Below are positions 1 through 55,123 of a stretch of 55,123 bases of DNA, piece after piece. Under the pieces are notes generated by a model. It was not told the DNA's origin. It ran no database searches and saw only the letters and a list, made by a program, of their open reading frames with translations. The stretch lies in assembly GCA_001513155.1 (NCBI GenBank), contig LFSR01000010.1, positions 1 through 55,123 of the forward strand, read 5' to 3'. Numbering within the stretch: position 1 is the first letter of the stretch; each line of letters begins with the position of its first letter. The position numbers were made by a program, and so were the translations under genes. Source of the DNA: Syntrophomonas sp. DTU018 (GTDB lineage: Bacteria; Bacillota; Syntrophomonadia; Syntrophomonadales; Syntrophomonadaceae).

Positions 1-6
1 CTTTTT

Positions 7-38
7 GAGGTCTCTTTTCTATTCCTGACCTCTTTTTT
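7..38 (+). terminator. possible rho-independent terminator
   Basis: A 6-bp inverted repeat (GAGGTC / GACCTC) with a 14-nt loop is followed by six T residues. It would end a plus-strand gene lying left of the window, or be a chance feature. The stem is short and the loop long, so support is weak. Confidence 0.3.
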
Positions 39-83
39 CCTACTAAAACTTTACACTACCATCTGTAATAGCCAAATTTGTTG

Positions 84-616
84 CTAACTGAGTGGGCTAT
101 CCTGGTATAGCTGGTTTATATCCGGCCACCAATAATAGACCAGGGGCAATGGTTGGTCTTCAATAACAAAGGTTTCTTCCCGGCTGAGTTGTCCTCCTAA
201 GAGTTCGTAAAAACGGCGATAGGGGTTGGCTTTTAGGGCATCTACATACAGAGAGGTTTTTCCGCTCTGGCGAAGCTGATGGCAAACCGCGGCCATCAGT
301 TGGCGTCCTATCCCTTGGCGCTGGTATCTAACCAGGATGTAAATAGCATACACTTCCCCGGCAGCAGGGTCGTCGCCTCTATATTCACCGCCATAGGCAA
401 ATCCAATTATTTCGCCTTCTTCTTCGGCTACCCATAGACAGGGGTTTTCCTGCTGAAACAAATCCTGAAACTGAACGGTGATAGCAGGCAGAGACAACTC
501 GTCCAGGTGCTTCTGGGGTACAATTCCCTTATAAGCGCTGCGCCAGGTATCGATACGCACCCGGGCAATGCCGGGGAATCTTCTATTCTGGCCGGGCGAA
601 TCAGTATCTCATTCAT
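84..616 (-). pseudogene. GNAT-family N-acetyltransferase, frameshifted
   Basis: This is a GCN5-related N-acetyltransferase, which would move an acetyl group from acetyl-CoA to an unidentified amine. The C-terminal part (frame starting at 560) holds the core fold, with an R-Y-Q-R-Q-G-I-G-R-Q-L acetyl-CoA loop around residue 79. The N-terminal strand MNEILIRPARIEDSPA is encoded in a different frame from 616, preceded by a TGAGGT ribosome site. The two frames join near 570, where one added base would restore the usual alignment (..SPAxARVRIDTWRSAYKGIVP..). Either the gene is inactivated or one base is missing from the sequence. It sits alone about 110 bases after the CBS-ACT gene. The substrate cannot be told. 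Confidence 0.75.
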
Positions 617-726
617 CGCTTTCAACCTCACGATAGATATACCTTACATTAACAAAAACCCCTTTTCATTATGGTTGATAATGAGCAGGGGTTAATGAAT
701 TATATTTTCAACTTATACGGCTGCGT

Positions 727-1389
727 CTACTCTTCCATTTGTTCCACTATCAAAACCGATTCGATATCATAACCGCGCTTTTTGATTTCTTCTACTATAT
801 CATCGCAATCCATGGTTTCTACTCTCATAATTGCCTTATACCTATCCTTTTTCTCATCGTAGTAGGCTACGGCATTGAGAATGTTTACCCCGCGGCTGGA
901 AATCAAGCCAGCCAGGTCCGCCAGAGTTCCGGGGGCTTCGCTGATATATACGTCGATGCGGCTGTGGGGCTTCTTGACCCCTAATATGTCAATCAGAGCA
1001 TCAAACAAGTCGGTCTCGGTAATAATTCCTACCAGTTTGTCACCGTCCATGACCGGCAACCCGCTGATTTTATTCTGGCGCATGATTTTGGCAGCGGTTT
1101 CGATATAGGTATCGGGAGTAACGGTGATCACATTCTGTTTCTTGGGCAGAATATCTTTTATTTTGGTTTTGGCCAGCAAATAATTGAGCTCATGCACGCT
1201 GAGTGAAGTGGCAGACGATGGGGCGGCTTGGTTTAAGTCGGACAAAGTGATAATGCCGACCAGTTTGCCCTTGTCCTGAACCGGAAGCCGCCGGATGTTG
1301 CTCTCTTTCATGAGGCGAAAGGCCTCGGTCAAACTTGTATCTAGCTGCACAACTTTAACATCTGTGCTCATCCGGTCTCTGACCTTCAT
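727..1389 (-). CDS. CBS-pair and ACT domain protein (AcuB-like)
   Basis: A soluble 220-residue protein with two CBS domains (about residues 1-60 and 75-135) followed by an ACT-like domain (about 145-215). CBS pairs usually bind adenosine nucleotides and ACT domains bind amino acids, so it is probably a small-molecule sensor. It resembles AcuB of Bacillus, whose biochemical role is not well defined. A strong ribosome site (AAGGGGG) lies upstream. It follows livF by 29 bases in the same direction and is probably the last gene of the liv operon. A role in sensing branched-chain amino acids or energy state for that operon is inference only. Confidence 0.8.
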   Translation of the reverse strand: MKVRDRMSTDVKVVQLDTSLTEAFRLMKESNIRRLPVQDKGKLVGIITLSDLNQAAPSSATSLSVHELNYLLAKTKIKDILPKKQNVITVTPDTYIETAAKIMRQNKISGLPVMDGDKLVGIITETDLFDALIDILGVKKPHSRIDVYISEAPGTLADLAGLISSRGVNILNAVAYYDEKKDRYKAIMRVETMDCDDIVEEIKKRGYDIESVLIVEQMEE

Positions 1390-1418
1390 TAATATGACCC
1401 CCTTTTCTGTCTGTGGGC

Positions 1419-2123
1419 TTATCCGCCCAGGTAGGCTTTTTTGACCTGTTCGCTGTTCATTAGCTCCTGAGCGGTACCCTGTAAGACTATCTCCCCAGTT
1501 TCTATAACATACGCCTTATCAGCTATGGATAATGCCATGTTAGCATTTTGCTCTACCAGCAATATGGTGGTGCCGCGGGCATTTATATCCTTGATTATTT
1601 CGAAAATCTCTTTAACCAGCAGCGGTGCCAAACCCATAGAAGGTTCATCCATCAGCAGCAGCTGGGGATTGGCCATTAATGCCCGGCCAATAGCCAGCAT
1701 TTGCTGTTCGCCGCCGCTTAATGTACCTGCCAATTGTTTTTGTCTCTCCTTAAGACGCGGGAACCTGGCAAAGACGGTTTCCAGGTCTTTGGCTATCTGT
1801 TTTTTATCCTTGCGCAGGTAGGCCCCCATTTCCAAATTTTCCATGACAGTCATGGAGGGGAATACCCGCCGTCCTTCCGGCACATGGCAAATACCTAAGC
1901 CTACTATCTTTTCAGGGGGAACATTGGTTAATTCCTGGTTTTTAAATTTTATCGACCCGGAACGCGGCCGCAGTAACCCGGATATAGTCTTCAAGGTAGT
2001 GGTTTTGCCTGCTCCGTTGGCTCCGATCAGGGTCACTATGGAGCCCTCTTCCACGCTTATGGATAATTTCTTTAATGCATGAATAGCACCGTAATAGACA
2101 TCAATTTCTTGGACCTCGAGCAC
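1419..2123 (-). CDS. livF: branched-chain amino-acid ABC transporter ATPase LivF
   Basis: The second ATP-hydrolysing subunit of a high-affinity branched-chain amino-acid importer, acting on the cytoplasmic face of the membrane. It has a Walker A at residues 34-42 (GANGAGKTT), the signature LSGGEQQ, and Walker B LLLMDEP, and 234 residues is normal for LivF. The GTG start overlaps the livG stop by one base (TAGTG), with AGGAGG seven bases upstream, so the two are translationally coupled. It is part of a complete livKHMGF set. The substrate could be any aliphatic amino acid, or a related compound such as urea or an amide, because the family is broad. Confidence 0.93.
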   Translation of the reverse strand: MLEVQEIDVYYGAIHALKKLSISVEEGSIVTLIGANGAGKTTTLKTISGLLRPRSGSIKFKNQELTNVPPEKIVGLGICHVPEGRRVFPSMTVMENLEMGAYLRKDKKQIAKDLETVFARFPRLKERQKQLAGTLSGGEQQMLAIGRALMANPQLLLMDEPSMGLAPLLVKEIFEIIKDINARGTTILLVEQNANMALSIADKAYVIETGEIVLQGTAQELMNSEQVKKAYLGG

Positions 2124-2890
2124 TAGCTGACCTCCTCTCCCAGGTATGCTTCAATTACTCGTTTGTTGTTGCGGATTTCCTCTGGAGAACCTTCCGCTAT
2201 AATCTGTCCATAGTCCAACACATATATTCTCTCACATACTCCCATAACCAGGGACATATCGTGCTCAATGAGCAGTATGGTCAGTTTGAATTGCTCACGT
2301 ATCGAGCGGATAAGTTCCATCAGTTCCGCGGTTTCGTTGGGATTCATACCTGCGGCTGGTTCGTCCAAAATCAGCAGCCGAGGATTAGTCGCCAGCGCCC
2401 GGGCAATTTCCAAACGGCGCTGATCTCCGTAGGGCAAACTGGACGCTTTTTCATAGCGTTTATCATACAGGTGGAAAATCTTCAGAAACTCATCGGCCTT
2501 TTTCTCCATTTCGGCTTCGCCTTTGAAGAAGCTGGGAATGCGGAAAACCGCACTGAGCAAAGGATATTGAACATCCTTATGCAGGGCAATACGTACATTG
2601 TCCAAAACGGTTAAGTCGTTGAAAAGACGGATGTTCTGGAACGTACGGGCAATTCCCCGGCGGCAGATTTCATAAGGCGGCAGTCCGGTTATATCCTGGT
2701 TGGCGAAGTGAATCTTTCCTTCATCCGGCTTGTAGACTCCGGTAATCAGGTTAAATACCGTGGTTTTACCGGCTCCGTTGGGCCCGATCAGGCCGATCAA
2801 CTCCTGCTCCTCCAGATGGGCGTTGAAGTCCAGTACCGCACTGAGTCCTCCGAAAGCTTTATGGAGATGTTCTATATTCATCAATATCAT
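2123..2890 (-). CDS. livG: branched-chain amino-acid ABC transporter ATPase LivG
   Basis: The first ATPase subunit of the importer, 255 residues. Walker A is GPNGAGKTT at 36-44. The signature region is LPYGDQRRLEIARAL in place of LSGGQ, which is usual for LivG. Walker B is LLILDEPAAGMN. The family's extra helical insert (around residues 85-140) and the C-terminal EAYLGEE motif are present. The ATG start overlaps the livM stop (ATGA), with GAGG just upstream. A second ATG nine bases downstream is also possible. It pairs with LivF to power LivH/LivM. Confidence 0.93.
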   Translation of the reverse strand: MILMNIEHLHKAFGGLSAVLDFNAHLEEQELIGLIGPNGAGKTTVFNLITGVYKPDEGKIHFANQDITGLPPYEICRRGIARTFQNIRLFNDLTVLDNVRIALHKDVQYPLLSAVFRIPSFFKGEAEMEKKADEFLKIFHLYDKRYEKASSLPYGDQRRLEIARALATNPRLLILDEPAAGMNPNETAELMELIRSIREQFKLTILLIEHDMSLVMGVCERIYVLDYGQIIAEGSPEEIRNNKRVIEAYLGEEVS

Positions 2891-3852
2891 TTTTCCTCAC
2901 CCCACAAGCTTCCAAATACTTTTCCAAAGGTTCTTCTTCCTAATTCCCGATTGCCCATCAATCCCTGGGGCCGGTAAATCATAACCATAATCAATATTAC
3001 CGCATACAGAATCATACGTATGGCCGGGAAGGACTGCAAGGCTGCTGTAAGAACAGTAATGAAGATGGCAGCGATAACTGCGCCGGTAGTACTGCCTAAC
3101 CCGCCTAAGACCACCATGACCAGTATGTCGAAGGATTTCAGGAAGTTGAAAGTCTCCGGTTTAATTATATAGAAATAATGGGCATATAATGCTCCGGCCA
3201 GGCCGGCAAACATAGCACCTACAACAAAGGCCAGGACTTTATACTTGGTAGTATTTACGCCCATCAGCTCGGCGGCTATTTCATCTTCACGTACGGAAAT
3301 GATGGCCCTTCCGTAACTGGAATTTATCAGGTTAACAATTACCACCAAAGTAACTACTACACTGGCAAACAGCCAGGGCCAGGTAGTCATTTTGGATATG
3401 CCCATAATTCCGGCTGGGCCGCCCACATAGTCAATATTCTGCAGGACCACGCGAATGATTTCCCCAAATCCCAGGGTGGCAATAGCCAGGTAATCGCCGC
3501 GCAATCTCAGGGTCGGTACTCCGATAATAAACCCTGCCAGGGCTGCTGCCAGACAAGCGGCAGCAATACCTACGATGAAGGGCAGTTCCATATAATTGGT
3601 CATAATTACCGAAGCATAAGCGCCTACCGCCATGAACCCAGCATGACCCAGGGAGAGCTGTCCGGTGAAACCATTTATCAGATTCAGGCTGACTGCCAGA
3701 ATAATGTTTATGCAAATGGAAGCCAAATTTATTTGATAGTATTGATTAAGCAGACCGGCACTTATCAAATACTGCACCAGGGTGAATATAACCACCAGGA
3801 TGCCAACTTCAACAATAAATCGAACCGGTTTTATATGTCGTGTTTTTTGCAT
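2887..3852 (-). CDS. livM: branched-chain amino-acid ABC transporter permease LivM
   Basis: A membrane permease with about eight to ten hydrophobic segments and the conserved cytoplasmic coupling region (SVREDEIAAELMGVNTTKYK) seen in LivM. It forms the transmembrane channel with LivH. The longest frame begins with GTG at 3861, directly after the livH stop. I prefer the ATG at 3852 because AGGTGA lies six bases before it. The end overlaps livG by four bases. The length is about 321 residues, within the family range. Confidence 0.9.
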   Translation of the reverse strand: MQKTRHIKPVRFIVEVGILVVIFTLVQYLISAGLLNQYYQINLASICINIILAVSLNLINGFTGQLSLGHAGFMAVGAYASVIMTNYMELPFIVGIAAACLAAALAGFIIGVPTLRLRGDYLAIATLGFGEIIRVVLQNIDYVGGPAGIMGISKMTTWPWLFASVVVTLVVIVNLINSSYGRAIISVREDEIAAELMGVNTTKYKVLAFVVGAMFAGLAGALYAHYFYIIKPETFNFLKSFDILVMVVLGGLGSTTGAVIAAIFITVLTAALQSFPAIRMILYAVILIMVMIYRPQGLMGNRELGRRTFGKVFGSLWGEEK

Positions 3853-3861
3853 CGATTTCAC

Positions 3862-4752
3862 CTACACTTTTTCCCCGGTGTTCTTTCCAAACAATCCGGT
3901 TGGCTTAATCAGCAGAATAATAATCAGAACACCAAAGGCCACTGCATCTCGATAGAGGCTGCTACCGTAACCACTCACCAAGGTCTCCAGAATTCCCATA
4001 ACAAAGCCGCCTACCATGGCACCGGGAACGATGCCGATTCCTCCCAAAACGGCGGCTACGAAGGCTTTTAAGCCGGGGATAATACCCATCAGGGGATTTA
4101 TGGAGTTATAATAGATGCCCATCATTACACCGGCCGCTGCTGCCAGGGCTGAACCGATAGCAAAAGTGATGGATATGGTCTTGTCCACATTTATGCCCAT
4201 CAGCATGGCAGCTTCTTTGTCCAGGGAAACGGCCCGCATGGCTTTGCCGGTCTTGGTTCGTTTAATGATATACTGCAGAATTATCATCAATACCACAGCA
4301 GACACGAAAACGAAAATATCCTTGCTGGAAAGAGTCAAGCCCATGACATGGTAATTGGTTACAGGAAAAGCCTCGGCTGGGTACACTCTCTGATTAGGGG
4401 TTAAAAAGAAGATAGTGGTGTACTCTAAAAACAGGGATACCCCTATGGCCGTTATCAGTGCCGCTATGCGCGTGGAGTTACGCAGCGGCTTATAGGCCAC
4501 TTTTTCAATCACGACTCCTAAAACTGCGCAGGTCACCATAGCTAGGGCCATAGCTACAAAGATGTTTGTCCCCAGGACAGCTACGGCAAAAAAGCCAATA
4601 TAGGCTCCTACCATCATTATGTCGCCGTGGGCGAAGTTAATAAGCATAATGATGCCATAGACCATGGTGTAGCCAAGGGCTATCAGCGCATAGATGGCTC
4701 CTAAAGATAATCCATTAACCATTTGCTGCAAAAACTCTTGCAATAAAGCCAC
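3862..4752 (-). CDS. livH: branched-chain amino-acid ABC transporter permease LivH
   Basis: A 296-residue permease with multiple transmembrane helices and the LivH hallmark near the N-terminus (YALIALGYTMVYGIIMLINFAHGD). The coupling loop RAVSLDKEAAMLMGIN is present near the middle. It pairs with LivM. The start is GTG at 4752 with AAAGGA very close to it; an internal TTG nine bases later is an alternative. A stem-loop separates it from livK upstream, which probably lowers its transcription relative to the binding protein. Confidence 0.92.
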   Translation of the reverse strand: MALLQEFLQQMVNGLSLGAIYALIALGYTMVYGIIMLINFAHGDIMMVGAYIGFFAVAVLGTNIFVAMALAMVTCAVLGVVIEKVAYKPLRNSTRIAALITAIGVSLFLEYTTIFFLTPNQRVYPAEAFPVTNYHVMGLTLSSKDIFVFVSAVVLMIILQYIIKRTKTGKAMRAVSLDKEAAMLMGINVDKTISITFAIGSALAAAAGVMMGIYYNSINPLMGIIPGLKAFVAAVLGGIGIVPGAMVGGFVMGILETLVSGYGSSLYRDAVAFGVLIIILLIKPTGLFGKNTGEKV

Positions 4753-4767
4753 ATCCTTTTGTTACAA

Positions 4768-4801
4768 CTGAAAGAGAGGGTGTGCTGACCCTCCCTTTCA
4801 G
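4768..4801 (-). other. intra-operon stem-loop between livK and livH
   Basis: A 14-bp inverted repeat with one mismatch (arms 4768-4781 and 4788-4801) and a 6-nt loop lies in the 61-base gap between livK and livH. There is no clear T-run, so it is more likely a partial terminator or an mRNA-stabilising hairpin that keeps the binding-protein transcript more abundant than the permease message. That role is inferred from other binding-protein operons. Confidence 0.6.
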
Positions 4802-4813
4802 AAATTGCAACAC

Positions 4814-5977
4814 CTATCTAGAAATCAGATTTCCGTCTTTGTATTCAATAACAACGATGTTCTTAACCGGATTGTGATTCTCATCCATGCTCATTTTACC
4901 GGTAATTCCGGGGAAGTCCTTGGTGGCTTCCAAAGCTTCTTTGATCTTGATGGGATCAGCTTCACCGGCCCGTTCAATGGCATCAGCTAACAGTCTGGCA
5001 GCGTCATAGCCCAGAGCGGCAAAGGAATCCGGCAGTTTGTTGTACTTAGCCTTGTAAGCCTCCACGAATTTCTGGATGGCTGGATCCGGGTCTTCCACGG
5101 AATAGTGGTTGGTGAAGAAAGTGTTATTCAGAGCTTCTGCTCCGGCTACACTGACCATGTCAGGAGAATCCCAACCGTCGCCGCCGCCGATGGGGCAGGT
5201 AATTCCCATTTCACGAGCTTGCTTGATAAGTACCGCTACTTCGGTGTAATAGCCAGGTACATAGATGAACTCGGGGTTGGCATTCTTAATCTTGGTCAAG
5301 GTTGCACGGAAGTCCTTGTCCCCGTTAACGAAACCTTCTTCAGCTACAATAGTACCACCCTTGGAGGTAAATTCCTCTTTGAAATATTTAGCAAGTCCGG
5401 TGGCATAATCATCGGAAGTGCTGCCGTAGATAGCAGCGGTCTTTACACCCAGGTCTTCCAGGGCAAAATTGGCCATGCGGCGGCCCTGGTCAGAATCCAG
5501 GTAGCATACCCGGAAGATAAAATCTCTTACTTTATTAGTCTTCTCATCTACGGTTACATTAACAGCGGTTGCTGCAGGGGCCAGCAGCGGAATCTGGTTT
5601 TCCATCATAACCCGGGTACTGCCGGCTACGTTACCGCTGGTCAAGGGTCCTATCTGGGCTACAATTCCTTCTCCTACCAGAGCAGCACTTACGCTCATGG
5701 CTTCGTCAGCCACTGATTTGCAGTCCCTCTGCAATGGTTCCAGTTGCTTGCCCAGCACGCCGCCGGCGGCATTAATCTCTTCAATGGCCAGCAGTGCACC
5801 ATTGGCAGCATTGGTTCCATAGCTGGCTACTGCTCCAGACAGCTCAGTATTGATACCGACTTTAATGGTGTCTCCCTGCTGGGCAGAACCGTTGTCTCCC
5901 CCCTGGGAACAGCCGGCAACAATACTCAGCACAAACAACATCAGCACTACCATCGATACCTTCCTACGTATCCTCAT
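4814..5977 (-). CDS. livK: branched-chain amino-acid ABC transporter substrate-binding lipoprotein
   Basis: An extracytoplasmic solute-binding protein of the LivJ/LivK (receptor ligand-binding) family, 387 residues. The N-terminus has a basic region, a hydrophobic stretch and a lipobox (IVAGC, Cys about 22-23), so the mature protein would be anchored to the outer face of the membrane. The family features TELSGAVASYG and IGPLTSGNVAGST line the ligand cleft. The ATG at 5977 has GAGGAGG seven bases upstream. It is the first gene of the liv group, 63 bases after the activase gene on the same strand. Specificity cannot be read from sequence alone. Confidence 0.92.
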   Translation of the reverse strand: MRIRRKVSMVVLMLFVLSIVAGCSQGGDNGSAQQGDTIKVGINTELSGAVASYGTNAANGALLAIEEINAAGGVLGKQLEPLQRDCKSVADEAMSVSAALVGEGIVAQIGPLTSGNVAGSTRVMMENQIPLLAPAATAVNVTVDEKTNKVRDFIFRVCYLDSDQGRRMANFALEDLGVKTAAIYGSTSDDYATGLAKYFKEEFTSKGGTIVAEEGFVNGDKDFRATLTKIKNANPEFIYVPGYYTEVAVLIKQAREMGITCPIGGGDGWDSPDMVSVAGAEALNNTFFTNHYSVEDPDPAIQKFVEAYKAKYNKLPDSFAALGYDAARLLADAIERAGEADPIKIKEALEATKDFPGITGKMSMDENHNPVKNIVVIEYKDGNLISR

Positions 5978-6040
5978 CCATCTTCCTCCTCATTCTTTTT
6001 ATCGCCTCACTCCCCCGAAAGGCAGTGAAAACCTTCCTGA

Positions 6041-7000
6041 TCAGGCGGTCTGCAGTTCCCATTTGCCGCACCGGTCACCCCAGCGGGCCAGCAGTTCGCC
6101 GTTTTGGAAGAACTGCACTACTTCACAGGCATTGGAGCACCCTTTGCATTCGAAGCTGTTGGTTACAAACTTTATGTCTCTCAGGTTAAAACCTTTAAAA
6201 TTGGTACCCTTTTTCTTGGCATAAGCTTCTTTGGCCAGGAGGGCAGCCCCTATAGCTCCCATCACTGCGAAATGGGGCGGTACGGTTACCTTGGTGTTTA
6301 AATACTTGTTAAAGGCCTGCACCAACCCGGCATTGGCGGCAACTCCTCCCTGGAATATAACCGGCTCCAGGATTTCCTTGCCTTTGCCGACATTGTTCAT
6401 ATAATTTCTTACCAGAGCTTCACATAAACCAGCAATGATATCTTCTATGTTATACCCAAGCTGCTGTTTATGTATCATGTCTGATTCGGCAAAAACTGCA
6501 CATCGTCCTGCTATGCGTACAGGATTTTTTGACTTTAATGCATAGTTGCCGAACTCTTCAATAGGGATTAATAAACGGCTGGCCTGCTGATCCAGAAAAG
6601 ATCCGGTACCGGCGGCACATACCGTGTTCATGGCAAAATCTGTTACCACACCATCCCGCAGGATTATTATCTTGGAGTCCTGCCCGCCGATTTCAATTAT
6701 GGTGCGTACTCCGGGAACTACCGCAGAAGCGGCTACCGCATGGGCAGTGATTTCATTTTTGACCACATCGGCGCCAATGATCATGCTGGCCAGAAAACGA
6801 GCGCTGCCGGTGGTCCCAGCGGAAGCAATTTCCACTTCTCCGTTCAGTTCACGTCCTACCTCGTGGATGCCTTCTTGCACTACTTCAATAGGACGCCCGT
6901 TAGTACGCAGGTATTTCTCCGCCAGCACCTCCCCGTTTTCATTTATTACTACTATGTTAGTACTTACTGATCCAACGTCAACCCCTAAAAATCCTTTCAT
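6041..7000 (-). CDS. 2-hydroxyacyl-CoA dehydratase activase family ATPase (BadF/HgdC type)
   Basis: An ASKHA-fold ATPase of the HgdC/BadF/BcrA family, 319 residues. These homodimers hold one [4Fe-4S] cluster between subunits and use ATP to push a low-potential electron into a partner enzyme. Visible features are the phosphate loop GVDVGSVSTN at 6-15, the second loop GGQDSK at 105-110, and the cluster cysteines C128 (NTVCAAGTGSF) and C167 (AGRCAVFAESD), close to the positions known for HgdC. A C-terminal extension of about 45 residues adds four more cysteines (ECKGCSNAC and DRCGKWE), which may bind a further metal site. Its start overlaps the stop of the upstream partner gene (ATGA). The partner substrate is unknown. 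Confidence 0.88.
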   Translation of the reverse strand: MKGFLGVDVGSVSTNIVVINENGEVLAEKYLRTNGRPIEVVQEGIHEVGRELNGEVEIASAGTTGSARFLASMIIGADVVKNEITAHAVAASAVVPGVRTIIEIGGQDSKIIILRDGVVTDFAMNTVCAAGTGSFLDQQASRLLIPIEEFGNYALKSKNPVRIAGRCAVFAESDMIHKQQLGYNIEDIIAGLCEALVRNYMNNVGKGKEILEPVIFQGGVAANAGLVQAFNKYLNTKVTVPPHFAVMGAIGAALLAKEAYAKKKGTNFKGFNLRDIKFVTNSFECKGCSNACEVVQFFQNGELLARWGDRCGKWELQTA

Positions 7001-8096
7001 ATAACTAACCTCTCCATTTTGGCTTTCTGCTCCCGGCGTCTCTCGAGAAGATCAACAAAAGCTTCCAACCGGGTTTGTACCCCAGCTTTACCAGTCTGTT
7101 CATCGATAAACAGGGTTAGTACAGGAATTCCATAGTCCCGGCTGACACTGGGCAGAATCCCCTTGGCTACTATCTCCGGTATGCAGGCAAAGGGGGCTAG
7201 CTGTACTACTCCATCAAACCCGTGCTGGGCTACAATACAGTTTCACCGATACTATTGACTCCATGGCCGCCTATAGGGGCTTCATTCAAATAAGGGCGGG
7301 CTTTGGAGAAAATGTCTCCCTCCAGATTTATAATGGTATTTTTGCGGGTATAGGCGCTCAAGTATATGGAACGATCGGTCTGAACGCCCATCTCCCCCAG
7401 CATTATCTGTATATAGTGGTTGGCAGCCGGTTCCAAAACCACATAGATTTCCCCGATTATTCCGATTTTCAAGGGATTGCGGCTGTCGTCCCGGGGAATG
7501 CTCTCCAGCATTTTCAGCCCTTCCCGGCGGGCTTCTTCTATTTCCTCCAGGGTATTAGCCTGATCCAGCAACTCCAGGCCTTTCCATAGAGTCCGGGTGG
7601 TATCGCCCCGGTGAATTTCCAGGGGGCGGATTTCATGAGACCGCATTTCCACATCATCGATGGCTTTTAGTTTTTCCCAGGTTATTTTTAATACTCTGAT
7701 AAATTCTTTTACCGACAGTCCGCCGGTTTTGCGAATCCAGTGCACTTTTTTCCAAAAGTCTTTCAAGTTGTCCAAAGGAAGTTCGAAGGCAACTACCCGC
7801 ACATCCTTGCCCAACTCCTGAAGCAGGTAATTGTGCATGACCCAGTAATACCCGGCCCGGCAGGGACCTCTCCCTCCGGAGGTTAAAATTATTTCCGCAC
7901 CCATTTCCGCTACTTCCAGATAGGTTCCCATCAGGATCTTGAAGGGGATACAGGCAAATTCCGGGGCATAGCGTACTCCCAGGTCCAGAGTGCGTTTGCT
8001 GGGTTCGGGAGGCACAATGCACTCATGTCCCATATTTTCAACCAGCCATTTCAAGGCTATATATGAATATCCCATGCGGGGAAAACTTATCTTCAC
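6997..8096 (-). pseudogene. activase-partner dehydratase-like subunit (COG3580 type), frameshifted
   Basis: The partner of the activase, related to the D-subunits of 2-hydroxyacyl-CoA dehydratases and to double-cubane proteins. Conserved cysteines lie in EFACIPFK, GGRGPCRAGYY and, beyond the frameshift, FACIPEIV; these probably hold an Fe-S cluster. The main frame runs from 8096 and stops at a TAG at 7230. The next frame continues without a break for 77 residues (AQHGFDGVVQLAPFACIPE.. to ..KMERLVI) and ends at 6997, overlapping the activase start exactly as expected for an operon. A single missing G at about 7234 would restore a full protein of about 366 residues. This is either a recent inactivation or a base-calling error. 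Confidence 0.85.
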
Positions 8097-9085
8097 GCCT
8101 TGTCCCTCCGATAGCGAAGCATATCCACAAAGGCTTCTATGCGGGTACGTACCCCGCTTTCGCCGGTATGTTCATCAATGGATATGGACAAATAAGGTTT
8201 GTTGTGGCGCCGGGCTTCTATTTCCAGCAGCCGGTCCACCATAGCATCGGGCCCGCAGGCAAAAGCCGTTACGTGGATGATGCCGTCAATATTTGCCTTT
8301 TTCATATAATAAAGCCCGCCGTAAACCGCCCGGTTGGAAAAATACCAGAACATGCTTTTGGGCAGCTCTCGAGCTTCTCGATTTAAGATTTTATCACTAA
8401 GCATGTCCTGAGTGTAGATTTTTATCTTTTCCCTGGCCAGCATGTTTAACAGCCCTACATTTATATAGGGATCATAGATGGCATAGGGGTAGCCCACTAC
8501 CGCTATACTCAGTCCATCCGGGGGAAATTCCCGGGAGGCTGGTTTGGCTCCGTTTAACAGGATTTCCATTGCTTCCGGGGGCATGGTGCCCTGCCGCAAC
8601 AAAGCCAGGTACTGCCGGTGTACCTGGCGGGCTTTCTTGCAGGCTGCCTGGCTCTCCTGGGAGCTGTTGCCCAGCCTGCTGCCCACTTCCACACATATGG
8701 ATTCCAATTCTTTTTTGCCCTTTTTAAGATCGATACGGGTATCAATGATGGGAGGAGCTTTGGTAAAAGTCAGCCTGATCAAATCAGGCAGCCCCAGGAA
8801 TTTGGGGCAAAAGGTTTCGCTGCCGAAATCCCCGTGCAGTCTTACACTGACCAGACGGGGACAGAACATATAGTCAACCTTGTCTATCAAACTGGCTACA
8901 TGACCATGGTAAATTTTGATAGGAATGCAGGCATCATTCACCGTTTCCTCTACCCCCAGGTCCAATATCTCCCGGGTGGTAGGCGAAGACACAACCACTT
9001 GATGCCCTAAAGCTTCGAAAAAGGTTTTCCAGAATGGGTAATACAGAAAATATGCCAGCGTATGCGGGATCCCAACTCTCGCCAC
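8093..9085 (-). CDS. activase-partner dehydratase-like subunit (DUF2229/COG3581 type)
   Basis: A second cysteine-rich partner protein, 330 residues, of the group often annotated as acyl-CoA dehydratase activase-related or DUF2229. It opens with RVGIPHTLAYFLYYPFWKTF, typical of the family. Cysteines lie in NDACIPIK, YMFCPRL, ETFCPKF and FACGPDAM. It overlaps the next gene by four bases (ATGA) and both are followed by the activase, so the three should be made together. The start is GTG with AGAGG seven bases upstream. In other Firmicutes these modules can be fused into one very large protein; here they are separate. The reaction is unknown. Confidence 0.82.
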   Translation of the reverse strand: MARVGIPHTLAYFLYYPFWKTFFEALGHQVVVSSPTTREILDLGVEETVNDACIPIKIYHGHVASLIDKVDYMFCPRLVSVRLHGDFGSETFCPKFLGLPDLIRLTFTKAPPIIDTRIDLKKGKKELESICVEVGSRLGNSSQESQAACKKARQVHRQYLALLRQGTMPPEAMEILLNGAKPASREFPPDGLSIAVVGYPYAIYDPYINVGLLNMLAREKIKIYTQDMLSDKILNREARELPKSMFWYFSNRAVYGGLYYMKKANIDGIIHVTAFACGPDAMVDRLLEIEARRHNKPYLSISIDEHTGESGVRTRIEAFVDMLRYRRDKA

Positions 9086-9113
9086 TTTATATCCTCTCTC
9101 TCCCTAGCAGCAT

Positions 9114-11012
9114 CTAAAGCTTGACACGCATGTCCCCTACTCTGCGGGTGAATCGAATCCTATCATAATATTCTACCAAAGGCAGGGCGTACTTGCGAGA
9201 AGTACCAAACAAATCGCGGGCGGTTGCCAGGCTCAGCTCTTTTTCCCTGGCAAAATACTCTTCCAGCCTGCGTTTTCCTTCTTCAATGGCCATCATGGAA
9301 AAATATACTTCCTGGTTAACTTTTACTAATTGCTGCTCATTGACCAGGTAAGCCAGCAGTTCCTGGAAATAATCCTCCTCCAGACCCAGCTCCTGCCTCA
9401 GTTCTTCTGGGGAAGGAGGGTTGAACAGGCGTTCATTCATAACCGCGTTGATCTTCTCCAGCTTCCGCCGGTCATTCTCACTGGGTTCAGGTTTAAAGTT
9501 GGGCAGGGCTAATAAATTGCTGCTGCTCTTGATCTGCCCCTGGGTTTCCAGCTGTTTTAATATAGCGTTGAAAGTTTTGCCGCTGATAGATGGAAAGTGC
9601 CGGCTGCGCATATCCTCCTTGGGATAGCCCGGCCTTAAGGGGTAGGTTCGCTGGTAAGTTTCCAGGGTATTCTTCATTTTGTCCTTGATAATATCTAATC
9701 CCAGCTGGCTGATGTATTCATTGTTTTTCAGATCATATACTTTTTCGTCCTCCAACAGCTGGGCTAATTCTTTTTTGACATCCTCTTCCTTGGCACCGGT
9801 CTTCTTGATCAAATCAGCCAGAGTCACCGGCTGTTCCGGTTTGGCATGCATCTCCTGGAGCAGTACATCATAAAGGCTGCCTTCCTCCTTGGTGGCTAAT
9901 TGCTCCAGGACATCTTCCCGGAAGCGCTTCTGCTTGGGAGCATTGGCATCAATAATGGTCCCTCCCCCGATGGTGGTAACCGGGGAGTAATAGCGTATAA
10001 CAAAGGGGTCTCCCTTGTAACCTACAATAGGTTTTTCCAAGACAATCTGGGCATAAGCTTCCCCTCCGGGCTGCAGTTCATCCCGTTCCAGAAGTACCAC
10101 CCGCCCCAAAGCCTCGTCCGTTCCCAGGTGGAAGCGAATCCGGGTCCAGTTCTTCAGATTCCGGGGAGCCGAGGGCAGGAGTCTCAAGCGCACATCCACT
10201 CGATAAGAAGGGGTCAGGACCCCAGGGGTGGCCAGCAAATAACCTCGCCGGATCTCAGCTACTTCTATTCCCTGCAGGTTGACCGCCACCCTTTGCCCGG
10301 CATAGGCGGTATCTACTTTTTCATTATGCACCTGCAGGTTTCTTACTTTTGCCTGGCGCTGGACCGGCATTAGTTCCAAGGTGTCTCCCTGGTGAATCTG
10401 TCCGGACCACAGGGTGCCGGTTACCACTGTTCCAAAACCGGCCATGGTAAAGACCCGGTCAATGGGCAGCCGGGCAAAGCCAAAAACCGGCTTTTCTGGA
10501 ATATCCGCCGCCATGGCTTCCACAGTCTCTATCAATCTGTCCAGGCCTTCCCCGGTTACCGCTGATACCGGTATCAGGGGCGCTCCCTTCAGTATGGACT
10601 TGTCAATATACTGGCGGATCTCGTCTTCCACCAGCATCAGCCATTCCTCGTCCACCAGGTCTATTTTGGTAATTGCCACAATTCCCTGGCGGACGTTCAA
10701 CAGCTCTATGATATCCAAATGTTCCCGGGTTTGAGGCATAATCCCCTCATCGGCGGCAATGGTCAGGATAACCATATCTATGCCAAAAGCACCGGCTACC
10801 ATGTGGCGGATAAATCTCTCATGCCCGGGCATATCCACTATGGCCGCCCTCTGGCCGCTAGGCAGGTTAAAGGGGGCAAAACCCAGTTCAATAGATATGC
10901 CCCGCTGTTTTTCTTCCTTGAGCCGGTCGGTATCAATCCCGGTCAGAGCTTTTACCAAAGTAGTCTTGCCGTGGTCGATATGCCCGGCCATGCCAATGAC
11001 AAACCTTTTCAA
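9114..11012 (-). CDS. selB: selenocysteine-specific elongation factor SelB
   Basis: A GTPase that carries selenocysteyl-tRNA to the ribosome at UGA codons marked by a SECIS hairpin. The G1 motif GHIDHGKT is at residues 10-17, with G3 DMPGHE and G4 TKID following. The C-terminal half has the winged-helix repeats that bind SECIS RNA. The open frame continues upstream to 11171, but those 53 codons are repeat DNA. I place the start at TTG 11012 (MKRFVIGMAGHIDHGKTT), which has AGAGGGGAG in front and gives 632 residues, the usual length. selA lies upstream with the repeat between them. No selD or tRNA-Sec gene is visible in the window. Confidence 0.93.
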   Translation of the reverse strand: MKRFVIGMAGHIDHGKTTLVKALTGIDTDRLKEEKQRGISIELGFAPFNLPSGQRAAIVDMPGHERFIRHMVAGAFGIDMVILTIAADEGIMPQTREHLDIIELLNVRQGIVAITKIDLVDEEWLMLVEDEIRQYIDKSILKGAPLIPVSAVTGEGLDRLIETVEAMAADIPEKPVFGFARLPIDRVFTMAGFGTVVTGTLWSGQIHQGDTLELMPVQRQAKVRNLQVHNEKVDTAYAGQRVAVNLQGIEVAEIRRGYLLATPGVLTPSYRVDVRLRLLPSAPRNLKNWTRIRFHLGTDEALGRVVLLERDELQPGGEAYAQIVLEKPIVGYKGDPFVIRYYSPVTTIGGGTIIDANAPKQKRFREDVLEQLATKEEGSLYDVLLQEMHAKPEQPVTLADLIKKTGAKEEDVKKELAQLLEDEKVYDLKNNEYISQLGLDIIKDKMKNTLETYQRTYPLRPGYPKEDMRSRHFPSISGKTFNAILKQLETQGQIKSSSNLLALPNFKPEPSENDRRKLEKINAVMNERLFNPPSPEELRQELGLEEDYFQELLAYLVNEQQLVKVNQEVYFSMMAIEEGKRRLEEYFAREKELSLATARDLFGTSRKYALPLVEYYDRIRFTRRVGDMRVKL

Positions 11013-11100
11013 GGCTTCTCCCCTCTCTGGCCTCTGTTTTTCAACTTCAGCAATAATCCCCTGCAGAGCAGGCCACCATGAATGAAAAGTCCTCTTATGT

Positions 11101-11239
11101 GTCATTGCGAGCCCCTGAAAGGGGCGCGGCAATCTCATTCGTCTATCTGTCTCCCCGATTGAGATCGCCACGCGCTACGCGCTCGCGATGACACAATGGT
11201 TGCCTTTTTACTGACATGAAAGCCATTTTCACAGCAATG
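11101..11239. repeat. dispersed foldback repeat copy (family A)
   Basis: Two facing GTCATTGCGAG.. type arms (11101-11136 and 11161-11194) are followed by a tail ending ATTTTCACAGCAATG at 11239. The segment 11161-11239 is the reverse complement of 20954-21032 with only one mismatch in 79 bases. The element fills the gap between selA and selB and overlaps the last four codons of selA, including the stop. It looks like a small non-coding mobile or REP-like element. Confidence 0.8.
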
Positions 11240-12629
11240 CCTGCTTAATTAGGGATGTCAACAAAGCGTCCTCTCCATCCAGCAGTGTACGTACGCTGAT
11301 CAACATGCGATCTTCCTGCCGGCGGGTTATTACCGCCGGATTCTGTTGGCGCAGCTTAGCTGCTACGGTTTCCAGTTTTATATCCTGAAAGTGAATTTCC
11401 ACCCCGTATCCCGGCAGGCGGTAGGTGGGATAGGCTCCGCCTCCTACCATATCATCCACTTCTACTATGGTGACATTGTATCCCAGGGAATGGGTACTTG
11501 CCTCCGCTTTCAGCATTTCCGCCAGCTGTTCTGCCCGTTCCTGCAGCTCAGCCCGGCTCATGCTCAGCATCTTGATGATGGGCAGGTTCTTCTCCGGAAA
11601 TCCGGCCAGGTATTCGATCAAGGTAGCCTCCAAAGCGGAGATGGTCAGTTTGTCCACCCGCAGGGCCCTGGTAAGCTGGTTTTTCTTCATGGCTTCGATA
11701 TATTCTCTGCGGCCTACAATAATGCCCGCCTGGGGCCCGCCCAACAGCTTATCCCCGCTGAAAGTAACTACATCAGCGCCAGCCTGCACGCATTGCTGGA
11801 CAGTAGGTTCCGGTCCTAAGCCTAAGCGCAGGGGATCAAAGAGAAATCCGCTGCCCAAATCCACCATCACCGGCAGGCTTTTCTCCCGGCCCAGCTGGAC
11901 CAGGTCGGCCAGATCCACCTCGGCAGTAAAGCCTTCTATCTTGTAATTGGAGGTATGGGCGGCAAACAGCAAGGCGGTCTCCTCATTGATGGCCTGCTCA
12001 TAATCGCTGATATAGGTCTTGTTGGTGGTCCCCACTTCCTTTAAAATGGCTCCGCTTAATTTCATGACTTCGGGAATGCGGAAGGCCCCGCCAATCTCTA
12101 TCAACTGTCCCCGGGACACTATTACTTCCTTGCCCCGGGCCAGGGTATTCAGCCCCAGTAATACGGCGGCGGCGTTGTTGTTGACTACTAAAGCGGCTTC
12201 GGCACGGGTAAGCCGGCGCAGCAATTCCTCCACATGCACATAGCGGGAACCCCGTTCTCCTTTATCCAGGTCCATCTCCAGGTTATTGTAATAGGATCCC
12301 ATTTGATACAGGTAATCCAAAGCGGTTTTAGCTAAAGGGGCTCGTCCCAGGTTGGTATGTAAGACCACTCCGGTTCCGTTTATAACTCTCTGTAAAGTGC
12401 CCTGGGTCAGAGTTTCCAGACGGTGCTTCAATCCGCTGCAGATCCAATCGGTTATCTGAGCACGGGTGGCTTCCTGTTGGGTATGCTTCAATCTGGCCCG
12501 GATATCCTCAATGGTCTCCCGCACCAGCTCAACCACAAAGGAGCGGTTGTAGTTTTCCAGGTGTTCCTGGATGCGCGGATCTGACAGCAGATCATCAACA
12601 GAAGGTATGTTTTTGAGACTGTTCACCAT
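11229..12629 (-). CDS. selA: L-seryl-tRNA(Sec) selenium transferase SelA
   Basis: A pyridoxal-phosphate enzyme that converts seryl-tRNA(Sec) to selenocysteyl-tRNA(Sec) using selenophosphate. It has 466 residues, the normal length. The PLP lysine is K294 in TFSGDKLLGGPQAG, and the N-terminal tRNA-binding helices and INGTGVVLHTNLGRAPL are present. The ATG lies one base after the stop of the upstream YkvI-like gene. The last two codons of that gene (AGG AGG) serve as the selA ribosome site, so the two genes are translationally coupled. The final codons and the TGA stop lie inside a dispersed repeat (GCATTGCTGTGA), so the C-terminus may have been altered slightly by repeat insertion. Confidence 0.95.
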   Translation of the reverse strand: MVNSLKNIPSVDDLLSDPRIQEHLENYNRSFVVELVRETIEDIRARLKHTQQEATRAQITDWICSGLKHRLETLTQGTLQRVINGTGVVLHTNLGRAPLAKTALDYLYQMGSYYNNLEMDLDKGERGSRYVHVEELLRRLTRAEAALVVNNNAAAVLLGLNTLARGKEVIVSRGQLIEIGGAFRIPEVMKLSGAILKEVGTTNKTYISDYEQAINEETALLFAAHTSNYKIEGFTAEVDLADLVQLGREKSLPVMVDLGSGFLFDPLRLGLGPEPTVQQCVQAGADVVTFSGDKLLGGPQAGIIVGRREYIEAMKKNQLTRALRVDKLTISALEATLIEYLAGFPEKNLPIIKMLSMSRAELQERAEQLAEMLKAEASTHSLGYNVTIVEVDDMVGGGAYPTYRLPGYGVEIHFQDIKLETVAAKLRQQNPAVITRRQEDRMLISVRTLLDGEDALLTSLIKQALL

Positions 12630-12630
12630 G

Positions 12631-13728
12631 TTACCTCCTTAGCCCCCAGTATAGCTGGCTTATATTATAATACATTCGCTGCAGGATGTCTTTTCCAGCC
12701 TGCCAGATGACGGCTGTTAATATCACTATTCCCAGTATTCCAAATATAGGATATATTTTACCCACTAATGTGGAAAAACTCTGCATGGACAAAGGTAAGG
12801 CCAGGGTACTGCACAAAACCAGGCATAACCCGTAGCTTAGACCGGAGAAATTGGCCATGCGCTGGGAAAAACCATAGGTGTTGGCGATGGCGGTAGTAAG
12901 TATGCCTATCCAAAGGACAACGGTGTAAATCAATTTGGTGGTGCCGGAGATCTGCCCGGCTATAAACAGCATGGGAACCTGGTAATGAGTAACTACCGGC
13001 ATAAACCGGGACAGAGCCAGGTAGTTCAAAACCACCAGCAGTCCCAGCACCAGGCCGCCCCATACTGCTCCCGCAATGCCGTCGCGTCGGGCTCCTACAC
13101 TCTGGTACTCCGTTAGCACAACCATAGCCAGGGCGAAATTATAAGCTACATAGAGCAAACTGGACAGGCCCCACAGCTGGCTGGCCTGGCTGCTCATATA
13201 AGCCGTGTATGTGGTCGCTGCCGGGGTTTCTTTTACAAACAGAGCCGCATACCCGGTGATAATCAGCAGTAAAACCAGCTTTACCGGCACCAGCAGGTTA
13301 TAAGAGAGAATCAAACCCTGTCGCCCGGCCAGCAAGGAAACTACCACCAGGAGATAAGCAGTGAAAATGCCCAAGTTCTTGGGCAGGTACAGATGCTCAT
13401 AGAATACCGCTCCGCTGGCAGAAAACATAGTTGATATGCCCAGGAATAAAAATACCGCCAGCAACAGATCAATCACCGGGCCAAACCTTTCCCCCGCGAT
13501 TTTGGTCAGCAGGTCCTGGTAATTGGATACCCGGTAGCAGTGAGCCAAATAGAGCAGCAAACCGCCCATCAAAGCAAACAGAATGGTAGCGGACAATGCA
13601 CCGGGAAGCCCGTAGCTGCCATAGTTAACAAAAAACTGTACTATTTCCTGGCCGGAAGCAAATCCTGCCCCCACTACGGCTCCCAGGTAACCCATCACCA
13701 ACATCAGCCTGATTTTCAGGTGTTTCAT
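12631..13728 (-). CDS. YkvI-family membrane transporter-like protein
   Basis: A 365-residue integral membrane protein with about ten hydrophobic segments, related to Bacillus YkvI (COG3814) and distantly to the amino-acid/polyamine permease fold. The first helix carries GAVVGAGFASGQEIVQFF, where an unwound substrate site would be expected. The longest frame starts at 13761, but the ATG at 13728 has AGGGAG at good spacing. It immediately precedes selA and provides the selA ribosome site within its last codons. That coupling suggests uptake of a selenium compound, serine, cysteine or a similar solute, but no substrate is established for the family. Confidence 0.8.
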   Translation of the reverse strand: MKHLKIRLMLVMGYLGAVVGAGFASGQEIVQFFVNYGSYGLPGALSATILFALMGGLLLYLAHCYRVSNYQDLLTKIAGERFGPVIDLLLAVFLFLGISTMFSASGAVFYEHLYLPKNLGIFTAYLLVVVSLLAGRQGLILSYNLLVPVKLVLLLIITGYAALFVKETPAATTYTAYMSSQASQLWGLSSLLYVAYNFALAMVVLTEYQSVGARRDGIAGAVWGGLVLGLLVVLNYLALSRFMPVVTHYQVPMLFIAGQISGTTKLIYTVVLWIGILTTAIANTYGFSQRMANFSGLSYGLCLVLCSTLALPLSMQSFSTLVGKIYPIFGILGIVILTAVIWQAGKDILQRMYYNISQLYWGLRR

Positions 13729-13853
13729 GGATCTCTCCCTGCTTGGAATCAGAACCGGCATATGCTAATAAATATTCTCTTTTTCTTGGAAATACAGCAT
13801 AAAAATATTGGCAGGCGTGAAGAATGTTATAAAGCAGCCTAGGAGGGACAGAA

Positions 13854-14456
13854 TTGGCACTTAACCAGCAGCTGAACATGGATGAAGGCCTGTCAGTATA
13901 TTATGAAGATCCCCTTTGCTTTTCACAGATAGAACGCAGTGTTTACTCTCTCCTTTGGGAGTTTAATCCCCATCATTCCCGGGAAATTGTATTCGTGTGT
14001 ATCGGTACGGACCGGGCTACCGGGGACTGCCTGGGACCTCTGGTAGGTACCCGCCTGCGCAGTCTCAACAGCAGCATGAATGTATATGGAACTCTGAAGG
14101 ATCCCGCCCACGCCACCAACCTGGTACAGGTTATGGAACTAATACGCTGCAGCCATCGCCATCCCTTGATTGTGGCTGTGGATGCCTGTTTGGGAAGTTC
14201 GGACCGGGTGGGGTTTATTAACATAAAGAAGGGCAGCCTTAAGCCAGGTACGGCTTTAAAGAAGACTCTGCCGGAAATAGGGGATTTTTACATTTCGGGA
14301 GTAGTCAATGTGGGGGGATTTTTGGAGCACATGGTACTGCAAAACACCAGGCTGTACCTGGTCTATCAAATGGCGGATACCATTGCCCGGGGGTTGTATA
14401 TGGCCTACAGTCGCTTTGAACATGAATCCAGGCGACAGGCAGCTATGCCCAATTAA
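13854..14456 (+). CDS. yyaC: putative sporulation protein YyaC (DUF1256)
   Basis: A 200-residue protein of the YyaC family, which has a fold related to the spore protease GPR. The motif FVCIGTDRATGDCLGPLVGT (residues about 43-62) and the segment IVAVDACLGSSDRVGFI are typical, as is ISGVVNVGGFLEHMVLQNT. It starts with TTG, fixed by a perfect AGGAGG eight bases upstream. It is divergent from the YkvI-selAB operon. In Bacillus the gene is forespore-expressed. A loose match to a forespore sigma-factor promoter (GCATA, 15 bases, GTGAAG) lies near 13798-13826, but I do not rely on it. Confidence 0.85.
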   Translation: MALNQQLNMDEGLSVYYEDPLCFSQIERSVYSLLWEFNPHHSREIVFVCIGTDRATGDCLGPLVGTRLRSLNSSMNVYGTLKDPAHATNLVQVMELIRCSHRHPLIVAVDACLGSSDRVGFINIKKGSLKPGTALKKTLPEIGDFYISGVVNVGGFLEHMVLQNTRLYLVYQMADTIARGLYMAYSRFEHESRRQAAMPN

Positions 14457-14489
14457 CATCCAGCATATGGCTTTACCAGACAGTTGATA

Positions 14490-15110
14490 TCAGCCCATTA
14501 TGCTGATGATATCCTCATCTTCCACCGCGGTGAAGTCCTGGTAGAACTGGCTTACTGCAAAAAATCCCGTGGGAATTTCCAGGACAATCATATGGTCCAC
14601 TTGGTTCAGGAGCGTTTCATAGGCGCTCCGCCCGCAGACAGGAGTAGCTATAATGATGCTGTCTGCTCCCGATCGTTTAAGATAATCTACTGAAGCAGCG
14701 ATGGTGTATCCGGTAGCAATGCCATCGTCTACCAGCAGCACTCGCCGCCCCTTTACATTCAGGGGAGGACGATTGCCCCGGTACAAGCGGGTTTGGCGGT
14801 TTAGTTCTTTTCTGATTTCCTGGGCAGAATGATGATAGGCTTCTGTATCGATGGGGAAAGCCCCTTGAACTTGCTCAGGTATAACTATTTCCCCATCAGG
14901 GGCTACCGCCCCGACCATGGGTTCATCCAGTCCCAGTGAGCCGATTCGCCGGGATAAAATAATATCTAACTCTTTATTGAAATAACGGGCTATAATGCCA
15001 GCGGGCACCACTCCTCCCCGGGGGATGCCCAGGACTATGTCAAATTCCAGACCTTGTTTTTCCAGTTCTTCGGCAAGCAGGTAACCAGCTTGTTTACGAT
15101 TTAAAAACAA
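14490..15110 (-). CDS. phosphoribosyltransferase-family protein
   Basis: A type I phosphoribosyltransferase fold of 206 residues. The PRPP-binding loop is VLLVDDGIATGYT (about 129-141). The N-terminus FLNRKQAGYLLAEEL and the GIPRGGVVPAGIIA loop match the group of proteins often fused to dienelactone hydrolase. The physiological substrate is unknown. The TTG start at 15110 is five bases after the bactofilin stop, and the ribosome site AGGTGA overlaps that stop, so the two are coupled. It is not a recognisable purine or pyrimidine salvage enzyme. Confidence 0.8.
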   Translation of the reverse strand: MFLNRKQAGYLLAEELEKQGLEFDIVLGIPRGGVVPAGIIARYFNKELDIILSRRIGSLGLDEPMVGAVAPDGEIVIPEQVQGAFPIDTEAYHHSAQEIRKELNRQTRLYRGNRPPLNVKGRRVLLVDDGIATGYTIAASVDYLKRSGADSIIIATPVCGRSAYETLLNQVDHMIVLEIPTGFFAVSQFYQDFTAVEDEDIISIMG

Positions 15111-15115
15111 CTATT

Positions 15116-15526
15116 TCACCTGCCCGGTTTGGGTTTATCCACAGACTCGGAATACTTCTGCCTGCTGCTGGCAAGCCTTTCCTCGGTTTGGCCCATTGAT
15201 GTGTTGCCGTTCAGTTTTCCGCCCTCTTCTATGGTTAATATACTGCATTGTACATCGCCAGACATAACTCCGGTGGAAGTTAAGTCAAAGCGACCGCTGA
15301 TAATCGCATTGCCTTCTATGCGCCCAGCCAACTGCAAATTAGAGGCCCTGACCTCACCTTTAATGCGGCCTTGTTCCCCAACAATCAAATCACCTTTGAC
15401 ATTTATCTTGCCTTCCACTTTACCATCAATTCTAACCGACCCCTGGGAACTTATGCTTCCTGTTATCTCTACTCCCGGAGACAGAAGACTCTCTATGTTT
15501 TCAAAAGCCTGTTTACGTTTGAACAA
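15116..15526 (-). CDS. bactofilin (polymer-forming cytoskeletal protein)
   Basis: A 136-residue bactofilin (DUF583). The core from about residue 20 to 105 is a series of short repeats rich in G, I and V (GKVEGKINVKGDLIVGEQG..) that fold into a right-handed beta helix and polymerise without nucleotide. Upstream start codons exist (GTG at 15535, TTG at 15532), but TTG 15526 has AAGGAG eight bases before it and gives the usual MFKRK start. It follows an M23 peptidase gene by a few bases. Bactofilins commonly pair with such peptidases to localise cell-wall cutting, so a role in cell shape is likely. Confidence 0.9.
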   Translation of the reverse strand: MFKRKQAFENIESLLSPGVEITGSISSQGSVRIDGKVEGKINVKGDLIVGEQGRIKGEVRASNLQLAGRIEGNAIISGRFDLTSTGVMSGDVQCSILTIEEGGKLNGNTSMGQTEERLASSRQKYSESVDKPKPGR

Positions 15527-15539
15527 AACCAACACTCCT

Positions 15540-16478
15540 TTACTTTTTCGCCTGGGGATTGGGGAGATAAATTAAGGGATCTATAGTTTCATCTCCTTTG
15601 AAGATGGTAAAGTGTAAATGAGGTCCGGTACTTCTGCCGGTACTGCCCATATGGGCAATTACCTGCCCTTTGGTAACCATGTCTCCTTCTTCCACTAACA
15701 GGGCTGAATTATGGGAATACTTGGTAACCAAGCCATAACCGTGATCAATCATAACCGTGCGGCCGTATACCGGCTGCCAGCCAGCGAAAATCACCTTGCC
15801 GTCAGCAGCAGCCACAATTTTGGTACCCACATCATTGGCAATATCTATACCATCATGGAAGCTCTCCGTCCGGCCGCCAAAAGGAGAATCACGCCAGCCA
15901 TAAGGAGAACTTATCTCTCCGGAACAAGGCCATTGATTGGGAAGGGCTCTGAAGTACTTGGTATCATTGTTTACTCTGGCCAGCAAGTCATCCAGCTCTT
16001 TTTCCTGCAAGTCCAATTGATTTTTTAGCTGCTGGGCCAGGGTAAAACTATCCCCGGCAGCCGTGGCTTCCCGTTCCGGTCCGCTTCCGCCTTTTCCGCC
16101 TTCCGAGCTTTCCGTGGTTACCGGCACTTCATCCTGCTGAATACCCATCATTTTTTTTATTTCCGCCTGCTTATTGGCCAGCCGTTCCCGCTGTTCCTCA
16201 ATAGCTTGAAGCTGCTGTTCCAATAGCTGTATGGTTTCATCCTTGCGCTGGCTTTCTTCCTTTATGGCCTCCAACCGGTTAAAATCTGCCTGTTTAATTC
16301 CGTATAAGAGGGTCACGCCCACCGAACTGACCACAAATAATACTGCTATTACGGCCATTACCCGCAGGGCAGTCCGGGAAATACTAAATCGAAGCGGCTT
16401 CTCTACACTCTGTGGTATTATAATCATGGTCAGGCGTGACGAAGCCTTTTTTGATCTGGTTTTCTTTTGACTTTTCAT
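15540..16478 (-). CDS. membrane-anchored M23-family murein endopeptidase
   Basis: A 312-residue cell-wall hydrolase. An N-terminal cytoplasmic tail is followed by one membrane helix (about 33-55), a coiled coil (about 68-120), a polar linker, and a C-terminal LytM/M23 zinc peptidase domain (about 190-310). The zinc and catalytic residues are visible in FHDGIDIAND and GPHLHFTIF. It would cut peptidoglycan cross-links outside the membrane. The next gene codes for a bactofilin, the classic partner that positions M23 enzymes. No strong ribosome site is visible at the ATG, only GGGGA. Confidence 0.9.
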   Translation of the reverse strand: MKSQKKTRSKKASSRLTMIIIPQSVEKPLRFSISRTALRVMAVIAVLFVVSSVGVTLLYGIKQADFNRLEAIKEESQRKDETIQLLEQQLQAIEEQRERLANKQAEIKKMMGIQQDEVPVTTESSEGGKGGSGPEREATAAGDSFTLAQQLKNQLDLQEKELDDLLARVNNDTKYFRALPNQWPCSGEISSPYGWRDSPFGGRTESFHDGIDIANDVGTKIVAAADGKVIFAGWQPVYGRTVMIDHGYGLVTKYSHNSALLVEEGDMVTKGQVIAHMGSTGRSTGPHLHFTIFKGDETIDPLIYLPNPQAKK

Positions 16479-16618
16479 GCTTGTCCCCGATATAGTTGGA
16501 ATATAATTGCTTTAAAATTGAAACTGCTTTCACTAATTTGACCATTTTTCTGCAATCATAACAAGGATTTATGTTTTTGTAAAACAATCTGAAATAGTTC
16601 AAAAAGGTGTTGTTTCTT

Positions 16619-17788
16619 ATGAAAGTTTTATATCTTGATTGTTTTTCCGGGATTTCCGGAGATATGTGGATCAGTTCATTACTTGACCTGGGCCTTGCCC
16701 TGGAGGAACTGTCCCAGTACATAAACAGCCTGGGTGTGAGTGCTGAACTACAGCAGGAGCGCTGTAGTTACTCGGGAATCTCCGCCTGCCGCTTCCGAGT
16801 TCAGACTACTGAAAATCCCCCCCTGCGGCGATTATCCGATATACAGAAATTATTAGAATTGCTCCCTGATGAAGAACTCCGCGGCCAGGCTGATGCGGTT
16901 TTTTCCTGCCTGGCTGAAGCCGAAGCCCAGGTCCACGGTGTCAGCGTGAATGACATTCACTTCCATGAGATTGGGGCAGTGGATACTATAGTGGATGTAG
17001 TGGGAGTACTCTTTGGGCTGCGGCAGCTTAACATAGAAGCGGTTTACGCATCCCCCATCCCCTGGCCAAAAGGCTTTGTCTCCATAGATCACGGCATAGT
17101 TCCTTTGCCGGCTCCGGCTACGGCTAAGCTGCTGTGCGGAATTCCCTGTTACGGGGTGGACATCGATATGGAATTGGTTACTCCCACCGGTGCTGCCCTG
17201 TTGAAAACCCTGGTTAAAGGTTTTGGCAGCCTACCCCCTTGCTCTCCGGTGGCTATAGGCTATGGAGCGGGGTGGAAACAGCGCCATGACGGGGTTCCCA
17301 ACCTGGTGCGGGCTGTTCTGGCGGAAATGCCGGGAAACTCATCCTCTCTGGAACCCATAACAGTTTTAGAGTGTGAAATCGATGACATGAATCCCGAGAA
17401 TTTTACCTATCTTTTCGCTAGTCTTGCTGCTAATGATCAAGTGAAAGATTTTTATGTGACCAGTATCCAAATGAAGAAAAACCGGCCTGGTTTCCTCCTG
17501 ACACTGCTATGCGATCCCAACCACAGCAGATTCCTGGCGGAATGGCTGCTGGTCAACACCACTTCCCTAGGAATCAGAATATACCAGCAGCAGCGTCTGA
17601 TCCTGCCCCGCTGGGAAGAAATTGTTGCTTCCCCCTGGGGTCCCATTCGCTGCAAAAAAGCCCAACTGCCTGATGGGTCCTTTCGCTGTAAGCCCGAATA
17701 CGAGGATTGCGCCCGCATAGCTGAGCAGCATAAGATCCCGCTGCACCAGGTCTATTACCAGACCATGAAGAGTTGTCAGTGTAAATAG
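16619..17788 (+). CDS. larC: nickel-pincer cofactor biosynthesis protein LarC
   Basis: LarC (DUF111) inserts nickel into the pyridinium dithiocarboxylate cofactor of lactate racemase and related enzymes, in a CTP-dependent step. The start MKVLYLDCFSGISGDMWI and the motif FHEIGAVDTIVDVVG (about residue 120) are characteristic. The frame is open from 16607; ATG 16619 is chosen because AAGGTG lies nine bases upstream. LarC is in one piece here, 389 residues, unlike the programmed two-part version in Lactobacillus plantarum. larA, larB and larE are not in the window. A racemase of an unrelated type follows by 32 bases. Confidence 0.9.
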   Translation: MKVLYLDCFSGISGDMWISSLLDLGLALEELSQYINSLGVSAELQQERCSYSGISACRFRVQTTENPPLRRLSDIQKLLELLPDEELRGQADAVFSCLAEAEAQVHGVSVNDIHFHEIGAVDTIVDVVGVLFGLRQLNIEAVYASPIPWPKGFVSIDHGIVPLPAPATAKLLCGIPCYGVDIDMELVTPTGAALLKTLVKGFGSLPPCSPVAIGYGAGWKQRHDGVPNLVRAVLAEMPGNSSSLEPITVLECEIDDMNPENFTYLFASLAANDQVKDFYVTSIQMKKNRPGFLLTLLCDPNHSRFLAEWLLVNTTSLGIRIYQQQRLILPRWEEIVASPWGPIRCKKAQLPDGSFRCKPEYEDCARIAEQHKIPLHQVYYQTMKSCQCK

Positions 17789-17820
17789 CGTTAATTTCGA
17801 TATTTAAGGAGAAATACCAG

Positions 17821-18513
17821 ATGAAAACTATAGGTTTGCTTGGCGGAATGAGCTGGGAAAGTACCGTTACTTATTATCAGATTATCAACACAGTGATAAA
17901 GGAAAAATTGGGTGGGTTCCATTCCGCCCGTTGCTTGTTATACAGTGTTGATTTTCATGAAATTGAAGCCTGCCAGTCCAGGGGGGAGTGGGAAAAGAGC
18001 GCAGTTATCCTCGCTGATGCGGCCCAGCGACTGGAGCGGGCTGGTGCAGACTTTATAGTTATCTGCACTAATACCATGCATAAAGTAGCCCCCCAGGTGC
18101 AGGCGGCAATTTCCATTCCCATCCTGCATATTGCCGAGGCTACTGCCCAGGAGCTAATAAGGAACAAGATAGATAAAGTCGGTTTACTGGGGACCAAATA
18201 TACTATGGAACAGGATTTTTATAAGGCCAAACTCCAGGAAGCCGGCATCAGCGTCCTGATTCCGGAGGCAGAAGATCGGGATGCAGTGAACTATATCATC
18301 TTTCAGGAATTATGTTTGGGTATCATATCCGATCGGTCCAGGCAGTCTCTTTTGACTATTATAGACAAGCTGGCCAAACGGGGTGCTCAGGGGATAATAC
18401 TGGGCTGTACCGAACTTGGCCTGCTGGTTAAGCAGCAGGATACTGATGTTCCTCTATTTGATACCACTCTAATACACGCCCAAAAAGCTGCCTTATATGC
18501 TCCCGGCAGCTAG
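17821..18513 (+). CDS. aspartate/glutamate racemase family protein
   Basis: A 230-residue cofactor-independent racemase of the RacX/YgeA group. The two catalytic cysteines are in VICTNTMHK (about residue 80) and LGCTELGLL (about 195). The N-terminal TIGLLGGMSWESTVTYY binds substrate carboxylates. It would interconvert L and D forms of aspartate, glutamate or another amino acid; the true substrate is uncertain. AAGGAG lies nine bases before the ATG. It follows larC and is probably co-transcribed, although it needs no nickel-pincer cofactor. Confidence 0.88.
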   Translation: MKTIGLLGGMSWESTVTYYQIINTVIKEKLGGFHSARCLLYSVDFHEIEACQSRGEWEKSAVILADAAQRLERAGADFIVICTNTMHKVAPQVQAAISIPILHIAEATAQELIRNKIDKVGLLGTKYTMEQDFYKAKLQEAGISVLIPEAEDRDAVNYIIFQELCLGIISDRSRQSLLTIIDKLAKRGAQGIILGCTELGLLVKQQDTDVPLFDTTLIHAQKAALYAPGS

Positions 18514-18735
18514 TCATAAATGACTTGTCAGCCAAAAGTATTGCAAAATCCGGCTATTTCCCTGACAGCGTCCTGTTTTGTGCAGGTCAGGATGCTTTTA
18601 TCAGATGAAGGTACTGATTTTTAAATAATTCTATGACCCATGGTGTAGAATTTTTAACAACATTGTATAATTATTGTAGGACTTTTTTCTTGGTTAAGGG
18701 GGTCCTGGAGTAAAAGAGAAATGAGTTAAGGTACT

Positions 18736-19872
18736 ATGGCAACTGCAATCAGCACAGATATTGTGGCAATTATCACCCTGTATTTCACCATTTGGATGGC
18801 CAGGCGAAATGTGGTCATTAACAGCGATCAGAATAAACTTTACATATTTGCCGCAGTGACGACAATAATCGTACTTATCATGGAAATAGCTACCATCGCA
18901 ATGGCTGCTTCCAGCAATACCAATCTGGTAATACCTCACCGTATAGCCAACATTATCGGGTTTTCCCTGTCACCGGTTATTCCGTTTATTCTGCTGCTTT
19001 TCCACCGGAATCAAAAAAGCAGTTTAATAAAGTGGGTTCTTATCAGCGGACTGCTGGTACTCAACGTTTTAATGTGCATTTCTAGTTATGAAACGGGCTG
19101 GATTTTCTATATTAATGCTCAAAATCAATACTCCCGCGGGGATTGGTTTTTAGTGCCTGCCTATGTCAGTTTATTTTATTTCATCTTGATGGCAGCAGTG
19201 ATAGCTGAGAACAGTAAGGATTACGACAACCATGACAAGCAGCTCTTATTGCTGATTCTCTTGATACCTGTAGCGGCAGTATCGGTGCAAATTGTTTTTG
19301 AGCAAATAGTTTGTATCTGGTCCAGCATCTCCATCTGCTTGCTGTTATACTACGTCCTATTACGGGAACTGCAGTTTAAATATGATGCACAAACAGGAGT
19401 AAAGAATCGGACTGCTTTTGACAAAGAAATGAAGCATTATGCCAAAGCTTCTAAAAGTGCCACCATAATTGTATTAGATATTAATAACTTAAAGGATTGT
19501 AATGATCGCTATGGGCATGAGGCGGGAGACGAAACTATTGCCTCAGCGGCACAAACCATAAAAAAAAGTTTCGGCAGCCTAGGACAGATTTTCAGAATCG
19601 GCGGTGACGAATTCTGTGTCGTATGTCCAGGAACGCCCCAGGAGGCAGTGGACCAGGCCTGCTGCAAATTGGATCAGTTACTGGCTGACTTGAACCAGGA
19701 ACGCACTCGTAATATCAGTCTTGCTTATGGTTACGCCTTTCACCATGGTTATGGCAGGGATGACATATATACCACCTTCGCTCGGGCCGACCATGCTATG
19801 TACACCCATAAAGCCAAATTAAAAGGCCTTTATGGGCGCAGGTTTGATGATAAGAAACAGAACCAGCCATAG
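18736..19872 (+). CDS. membrane diguanylate cyclase (GGDEF)
   Basis: A 378-residue protein with an N-terminal membrane region of about six to seven helices (1-210) and a C-terminal GGDEF domain (about 215-370). The active-site motif is FRIGGDEF with GGDEF at 289-293, and the metal and substrate residues are in VLDINNLKDCNDRYGH. It should make cyclic di-GMP from two GTP. The RxxD product-inhibition site normally found just before GGDEF is replaced by GSLG, so feedback inhibition is probably absent. It is a single gene with AAGG upstream of the ATG. Confidence 0.9.
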   Translation: MATAISTDIVAIITLYFTIWMARRNVVINSDQNKLYIFAAVTTIIVLIMEIATIAMAASSNTNLVIPHRIANIIGFSLSPVIPFILLLFHRNQKSSLIKWVLISGLLVLNVLMCISSYETGWIFYINAQNQYSRGDWFLVPAYVSLFYFILMAAVIAENSKDYDNHDKQLLLLILLIPVAAVSVQIVFEQIVCIWSSISICLLLYYVLLRELQFKYDAQTGVKNRTAFDKEMKHYAKASKSATIIVLDINNLKDCNDRYGHEAGDETIASAAQTIKKSFGSLGQIFRIGGDEFCVVCPGTPQEAVDQACCKLDQLLADLNQERTRNISLAYGYAFHHGYGRDDIYTTFARADHAMYTHKAKLKGLYGRRFDDKKQNQP

Positions 19873-19928
19873 GGATGGTAAACTTTTAGTTTTGCCGGTC
19901 TTTGTTTGTCCTCAAGTTTTTTGCCTGA

Positions 19929-20356
19929 TCATGCTTTTTCCATAATAACCGCCCAAGAGGAAAGCTTTTGATTGCCGTTAAAGGCAAATCCCTTACATAA
20001 ATATTGGGTATTGCTGACTTTACTTAGGCATTCGACACCTGAATATTGTCCATCTTCTGAAATATAGATAGACATGATTGTATCATCAACAATTGAAAAT
20101 TTACCCTGAAGGGTTCCCAGAGCCGGGTTGAATGATTTCCAACTGGTAAAGTCATTGCTAAACGGTACAATTTCGTATCGGTTTTCAAAACGAAAGGGTT
20201 GTTCTGACTGTAATTCCATATAGCCTTCATTAATCCAGAGGTTATCTAAATGAGTTACAACCGTTTTGCCTTCTACAGGACCATATTGTTCGTTTCATCA
20301 GAATAATAACCTTTAGCCATCCAGGTGCCTTCAGTGAATAAAAGGGTGTGTTCCAT
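19929..20356 (-). pseudogene. hypothetical protein, frameshifted
   Basis: Not recognised. Read as one gene, it starts at ATG 20356 (GGTGGAG nine bases upstream) with MEHTLLFTEGTWMAKGYYSDE. It shifts frame near 20280 and continues NEQYGPVEGKTVVTHL..., then MELQSEQPFRFENRYEIVPF to the stop at 19929. One missing base explains the break and gives a protein of about 142 residues, soluble and rich in beta-strand-like stretches. No signal peptide is seen. It converges on the diguanylate cyclase gene. The frame open upstream to 20551 includes a hydrophobic stretch but has no good ribosome site, and I treat it as chance. Confidence 0.55.
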
Positions 20357-20791
20357 TGAAATAAACTCCACCTCATGTTTAATTAATCTTAACACAGTAA
20401 CTGCAGTAATTATGCTTATTGTTCCCATTACAAGGATTATGCGCAGCGGTGGCTGAGTAAGATATATCTCCATTGCAGCAGCTATTGCTGGACTTTTTGC
20501 TGAAGGCCAAATTGGGGCAGCGTTCTTTATACTGCTCCCGGAATGAAGCACGGGGAATTTAGTTTAACCCATCCCCAAGAATATGATGAGAACCATAAAC
20601 ATTTTTATCCATAGGTATACCAGGGCTAATGGATCACTTGCTCAGCCCTTCGCCCCCACAGGTGAAACTTCTTTAATGACCGCCTTCTCGTCGCTGTGAT
20701 TGTTGCCTCGGATATCGCCTCCCTCTACATCCTAGTTAATGTCCCTAGAGGATGTTTCCCCCCTTTTGAATTAGGAAGGAGGCAACAAGAA

Positions 20792-20807
20792 TGTTTCACG
20801 TGAAACA
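20792..20807. promoter_or_regulatory. parS: parS centromere site 1
   Basis: A perfect match to the bacterial parS palindrome TGTTTCACGTGAAACA, the loading site for ParB clamps. It is about 1.0 kb from the end of parB. Confidence 0.95.
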
Positions 20808-20953
20808 TTCTCCAGCGTGTCAAAAAAGCTGATTAATAGTTTGGCGTTCGAGATTGCCACGGCACTTTGTGCCTCGCAATTATCTCCCGAAGAACAGGCC
20901 ACGATAAACGAATTCTTAAGCCTGTCATCGCTTTGAAAGGAATTCTTAATTGT

Positions 20954-21032
20954 CATTGCTGTGAAAATGGCTTTCATGTCAGTAAAAAGGCAACCATTGT
21001 GTCATCGCGAGCGCGTAACGCGTGGCGATCTC
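20954..21032. repeat. dispersed repeat, partial copy (family A)
   Basis: Seventy-nine bases that match the reverse complement of 11161-11239 with a single difference. It begins with the outer end CATTGCTGTGAAAAT and includes the first inner arm GTGTCATCGCGAGCGCG.., but lacks the second arm. A further arm-like piece (GAGATTGCCACGGCAC..) lies at about 20850-20880. Confidence 0.8.
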
Positions 21033-21063
21033 TTTGCATGGTCTTTTTCGACAGTCTGAAGAA

Positions 21064-21079
21064 TGCTTCACATGAACTA
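21064..21079. promoter_or_regulatory. degenerate parS-like site
   Basis: TGCTTCACATGAACTA differs from parS at four of 16 positions. Its flanks (agaA.. and ..TTCT) resemble those of parS site 1, so it may be a decayed duplicate. It is unlikely to bind ParB strongly. Confidence 0.35.
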
Positions 21080-21329
21080 TTCTTATCGATCTAGCAATAT
21101 CATTTATAATTTGGTTTAATGATCATGCCTGCTGTTAATTACCAGCGTGGCGACAGACTCATCTCCCTCTACAACTATCTTATGAGGCATTTTATTCATC
21201 GCTGGTCGCCTTTAGTCACCTATAGCCCTGAAGGGCTTTGCATGTTTGTTCCACTAATACTTAATTCGAAGAATAGCTTTTTAACAACTCTTTATGGTCT
21301 TTTAGATCTTTGACTCCAGGTCTAGATAA

Positions 21330-21345
21330 TGTTTCACGTGAAACA
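21330..21345. promoter_or_regulatory. parS: parS centromere site 2
   Basis: A second perfect TGTTTCACGTGAAACA, about 0.5 kb from the end of parB. Confidence 0.95.
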
Positions 21346-21403
21346 ATCTGGAATTGGTAAAAGATCTAAACATACGAATAGGGGCATTATTCCGCTTTAA
21401 TGA

Positions 21404-21545
21404 CATTGCTGTGAAAATGGCTTTCTTCGTGTCATCGCGAGGAGCGAAGCGACGTGGCGATCTGTTAACTCAAAACCGTTATTTGCCATAGAGATTGCCA
21501 CGCGCTACGCGCTCGCAATGACACAAGACTATTTTCACAGCAATG
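21404..21545. repeat. complete foldback element (family A, MITE-like)
   Basis: A 142-bp element with nested inverted repeats. The outer ends are exact 15-bp inverted repeats (CATTGCTGTGAAAAT at 21404-21418, and its complement at 21531-21545). The inner arms are imperfect inverted repeats at about 21429-21463 and 21492-21524, containing GTCATCGCGAG / CTCGCAATGAC. There is no coding capacity. It fits a miniature inverted-repeat element or a REP-type structure. Confidence 0.8.
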
Positions 21546-21792
21546 ACACTAAAGATGACTTTTCATTCATCGTAGTCTGCACAGCCGGTGACAATTGCGG
21601 TGTTGGCATCGGTTGGTTTTATGAAGGCATCTTCCTCTACGGGTACTATATCGATTAAACGCTATTGCTTTATAGACTGAAGTTGTATCGTTTGCACATT
21701 GGCGGAAAAGCAATATATCGTTTTTTATGATAGGCGAGCAAAAACATAATTTCCGAATGGGAGATGTATAAATAGGACTTGTATTTAAATTA

Positions 21793-21830
21793 AAGGCCAG
21801 AAATGTTTCACGTGAAACATTTCTGGCCTT
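21793..21830 (-). terminator. parS: parS site 3 inside a perfect palindrome, probable parB terminator
   Basis: A third perfect parS (21804-21819) is extended on both sides by AAGGCCAGAAA and its complement, giving a 38-bp perfect palindrome. It begins 15 bases after the parB stop, and on the minus strand it is followed by TTTAATTTAAAT. It would fold as a strong 3' hairpin and so can act both as a ParB loading site and as the terminator of the parAB message. Confidence 0.8.
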
Positions 21831-21845
21831 CCCTCTATGCAAATC

Positions 21846-22688
21846 CTACTCAAAAACACCCATTATCTCCAGAATGCGTTCCAGATCCTCATCACTATAG
21901 AATGCTATTTCAATCTTCCCGCCTTTGCCGTGCTTGGTAACTACAGCCCGGGTTGCAAAATGCTGCTGGAGCTTTTCTTGTATTTCTACCAGTTCCACCG
22001 GTTTATCCGCAGGTATATCAAATTTAATGCGTTTTGTTTTAACCTTGTTTTCCACCTGCCGAACTGTCATCTTATTGGCCACAATCTCTTTGGCTGCTGC
22101 TAACTGCTCTTCGGCTGTGGGAAGTGCCAGCAACGGACGCACATGACCGGCACTTAGTTCTCCTTTTTCCAGCATTTGCAGTATTTCTTCAGGTAAGTTG
22201 AGAATACGCAGGGTATTGGCTACATAGGCTCTGCTCTTGCCGATTTTTTCGGCAATGGTTTCCTGGGTGTAACCGAACTGTTCTGCTAACATTCGATAGG
22301 CTTTGGCTTCTTCTACTACGGTCAGGTCATCCCGCTGGATATTTTCAATCAAAGAGATCTCTGCCGCCTGCCGGTCATCTATGTCACGCACTACCACCGG
22401 CACATGAGTCAGACCAGCCAACTGGGCTGCCCGCCATCTTCTTTCCCCGGCTATGATTTCATAGCCATTTTCGACGGGTCTGACCAGCACTGGCTGTAGT
22501 ATACCATGCTCGCGAATAGAGCTGGCCAATTCCTGCATGGTATCTTCATCGAATTTTTTGCGAGGCTGATCTTTGCGGGGATGTATTTTTTCAGCAGGTA
22601 ATTCCCTAACTGTTTCATAATCGCCTTCCAAGGTTCCTGAGAGCAGGGCATCTAATCCTCTTCCCAGGCCGCGCTCCTTCTTAGGCAC
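21846..22688 (-). CDS. parB: chromosome partition protein ParB (Spo0J)
   Basis: A 280-residue ParB CTPase that loads at parS, slides as a clamp, spreads on DNA and recruits SMC. The N-terminal domain holds the CTP-binding GERRWRAAQLAG (about residue 88), followed by ENIQRDDL and an HTH region (EKIGKSRAYVANTLRILNLP), then a C-terminal dimerisation domain. The GTG start overlaps the parA end by eight bases. Three perfect parS sites lie within 1.1 kb downstream. It is distinct from the second ParB-like protein, Noc, at 25977. Confidence 0.96.
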   Translation of the reverse strand: MPKKERGLGRGLDALLSGTLEGDYETVRELPAEKIHPRKDQPRKKFDEDTMQELASSIREHGILQPVLVRPVENGYEIIAGERRWRAAQLAGLTHVPVVVRDIDDRQAAEISLIENIQRDDLTVVEEAKAYRMLAEQFGYTQETIAEKIGKSRAYVANTLRILNLPEEILQMLEKGELSAGHVRPLLALPTAEEQLAAAKEIVANKMTVRQVENKVKTKRIKFDIPADKPVELVEIQEKLQQHFATRAVVTKHGKGGKIEIAFYSDEDLERILEIMGVFE

Positions 22689-23442
22689 GTTCCAACACCT
22701 CCCTGGCTAACTCTGCATAAACCTCTGCTCCTTTTGAACGTGGATCATATAGCATAATTGGCTTGCCATGACTGGGGGCTTCACTGAGTCTGATATTTCT
22801 TGGTATTACCGTGCGGTAAACCTCCTTGCGAAAATGTTTTTTTACTTCGTCTACTACTTGAATGGCTAGATTAGTACGCCCATCAAACATGGTGAATACT
22901 ATGCCTTCTACTTTTAAGCGGGGGTTTAATCTTTTCCGTACTAGCTGAATAGTATCCATTAGCTGGCTTAGGCCTTCCAACGCATAATATTCACACTGAA
23001 GCGGGATCATTACGGAATCAGCAGCAACCAATGCATTCAGAGTAAGCAAGCCTAATGAGGGCGGGCAATCTATAATTATATAATCATAACTGTCTCGAAT
23101 TGGTTCCAGGGCTTTTTTCAAAGCACTTTCCCGATTCTCCTGGTTAACCAGTTCAACTTCCGCTCCGGCCAGCTGAATGGTGGCTGGTATCAGGTGAAGT
23201 CCATTAACCCGTGTCTGGGTGATAACCTGCTGGGGCTGAAGTCTATTAATGAGCATATCATAGATACATGCCCTTAACCGTCTTCTCTGTACTCCCAGCC
23301 CGCTGGTAGCATTGCCCTGAGGATCAATGTCAACCAGCAGCACCTTATATCCGGCTTGAGCTATATACGAGGCCAGGTTGATCGCTGTGGTAGTCTTGCC
23401 CACTCCGCCTTTTTGATTGGCTATAGCTATCACCTTAGACAT
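22681..23442 (-). CDS. parA: chromosome partition ATPase ParA (Soj)
   Basis: A 253-residue Walker-type ATPase that binds DNA as an ATP dimer and works with ParB in origin segregation and in control of DnaA. The deviant Walker A KGGVGKTT is at residues 11-18, with IDPQGNATSG and IIIDCPPSLG following. It is followed directly by parB with an eight-base overlap. The upstream neighbour is a divergent CoA-transferase operon, not noc as in Bacillus. Confidence 0.96.
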   Translation of the reverse strand: MSKVIAIANQKGGVGKTTTAINLASYIAQAGYKVLLVDIDPQGNATSGLGVQRRRLRACIYDMLINRLQPQQVITQTRVNGLHLIPATIQLAGAEVELVNQENRESALKKALEPIRDSYDYIIIDCPPSLGLLTLNALVAADSVMIPLQCEYYALEGLSQLMDTIQLVRKRLNPRLKVEGIVFTMFDGRTNLAIQVVDEVKKHFRKEVYRTVIPRNIRLSEAPSHGKPIMLYDPRSKGAEVYAELAREVLERA

Positions 23443-23980
23443 GGATTATTCGTCCTTTCCGATTCCATCCATCGAACAATACTTCTCCTGTTCCGTTCTT
23501 AAATCCTGCTAATGTTCTGAAAAGCAGCTTTTATTTCAGGCGAACTTTAACTAACATACCTATCTTATCATGGTTTCCCTGATTTCGGCTTGTTCTTTGC
23601 AGAAAACTTTTTGGTCCTGAACATTAAAAACTTCCTTTTCTTTCCTCACGTTTTGTCATAATTAGCCATTTGAAAAATTCATTTGTGGTATTCCCTTTCA
23701 GGTTGTTTAACGTTTCTTTTTGCTTTATTTCTGCGATTTTTTCCCTTTTATGTATTTGTCTGTTGTTGGCAGACTTTTATTAATTTATAATATATTTATT
23801 ACATTCAGTAATTTTTTTGTTTGCGGACATTTTTCAAGGTTGGGCTTTTTGGTTGATGCCCATCGTTTGTCTCCTCCTGAAGCAAAATCATCAAACCAGA
23901 AACCGGATAGTTAGGGGGGTGATCTGCCGGTTCTTGTTGGCTCTGCTCATCACGTAATAAACAAGGGGGGTTAATTTTTA
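23443..23980. promoter_or_regulatory. divergent intergenic region with CoA-transferase promoter
   Basis: An AT-rich 538-base gap between parA and the CoA-transferase operon with no believable gene. On the plus strand a sigma-A promoter is visible: TTGTTG at 23763-23768, a 17-base spacer, and TATAAT at 23786-23791. This leaves a leader of about 185 bases before the start codon. A GGGGGG-containing ribosome site precedes the ATG at 23981. The parA promoter must also lie here, but I cannot place it. Confidence 0.55.
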
Positions 23981-25027
23981 ATGAGCCAAAAGTATTCTAA
24001 TCCAGACCATCTGAAACGTCTTGTGGACTATAAAGACGCTCGTGAATACCATCTGAAAAAAGATCGCCGTAAAAGGGACAAGCGTATGCCTTTGTCCGAG
24101 GCTATAGCTGAATTTGTTTGGGACGGAGATATTTTCGCAGAATCCGGTTTTTCTTATGTAAGAACTCCGATTCAGGCATACTTTGAAGTAGTCCGCCAGC
24201 AAAAAAAGAATCTCACTGGTATTGGTTCCCCTATGTCCAATACTTCTTACTTCATAGCCCGTGACTGCATGACCGGAATACACCTTTCCTATGTAGGTGT
24301 AGAGATGCGCGGTAACGACAAGAATTTTGCCCGCATGATCAAAAATAAAAATGCGGAAGTCTATTCCATCTGGAGCCACGGTTCAATGGCTCAGGGATTT
24401 AAAGCCGCCCAGTTGGGAGCTCCCTGCATTGCCTCCAAGCAACTGTTGGGCACAGATATGATAAAAAAGAACCCCTATGTCAAGGTTATCAATAATCCCG
24501 TTGGTGATGAAGACGACCCCGTGTGCATGATCCCCGCCCTTTTCCCGGATGTCTGCATTATTCATGTTCAGCAAGCTGATCGTTATGGGAATGCAGTTAT
24601 TTATGGTCCGGCAGTCAATGATATAGCTCTGGCAGCCGCCAGCCGAAAAGTCATTATTACCGCTGAAAGAATCGTTCCGGAAATGACTATTCGTGACCAA
24701 GGCAATGCCTGTATACCCTTCTGGTATGTGGATGCTGTGGTTGAACTGCCTTACGGTGCTTATCCGGGCTGCTGCCCTGGCCATTACTACTGGCATCGTG
24801 AATGGTGGGAATGGCTGATACGCATAGGTACCGCTACCCATGAAAATATGCTGGAGTTCACGGATCGCTGGATTTTCAACACCAAGGATCCTTATGACTT
24901 CATTGAAAAACTGGGTGGCCTCCGCACTATCGACAAAGCCCGCCGCCTGGTAGAGGCTGCCGAAGGCAGATCTGATGATACAGCCATTAGTTTCCATTAC
25001 GATGAAGTAATCCCTAAATGGGATTAA
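23981..25027 (+). CDS. CoA-transferase subunit A (glutaconate CoA-transferase-like)
   Basis: The alpha subunit of a two-part family I CoA-transferase, 348 residues, most like glutaconate CoA-transferase GctA. It includes an N-terminal GDIFAESGFSYVRTP, GTDMIKKNPYVKVINNP and VQQADRYGNAVIYGP. It is followed by the beta subunit 16 bases later. Such enzymes swap CoA between carboxylic acids, here probably acetate and a short-chain or dicarboxylic acid. The acid cannot be fixed from sequence. Its place within the origin region suggests high gene dosage and steady expression. Confidence 0.87.
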   Translation: MSQKYSNPDHLKRLVDYKDAREYHLKKDRRKRDKRMPLSEAIAEFVWDGDIFAESGFSYVRTPIQAYFEVVRQQKKNLTGIGSPMSNTSYFIARDCMTGIHLSYVGVEMRGNDKNFARMIKNKNAEVYSIWSHGSMAQGFKAAQLGAPCIASKQLLGTDMIKKNPYVKVINNPVGDEDDPVCMIPALFPDVCIIHVQQADRYGNAVIYGPAVNDIALAAASRKVIITAERIVPEMTIRDQGNACIPFWYVDAVVELPYGAYPGCCPGHYYWHREWWEWLIRIGTATHENMLEFTDRWIFNTKDPYDFIEKLGGLRTIDKARRLVEAAEGRSDDTAISFHYDEVIPKWD

Positions 25028-25043
25028 GTAAGGAGGGATATAA

Positions 25044-25826
25044 ATGGGCAAAATAGCACCCGCCAATCCTTTGGAAATGCTGGCCTACAATCTGTCTTTG
25101 CTGATAGAAGACGGACAAATCGTATATGTGGGTACGGGGCTTCCCATGGTAGGAGCCATGCTGGCCCACCAAACCCACGCTAAAAATATAACCATGGTTT
25201 TTGAAAGCGGTGGACAGGATCCCACCAGAGGCTGTGACATGCCCTGGTCAGTAGGTGATCCCTTCACCTTCCGCAAGGCACCTATGACTATGGAAATGGC
25301 TAACTCCTTTGGCCAATGCGCTCTGGGCTATGTGGATATTGCTTTCCAGGGCGGCGCGCAGATAGATATGTATGGTAATGTTAACACTAATGTAATTGGC
25401 AGTTATGATAATCCCAAAGCCATTCTTCCCGGCAGCGGCGGCGGCAATGATATCGGTTCCCTTACTGAAAAATCAGTATTAGTCGGTTTACAGACCCCCG
25501 ACCGTTTCCCGGAAAGGGTGGACTTCCTAACCACTCCTGGATATCTTGACGGCGGGGACAGCCGGGAGAAAGCCGGATTACTGGGAGGGCCTATTGCAGT
25601 GGTAACCCAGGTAGGCGTATATGATTTTGAACCGGTAACCAAAAGAATGCGTATTAAAGCTTTGAATCCGGGCATGACCGTGGAAATAGCCCAAGCTTGT
25701 ACCGGCTTTGAACTGCTGGTTCCTGATAAAATAGAAATGGTTGAGCCGCCCCCGGATGAGGTTCTGCACATCCTCCGCACCATAGTGGATCCCCGCGGAG
25801 TATTTACTAAAATGCCCGGAACTTAA
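25044..25826 (+). CDS. CoA-transferase subunit B (glutaconate CoA-transferase-like)
   Basis: The beta subunit, 260 residues. The catalytic glutamate that forms the CoA thioester is E54 in ITMVFESGG, the same position as in GctB of Acidaminococcus. This supports true CoA-transferase activity rather than the related ring-hydrolase IpdAB, which lacks this residue. GGGNDIGSLTEKS and LTTPGYLDGG are typical of the family. AGGAGG precedes the ATG, and a strong terminator follows. Confidence 0.88.
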   Translation: MGKIAPANPLEMLAYNLSLLIEDGQIVYVGTGLPMVGAMLAHQTHAKNITMVFESGGQDPTRGCDMPWSVGDPFTFRKAPMTMEMANSFGQCALGYVDIAFQGGAQIDMYGNVNTNVIGSYDNPKAILPGSGGGNDIGSLTEKSVLVGLQTPDRFPERVDFLTTPGYLDGGDSREKAGLLGGPIAVVTQVGVYDFEPVTKRMRIKALNPGMTVEIAQACTGFELLVPDKIEMVEPPPDEVLHILRTIVDPRGVFTKMPGT

Positions 25827-25843
25827 TATGGCATCTTAAAATT

Positions 25844-25880
25844 AAAAGCTGGTCTCAAATTAACGAGACCAGCTTTTTTT
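25844..25880 (+). terminator. rho-independent terminator of CoA-transferase operon (bidirectional)
   Basis: A 12 to 13-bp perfect stem (arms 25844-25856 and 25865-25877) is followed by a T-run. The complementary strand also has a T-rich tail, so it can serve the convergent noc operon. After it, at about 25882-25935, are weak traces of the family A repeat arms. Confidence 0.9.
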
Positions 25881-25976
25881 GCCCTGCGCACTTGCGATGA
25901 TACAGAAGAATTGCCAAGTATATCGCCACGGCACCCGGAGTTGGGGGATAACACAGCCCAGTAATTTTCCCAATTT

Positions 25977-26840
25977 CTAGTGGGGCATAGTCAGCAGGGC
26001 CGTTCGTTTTGGCTGCCGTACTTTGATAACCAACTCATATTCGTCATCGCTGCTGCGTTCAGTTATGGATATATCTACCCCCGTCTGCCGGGCTCGTTTT
26101 ACCGTTTCCTTGATAGTGTTGACAAATATACGCACGTCCTTGATGATCAGGGAAACATTCTGCCCGCTTTCCCGGCCGGTACTTTCCCGGGGAATATTGT
26201 TCTGACTTAATTCCTCCACCAGTGCCTCGGTCTCTTTAACACTCAAGCCTCGTTCATATATTTGCCGCAGCACTTCCATCTGCATTTCCGGTGAAGTTAG
26301 TTTAAGCAAAGAACCGGCATGTCTTTCCGAGATTATTTCCGGTGAAATAAGTTCCTGAACTGGTTCAGGAAGCTTGAGGAGGCGCAGCTTATTTCCTATG
26401 GCCGACTGGCTTTTGCCGATCCGTTTGGCCAATTCCTCCTGGGTTATGCCGAAATCATCGATAAGCCTGCGGTAGGCATTGGCTTCTTCCAGATAATTAA
26501 GCTCCCGTTTCTGCAGGTTATCAATCAGAGATATGGTGGCAGCTTTTTCGTCATTCATTTCCTTTACCAGGGCAGGTATAACCCGATGCCCCAGCAAGAC
26601 ACAAGCCCGGAAGCGGCGTTCCCCAGCTACAATCTGGTACCTCTTGCCCACCGGGCGTACAACAATAGGCTGAATGACTCCGTAATTCTCTATGGACTGA
26701 GCCAGATCAGACAGCTCTCTTTCGGCAAACTGACGGCGAGTCTGGTATGGGTTAGGATCAATACGGCTCATTTCAATCATTTCTATAGTATGAGCCTGCT
26801 GGCCTCGTCCCAACACTCTTTCCAATTGTCTGAGCACCAT
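25977..26840 (-). CDS. noc: nucleoid occlusion protein Noc (ParB paralogue)
   Basis: A 287-residue ParB-like CTPase. It has GERRFRACVLLG (about 75), DNLQKRELNYLEEA and an HTH (KRIGKSQSAIGNKLRLLKLP). The position just after rsmG and mnmG, and the similarity to Bacillus Noc, favour nucleoid occlusion: binding Noc sites around the chromosome and blocking FtsZ ring formation over DNA. The N-terminus MVLRQLERVLGRG could form the short amphipathic helix used for membrane contact. AGGGGG lies eight bases before the ATG. Confidence 0.88.
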   Translation of the reverse strand: MVLRQLERVLGRGQQAHTIEMIEMSRIDPNPYQTRRQFAERELSDLAQSIENYGVIQPIVVRPVGKRYQIVAGERRFRACVLLGHRVIPALVKEMNDEKAATISLIDNLQKRELNYLEEANAYRRLIDDFGITQEELAKRIGKSQSAIGNKLRLLKLPEPVQELISPEIISERHAGSLLKLTSPEMQMEVLRQIYERGLSVKETEALVEELSQNNIPRESTGRESGQNVSLIIKDVRIFVNTIKETVKRARQTGVDISITERSSDDEYELVIKVRQPKRTALLTMPH

Positions 26841-26855
26841 GCTGGATTCCCCCTT

Positions 26856-27500
26856 TTACAGAGGCCGTTTGGATGGAACTCCCACCCTGCGGGGATACTT
26901 TTCCGGAGTCGGAGCCTCTTTTATAACTTTGACCAGCGCCCGGTCGCGCTCCTCAATAAGCCGGTACCAGTAGATGTTTTCTACTCTGGCCTGCAGCAGC
27001 TGCAAAGCATTTTCCGCTTGAGCAACCTCTTCGGCAGCCCTGGTACCCTTCCAAAACCATCCGGTTCCTCCAGTCTTCAGCAGAGGAATGCCATATTCCA
27101 GCAGTACGTTTAATGAAGCCAGAGCTCGAGCAGTTACTATGTCAAATTGCTCCCGATAAGCTTTGTCCCGGCCAACCTCTTCCAGACGACGGTTATGAAC
27201 GGTTACGTTGGGCAATTCCAATTGGCAGGCAGCATATTCCAAAAATGTGCACTTCTTCTGGTCAGATTCCACCAGGACAAACTTAACAGCAGGACAGTGC
27301 ATGGCTAAAACCAGTCCGGGAAAACCTGCCCCGCTTCCCATATCGATGACGGTAAGGTTTTCCCAATGGGTATACTGCAACACCGCCAGGCTGTCCTGAA
27401 CATGCTTGTCAAACTCTTCCTCCAGTGTTCGCCGGCTGACCAGGTTTTGGTTTTGATTTGCAGACAAAAGCATTGCCCGGTATTTGTTAATATATTCCAT
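26856..27500 (-). CDS. rsmG: 16S rRNA (guanine-N7) methyltransferase RsmG
   Basis: A SAM-dependent methyltransferase that modifies G527 of 16S rRNA; loss confers low-level streptomycin resistance in other species. SAM-binding VIDMGSGAGFPGLVLA is at about residues 50-65, with FVLVESDQKKCTFLE and FDIVTARA following. At 214 residues it is about 20 to 25 residues shorter than usual at the N-terminus. The upstream mnmG stop is only nine bases away and GAGG precedes the ATG, so the short form appears genuine. Confidence 0.92.
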   Translation of the reverse strand: MEYINKYRAMLLSANQNQNLVSRRTLEEEFDKHVQDSLAVLQYTHWENLTVIDMGSGAGFPGLVLAMHCPAVKFVLVESDQKKCTFLEYAACQLELPNVTVHNRRLEEVGRDKAYREQFDIVTARALASLNVLLEYGIPLLKTGGTGWFWKGTRAAEEVAQAENALQLLQARVENIYWYRLIEERDRALVKVIKEAPTPEKYPRRVGVPSKRPL

Positions 27501-27509
27501 TAAAACCTC

Positions 27510-29387
27510 TTATTTCCTTCTTTCTTTTTCCAAATATATTAACAAGACATTTATGTCTGCGGGAGACACCCCGGCAATTCGTGAAGCCTGCCCTACGGAA
27601 ATCGGCTGGAACTGGGTCAATTTTTGCTTGGCTTCGTTGGATAAACCAGTCACCTTTTCATAATCGATTCCCGCAGGAATTAATTTGTTTTCCATTTTTT
27701 CAAAACGCTTGACCTGCTCATATTGTTTATTGATATAACCTTCATACTTGGCCTGTATTTCCAACTGTTCCAGGATATCCAGATCATGCTCGGGGATAAG
27801 TCCTGCCTCCACATAATCTTCAATCTCCACCTGGGGACGGCGCAGCAAATCCCACAAGTTGGAGCGATCCTTGAGGGGAGCGCTGCCCTTCTTGGCCAGA
27901 ATCATGGCTACGATCTCATCGGCAGGCACCGCCTGGTAATCTTTCATGCCCTTGATCTCCCGCTCCAGGATTTCCCTCTTCTCTTGAAAGATACGCCAGC
28001 GTTCATCGCTGACCAATCCTATCTGCCGCCCTATCTCTGTTAGGCGCAGATCTGCATTGTCCTGGCGCAGCAGCAGGCGATACTCTGCCCGGGATGTAAG
28101 CAGCCGGTATGGTTCATCCATTTCCTTGGTAGTCAGATCATCGATCATTACTCCGATATAAGCCTGACTGCGTTTCAATATAAGGGGTTCCCTGTCCAGC
28201 ACTTTCATAGCGGCATTTATGCCGGCGATTATCCCCTGGGCAGCAGCCTCTTCGTAACCGGAGGTACCGTTAATTTGCCCGGCAGTAAACAATCCTTCTA
28301 CGGCCCGGGTCTCCAAAGAAGGTTTTAGCTGGGACGGCAGCACATAATCATACTCTATGGCATATCCGGTCCGGATCATGCGCACTTTCTCCAATCCGGG
28401 GATGCTGTGGAGAACTTGTATCTGCACATCCTCCGGCAAGCTGGTATTCATCCCCTGCACATACATCTCATCAGTAGCCCGGCCCTCCGGCTCGATAAAC
28501 AGCTGATGACTGTCCTTATGGGCAAAGCGCACTACCTTATCCTCAAAAGAAGGGCAATAACGGGGACCCCGGCCTTTTATAACTCCGGTAAACATGGGAG
28601 CCCGATCCAGGTTATCCATTACTATCCGGTGAGTTTCCGGCGTACTGTGGGTCAGCCAGCAGGATAGCTGCGGCCTGTCTATCGGCGGGCTTATATAGGA
28701 AAAACGCAGGGGCCGCGGATCTCCAGGCTGCTCTACCATTTTGGAAAAGTCCACGGTTTTCTTGCTGATACGGGGCGGGGTTCCGGTCTTAAACCGCCCC
28801 AGGGTCAGTCCCAGATCCCTTAAGCTGTCCGATAGCTTGGTGGCAGGGAATTGGTTGCCGGGACCTCCATCAAATATCACATCTCCGATTATGATGCGTC
28901 CCTTTAAATAAGTGCCGGAAGTTACTACCACTGCCTGGCAGTTAAAGTAGGCTCCGGTTTTGGTAAGCACTCCGGTAACCCGGCCAGCTTTGGTGTCTAT
29001 GCGGACAACTTCTGCCATTAATATATCCAGATTGGGCTGGTCCAGCAGGGTGCGCAGCATTTCCTTGTGATACTCATACTTGTCTGCTTGAGCCCGCAGG
29101 GCCTGCACTGCCGGGCCTTTGCCGGTATTTATCATGCGTACTTGAATATTGGCCTTATCAATATTAACTCCCATCTCCCCGCCCAGGGCATCTATTTCCC
29201 GCACTAGCTGGGCCTTGGCTGGACCTCCAATTGAAGGGTTGCAGGGCATTAGAGCAATATTCTCCATACTAAGGGTAATCATAAGGGTGGAACACCCTAT
29301 CCGTGCCGCAGCCAGGGCAGCTTCGCATCCAGCATGTCCCGCTCCTATTACTACCACCTGATAATTGCCTGCCGTATATATTTTCAT
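27510..29387 (-). CDS. mnmG: tRNA uridine-34 carboxymethylaminomethyl enzyme MnmG (GidA)
   Basis: An FAD enzyme that with MnmE places a carboxymethylaminomethyl group on U34 of certain tRNAs. The FAD-binding [20 protein letters not shown] is at the N-terminus, and [13 protein letters not shown] and [22 protein letters not shown] follow. The open frame begins at 29429, but ATG 29387 has GGAGGT ten bases upstream and avoids overlap with mnmE. This gives 625 residues, the usual size. Confidence 0.95.
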
Positions 29388-29413
29388 GGGTGCTTTTACC
29401 TCCAGCCTGCTGT

Positions 29414-30799
29414 TTATTTGCCAATACAAAACTCATGGAAAATCCGGTCGATTACTTCTTCTTTCAGGTTTTTCCCCGTCACTTCTCCCAGAGCCTCCAG
29501 GGCCCCCTGCAAGTCCACTCCCAGACAATCCAGGGGCACCTGCTGCAGGGTATCCAGCACATCCTGGAGATGCTGGCGGGCGGCAGCCAGGGATTGCTTT
29601 TGTCTCAGGTTAACTACCATTTCCAAGTCATCACTGTTCAGACCGCCGGCCAGAACCATTTGTTCAATTAAACTCTCCAGCTCTTCCAGCCCTATTTCTT
29701 CTTTCACTGATCCGCGAATAACCGGAATATCAGGGAACATTTGCTGCAATTCCTCTTCCCTGACTTTTTTGTCTTCCAGGTCTTCTTTGTTTACCAGCAC
29801 GATCACTTTGCCGTCTGCTATGCTTTCATAAATGTACTGGTCCTCCGGGGTTATCCCGGTGGTAACATCCAGCAAGAATATGATCAGATCCGCCTGCTGA
29901 ATTACTTCCCGGGAGCGTTGCACCCCTATTTGCTCCACTATATCTTCGGTATCCCGGATGCCTGCTGTATCCAATATCTTTACCGGTATGCCCCGGATGT
30001 TAAGCCAATCCTCGATGATATCCCGGGTGGTGCCCGGGATGTTTGTAACTATGGCCCTTTCCTTCCTTAAGAGAGCATTAAGCAAGCTAGATTTGCCTAC
30101 GTTGGGTTTGCCGGCTATGGCTACCGTAATCCCCTGGCGGTAAATATCAGCTCTCCTGGCAGCTTCCAGCATATGCTCCAGCTGAGCAATTATCTTTTCC
30201 AGCTTTTCCTTTATTTCTTCGTAGTCAGGTTCTCCCACCTCATCGGGAAAATCCAGGCTGGCTTCCACCATAGCATTTATGAGAACTAATTCATCTTCCA
30301 TCTGCTGCACCAGGCGACTGGTACTGCCCTGCAGGCGGCGCATGGCGATCTGCATGGCTTTGTCGGTTTTGGCCCGGATTATATCGATAACCGCCTCAGC
30401 CTGACTGGCATCCAGACGGCCATTTAAGAAAGCCCGGCGGGTAAATTCGCCGGGTTCAGCCAACCGTATACCCATCTGCAAAACTCGCTCCAGCACGCGC
30501 CGGGCGGGCAGAGTTCCCCCATGGCAGTTAATCTCCACCACATCTTCACCGGTATAGCTGTGGGGTTCCCGCATTATGCTAACCAGCACTTCATCCAGGG
30601 GATTTCCCTCTTCGTCTATGATCCAGCCCAAGGTCAGCGTATGACTGGGACGTTTAACCAACTCTACATCCCGGCGAAAGGGTTTAAACAGCTTATCCAC
30701 CGTTTCTATTACTTTATTGCCGCTCAAACGAACAATAGCTATTCCGCCTTCACCGGGCGGAGTTGAGATAGCTGCAATAGCATCCTGCAACTTAGGCAC
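29414..30799 (-). CDS. mnmE: tRNA modification GTPase MnmE (TrmE)
   Basis: The GTPase partner of MnmG, 461 residues. The N-terminal folate-binding domain (about 1-120) is followed by a helical domain that houses the G domain, with Walker [11 protein letters not shown] (about 229-238), PGTTRD and DTAGIR. The C-terminal helix ends with the conserved CIGK, whose cysteine is near the reaction centre. It is upstream of mnmG with a 26-base gap and is separated from jag by a repeat element and a terminator. Confidence 0.96.
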
Positions 30800-30828
30800 T
30801 CCTTACCTTATATGATTTACTGAAGTCT

Positions 30829-31042
30829 CGATAGTGACTAAGGTTTGCTTTGCGCACCTTGGTGGAGGAGACCGATATAGCCGGCGAAGATGGGCGTACG
30901 AAGGGGGGCGAGGGACAGGATGTCCCGAGAGGGCTATCAAACAGGATGTTTGTTTAGTCCGGTACCCCCTGAATAGCACATAGAGCCGCTGCTATATCGC
31001 GACGACTTAACAGGTGCGCAGGGTAAACCTACTGGCTATCAT
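30829..31042. repeat. MITE-like inverted-repeat element (family B)
   Basis: The ends are a 19-bp inverted repeat with three differences (30841-30859 and 31012-31030), and matching extends outward by about ten bases with more mismatches (GATAG..). Inside are shorter paired segments (CGATATAGC near both ends) and two hairpins with the same GGA loop at 30912-30926 (GGGACAGGATGTCCC) and 30938-30952 (CAAACAGGATGTTTG). No coding frame is present. It lies between jag and mnmE. Confidence 0.7.
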
Positions 31043-31120
31043 AATTCGCTAATGGCGCTCTACTTTTTCTCTATATTCTACCAAAACCCTCCGGCCTCTA
31101 CACATCCCCGCAGGTTCCAT

Positions 31121-31146
31121 AAAAAAAGGCCCCCTGGGGGCCTATT
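31121..31146 (-). terminator. rho-independent terminator after jag
   Basis: On the minus strand AGGCCCCCAGGGGGCCT is followed by seven T residues, directly after the jag stop. It ends the rpmH-rnpA-yidD-yidC-jag transcript. Confidence 0.9.
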
Positions 31147-31154
31147 GACCTGGA

Positions 31155-31781
31155 TTACTTTTTGAGGGAAATCACTACTTTGCGGTTGGGCTCATCCCCT
31201 AAAGAATAAGTGGTTATCTGTGGATCCCCCTGCAATGTGGTATGAACAATTCTTCTTTCCTGAGAATTCATGGGCCTCATTACCACGTTCTTTTTGGTTT
31301 TCTTGACTCGTTCAGACAATCTTAACGCCAGAGCCTCCAAGGACTCTTCTTTCTTCTTGCGATAATCTTCTACGTCTAATACAACTCTGATTTTCTCCTG
31401 TCGTTTGCGATTTACGATTAATCCCACCATAAACTGCAGGGCATTCAAGGTTTCCCCTTTACGTCCGATTAATAATCCTACATCTTTGCCAACGATATTA
31501 ATGCGAACCCAGCCGTCTTCCCACACTGCTTCCCCGATCTGGTATTCGATCTTCATCTTCTGGAGCAGGTTTTCCAAAACTCTGCGAACTTCTTCTTCGG
31601 GTTTTTCCCGGCGGGTAACTCTGACCACAGCGGGTTTTTTAACTAAACCAAGCAGTCCTTTAGAGGGCTCTTCAATAACTTCGATAATGGCATCCTCAAT
31701 ATCACATCCCAACTCTTCCAAAGCGGCTTTTATAGCCTCATCTACGCTTCTTCCCCTCTTTTCGATACTTTGTGCTTCCAC
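31155..31781 (-). CDS. jag: RNA-binding protein Jag/KhpB
   Basis: A 208-residue RNA-binding protein with an N-terminal Jag domain (about 1-50, VDEAIKAALEELGC), a KH domain (about 80-150, GLLIGRKGETLNALQFM) and a C-terminal R3H domain (MRPMNSQERRIVHTTL). Homologues work with KhpA in RNA binding and cell-envelope control. The start is GTG at 31781, with AGGAGG about 11 bases before it. It overlaps the end of yidC by 44 bases, so the two are coupled. Confidence 0.93.
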   Translation of the reverse strand: MEAQSIEKRGRSVDEAIKAALEELGCDIEDAIIEVIEEPSKGLLGLVKKPAVVRVTRREKPEEEVRRVLENLLQKMKIEYQIGEAVWEDGWVRINIVGKDVGLLIGRKGETLNALQFMVGLIVNRKRQEKIRVVLDVEDYRKKKEESLEALALRLSERVKKTKKNVVMRPMNSQERRIVHTTLQGDPQITTYSLGDEPNRKVVISLKK

Positions 31782-32568
31782 TGCTCTTCTTTCCTCCTTT
31801 GTCCCTCCTAGCAGCTGGCTCCTGAGCTTTAACCTCTTTCTTTATCTCTTCAGTCGCAGTTTTTTTCTGGGCGGGTTTTTCCCTAGGGATGTCTTCAGCT
31901 TCCACCTGGAGGCCGGTACCAGTGTCGGCAGCTAATTTGCTGGTACGGTTAACAAAAAGCTGCTGAATAATACCCAGTATGTTGAACGTTACCCAGTATA
32001 AAGGAAGTCCAGCTGGCAAAGTCGCAGCTATCCAGGCCATAAACAAAGGCATAATATAAAGCATAGTTTTCTGCGTGGGATCCTGGGGATTAACCGAAGA
32101 CAATTTAGACTGGTAGTAGGTAGTCAAAGCTGCCAGCAAAGCCAGGATATAGTATGGATCACGGGCACCTATATTGGGAATCCACAAAAAACTTGCATGT
32201 TCAGCTACGCTAAAGGGAAAGTTTAATAAGGATTGGTAAAAAGCTATAAAGATAGGCATTTGAATCAGCAAGGGCAGACAGGAGCTGAAAGGACTGACTC
32301 CATGTTCTTTATACAGCTCCATCATCTTGGTCTGCATAAGCTGAGGATTATCCTTGTACTTCTCCTGTATGTACTGCATTTTAGGCTGCAGTTGCTGCAT
32401 AGCGCGCATGGAATGCATTTGCTTCTGGGTCAAAGGAAACAATACCACTTTAATGGCAATAGTCATGAAGATTATAGCCAATCCATAGTTGGGCAGGCCA
32501 ATTTGTCCTGTCAGCAAATACATCCACTGGATTACATCAGCAAACCACTGTACAAACGATTGCCACAA
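31738..32568 (-). CDS. yidC: membrane protein insertase YidC/OxaA
   Basis: A 276-residue insertase with five membrane helices and a basic C-terminal tail (SSGSTKYRKEGKKRR). Conserved parts are NYGLAIIFMTIAIKVVLFPL and the cytoplasmic hairpin region HSMRAMQQLQPKMQYIQEKY. Unlike most Gram-positive forms there is no visible lipobox signal at the N-terminus. The only reasonable start is TTG 32568 with CAGGA six bases upstream; an in-frame TAA lies shortly before it. Confidence 0.93.
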   Translation of the reverse strand: MWQSFVQWFADVIQWMYLLTGQIGLPNYGLAIIFMTIAIKVVLFPLTQKQMHSMRAMQQLQPKMQYIQEKYKDNPQLMQTKMMELYKEHGVSPFSSCLPLLIQMPIFIAFYQSLLNFPFSVAEHASFLWIPNIGARDPYYILALLAALTTYYQSKLSSVNPQDPTQKTMLYIMPLFMAWIAATLPAGLPLYWVTFNILGIIQQLFVNRTSKLAADTGTGLQVEAEDIPREKPAQKKTATEEIKKEVKAQEPAARRDKGGKKSSGSTKYRKEGKKRR

Positions 32569-32653
32569 ATCAAATCCTGCTTGCCTTTAGGGGCAGCAGG
32601 TTCCACCTCCTCGTTTCAAGCCGGTTTAAATATTAAGGGTAAATGCCGGTGAT

Positions 32654-32860
32654 TCACGGAACAGGATCGTATCCACCCGGTTGGAAGGGATGGCATCTTA
32701 AGATTCTCTTTACTGCCAGCCATCCGCCTTTTAAAACACCGTATTTATCCACCGCCTGGATCGCATAATTGGAACAGGAAGGATAAAACCGGCAGGACGG
32801 GGGTCGAAAACAGGTAAATGCCTGATACAATTTCACCAGCAAGATGAACAGTTTTCTCAT
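32654..32860 (-). CDS. yidD: membrane protein insertion efficiency factor YidD
   Basis: A small 68-residue protein with the conserved core [19 protein letters not shown] and [24 protein letters not shown]. It assists YidC-dependent insertion. Its ATG directly follows the rnpA stop codon (TAGATG), so the two are coupled. Confidence 0.95.
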
Positions 32861-33193
32861 CTATAATTTAGCCTTCCTTATCACCATACTAAGATCTTTT
32901 TCCAGTTGCTGATAATCAGCTGCACCGGCATGGTGTCTTACCACCAGCACCATATCATGTCCCGGTTTTATGGCGGGATCCATCTTGCGAACCAGCGCTC
33001 TAAGCCGGCGTTTGATACGATTGCGGACTACCGCTTTGCCTACTTTATGGCTGGTTACAATTCCATAGCGATTATGACCCAGTTGGTTTTTAGCTACATA
33101 AAGAATTAAATATTTACCTGGAAATTTTTCCCCATCCCTGTATATATTATTGTAATCCTGAGTAGTAGTTATTCTAAATTCTCTACCCAGCAT
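32861..33193 (-). CDS. rnpA: ribonuclease P protein component
   Basis: The 110-residue protein subunit of RNase P, which helps the catalytic RNA trim tRNA 5' ends. The signature RNRIKRRLRALVR (about residues 58-70) and GIVTSHKVGKAVVRN are clear. AAGGG lies five bases before the ATG. It sits between rpmH and yidD in the conserved origin order. Confidence 0.95.
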   Translation of the reverse strand: MLGREFRITTTQDYNNIYRDGEKFPGKYLILYVAKNQLGHNRYGIVTSHKVGKAVVRNRIKRRLRALVRKMDPAIKPGHDMVLVVRHHAGAADYQQLEKDLSMVIRKAKL

Positions 33194-33224
33194 TGAAACC
33201 CTTCCTTGCGGGCAAGTAAAATAA

Positions 33225-33245
33225 AAGGTCGCCGATTACGACCTT
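33225..33245 (-). terminator. hairpin at the end of rpmH
   Basis: A 7-bp stem (AAGGTCG / CGACCTT) with a 7-nt loop overlaps the rpmH stop and is followed on the minus strand by a T-rich stretch (TTTATTTT). It is a weak or partial terminator that would let rpmH be transcribed in excess of rnpA. Confidence 0.55.
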
Positions 33246-33378
33246 AAGCAGAAATAACTTTTCTTCCTTTCCTTCTACGGCTAGCCAGTACCCGGCGTCC
33301 CGAACTGGTGGACATCCGTTTGCGGAATCCATGCACTTTCTTTCTCTGCCGGGCTTTCGGCTGATAGGTTCTTTTCAT
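33244..33378 (-). CDS. rpmH: 50S ribosomal protein L34
   Basis: A 44-residue, very basic ribosomal protein. The sequence [20 protein letters not shown] is diagnostic. The open frame extends upstream to 33444, but ATG 33378 has GGAGG nine bases before it and gives the exact family length. A strong promoter lies upstream. Confidence 0.97.
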
Positions 33379-33414
33379 TGCCAGTAATCCTCCTTCGTTG
33401 ATAAACACCCTATA

Positions 33415-33444
33415 ATTATAGAAATTCAGCCTGCAGCATGTCAA
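33415..33444 (-). promoter_or_regulatory. rpmH promoter
   Basis: On the minus strand TTGACA (33444-33439), an 18-base spacer and TATAAT (33420-33415) form a near-ideal sigma-A promoter 37 bases upstream of the rpmH start. Confidence 0.85.
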
Positions 33445-33448
33445 GAAG

Positions 33449-33605
33449 TTATCCCCATCTGCTCTTTGACAGCCGTTTATTATCTGCTATCATTATACTA
33501 TATCTGGCAGATAATTAAGAAATACGTTCCTGGTCACTGCCAGGTGCTTTCATTTCAATTAGTTATCCACATGGTTGTCCTTATCAACAGAGCAGGTTTT
33601 CCACA
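33449..33605 (+). other. oriC: oriC region with DnaA-box cluster
   Basis: Between rpmH and dnaA are one perfect DnaA box TTATCCACA (33563-33571) and near matches TTATCCCCA (33449-33457), TTATCAACA (33581-33589) and TTTTCCACA (33597-33605), all in one orientation. With the perfect box after dnaA this makes a two-part origin like that of Bacillus. The intervening sequence is AT-rich. Confidence 0.75.
33466..33493 (+). promoter_or_regulatory. probable dnaA promoter
   Basis: TTGACA at 33466-33471, a 16-base spacer and TATCAT at 33488-33493, about 130 bases upstream of dnaA. DnaA boxes downstream of it would allow autoregulation. Confidence 0.55.
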
Positions 33606-33622
33606 TATGAACAGGGAGGATT

Positions 33623-34933
33623 ATGATGGCCTACCAACACGACTATGCTTCGGCATGGAATAAAGTTATGCATATCCTTCGTGATGAAATAGGATCCACC
33701 AGTTTTGAAATATGGTTTTCCATGGCCAAGTTTACTGAAGCACGGGGCAACACCATTTACATATCCGTTCCCAATACCCTGACCAAAGAATGGATAGAAG
33801 CACGCTATTTAAATACCATGCTCACCCATCTGCGGGCTTTAACTGATCAGGATGCTTCCCTGGAGATTATTACTGAGTCCCAGCCCCATACGGAAGGCAG
33901 CAGTTCTTTTTTAAACTCCAAATACACCTTTGACACCTTCGTAGTAGGTAACAGCAACCGCTTTGCCCATGCCGCCTGCTACGCGGTAGGGGAAGCACCC
34001 TCCCGGGCGTATAACCCTCTCTTCATTTACGGAGGGGTAGGGCTGGGCAAGACTCACTTGATGCAGGCTATTGGCCACCATATTTTGCAGAAATACCGCT
34101 CCGTTACTGTTACTTATGTTTCTTCAGAACAGTTTACCAATGAATTGATCAGTTCCATCCGCGATGACAACACCTCCGGCTTTCGCAATAAATATCGCAA
34201 CATAGACGTGCTGCTGATAGATGATATTCAGTTTCTGGCCGGAAAAGAACGTACTCAGGAGGAATTTTTCCACACTTTTAACAGTTTATACGAGGCCAAC
34301 AAGCAATTAGTCATATCCAGCGATCGTCCTCCCCGCAATATTCCTACCCTGGAGGACCGTTTGCGGAGCCGTTTTGAATGGGGACTGATCTGTGACATCC
34401 AGCCACCGGATCTGGAAACCCGCATCGCCATCCTGCGCAAAAAAGCCCAGATGGAAAATCTGAATGTACCTTATGACATCCTTGATTACATAGCCAACAG
34501 CATTGAATCAAACATAAGAGAACTGGAAGGGGCTCTGATCCGTTTAGTAGCCTATGCCACTGTAACCGGCCGACCTCTGGATATGGAACTGGCTACCGAA
34601 GCCCTGAAGGATATACTGCCGCCCCCGCGGCCTCGCAAGATAACCATCGAAATGATCCAGAAAGAAGTATGTTCCTATTACAATATAGAAATGTCAGAAC
34701 TTCTGTCCAAAAAACGTAACAAACAGCTGGTGGTGCCTCGCCAGGTGGCCATGTTCCTGTGCCGCAAATTTACTGATGCTTCTTATCCCCAGATTGGGGA
34801 CCAGTTTGGCGGCCGAGATCACACCACAGTAATCCATGCTGCGGAAAAAGTCAAAAAAGAACTGGACTCTGATCCTGAACTGGCAGCTACCATTGATGAA
34901 CTGTCGAAACGGTTGGATCCTAATCATTCTTAA
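33623..34933 (+). CDS. dnaA: chromosomal replication initiator DnaA
   Basis: A 436-residue AAA+ initiator. Domain I is at about 1-80. The AAA+ core has Walker A GGVGLGKTH (about 139-147) and Walker B LLIDDIQFLAGKE. The C-terminal DNA-binding domain has the signature GGRDHTTVIHA. It opens DNA at oriC and loads the helicase. Two ATG codons in a row are available (33623, 33626); the second has the better spacing from GGAGG. Confidence 0.97.
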   Translation: MMAYQHDYASAWNKVMHILRDEIGSTSFEIWFSMAKFTEARGNTIYISVPNTLTKEWIEARYLNTMLTHLRALTDQDASLEIITESQPHTEGSSSFLNSKYTFDTFVVGNSNRFAHAACYAVGEAPSRAYNPLFIYGGVGLGKTHLMQAIGHHILQKYRSVTVTYVSSEQFTNELISSIRDDNTSGFRNKYRNIDVLLIDDIQFLAGKERTQEEFFHTFNSLYEANKQLVISSDRPPRNIPTLEDRLRSRFEWGLICDIQPPDLETRIAILRKKAQMENLNVPYDILDYIANSIESNIRELEGALIRLVAYATVTGRPLDMELATEALKDILPPPRPRKITIEMIQKEVCSYYNIEMSELLSKKRNKQLVVPRQVAMFLCRKFTDASYPQIGDQFGGRDHTTVIHAAEKVKKELDSDPELAATIDELSKRLDPNHS

Positions 34934-35002
34934 GTCCAATGGACAAGCTATAAACAGGTTTTTCCTGAGGGAAAAAGCCCGACTGGAGTGCTTGTCCCAA
35001 TC

Positions 35003-35011
35003 TTATCCACA
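35003..35011 (+). promoter_or_regulatory. DnaA box downstream of dnaA
   Basis: A perfect TTATCCACA in the 170-base dnaA-dnaN gap, followed by AATTAAG. It probably belongs to the second part of oriC, although no extended AT-rich unwinding element is obvious next to it. Confidence 0.7.
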
Positions 35012-35103
35012 TAATTAAGACGCCCTACTACTATGACTGCGAATGTCTAATAAGTAAGAAATATATAAAGGGCTGCCGAAAAAAATTCTTGGGAGGGTCT
35101 CCA

Positions 35104-36243
35104 TTGAAACTTACCATTGAAAAAAATGATCTGTCAGCTCTTACTTCTCTGGTGCATAGAGCTGCTTCCAGCAAAAACACCATACCCGTACTTTCCGGGC
35201 TTCTTATAGAAGCTTCCAAGGAAAAAGGGCTGACCATGACTGCTACTGATTTGGAAATCGGCATAAGAGCATCCACTGACCAAGCAGAAATACTGGAGGA
35301 AGGATCAGTACTGGTTAACGCTCATTATTTTGCTGATTTCATAAAGCTGCTTCCTGAATCTCCCATCCGTCTGGAACTAAACCGGGAAACTTCCCGCCTG
35401 GATATTACATACGGCCGTTCCTCCGGTTTCATAAATACTTACCGGGACCAGGAGTATCCGGGTTTACCCATAGACCATATGGAGTACCGTTTTTCCTTAC
35501 CTCAAAAGGTTTTAAAAGAAGCTCTGCGCAAGACCTCTTTCGCTGCAGCGGTCACCCATTTTCGCCAGGTTTTCACCGGGGTATTGTTTGATGTCCTGGA
35601 GGGAGGAATCTTAAAGATAGTGGCTTCCGATACCCACCGGCTGGCATATTACACCTATAATCTGGAAGAAAAGAATCTTAATCCCTTTAACTTTATTATT
35701 CCCACCCGTACCGTTAATGAATTGAACCGCCTGCTGGATGACGATGAAGATATGATCGATGTAAGTTTCAGTGACAACAACGTGATTTTCTCCAAAGGCA
35801 GTACCCTGCTGATGTCCAGATTAATAGAAGGACAATACCCTAACTACGAGCAGGTAATACCCAAGCAGTTCAATACTACCCTGACCATTGACTCCCATGT
35901 TCTGGCCACCACTTTGGAAAGAGCCCGGACCATGCCGACGGATGAAAAATTAAAAATTCACCATGTACAGTTTACCCTGGGAGAGCAGGAGATTATCGTC
36001 AATGCTTTCTCCGAAGCCATGGGAGAGATAAAAGAAGTCATCGAGGACTTTGAGATGCAAGGGGATATAGACTTTCGCATCGCCTTTAATACCAATTATT
36101 TCCTGGATGTGATGAAAATTTTTGCTGCCGAGACTGATAAAATAACGGTGCAGATGTCCGGTTCCCTGGCTCCAGCTCTGATAACCAATCCGGAAAAGGA
36201 TTACTATCTCTACGTACTGGTTCCTCTGCGGACCAGTCAATAA
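35104..36243 (+). CDS. dnaN: DNA polymerase III beta subunit (sliding clamp)
   Basis: A 379-residue sliding clamp of three similar domains, dimerising to a ring that holds polymerase on DNA. Recognisable parts are KNTIPVLSGLLIEA, ASDTHRLAYY and MSGSLAPALITNP near the C-terminus. The start is TTG 35104 (MKLTIEKNDL), with GGGAGGG six bases upstream; the frame is open from 35089. It follows dnaA in the canonical order. Confidence 0.96.
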   Translation: MKLTIEKNDLSALTSLVHRAASSKNTIPVLSGLLIEASKEKGLTMTATDLEIGIRASTDQAEILEEGSVLVNAHYFADFIKLLPESPIRLELNRETSRLDITYGRSSGFINTYRDQEYPGLPIDHMEYRFSLPQKVLKEALRKTSFAAAVTHFRQVFTGVLFDVLEGGILKIVASDTHRLAYYTYNLEEKNLNPFNFIIPTRTVNELNRLLDDDEDMIDVSFSDNNVIFSKGSTLLMSRLIEGQYPNYEQVIPKQFNTTLTIDSHVLATTLERARTMPTDEKLKIHHVQFTLGEQEIIVNAFSEAMGEIKEVIEDFEMQGDIDFRIAFNTNYFLDVMKIFAAETDKITVQMSGSLAPALITNPEKDYYLYVLVPLRTSQ

Positions 36244-36249
36244 AGACTG

Positions 36250-37371
36250 GTGAACCCCTCCTTGAAGGTTATTCATTACCAGGTTAACAACTTTAGAAAC
36301 TTAATCAACGTAGAACACCGGCCGTCCCCCGCATTAAATGTAATAGCAGGGGAAAACGCCCAGGGAAAAACCAACCTTCTTGAGGCGATTTGCGTTTTAG
36401 CCACCGGTACATCCTTTCGTACTTCCAGTGACCGAGTTATGGTGAATGAAAAAGCGCAGTCTTACCAGGTGTGGGGGCGCTACGAATATCAGGAACGTTG
36501 TTTTGAAACCACGGTCAAATACGATCGCGATCAAGGAAAAAAAATAACCCTGAACGGACGCAAAACAAATCCCCATAACCCGGATCGTCTGCGTGTGGTT
36601 GTATTTACACCAGACGATTTATATTTGGTTAAAGGGTCACCCAGCCGGAGACGCTTTTTTCTTGATTTCTTCTTGAAACAGGCCAGTACTGAATATGGGT
36701 ACCAACTGGATAACTATGTTAAAATTTTAAGAAAAAGGAATGCCTTATTAAAAAATAACCAAGCTGCCACCAAAACCTTTGCTCTGACTACCGAAGTCTT
36801 TGCCGAGGAAGCGGTGAAAATAATATTGGCGCGGATCAATATAGTCAACCTGCTGGATCAGCTGGCCGGCCCTATCTATGAAGAGATGAGCGAGGAGCAA
36901 GGAGGAGGCCTGAAGATTCGCTATGCTATTTCATTTCCCTTAGATAATGGTAAAATAAACTTTGATATTTTAAGATCTGCCATGCTAAACCAGCTTAAAC
37001 AAATATATGAACAGGAATGCGCCCGAAAAAGCAGTTTAATTGGTCCCCACCGGGACGATATCAATATATACCTGAACGACCGGCCTGCCCGCCAGTACGC
37101 GTCCCAGGGCCAGCAGCGCAGTATTGCGGTAAGCTTGAAACTGGCGGAACTGGCGGCATTGCAGAAGACGAAAGGGGAATATCCGGTATTCCTGTTAGAC
37201 GAGGTTTTGTCCGAATTGGATAACGAAAGACAGAAAAGGCTGCTCCGTTATCTACAGGGTGCTTCATTTCAAAGCTTTCTTACTACCGTACATGCGGAGA
37301 GTCCATATTTTAAGGGCAATGAGGCTTATGTCTGCCACATGGCGAACGGACAATTATTTAGAAAGGAGTAG
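36250..37371 (+). CDS. recF: DNA replication and repair protein RecF
   Basis: A 373-residue SMC-like ATPase that loads RecA at single-strand gaps. Walker A GENAQGKTNLLEA is at about residues 34-46, signature YASQGQQRS is near 285, and Walker B FLLDEVLSELD follows. The start is GTG 36250, six bases after dnaN. No clear ribosome site is visible, so translation may depend on coupling; TTG 36262 is an alternative. The small S4-domain gene yaaA found here in Bacillus is absent. Confidence 0.95.
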   Translation: MNPSLKVIHYQVNNFRNLINVEHRPSPALNVIAGENAQGKTNLLEAICVLATGTSFRTSSDRVMVNEKAQSYQVWGRYEYQERCFETTVKYDRDQGKKITLNGRKTNPHNPDRLRVVVFTPDDLYLVKGSPSRRRFFLDFFLKQASTEYGYQLDNYVKILRKRNALLKNNQAATKTFALTTEVFAEEAVKIILARINIVNLLDQLAGPIYEEMSEEQGGGLKIRYAISFPLDNGKINFDILRSAMLNQLKQIYEQECARKSSLIGPHRDDINIYLNDRPARQYASQGQQRSIAVSLKLAELAALQKTKGEYPVFLLDEVLSELDNERQKRLLRYLQGASFQSFLTTVHAESPYFKGNEAYVCHMANGQLFRKE

Positions 37372-37375
37372 TTTT

Positions 37376-39540
<2,165 letters not shown>

Positions 39541-39556
39541 CAGGAGTTGATAACCT

Positions 39557-41995
39557 TTGGCAGAAGCGAATCTGTTTGAGAACGTAGCCACCGTTGATAT
39601 TGAAAAAGAAGTTAAAAAATCATTCCTGGAATACTCCATGAGCGTTATTGTTTCCCGGGCTATTCCTGATGTCCGGGATGGCTTGAAACCAGTGCATCGC
39701 CGCATTCTCTATGCCCTTTACGACCAGGGGATGACCCATGACAAACCCCATAAAAAGTCAGCCAACATCGTGGGTGAAGTTATGGGTAAGTATCATCCCC
39801 ATGGAGATGCGGCTATTTATGAAGCCATGGTTAAACTGGCCCAGGATTTCGCGATGCGTTATCCCCTGGTGGACGGGCATGGCAACTTCGGCTCCATAGA
39901 TGGTGACGGAGCTGCGGCCATGCGTTACACCGAAAGCCGCATGTCCCGGATAGCCGAGGAGATGCTGATAGATATAGAAAAGGAAACCGTGGACTGGCGG
40001 CCCAATTATGACGATACCCGGGTAGAGCCCCAGGTGCTTCCTTCCCGCATACCTAATCTGCTCATTAATGGTTCATCGGGCATAGCCGTGGGTATGGCTA
40101 CCAATATCCCTCCCCATAATTTGTCAGAAGTGGTGGATGCCATTACCCTGGTAATTGATAACCCGGATGCCAGTGTGGATGATATCATGCAGGTGCTGCC
40201 CGGACCGGATTTTCCTACCGCCGGTATTATTATGGGTACCGACGGGATCCGCAAGGCTTATGAGACGGGGCGAGGCACCTTAAAGGTACGAGCCCGTTAT
40301 ACTATAGAAGAGCAGCGCAATGGCAAAAGTGCCATAGTGATTACCGAAATCCCTTACCAGGTAAACAAAGCCCGGCTGGTAGAGAAAATTGCTGAACTGG
40401 TCAGGGATAAGAAAATCGATGGCATCGTAGATCTGCGGGATGAATCCGACCGCCGGGGCATAAGAGTAGTAATTGAGCTGCGCCGGGATGTAAATGTAAA
40501 TGTGATAGTCAATAAACTGTTAAAGCACACCCAGATGGAAGACACCTTCGGCATCAATATGCTGGCTCTGGTACATGGACAGCCCATGGTGCTGGGTATA
40601 AAGGATATGCTTCGCTATTACATCGAGCACCGCCAGGAGGTTGTTGTCCGCCGCACCCAGTATGATCTTAAGGTTGCCCGGCAACGGCTGCATATCGTGG
40701 AAGGGCTGAAAATTGCCCTGGATAACCTGGATGAAGTTATTGATTTGATTACCAGCAGCAAGGACCGGGAGCAGGCTCGCAACGCGTTGATGGAGCGCTT
40801 CCAGCTGAGCGAGGAGCAGGCCAATGCTATCCTGGATATGCGCCTGGTACAGCTGACCAATTTGGAACGGAGCAAGCTGGATGAAGAATATGAGGAACTA
40901 TTGGGGCGCATTGCTGATTTTGAAGATATACTGGGCAATCCGGAACGGGTTTTTGCCATTATCAAAGAGGACCTGGCAGATATAAAGAAAAAGTACGGCG
41001 ATAAGCGGCGTACCGAGATCAGCCAGGAGATTTCCGATTATAACGTGGAAGATTTTATTGAAGACCATGAGGTGGTTATCACCTTATCCAACCGGGGCTA
41101 TATAAAAAGGCAGCCCCTGGATACCTACCGGTCCCAGCGGAGAGGGGGCAAAGGGGTCAGTGCTACTTCTATCCGTACCGAAGATTATTCCTCGGATGTA
41201 GTGGTCACCAGTGTTCTCTCTCATGTGCTGTTCTTTACCAACCAGGGGCGGGTATTTTCCAGCCGGGTTTATCATTTGCCGGAAGCTTCCCGGCAGGCCA
41301 AAGGCCTGCCCTTAGTCAACTTTATTGACCTGCGCCCCGATGAGCGGGTGACCACCCTGGTTGCTGCTCGGAAATTCGATGAAAACCGGCATATGCTGAT
41401 GATCACCCGGCAGGGCATCATTAAGAAAGTGGCTCTGTCCGCCTTCAGCAATATCCGCCGTTCGGGCTTGATTGCTGTAAATCTGCTGCCCGGAGATGAA
41501 CTGGTTGGTGCAGTGCGGGTGGTCCAAGGGGATGTGGTAATTATCAATACCGCCCAAGGGCAGGCCATACTGTTTGACGAAGGACAGGTCAGACCCATGG
41601 GCCGGACTGCCACGGGAGTAAAGGGCATCAGCTTGGATCCGGGCAATTATGTTATTGGTATAGACAAGTACCGGCAAGGTGCCGATGTGTTGATTGTCAC
41701 CGAACGGGGTTTCGGCAAGCGGGTGCCTCTGGAGGAATTCCGGACCCAGAACCGGGGCGGAAAAGGGATTCTGTCTATTAAACTCAGTGAGAAAACCGGA
41801 GAAGTAGTGGCGTCCAAAGTGGTTTCCGAGGGGGATGAACTGGTTATCCTCACCAGTGAGGGGCAGATGATCCGCCTGCAAGTGGAAGATATATCCATCC
41901 AAGGGCGTTATGCCCGCGGGGTGGTTTTGATGAAACTGCCTGATGACGACCGTATTGTAAGTATTGCCCGCTTCCGGACAGAAAGGGAAGAATAA
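39557..41995 (+). CDS. gyrA: DNA gyrase subunit A
   Basis: The cleavage-rejoining subunit, 812 residues. The catalytic tyrosine is Y124 in [11 protein letters not shown]. The GyrA box QRRGGKG near residue 528 shows it is gyrase rather than topoisomerase IV, and the C-terminal beta-pinwheel follows. In the quinolone region the sequence is [11 protein letters not shown], with alanine (A85) at the place of the drug-binding serine of E. coli (S83) and glutamate (E89) at D87. The start is TTG with CAGGAG 11 bases upstream. Confidence 0.97.
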
Positions 41996-42101
41996 ATTTA
42001 GCCCCAGTACTATACAAAACCCGCGTAATGGAATAAAATTTCTAGTTACAAAGACGGCAGGGGCAACTCGGTCCGGCTTGGTGATGAAGGAGGGTTCTTC
42101 T

Positions 42102-42986
42102 ATGGAACAAAAGGGAACATTTAGTGTAAAAGCTGGCCTTGCTCAAATGCTCAAGGGCGGAGTTATCATGGATGTAACTACCCCTGAGCAGGCGAAAATA
42201 GCAGAAGAAGCTGGAGCCTGTGCGGTTATGGCTTTAGAAAAAGTTCCCGCTGACATAAGAGCTGCGGGAGGTATTGCCCGTATGGCTGATCCCAGTGTAA
42301 TCCTGCGCATTATGGATGCGGTTACCATACCGGTTATGGCCAAATGCCGTATCGGCCATTTTGTAGAGGCCCAGATCCTTGAATCCCTGGGGGTTGACTA
42401 TATCGATGAAAGCGAAGTCCTGACCCCTGCTGATGACAAGTACCATATAAACAAGCACAACTTCAAGGTTCCTTTTGTATGCGGAGCCAGAAACCTGGGG
42501 GAAGCCCTGCGGCGGATAGGGGAAGGCGCTGCCATGATCCGCACCAAAGGGGAACCGGGTACAGGCAATGTGATAGAAGCGGTTCGCCACATCCGGCAGG
42601 TAAATGACGAAATACGCTGGATCAGCAACTTGCCTGAAGAAGAGCTGATGACTGCTGCCAAAGAACTGCAGGCACCTTACGAGCTGGTGGTAGAGACCGC
42701 CAAATTAAAGAGACTCCCGGTAGTAAATTTTGCCGCGGGTGGAATTGCCACGCCAGCTGATGCGGCCTTGATGATGCAGCTGGGCTGTGACGGAATCTTT
42801 GTGGGCTCAGGAATATTCAAATCAGGTGATCCCAAAAAGCGGGCTAAGGCCATCGTAGCTGCCACCACCTACTACAATGATCCGGCGGTTTTAGCCGAAG
42901 TATCCCGGGATTTAGGGGAGCCTATGGTGGGGATTGATATCAGCACCATCCGTCCCGAAGAGAGGATGCAGGAGCGTGGCTGGTAA
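42102..42986 (+). CDS. pdxS: pyridoxal 5'-phosphate synthase lyase subunit PdxS
   Basis: The 294-residue synthase subunit that makes PLP from ribose 5-phosphate, glyceraldehyde 3-phosphate and ammonia supplied by PdxT. The sequences [34 protein letters not shown] and [20 protein letters not shown] are near universal. The frame is open from 41964, but ATG 42102 follows AAGGAGGG and gives the standard length. PLP made here also serves SelA and the aminotransferase in this window. Confidence 0.96.
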
Positions 42987-43545
42987 AAAAATCATCGGCG
43001 TACTGGCTCTCCAGGGAGCTTTTGTAGAACACGAGGCAGCTATTAAAAAATGCGGATCTCAGGCCTGCCAGGTGCGCAAGCCTGAGGAACTCAACCAGGT
43101 GGATGCTCTGATTATTCCCGGCGGGGAGAGCACCACCATCGGCAAGCTTATGCAGGAATTCGGTTTGGACCAGGCTATTCAGGACCGAGCCGCCCAGGGT
43201 ATGCCCATTTGGGGTACTTGTGCCGGCATGATTTTGCTGGCCAAGGAGATAGATAACTCAGATCAGTTTCGTTTGGGATTAATGGATGTAAAAGTAAAGC
43301 GCAATGCCTTCGGCAGGCAGGTGGACAGCTTTGAAGCTGATCTGGACATAGATCATATCGGCCGCACCCGGGGAATTTTTATCCGGGCTCCCTATGTGGA
43401 AGAGGTTTGGGGAGAGGCTCGGGTCCTGTCCCGCTATAAGGATAAAATCGTTATGGTGCAGCAGAACGACCTGCTGAGCACGGCTTTTCACCCGGAGCTT
43501 ACCCAGGGGTTATGTATACATCGTTATTTTCTGGATATGGTTTAG
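42976..43545 (+). CDS. pdxT: pyridoxal 5'-phosphate synthase glutaminase subunit PdxT
   Basis: The 189-residue glutaminase partner of PdxS. The nucleophile cysteine is in [10 protein letters not shown] and the other triad residues are in FHPELT near the C-terminus; [10 protein letters not shown] binds substrate. The start is GTG 42976 inside the end of pdxS (11-base overlap), so translation is coupled. The frame is open from 42934. Confidence 0.95.
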
Positions 43546-43553
43546 TTTGTACC

Positions 43554-43582
43554 TTGCCAAGGATCAACTGGTATACTATAAT
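43554..43582 (+). promoter_or_regulatory. promoter of the serine T-box operon
   Basis: TTGCCA at 43554-43559, a 17-base spacer and TATAAT at 43577-43582. Transcription would start near 43589, at the front of the T-box leader. Confidence 0.8.
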
Positions 43583-43599
43583 TAACTCTAATCCTTTAT

Positions 43600-43830
43600 A
43601 AGTAATTGCTGTGAAGGGACCAGTAAGTACAGTAACCTGAGCAAGAGAACTGGTGGTTGGTGCGAACCAGTCAGGACTGTGCCGAATCCATCCTGGAGCA
43701 GGCTGTGAATTAAGCAGTACCGGTGGCTACGTTATAGCTATTAAGTGGATATGGCAATCTTCAGCCATATCAACTAGGGTGGCAACGCGGGAAAAGTACC
43801 TCTCGTCCCTTACCGGACGAGGGGTTTTTT
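43600..43830 (+). ncRNA. T-box leader, serine specific
   Basis: A tRNA-sensing riboswitch. The conserved T-box AGGGTGGCAACGCGG is at 43776-43790. Stem I carries AGAGAACTGGTGGTTGG and GCGAACC features at 43644-43672. The probable specifier is TCC (Ser) at 43687-43689 in GAATCCA. The TGGC bulge would pair with the GCCA end of tRNA-Ser, which in this window has G as discriminator base. The terminator (43799-43830) is a 10-bp stem with a run of six T. Uncharged tRNA-Ser should allow expression of the downstream aminotransferase and serA, and perhaps serS. Confidence 0.9.
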
Positions 43831-43854
43831 ATATTAACTTAGGAGGTTTTATGA

Positions 43855-45021
43855 ATGAAAGGTGACCAGTATTTACTGCTTCCCGGCCCTACTCCCATTC
43901 CTGAGCGGGTAATAAGGGCTATGAGCAAACCGGTGGTTAATCATCGCGGTTCCGAATTCAAACAGCTGCTGACTGAGGTTACCGAAGGGGTGAAAAGAGT
44001 ATACCGTACCAATCAGCACCTTCTGATTTATCCTGCTTCCGGAACCGGTGCACTGGAAGCAGCCGTGGTCAATTTTCTCTCTCCCGGTGATAAGGTTCTG
44101 GCTGTATCTATTGGTGTATTTGGTGATCGATTTGCTAAAATTGCCGCGGAATTTGGCGCCCAGGTGGAAAAGATGGACTTTGCCTGGGGAGAAGCGGCTG
44201 ATCCCCAGCGGATCAAGGAAAGGCTGGACCAGGACGTAAACCGGGAAATAAAGGCTATTTTAGTTACTCATAATGAAACCTCCACTGGAGTATTCAACGA
44301 TATGCAGGCTATCAGCGCAGCCCGGGGAGATCATCCGGCGCTGTTGATGGTAGATGCCATCAGCGGATTGGCAGTTCTGGATCTGAAAATGGACGAATGG
44401 AATTTGGATGTGGTGGTAAGCGGATCCCAGAAAGCCTTTATGATTCCTCCCGGATTATGCTTTATGGCTTTCAGTGAAAGAGCTTTGCAAAGACATAAGG
44501 AGGCCAAGATGCCCCGTTTCTACTGGGATATAAGCTCCGGCCTTAAATACCTGGAAAAGGGGCAGAATCCTTACACTCCTGCAGTATCCCTTTATTATGG
44601 ACTCAGTGAGGCCCTGCAGATGATGCAGGAGGAAGGTTTGGATAACATCATAGAACGGCATCGCGGTTACCGGGATATGGTGCGGACTTCCGTACGGGCC
44701 ATGGGGCTGAAACTGTTGGCCAGGGATGAAAATGCCTCCCATGCTTTGACCGCGGTAGTGGCTCCGGAGGAAATCGGCGCCAATAAGATCCGCAAGTATA
44801 TGCTGGACCAGTTCAACATCGTGCTGGCGGGAGGCCAGCAGAGTCTGGACAATGTAATTTTCCGCATTGGACATCTGGGCTATGTACGGGAATTGGATCT
44901 GTTAGCCGCTTTGGCCGCTCTGGAAATCACCCTGCAGAAACTGGGCTGGGATGTGCAGTTGGGAGCAGGAGTGAGCAAGGCCCAGGAATTCTTGCTGAAC
45001 AAAGCAAAGAAGGGAGAGTAA
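43855..45021 (+). CDS. class V aminotransferase, serine biosynthesis (SerC-like role)
   Basis: A 388-residue PLP aminotransferase of the serine-pyruvate/alanine-glyoxylate class. The PLP lysine is in VVSGSQKAFMIPPGL (about residue 190), and the N-terminus LLLPGPTPIPERV is typical. With serA four bases downstream and a serine T-box upstream, it probably acts as the phosphoserine or serine transaminase in place of SerC. Strictly from family membership it could also be a serine-glyoxylate or alanine-glyoxylate enzyme. AGGAGG lies eight bases before the ATG. Confidence 0.87.
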   Translation: MKGDQYLLLPGPTPIPERVIRAMSKPVVNHRGSEFKQLLTEVTEGVKRVYRTNQHLLIYPASGTGALEAAVVNFLSPGDKVLAVSIGVFGDRFAKIAAEFGAQVEKMDFAWGEAADPQRIKERLDQDVNREIKAILVTHNETSTGVFNDMQAISAARGDHPALLMVDAISGLAVLDLKMDEWNLDVVVSGSQKAFMIPPGLCFMAFSERALQRHKEAKMPRFYWDISSGLKYLEKGQNPYTPAVSLYYGLSEALQMMQEEGLDNIIERHRGYRDMVRTSVRAMGLKLLARDENASHALTAVVAPEEIGANKIRKYMLDQFNIVLAGGQQSLDNVIFRIGHLGYVRELDLLAALAALEITLQKLGWDVQLGAGVSKAQEFLLNKAKKGE

Positions 45022-45024
45022 AAG

Positions 45025-46626
45025 GTGGAAGAAAGAAAGAGGGTCATAGTAACAGAACGTATTGCCGAAGAAGGCTTGGCTTTATTGAGAACAGAATTGG
45101 ATGTTGATTTCCGGGATGGAATACCCCGGGAAGAACTGCTGGAGATAATCGGCCAGTATGATGCCCTTATCGTCCGCAGTGTTACCAAAGTAGATGAGGA
45201 GTTAATCAGCCGGGGAAGCCCGCGGCTCAAAGTAGTAGGCCGGGCGGGCAACGGCATTGACAATATCGATGTGGATGCCTGCACCCGTTATGGGGTTATT
45301 GTGGCCAACACCCCGGACAGCAATACCATTTCCGCAGCCGAGCAGACCATTGCCCTAATGCTGTCTTCGGCACGGAAAACCGCCTGGGCCAACAATTTTC
45401 TGAAATCCGGCGTATGGGATCGCAAACCCTTCCGGGGAGTGGAACTGTACGGGAAAACCGTAGGAATAGTCGGCTTGGGACGTATCGGATCCATGGTTGC
45501 CACCCGCTTGAAATCTTTTAATATGCGGGTTATAGCTTACGATCCCTATATTCCCGACGAGCGCTTTGAGAGGTTTGGGGCCGAAAAAATGAACACCCTG
45601 GAGGAACTGGTACGCCAGGCGGATTTTATTACCGTGCATACCCCCAAGACGGAAGAGACCTTCCACATGATTGATGAAGAGATGTTCAAGATTGCCAAGG
45701 ACGGGGTGCGAGTAGTAAACTGCGCCCGGGGCGGTATTATCAAGGAAGCGGCTTTAGTGGAAGCCTTGAAGTCCGGCAAAGTAGCCAGTGCCGGCTTGGA
45801 TGTCTTTGAAAAAGAGCCCGCCACAGAAAACCCCCTGTTTGAATTTGAAAACGTGGTGGTTACACCCCACCTGGGAGCCGATACCTATGAAGCCCAGCGC
45901 CGGGTAGGGGAGACCATTGCCGAGCAGGTCATAAAAGCCCTGAATGGAGAAATCGTCCCCAATCTGGTTAACCTGCCTACCATGGTCAGTGAGGAGTTAA
46001 ACTACCTGCGTCCTTATATTACCTTGGCCAGCAAGTTGGGCAACATCTACTACCAGCTGGAGAAATCCCCCATTGACCGGGTGGAGTTAAATTACGCCGG
46101 GCCCATAACCCAGAATGATACCGAAATACTGACGGTAGCATTCCTGAAAGGACTGCTGGAGCCCATCCTGTGGAATAAGGTTAATTATGTCAATGCCCGC
46201 CTCATGGCCCGGGAAAGAGGCGTCAAGGTATATGAAAGCAAGCAGGAACAGAGCGCCCGGCGTTACAAGAATGTCATATCCGTCAACATTTACGGCCAGA
46301 ACGGCCAGCACCTGGAGATAGCAGGAACCGTTTCCCGGGCTCGTGATCCGCTGCTGGTGGAAATTAACGGCTATGAAACCGAGGCCAACCTGGATGGCTA
46401 TGTAATCCTGGCACAAAATGAGGATCGCCCGCGGATTATAGGTCCCTTTGCCACCCTGCTGGGAGACGAGGGAATCAATATAGCTGCCATGAAAGTAGGC
46501 CGTCAGACCAAAGGTGACAAGGCCATTATACTGGTCAATGTGGACAGCAAAGTGGATGATGAAGTTTTGGAGAAGCTGGGACAACTAGATGGCATACTGA
46601 GCAAACCCAAATTGCTGCACTTTTAA
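45025..46626 (+). CDS. serA: D-3-phosphoglycerate dehydrogenase, long form
   Basis: A 533-residue enzyme that oxidises 3-phosphoglycerate with NAD, the first step of serine synthesis. The NAD site is VGIVGLGRIGSMVATRLKSF (about 143-162). Catalytic residues lie in NCARGGIIKEAAL and TPHLGADT. After the catalytic core come the intervening substrate-binding domain and a C-terminal ACT domain (about 460-533), through which serine may inhibit. The start is GTG at 45025, immediately after the aminotransferase, with GGAG upstream. Confidence 0.94.
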   Translation: MEERKRVIVTERIAEEGLALLRTELDVDFRDGIPREELLEIIGQYDALIVRSVTKVDEELISRGSPRLKVVGRAGNGIDNIDVDACTRYGVIVANTPDSNTISAAEQTIALMLSSARKTAWANNFLKSGVWDRKPFRGVELYGKTVGIVGLGRIGSMVATRLKSFNMRVIAYDPYIPDERFERFGAEKMNTLEELVRQADFITVHTPKTEETFHMIDEEMFKIAKDGVRVVNCARGGIIKEAALVEALKSGKVASAGLDVFEKEPATENPLFEFENVVVTPHLGADTYEAQRRVGETIAEQVIKALNGEIVPNLVNLPTMVSEELNYLRPYITLASKLGNIYYQLEKSPIDRVELNYAGPITQNDTEILTVAFLKGLLEPILWNKVNYVNARLMARERGVKVYESKQEQSARRYKNVISVNIYGQNGQHLEIAGTVSRARDPLLVEINGYETEANLDGYVILAQNEDRPRIIGPFATLLGDEGINIAAMKVGRQTKGDKAIILVNVDSKVDDEVLEKLGQLDGILSKPKLLHF

Positions 46627-46683
46627 TGATGCCGCTGAGGACTGAACCAGTAGCCGGGGAGCAGGTTGGGGAAAGGTATTTAA

Positions 46684-47976
<1,293 letters not shown>

Positions 47977-47995
47977 ATGAGCGTCAATAGCTTGG

Positions 47996-48024
47996 TTGAC
48001 AACATTAGGGGCCTGTGCTATACT
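47996..48024 (+). promoter_or_regulatory. promoter of the tRNA cluster
   Basis: A consensus -35 TTGACA at 47996-48001, a 17-base spacer and TATACT at 48019-48024, 40 bases before the first tRNA. It should drive the tRNA genes and tadA strongly. Confidence 0.85.
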
Positions 48025-48064
48025 TTCATTTGCATTGAATTGCAGGGTATAGCATCCTTTCCAT

Positions 48065-48154
48065 GGAGGGGTGTCCGAGCGGTTGAAGGAGGCGGTCTTG
48101 AAAACCGTTGAACCTTTGCGGGTTCCGTGGGTTCGAATCCCACCTCCTCCGCCA
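48065..48154 (+). tRNA. tRNA-Ser (anticodon TGA)
   Basis: A 90-base gene with a 7-bp acceptor stem, anticodon loop CTTGAAA, long variable arm, TTCGAATCC T-loop region and encoded GCCA end. It decodes UCA and other UCN codons. Confidence 0.97.
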
Positions 48155-48193
48155 AAAATAGAGGAAAGGGTCTGAGAAACAGACCTATGATAT

Positions 48194-48287
48194 GGAGAGA
48201 TGGCCGAGTAGGCTGAAGGCGCTCGCCTGCTAAGCGAGTAGACGGTGATAAGCTGTCTCGAGGGTTCGAATCCCTCTCTCTCCGCCA
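48194..48287 (+). tRNA. tRNA-Ser (anticodon GCT)
   Basis: A 94-base gene with acceptor GGAGAGA, anticodon loop CTGCTAA, long variable arm and encoded GCCA end. It decodes AGC/AGU. Confidence 0.97.
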
Positions 48288-48317
48288 TTAGATTTCAACC
48301 AATATTATATATATCGT

Positions 48318-48394
48318 GCGCCCGTAGCTCAGCTGGATAGAGTAACAGACTACGAATCTGGAGGTCCGGGGTTCGAATCCCTGCGGGCGCGCCA
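48318..48394 (+). tRNA. tRNA-Arg (anticodon ACG)
   Basis: A 77-base gene with acceptor GCGCCCG, anticodon loop CTACGAA and encoded CCA. A34 of this tRNA is the substrate for TadA, whose gene lies just downstream. Confidence 0.97.
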
Positions 48395-48434
48395 TTTTGT
48401 TTACAACTGAAAATTTTCATATAGATGACAACGG

Positions 48435-48511
48435 GCGCCCGTAGCTCAGGTGGATAGAGCAACGGTTTCCTAAACCGTGTGTCAGGGGTTCGAGTCCCTT
48501 CGGGCGTACCA
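48435..48511 (+). tRNA. tRNA-Arg (anticodon CCT)
   Basis: A 77-base gene with anticodon loop TTCCTAA and encoded ACCA. The first acceptor pair is a G-U wobble. It decodes AGG. Only 16 bases separate its 3' end from the tadA start codon. Confidence 0.96.
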
Positions 48512-48527
48512 TTGGGACGGTGATCCC

Positions 48528-49025
48528 GTGAGGGATGAGATATATATGCGGCTGGCGCTGGCTCTGGCCCATCAGGCGCGCCTGCACGGGGAAATCCCCA
48601 TCGGCGCCGTGGCAGTTCACGAAGATGAAGTGATAAGCTGGGCTGCCAATGAGAAGGAACAGCGCGGCGATGCCACCGCCCATGCAGAAATGTTAGCCCT
48701 GCAGAAGGCGGCCCAGGTACTGGGACGGTGGAGATTGACTGATGTTACCCTGTACTGTACTTTGGAACCATGTCCTATGTGTGCCGGAGCTATGGTAAAT
48801 GCCCGCCTGGGAAAACTGGTCTACGGTACTCGAGATGAAAAAGCCGGGGCAGCGGGATCAGTAATTGACTTGGTGCGCTATCCCGGATTAAACCATCAGG
48901 TGGCAGTAACAGAGGGTGTGCTGAGACAGGAATGTGCTGATTTGCTCAGTGCATTCTTCAATGATTTGAGGAGAGATGGCCGAGTTGGTCGAAGGCGCTC
49001 GACTCGAAATCGAGTAGGCGGCTAA
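48528..49025 (+). CDS. tadA: tRNA-specific adenosine deaminase TadA
   Basis: A zinc enzyme that converts A34 of tRNA-Arg(ACG) to inosine. The active site is HAEMLAL (about 56) and PCPMCAGAM (about 84-92). I start it at GTG 48528 (VRDEIYMRLAL), which aligns with known TadA N-termini; GGTGATC, a full match to the 16S anti-SD tail, lies just before. The C-terminus is unusual. After LLSAFFNDLRR the frame runs on for about 16 residues, very basic (RVGRRRSTRNR), that are encoded by the first half of the next tRNA gene. The stop (49023-49025) lies inside that tRNA. Total length is 165 residues. Confidence 0.93.
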   Translation: MRDEIYMRLALALAHQARLHGEIPIGAVAVHEDEVISWAANEKEQRGDATAHAEMLALQKAAQVLGRWRLTDVTLYCTLEPCPMCAGAMVNARLGKLVYGTRDEKAGAAGSVIDLVRYPGLNHQVAVTEGVLRQECADLLSAFFNDLRRDGRVGRRRSTRNRVGG

Positions 49026-49063
49026 AAACCGTCTCGTGAGTTCGAATCTCACTCTCTCCGCCA
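48970..49063 (+). tRNA. tRNA-Ser (anticodon CGA), overlapping tadA
   Basis: A 94-base gene with acceptor GGAGAGA, anticodon loop CTCGAAA, long variable arm and GCCA end. It decodes UCG. Its first 56 bases are also the last 18 codons and stop of tadA. Confidence 0.97.
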
Positions 49064-49097
49064 GATTAAAAGCATAGCCAAAATTTAATAGATTTGT

Positions 49098-49193
49098 GGA
49101 GAGGTGGCTGAGTCTGGCTTAAGGCGCTCGATTGGAAATCGAGTAGAGGGTTTAAAAGCTCTCTCGCGGGTTCGAATCCCGCCCTCTCCGCCA
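49098..49193 (+). tRNA. tRNA-Ser (anticodon GGA)
   Basis: A 96-base gene with anticodon loop TTGGAAA, long variable arm and GCCA end. It decodes UCC/UCU and matches the TCC specifier proposed for the T-box leader. Confidence 0.97.
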
Positions 49194-49208
49194 CTAATTA
49201 CGAATATG

Positions 49209-49247
49209 AAGGGTTTCAGAAGTACGGCTGAAACCCTTTAGTTTTTT
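49209..49247 (+). terminator. terminator of the tRNA/tadA transcript
   Basis: An 11-bp stem (AAGGGTTTCAG / CTGAAACCCTT) with an 8-nt loop is followed by TAGTTTTTT. It lies 16 bases after the last tRNA and faces the convergent thioesterase gene. Confidence 0.88.
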
Positions 49248-49269
49248 AAGTTTTTATGGCGTTTCCAAC

Positions 49270-49713
49270 CTAGTCCAATTTAAACGGGCCGGTTACATAA
49301 AAAGTTGCCCGGCCTTTTGCGGCCAGGTTTCCCGTGTCTGTATATACTGCCGCTTCCGTTACCGCCGTTTTCTTGCCGGCATGGAGTACATATCCCTCCA
49401 CCCTGACCTCCGTCCCTGCATAAAGGGGCAATATGAAGTTAATATTTATATCCAACGTCACGCATCTCAGGCCAAGAGATTCCACGGAATATCCCATGGC
49501 GTTATCGATGAGACCGGCAATAACAGAACCGTGCATAAGACCCAAATGATTGGCAAACTTAGGGTCGCAAAGCATTTTCAAACCCGCCTTGCCGGGGGAC
49601 AAATAGGTTATGGCAATGCCCATACTCTGCAATGCAGGCATGCTTTCCGATTCCGTCAAGATAGTATGGAAAAGCCGTTCATCAATGCCCCGGTTTTCTG
49701 CCAGGATTTCCAT
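49270..49713 (-). CDS. PaaI-family hotdog thioesterase
   Basis: A 147-residue hotdog-fold protein. The motif HLGLMHGSVIAGLIDNAMGYS (about 55-75) matches the active-site region of the PaaI/YigI group, with the general-base region GSVIAGLIDNA. Such enzymes hydrolyse acyl-CoA thioesters; the acyl group is unknown. GGGAGG lies nine bases before the ATG. It follows the flavoprotein gene by about 35 bases on the same strand and may be co-transcribed. Confidence 0.85.
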   Translation of the reverse strand: MEILAENRGIDERLFHTILTESESMPALQSMGIAITYLSPGKAGLKMLCDPKFANHLGLMHGSVIAGLIDNAMGYSVESLGLRCVTLDININFILPLYAGTEVRVEGYVLHAGKKTAVTEAAVYTDTGNLAAKGRATFYVTGPFKLD

Positions 49714-49748
49714 ATAAACAAACCTCCCTGTGTTAACTTTACATTCCT

Positions 49749-50585
49749 CTATCGCAGCGGTTTAATCCACCAGCTTTGATCCCGGTAGGATTTTTGCACC
49801 TCTTTTAGGTATTCTTTTTGAGCTCGGAAACGCTCTTTCATTTCCAGCAGCCAGTTGTTGAAGTGTTCATCCATGTTCTGGTCGGAAAAACGGTTGTAAT
49901 CTGAATCTGAAAAATCCAGGCTGCCATTATTTTTAAGGATACCTCTTGCGCCGCATATGGGGCATTCTACCTGATGGTCATTCAGGAAGCGGAAAAGATC
50001 GGAGCCACAGACCGGACATTCCCGGCTTCCGGCCTGGTATTCCCGTTCGTTGAAAAGTTCCCGCCCCAGGGCTTTTGCATAGCTGATGTTCTTGGGACTC
50101 AGCAGGGATTCTCCCGGCAAAGTGGAATGAACCAGCCAGCAATCAACCAGTTTCATTCTCAGCAGTTTTGGAAATACTAGGCTAGCTGCTTTGCTGTAGC
50201 CTTCCCAGCCCATGGATCCATAAGGCATTACAATGACACAGGGTTTTCCCTTGGTATGGTGGACGTAGTTTTGTGCCCCCACCAGCCGGTCAGTCAGCAT
50301 TTTATAATAGCCGTGAGGGCCCAGGAAATATACGGGAACTCCAATAATGAGAGCATCCGCTTCTCTTATCCTTTCAATTACAAAATTGAAATCATCCTTA
50401 ATGGCACAACTCTCACCAGGCTGCAGGCAGCGATAACAGGCCCGGCAGGGTTTTATGTCAAGGTCAGTCAAACGAATAAGTTCCCGGGTGCATTCTTCCG
50501 GTATATTACTCATGATTTCTTTAACTAAAATCTCGCTGTTACCCAGCTTTCGATTAGATATAACCAGCCCTAAAACCTTTTTCAT
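49749..50585 (-). CDS. iron-sulfur flavoprotein with C-terminal zinc ribbon
   Basis: A 278-residue protein. The first about 180 residues are a flavodoxin-like FMN reductase domain. It carries a CX2CX2CX6C motif (CRACYRCLQPGESC, about 47-60), which in iron-sulfur flavoproteins binds one [4Fe-4S] cluster, and GVPVYFLGPHGYYKMLTDR near the FMN. A C-terminal part has two CPxCG-type pairs (CPVCGSD and CPICGARG), a likely zinc ribbon. It would carry out low-potential electron transfer in the cytoplasm; donor and acceptor are unknown. The zinc-ribbon tail is not part of the basic family. Confidence 0.8.
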   Translation of the reverse strand: MKKVLGLVISNRKLGNSEILVKEIMSNIPEECTRELIRLTDLDIKPCRACYRCLQPGESCAIKDDFNFVIERIREADALIIGVPVYFLGPHGYYKMLTDRLVGAQNYVHHTKGKPCVIVMPYGSMGWEGYSKAASLVFPKLLRMKLVDCWLVHSTLPGESLLSPKNISYAKALGRELFNEREYQAGSRECPVCGSDLFRFLNDHQVECPICGARGILKNNGSLDFSDSDYNRFSDQNMDEHFNNWLLEMKERFRAQKEYLKEVQKSYRDQSWWIKPLR

Positions 50586-50769
50586 GGTTTTCCCCCCGTT
50601 TAACAGTCTATCTCCTCAGCTTAATCACGGGATAAACTTGGGTGGCAGTCACCATTGCACAAACCTTCGTTCATCATAGGAACCAAAATATCGCCTCAGG
50701 ATTTTCACTCCTTGCCGGCCAACAAGCTATCCGCACATACTATTACAAATATAAGTAAATTAGTACCGG

Positions 50770-51867
50770 TCAGTTTATGTCTGTTTCCTCCCAGCAGTAT
50801 TCCTTGAGATACAAATAAACATAAACATCTATGAAAGAAACGGAGCGGGGATAGTTGATTTTCAGTATTTTCTTCATCAGCTCTGATTCATGGGCATAGA
50901 CCTTGGTTATTATACCGTCAAAATCCCTTTTGTCAGGAAAGGAAGCGACTATCTCCTCCACCGTCTTAAAGGCTTCCTCCTGTTTGTCAATTAATAAGCG
51001 CAGGTAGGCGATAACCTGGTCCTTTCCTATTACAGGGAGGGCATGACCGACCGCCAGGATGTTTATACCCCCGGATTCGGCCAGTTGCAGCATTTTCTGC
51101 ATATAGATGCGGGTATCTTTTAAGCATCCGTCCAGGATATCATTGGGATTAAGGAAACTTACCAGATCCCCGGCGAACAATATCTTTCGATCCGGTACAT
51201 AAAAGGAAAGGTGATCATCCTGATGACCCGGAGTTTCCAGGGCAAACAGTTTTTCCCCCAGAATCCATCCTCGAAAGGGCGTGTTTGCAAACAGCAGATC
51301 GGTACGCTGGTCTTCTCGCAAAAAGACCACCTTCCCGGTGGGGGGATAAATCCGGCCCACTTTGCGGCGCAATAATGCCAGGCTGACGGCATTCAAAAGC
51401 CGGTCCAAAATAGCCGGGGAGAGTTTTTGTATTCCCATCAGCAGTTTTATCATTGAGGGGCTAAGCATGCCAGTACGGCCAAAAAAACCATCCACCCCAA
51501 ATACCCTGACCATCTCCGCAGTAACATCGGTATAATTGCGCTGCAGGTTGTTGATTTTTCCAGCTACCAGGGGATGGCAGATCACCTGGGAATTATGGAA
51601 TACTTTAGCTCCGCTGTTGGCACTATGATCCAGGTGAGAGTGGGTGAGCAGCATGTCGTATTCCTTAAAAGGCAAGCGGGTTTCGATCTGCCGGAGCCTC
51701 CTTTCCCCGCAGGCCGGATCGATGATAAAGTTACCGTCATCCGTCTGCAGGAAATAAGTATTGGCAATAGCGGCTCCCTTGCCTTCTTCACAGATATCGG
51801 TAGTCAAGGATACTCCGTTTTCAGCTAGACATTTTTCTATATGGGGAAAGATATAATCTTGGTTCAT
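50770..51867 (-). CDS. metallo-beta-lactamase-fold hydrolase
   Basis: A 365-residue hydrolase with the metal-binding motif THSHLDHSA (about 74-82), ETPGHQDDH, FAGDLVSF and a later VGHALPVIG, all in the order of the MBL fold. The C-terminal about 90 residues are an extra helical part. Possible roles include thioester or lactone hydrolysis, but the substrate is unknown. The gene is divergent from the sigma-54 activator and is separated from the flavoprotein gene by about 180 bases with no visible terminator. Confidence 0.8.
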   Translation of the reverse strand: MNQDYIFPHIEKCLAENGVSLTTDICEEGKGAAIANTYFLQTDDGNFIIDPACGERRLRQIETRLPFKEYDMLLTHSHLDHSANSGAKVFHNSQVICHPLVAGKINNLQRNYTDVTAEMVRVFGVDGFFGRTGMLSPSMIKLLMGIQKLSPAILDRLLNAVSLALLRRKVGRIYPPTGKVVFLREDQRTDLLFANTPFRGWILGEKLFALETPGHQDDHLSFYVPDRKILFAGDLVSFLNPNDILDGCLKDTRIYMQKMLQLAESGGINILAVGHALPVIGKDQVIAYLRLLIDKQEEAFKTVEEIVASFPDKRDFDGIITKVYAHESELMKKILKINYPRSVSFIDVYVYLYLKEYCWEETDIN

Positions 51868-52064
51868 CTAAGAAACTCCTGTTCCAACCAGCTTCTTCCT
51901 GATTTTACTATTTGCTGATCCATACAACAAGAGTGGGCTATTAAGATTGTTGGCATTAAGTATTAAAGGGGATTTTAACAATTTTATAGAATTATATAAA
52001 AACAAGTCGAAAAAGATTTAACAACTCTCCGGATAGAACTACCCTGGCAGGGAGGTTTACAATT

Positions 52065-54509
52065 ATGAAAATACGCGATGTTATGACCCCTGATCCTTTC
52101 ACCCTTAGCCCCGATTGTTCCATTCAGAAAGCCGCGGCGTTGTTCCTTGACAAGGGAATTGACGGTGCCCCCGTTGTGGATGAAAACAACTACCTGCTGG
52201 GACTAGTTACCAAAATGCATCTCTATAGGGCTATTGTGGACCAGCTGCCGCTAAACTTGAGCGTAAAGGAAATCATGAGCACCAATATTCACGCCTTGGA
52301 CGAAGACCTGCCAGTTGAGGAACTGCATAAACTTACTTTTGGAAGATTTCCCGTGCTCCGGCAGGGTAAGGTAGTAGGCATGATAACTAAGTCTGACGAG
52401 AACGAGGTGCTCCTCAAGGAGTTAAAGGATGTCAGCAGCAAAATGCAGGCAGTTTTAGAGGCTGCTTATAATTCCATAGTAAGCATTGATGAGAACAAGA
52501 TTATCAGAACTTTTAACCGGGCGGCAGAAGAGTTATTTGAGAAAAATAAGGAAGATGTTTTAGGAAAGCCTTACAAGGAAGTATTTCCTGAAGGAGCCCT
52601 TAGTGAAATCCTGGATACGGGCTCGGTAGTTAAAAACCGGAAGTTTGTTTATAACGGGAAAACCATAGTCAGCAACCAGACCCCTATTTTTAAGGAAGAT
52701 GGTTCCATAGCCGGGGCCGTAGCTATAGCTCAGGATATATCCGATTTAGAAAATATTACCCGGGAACTGAACGTAACCAAAGAAATGAAGGATAAGCTGG
52801 ATGCTTTGCTGAGCGCATCCCTGGACAGCTTCTTTGTGGCCGACAGCCAGGGAGTAGTTATAAACGTAAACAAAGCCTACAGCGATATTACTGGAATTCC
52901 TGCAGAGAAAATTATCGGCCGGTCTATGTATGATTTGGTGAAGGAAGGGTATTATAAGCAGGCTGCTACCATAATGGTTTTGGAAAGCCAGCAGCCGGTA
53001 ATGTACAAAGAAACCACCGCCACCGGCCGGGTCGCTCTGTTTACCGGCATCCCCATATTTGATGAGCAGGGCCAGCTGACCAATGTCCTGGTGAATATCC
53101 GGGATATTACCGATTTAGAATCGGTCTCCGGTGAATTGGAGAGAGTCCAGGAGGTCAAAGAAGAGCTGAATACGGTGATTCAATCCTCCTTTGACGGAAT
53201 AATGGAGACCGATGCCAATGGGCAGGTTTTGATAGTCAATGATGCCTATATCCGAATTACAGGAATAAGCCGCGAAGAACTTATAGGCAAAAATGAAGCC
53301 CAGTTAGCCCAGGATGGCTATTATGACCGCTCGGTTTCATTAATGGTCAAAGAAAAAGGCAAACCGGTTACCATTGAACAGAGGTTAAAGACGGGGAAAA
53401 AACTTCTGGTAACCGGCAATCCGGTGTTTAATGAACGGGGTGAACTGATCAGGATTATTACCAATGCCCGGGATCTGACCGAGTTGGAGCAGCTGCGCCA
53501 GGATATGGAACAGGCTCAGGAACTCAGCCGCCATTATCAAGATGAATTAAGGAAAATACGGATAAGCCAGGAAAGCAACTTCGTGGCTGAGTCCCAGCAG
53601 TCCAAGGACATCGTAGATTTAATCATAAGGGTCAGTAAGGTGGATACTACAGTTTTAATACAGGGAGAATCAGGGGTGGGCAAGGAAATTGTAGCCCAGT
53701 TGCTCCATAAACACAGCCCCCGCTGCAACCAACCTTTTATTAAAATTAACTGTGCTGCTATTCCTGAGTCTTTGCTGGAATCGGAACTTTTCGGGTATGA
53801 AGCCGGAGCCTTTACCGGGGCCAGCAGGCAAGGCAAAATGGGCATATTTGAACTGGCCAACAAAGGCTCCCTATTCCTGGATGAGGTGGGAGAGATTCCC
53901 CTCCACCTGCAGGGCAAGCTGTTGCGGGTTCTGCAGGATGGCGAGTTTACTCGCATAGGAGGATATAAACCCATCAAAGTTGATGTAAGAGTTATTGCCG
54001 CTACTAACCGGGATTTGGCCCAGATGGTGGCAGAAGGAACTTTCCGGGAGGACTTGTATTATCGCTTAAACGTTATACCAATATATGTACCGCCTCTGCG
54101 GGAAAGGAAGGAAGAAATTGCTCCTCTGGTCAGGCATTTCCTCCATATGTTTAATGAAAAGTATGGTTTTAACAAAACTATCTCCGCTTCGGCTCTAGGG
54201 GTGCTCATGGAATACAACTGGCCAGGCAACATCCGCGAACTGCGCAACGTGATTGAACGAGCCGTGGTTACCAGTCCTGACTCGGTAATAGAAGATTTTA
54301 GCTTCTTAAATGCAGAACAACCGGAGAAAAAGGTTAACACCATATGCGATTACGGCCCCATTAATCTTAAAAAAGAAGTGGAAGAATACGAGAAGCAAAT
54401 AATAAAGAGGTATATGGAGAAATACGGCAGCCTGCGCAAAACAGCTCGCTATTTAGGTTCCAGCCAAACCACCATCTGGCGCAAAGCTACCCAGTATGGT
54501 ATAAAATAA
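52065..54509 (+). CDS. sigma-54-dependent activator with CBS pair and three PAS domains
   Basis: An 814-residue transcription activator. Its order is a CBS pair (about 1-115), PAS 1 (125-230), PAS 2 (245-352), PAS 3 (365-475), AAA+ core with Walker A GESGVGK (534-540), sigma-54 contact loop GAFTGA (581-586) and Walker B LFLDEV (603-608), and a Fis-type HTH at the end (about 785-814). PAS 2 and PAS 3 are alike and probably arose by duplication. CBS domains usually sense adenine nucleotides, so the protein may link energy state and an unknown PAS ligand to transcription. GGGAGG precedes the ATG. A sigma-54 promoter and a CoA-transferase gene follow. Confidence 0.93.
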   Translation: MKIRDVMTPDPFTLSPDCSIQKAAALFLDKGIDGAPVVDENNYLLGLVTKMHLYRAIVDQLPLNLSVKEIMSTNIHALDEDLPVEELHKLTFGRFPVLRQGKVVGMITKSDENEVLLKELKDVSSKMQAVLEAAYNSIVSIDENKIIRTFNRAAEELFEKNKEDVLGKPYKEVFPEGALSEILDTGSVVKNRKFVYNGKTIVSNQTPIFKEDGSIAGAVAIAQDISDLENITRELNVTKEMKDKLDALLSASLDSFFVADSQGVVINVNKAYSDITGIPAEKIIGRSMYDLVKEGYYKQAATIMVLESQQPVMYKETTATGRVALFTGIPIFDEQGQLTNVLVNIRDITDLESVSGELERVQEVKEELNTVIQSSFDGIMETDANGQVLIVNDAYIRITGISREELIGKNEAQLAQDGYYDRSVSLMVKEKGKPVTIEQRLKTGKKLLVTGNPVFNERGELIRIITNARDLTELEQLRQDMEQAQELSRHYQDELRKIRISQESNFVAESQQSKDIVDLIIRVSKVDTTVLIQGESGVGKEIVAQLLHKHSPRCNQPFIKINCAAIPESLLESELFGYEAGAFTGASRQGKMGIFELANKGSLFLDEVGEIPLHLQGKLLRVLQDGEFTRIGGYKPIKVDVRVIAATNRDLAQMVAEGTFREDLYYRLNVIPIYVPPLRERKEEIAPLVRHFLHMFNEKYGFNKTISASALGVLMEYNWPGNIRELRNVIERAVVTSPDSVIEDFSFLNAEQPEKKVNTICDYGPINLKKEVEEYEKQIIKRYMEKYGSLRKTARYLGSSQTTIWRKATQYGIK

Positions 54510-54555
54510 ATAATACCCCGGGAGCATAACCTAACCGGGTCGATTCAAAAGCAAA

Positions 54556-54585
54556 ACAGGCTGTTCCAGCAATGGAACAGCCTGT
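54556..54585 (+). terminator. 13-bp perfect hairpin after the activator gene
   Basis: Arms at 54556-54568 and 54573-54585 with a GCAA loop, a stable GNRA tetraloop. A T-run follows only 14 bases later, so it may be a terminator or a dyad operator for the activator. It lies about 175 bases upstream of the sigma-54 promoter, within normal enhancer distance. Confidence 0.55.
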
Positions 54586-54760
54586 ACTGTTTGTAACCTA
54601 TTTTTTGGTGTTATTGATAAAAATTTCATTCTTTAAAGCTGCCGGGATACGATAGCGCTAATTAACCAATAATTATAAAAAAGCATTCGCCGCCAGACCA
54701 AGGCAGATGCTGCAGAATTATCAAATTTTTGTCCAATTTTAAGAGACTGGTGGTTACAAT

Positions 54761-54776
54761 TGGCATAAGTTTTGCA
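54761..54776 (+). promoter_or_regulatory. sigma-54 (-24/-12) promoter
   Basis: TGGCATAAGTTTTGCA matches the consensus TGGCAY-N5-TTGCW, with the required ten bases between GG (54762-54763) and GC (54774-54775). Transcription would start near 54788, about 67 bases before the CoA-transferase start. Confidence 0.88.
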
Positions 54777-54854
54777 TGATATTATGTTCAGGAATTACAT
54801 AATAACCGACAGTCAAAGAACAATAAGTTATAAATGATGAAGGAGGGCTAAACC

Positions 54855-55123
54855 GTGAACTGGCAGGATTATTATCAGAGCAGAATATGCACAGCAGAAG
54901 AAGCGGTAAAGGTTATAAAATCAGGTGATTATGTAGTAGTAGGCCACGCCTGCGGAGAGCCGCGCACCCTCACCAAAGCCATGAGCCAGCGTTATGCCGA
55001 GCTGAAGGATGTTAAGGTGGTGCACCGGGTAGGCATGGGTGAGTGCTTGTATTGCCAGCCAGGCATGGAAGAGCATTTCCGGCATATATCTTTGTTTGCC
55101 GGAGCCAACAGCCGTCAGGCCAT
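54855..55123 (+). CDS. acetyl-CoA hydrolase/transferase family protein (partial)
   Basis: The first 89 codons of a CoA-transferase of the 4-hydroxybutyrate CoA-transferase/acetyl-CoA hydrolase type, cut by the window end. GTG 54855 has AGGAGG about eight bases upstream. The start VNWQDYYQSRICTAEEAVKV, then IKSGDYVVVGHACGEPRTL, is characteristic. It is a different family from the two-subunit enzyme at 23981. The -24/-12 promoter and the activator just upstream indicate sigma-54 control. Confidence 0.88.
   Translation, partial: MNWQDYYQSRICTAEEAVKVIKSGDYVVVGHACGEPRTLTKAMSQRYAELKDVKVVHRVGMGECLYCQPGMEEHFRHISLFAGANSRQA

Follow-up and report, generated by a model that had tools for sequence, protein, structure and literature searches.

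The tadA gene of Syntrophomonas sp. DTU018, which encodes tRNA adenosine(34) deaminase, ends inside the downstream gene for tRNA-Ser(CGA), and, judging by the layout of the locus, a given transcript probably yields either complete TadA mRNA or mature tRNA-Ser(CGA). Within the window (the whole 55,123-nt stretch of DNA analyzed), 56 nt are common to tadA (from a GTG start at 48528 to a TAA stop at 49023-49025) and tRNA-Ser(CGA) (48970-49063), and this TAA, located inside the tRNA, is the sole in-frame stop of tadA. The first-pass annotation had described the overlap, and the open frame together with the ARAGORN/Rfam tRNA call confirms it. The predicted RNase P site (48969/48970) cuts within the AGG codon for Arg148 (48969-48971), after which 17 codons and the stop codon of tadA lie entirely within the tRNA.

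The tRNA-Ser(CGA), whose location is given by ARAGORN, matches RF00005 at 59.8 bits in Rfam, and the cloverleaf, long variable arm, CGA anticodon, and encoded CCA are all present (ARAGORN, Rfam, and the sequence itself); a tRNA survey of the window's genome found a single copy. TadA scores 195.8 bits against NF008113, above the NCBIfam equivalog cut-off of 150, and carries the HAE and PCxxC zinc/catalytic motifs, with H52-A53-E54, P81-C82, and C85 invariant in the alignment. Its predicted model (pLDDT 92) has the TadA fold, with S. aureus TadA (2b3j) as the best Foldseek match (TM 0.89/0.97). The gene is single-copy in the window's genome, which elsewhere encodes only distant RibD/deaminase homologues. 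The known substrate type of TadA enzymes is tRNA-Arg(ACG), deaminated at A34, and a gene for this predicted substrate is present at 48318-48394.

On the (+) strand, serS is followed by a predicted promoter, the genes for tRNA-Ser(UGA), tRNA-Ser(GCU), tRNA-Arg(ACG), and tRNA-Arg(CCU), tadA, the genes for tRNA-Ser(CGA) and tRNA-Ser(GGA), and an intrinsic terminator (Table 1). A TTGACA...TATACT element lies upstream of tRNA-Ser(UGA) in 17 of the 17 relatives inspected, and a consensus scan of the (+) strand from tRNA-Arg(CCU) to tRNA-Ser(CGA) found no promoter-like or terminator-like site. The earlier reading, which depended on the tRNA being part of the tadA transcript, is supported in this respect: no separate tRNA promoter was found, and one conserved promoter stands ahead of the whole cluster. 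The gene layout suggests that a single strong promoter of the tRNA type drives the entire cluster, and it is this promoter, combined with the lack of a detected promoter or terminator between tadA and the tRNA, that points to the two RNAs as alternative products. Among the 36 tRNAs of the window's genome with at least 400 nt of upstream sequence, to which this check was limited, tRNA-Ser(CGA) alone is entered by a same-strand ORF of at least 80 aa (1/36). As a within-operon control, the gap from serS to the first tRNA is at least 48 nt in 57 of 57 loci.

Table 1. Features of the serS-tRNA-tadA region, in positions of the window
Feature	Position	Strand	Evidence or remark
serS	46699..47976	+	NCBIfam TIGR00414, 584 bits; control for CDS-to-tRNA spacing
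Predicted promoter of the tRNA-tadA cluster, TTGACA-17-TATACT, TG before -10	47996..48024	+	11/12 consensus matches
tRNA-Ser(UGA)	48065..48154	+	ARAGORN; Rfam
tRNA-Ser(GCU)	48194..48287	+	ARAGORN; Rfam
tRNA-Arg(ACG)	48318..48394	+	ARAGORN; Rfam
tRNA-Arg(CCU), 3′ end 16 nt ahead of tadA start	48435..48511	+	ARAGORN
tadA, tRNA adenosine(34) deaminase, 165 aa	48528..49025	+	Open frame; NCBIfam NF008113; Foldseek
Arg148 codon split by predicted RNase P site	48969..48971	+	Arg148 invariance; base before tRNA
tadA/tRNA-Ser(CGA) sense overlap, 56 nt	48970..49025	+	Frame and ARAGORN; kept in class
tRNA-Ser(CGA), CCA encoded	48970..49063	+	ARAGORN; Rfam
tRNA-Ser(GGA), last cluster gene	49098..49193	+	ARAGORN; Rfam
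Intrinsic terminator ending the cluster	49207..49240	+	13-pair stem, then T-run

The spacing between tRNA-Arg(CCU) and tadA is ~16 to 24 nt in most relatives. In the window, this short spacer region (48512-48535) holds a conserved, Shine-Dalgarno-like GGTGA, and a recurring TCCC/GGGA pair flanks the tadA start codon; a start-codon hairpin formed by this pair was considered and dropped, as its folding energy was no better than that of shuffled sequences (z near 0 in most loci). An inverted repeat of 11 pairs (2 of them G-U) also lies within tadA just upstream of tRNA-Ser(CGA), at 48930-48956, and is apparently poorly conserved among the closest relatives.

By cutting at the 5′ end of the tRNA, RNase P would strip tadA of its stop and of two of the three Arg148 bases, so that complete TadA could come only from uncut transcripts; the earlier claim that a cut at 48970 leaves a tadA message without a stop is borne out by this geometry. 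The cut message would end in GAT TTG A, and added A residues would turn the last codon into AAA and not into a stop. We lean, if only modestly, toward the reading that tadA is part of a tRNA operon, with a 3′ end held in common with tRNA-Ser(CGA), and that complete TadA is made only until processing and mature tRNA afterwards. According to this model, the tRNA-type promoter would drive the whole cluster as one transcript, and a ribosome close behind RNA polymerase would reach the tadA stop before the tRNA folds. Once the tRNA folds, RNase P would cut and leave a tadA fragment without a stop codon, which would only stall ribosomes and would be cleared by tmRNA; both tmRNA and SmpB are present in the window's genome. 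The outcome would be that TadA, a catalytic enzyme, is held low under a promoter strong enough for tRNAs.

Conservation was assessed in a class sample of 63 genomes from three families, which were returned alike by the order search and by the completeness-filtered class search and in which the junction was readable in ~50 species. Alignment of the tadA ends and tRNA-Ser(CGA) genes showed that the overlap is kept in relatives, a point on which the first-pass annotation had made its reading depend, with the same frame running into the tRNA in 37 of these ~50 species. Specifically, the 56-nt overlap (stop at tRNA nt 56) was found in 26 species, with tails such as FFNDL-R-RDGRVGRRRSTRNRVGG, and a 14-nt overlap in the same phase was found in 11 species, with the tail LRRDG or LRRGG. 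The stop of the latter falls at tRNA nt 14 because the D-stem reads GCTGAG, giving UGA, and this form also occurs in the finished, single-contig genome of Syntrophothermus lipocalidus TGB-C1 (L173; PMC3035303). In two members of the class sample (G036 and G048), the tRNA copy is broken or degenerate but the end of tadA derived from it remains. No overlap was found in ~12 readable species, and one genome with the same layout (G001) was set aside for an in-frame TAG in the middle of tadA. TadA identity falls to ~59% among the class members with the overlap. On a TadA+SerS tree of class and outgroup rows, in which many inner branches are weak, the overlap changes state only ~7 times; it runs through most of the class and was lost in several sublineages (about five lineages), so it is dispensable. 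In two species that lack the overlap, G040 (L111) and G022 (L123), the old tadA end survives as GATTTGA or GATTTAC immediately upstream of the tRNA, which suggests that an insertion or duplication removed the overlap in these genomes.

Signs of coding are visible in the shared bases. At every locus of the 14- and 56-nt types (41/41), the tRNA is immediately preceded by A or C, as against 52 of 109 non-overlapping loci (Fisher p = 4e-11, with shared ancestry uncorrected), so that the boundary codon, AGG or CGG, continues to encode Arg. An in-frame stop is present in each of the 35 distinct tRNAs of the two types, which follows from how the overlap classes are defined; in the same phase, non-overlapping tRNA-Ser(CGA) genes hold one in 56 of 101 cases and none in 45 of 101. 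Moreover, the tRNA-derived end of tadA is kept, as GGAGAGAT(G/A)GCTGA, in two genomes where tRNA-Ser(CGA) is lost after ~nt 42 (G036 and G116) and in one where the tRNA copy at the tadA end is degenerate (G048). In these three, the tRNA is broken near the anticodon loop, with its 5′ half remaining on tadA (L280 501-542 in G036, L282 772-814 in G116, and L281 near 2201-2315 in G048), and G036 has a tRNA-Ser(CGA) of a different type 165 nt downstream of tadA. A search for a mobile element behind the broken tRNAs found no integrase among the ORFs of the two inserts read. Two further features carry little weight: for stop avoidance in the D-loop, all tRNAs of the 56-nt group have C20a and hence no in-frame UGA there, but this base is also common in other tRNA-Ser and is no evidence on its own, and the stop in the variable arm is a weak sign, as TAA, TGA, and TAG alternate there but 10 of 101 non-overlapping tRNAs also stop at nt 56.

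Arg148 does not vary among the TadA proteins aligned (34/34) and falls at the end of the final helix (133-149) of the predicted model, whereas residues 154-165 are predicted to be disordered. The basic tail had been presented in the first-pass annotation as a feature common to TadA proteins, a view that does not stand here: the tail is what tRNA-Ser encodes in this frame, and the 11 species with the 14-nt overlap, which end in LRRDG/LRRGG, do without most of it. As a conserved TadA feature the tail was rejected, and the residue kept constant at the boundary in the sequences compared is Arg148, not the basic tail. The tail of the 56-nt form contains four CGA codons, and CGA makes up 6.3% of Arg codons across the genes of the window. 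Arg is most often encoded by CGG in these genes (31%), despite no tRNA-Arg(CCG) among the 37 anticodons found in the draft genome; this may reflect a draft gap or four-way wobble by tRNA-Arg(ICG).

The order tadA then tRNA-Ser(CGA) is usual in Bacillota and common in Chloroflexi. Among 169 such loci, a count that includes a few species twice as loci came from two collections, the two genes overlap in 54, and the gap is 0 to 10 nt in 23, 11 to 50 nt in 45, and more than 50 nt in 47; across the phylum, the spacing is thus continuous from overlap to more than 100 nt. Overlaps that differ in length are seen in other Bacillota, in Chloroflexi, and in Nitrospirae. Outside the class, we found overlaps of 10 nt (L020, L061, L230, L246, and L249, in other Bacillota/Chloroflexi), 14 nt (L184, L185, L189, L200, and L261), 15 nt (L027), 22 nt (L048), 23 nt (L053 and L196), and 47 nt (L245). 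Since the stop positions differ between overlap lengths, the overlap arose several times, and by this comparison of sequences the arrangement is old and has repeatedly arisen. In the 10-nt type, the tadA stop UGA is formed by U8-G9-A10 of the tRNA, and A occupies position 10 in 5 of 5 tRNAs of this type versus 2 of 101 non-overlapping tRNA-Ser(CGA) genes; tRNAs of the 10-nt type may have been reshaped to carry the tadA stop.

The fact that tadA and tRNA-Ser(CGA) are packed at every spacing across the phylum means that drift under compaction also fits, and simple tolerance of tight packing is a serious rival, which we consider possible if somewhat unlikely. In that case, tight packing once deleted the old stop, with Arg and another stop provided by chance from the tRNA, a change that is hard to reverse; the overlap would be fixed and functionless, TadA being needed in small amounts and nonstop fragments being harmless. 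The continuum of gaps (54 overlapping and 23 at 0 to 10 nt among the 169 loci), the separate origins of the 10-, 14-, 15-, 22-, 23-, and 47-nt overlaps, and the tolerated losses are all consistent with this, as is the finding that the TadA homologue YaaJ is dispensable in B. subtilis (PMC10454642). However, persistence in three families, with an invariant codon split and the same two endpoints, is long for a tolerated defect.

Two further readings give the overlap a regulatory role. The overlap might be a regulatory sensor through which TadA output follows RNase P activity, tRNA folding, or ribosome rescue, as by geometry one RNA can give complete TadA mRNA or the mature tRNA but not both, the genome encodes tmRNA and SmpB, and the same model has been put forward for selB/tRNA-Sec (PMC8124441). 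We find this doubtful, since no reason is known for TadA to follow RNase P and the overlapped tRNA-Ser(CGA) is not a TadA substrate, whereas the gene for the substrate, tRNA-Arg(ACG), stands ahead of tadA and shares no bases with it. We give equally little credence to the idea that the overlap is a selected, repeatedly evolved brake, in which tadA translation competing with tRNA folding and RNase P sets the TadA level and the 56-nt tail adds CGA feedback. In B. subtilis, loss of YaaJ increases +1 frameshifting at CGA (PMC10454642), so that with four CGA codons in the tail, low TadA activity would alter TadA's own completion.

A truncated TadA could instead be the real product, with RNase P cutting first, the protein rescued from the nonstop message being functional, and the codons within the tRNA being irrelevant. 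The predicted disorder of residues 154-165 and the FFxxLR ending of some TadA proteins from outside the class would suit such a product. This is very unlikely, because cleavage removes Arg148, invariant in 34 proteins, while the boundary codon continues to specify Arg and tadA retains its tRNA-derived end even where the tRNA is broken. Finally, an error in sequencing or assembly that masks a stop ahead of 48970, conceivable for a draft genome of 59 contigs, is refuted by the same junction in dozens of independent genomes and by the 14-nt form in finished S. lipocalidus, and its probability is negligible.

The closest precedent is selB/tRNA-Sec, in which selC (tRNA-Sec) is nested in or partly overlaps selB in Alphaproteobacteria, Dyella/Luteibacter, and Nitrospirae (Mukai 2021, PMC8124441). 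There, stops lie inside the tRNA at a conserved place, lineages have lost the overlap, 5′-half tRNA remnants follow insertions, and a nonstop-mRNA hypothesis, offered as a proposal, holds that processing makes protein and tRNA alternatives (PMC8124441). In both pairs, a gene whose protein serves tRNA biology continues in sense into the tRNA that follows, relatives retain this layout, losses and 5′-half remnants are seen, and the hypothesized consequence is that tRNA processing represses the protein. With its stop at tRNA nt 56 or 14, the tadA pair corresponds to the partial form of selB/selC and not to nesting of the whole tRNA. It differs in joining a housekeeping TadA to tRNA-Ser(CGA), which is not the protein's partner; in splitting an invariant residue of the protein core, within a cluster that has a tRNA-type promoter; and in its spread through the greater part of a class of Bacillota, along with further, separate occurrences in other phyla. 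The tadA/tRNA-Ser(CGA) overlap is a new example of this kind and more deeply conserved than selB/tRNA-Sec.

mRNA/tRNA operons of the secG-leuU type in E. coli, reportedly described by Mohanty and Kushner in 2008 (cited in PMC3985628), resemble tadA in placing a protein gene and a tRNA on one RNase P-processed transcript. Unlike in tadA, the reading frame in these operons is not known to run into the tRNA. In mitochondrial tRNA punctuation, tRNA excision sets mRNA ends and messages may lack stops (PMC9674279), and a cox1/tRNA-Lys overlap of Armadillidium is cited in PMC8124441. The mitochondrial stop is completed by polyadenylation, whereas in tadA TTG A plus AA gives no stop, and the stop exists only in the uncut transcript. 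No report of a tadA/tRNA overlap was found in the literature searched, which consisted of non-subscription papers.

Taken together, a free-living bacterial lineage has long kept a layout in which production of a tRNA should come at the cost of destroying the mRNA for an enzyme that modifies tRNAs. Where annotation pipelines do not allow a CDS to overlap a tRNA, genes like tadA here will be truncated or omitted. With selB/selC, this is the second gene pair of such a kind, on a housekeeping gene and in a class for which the genome of an isolate, S. lipocalidus, is finished, so that how translation and RNase P share one RNA becomes a testable question.
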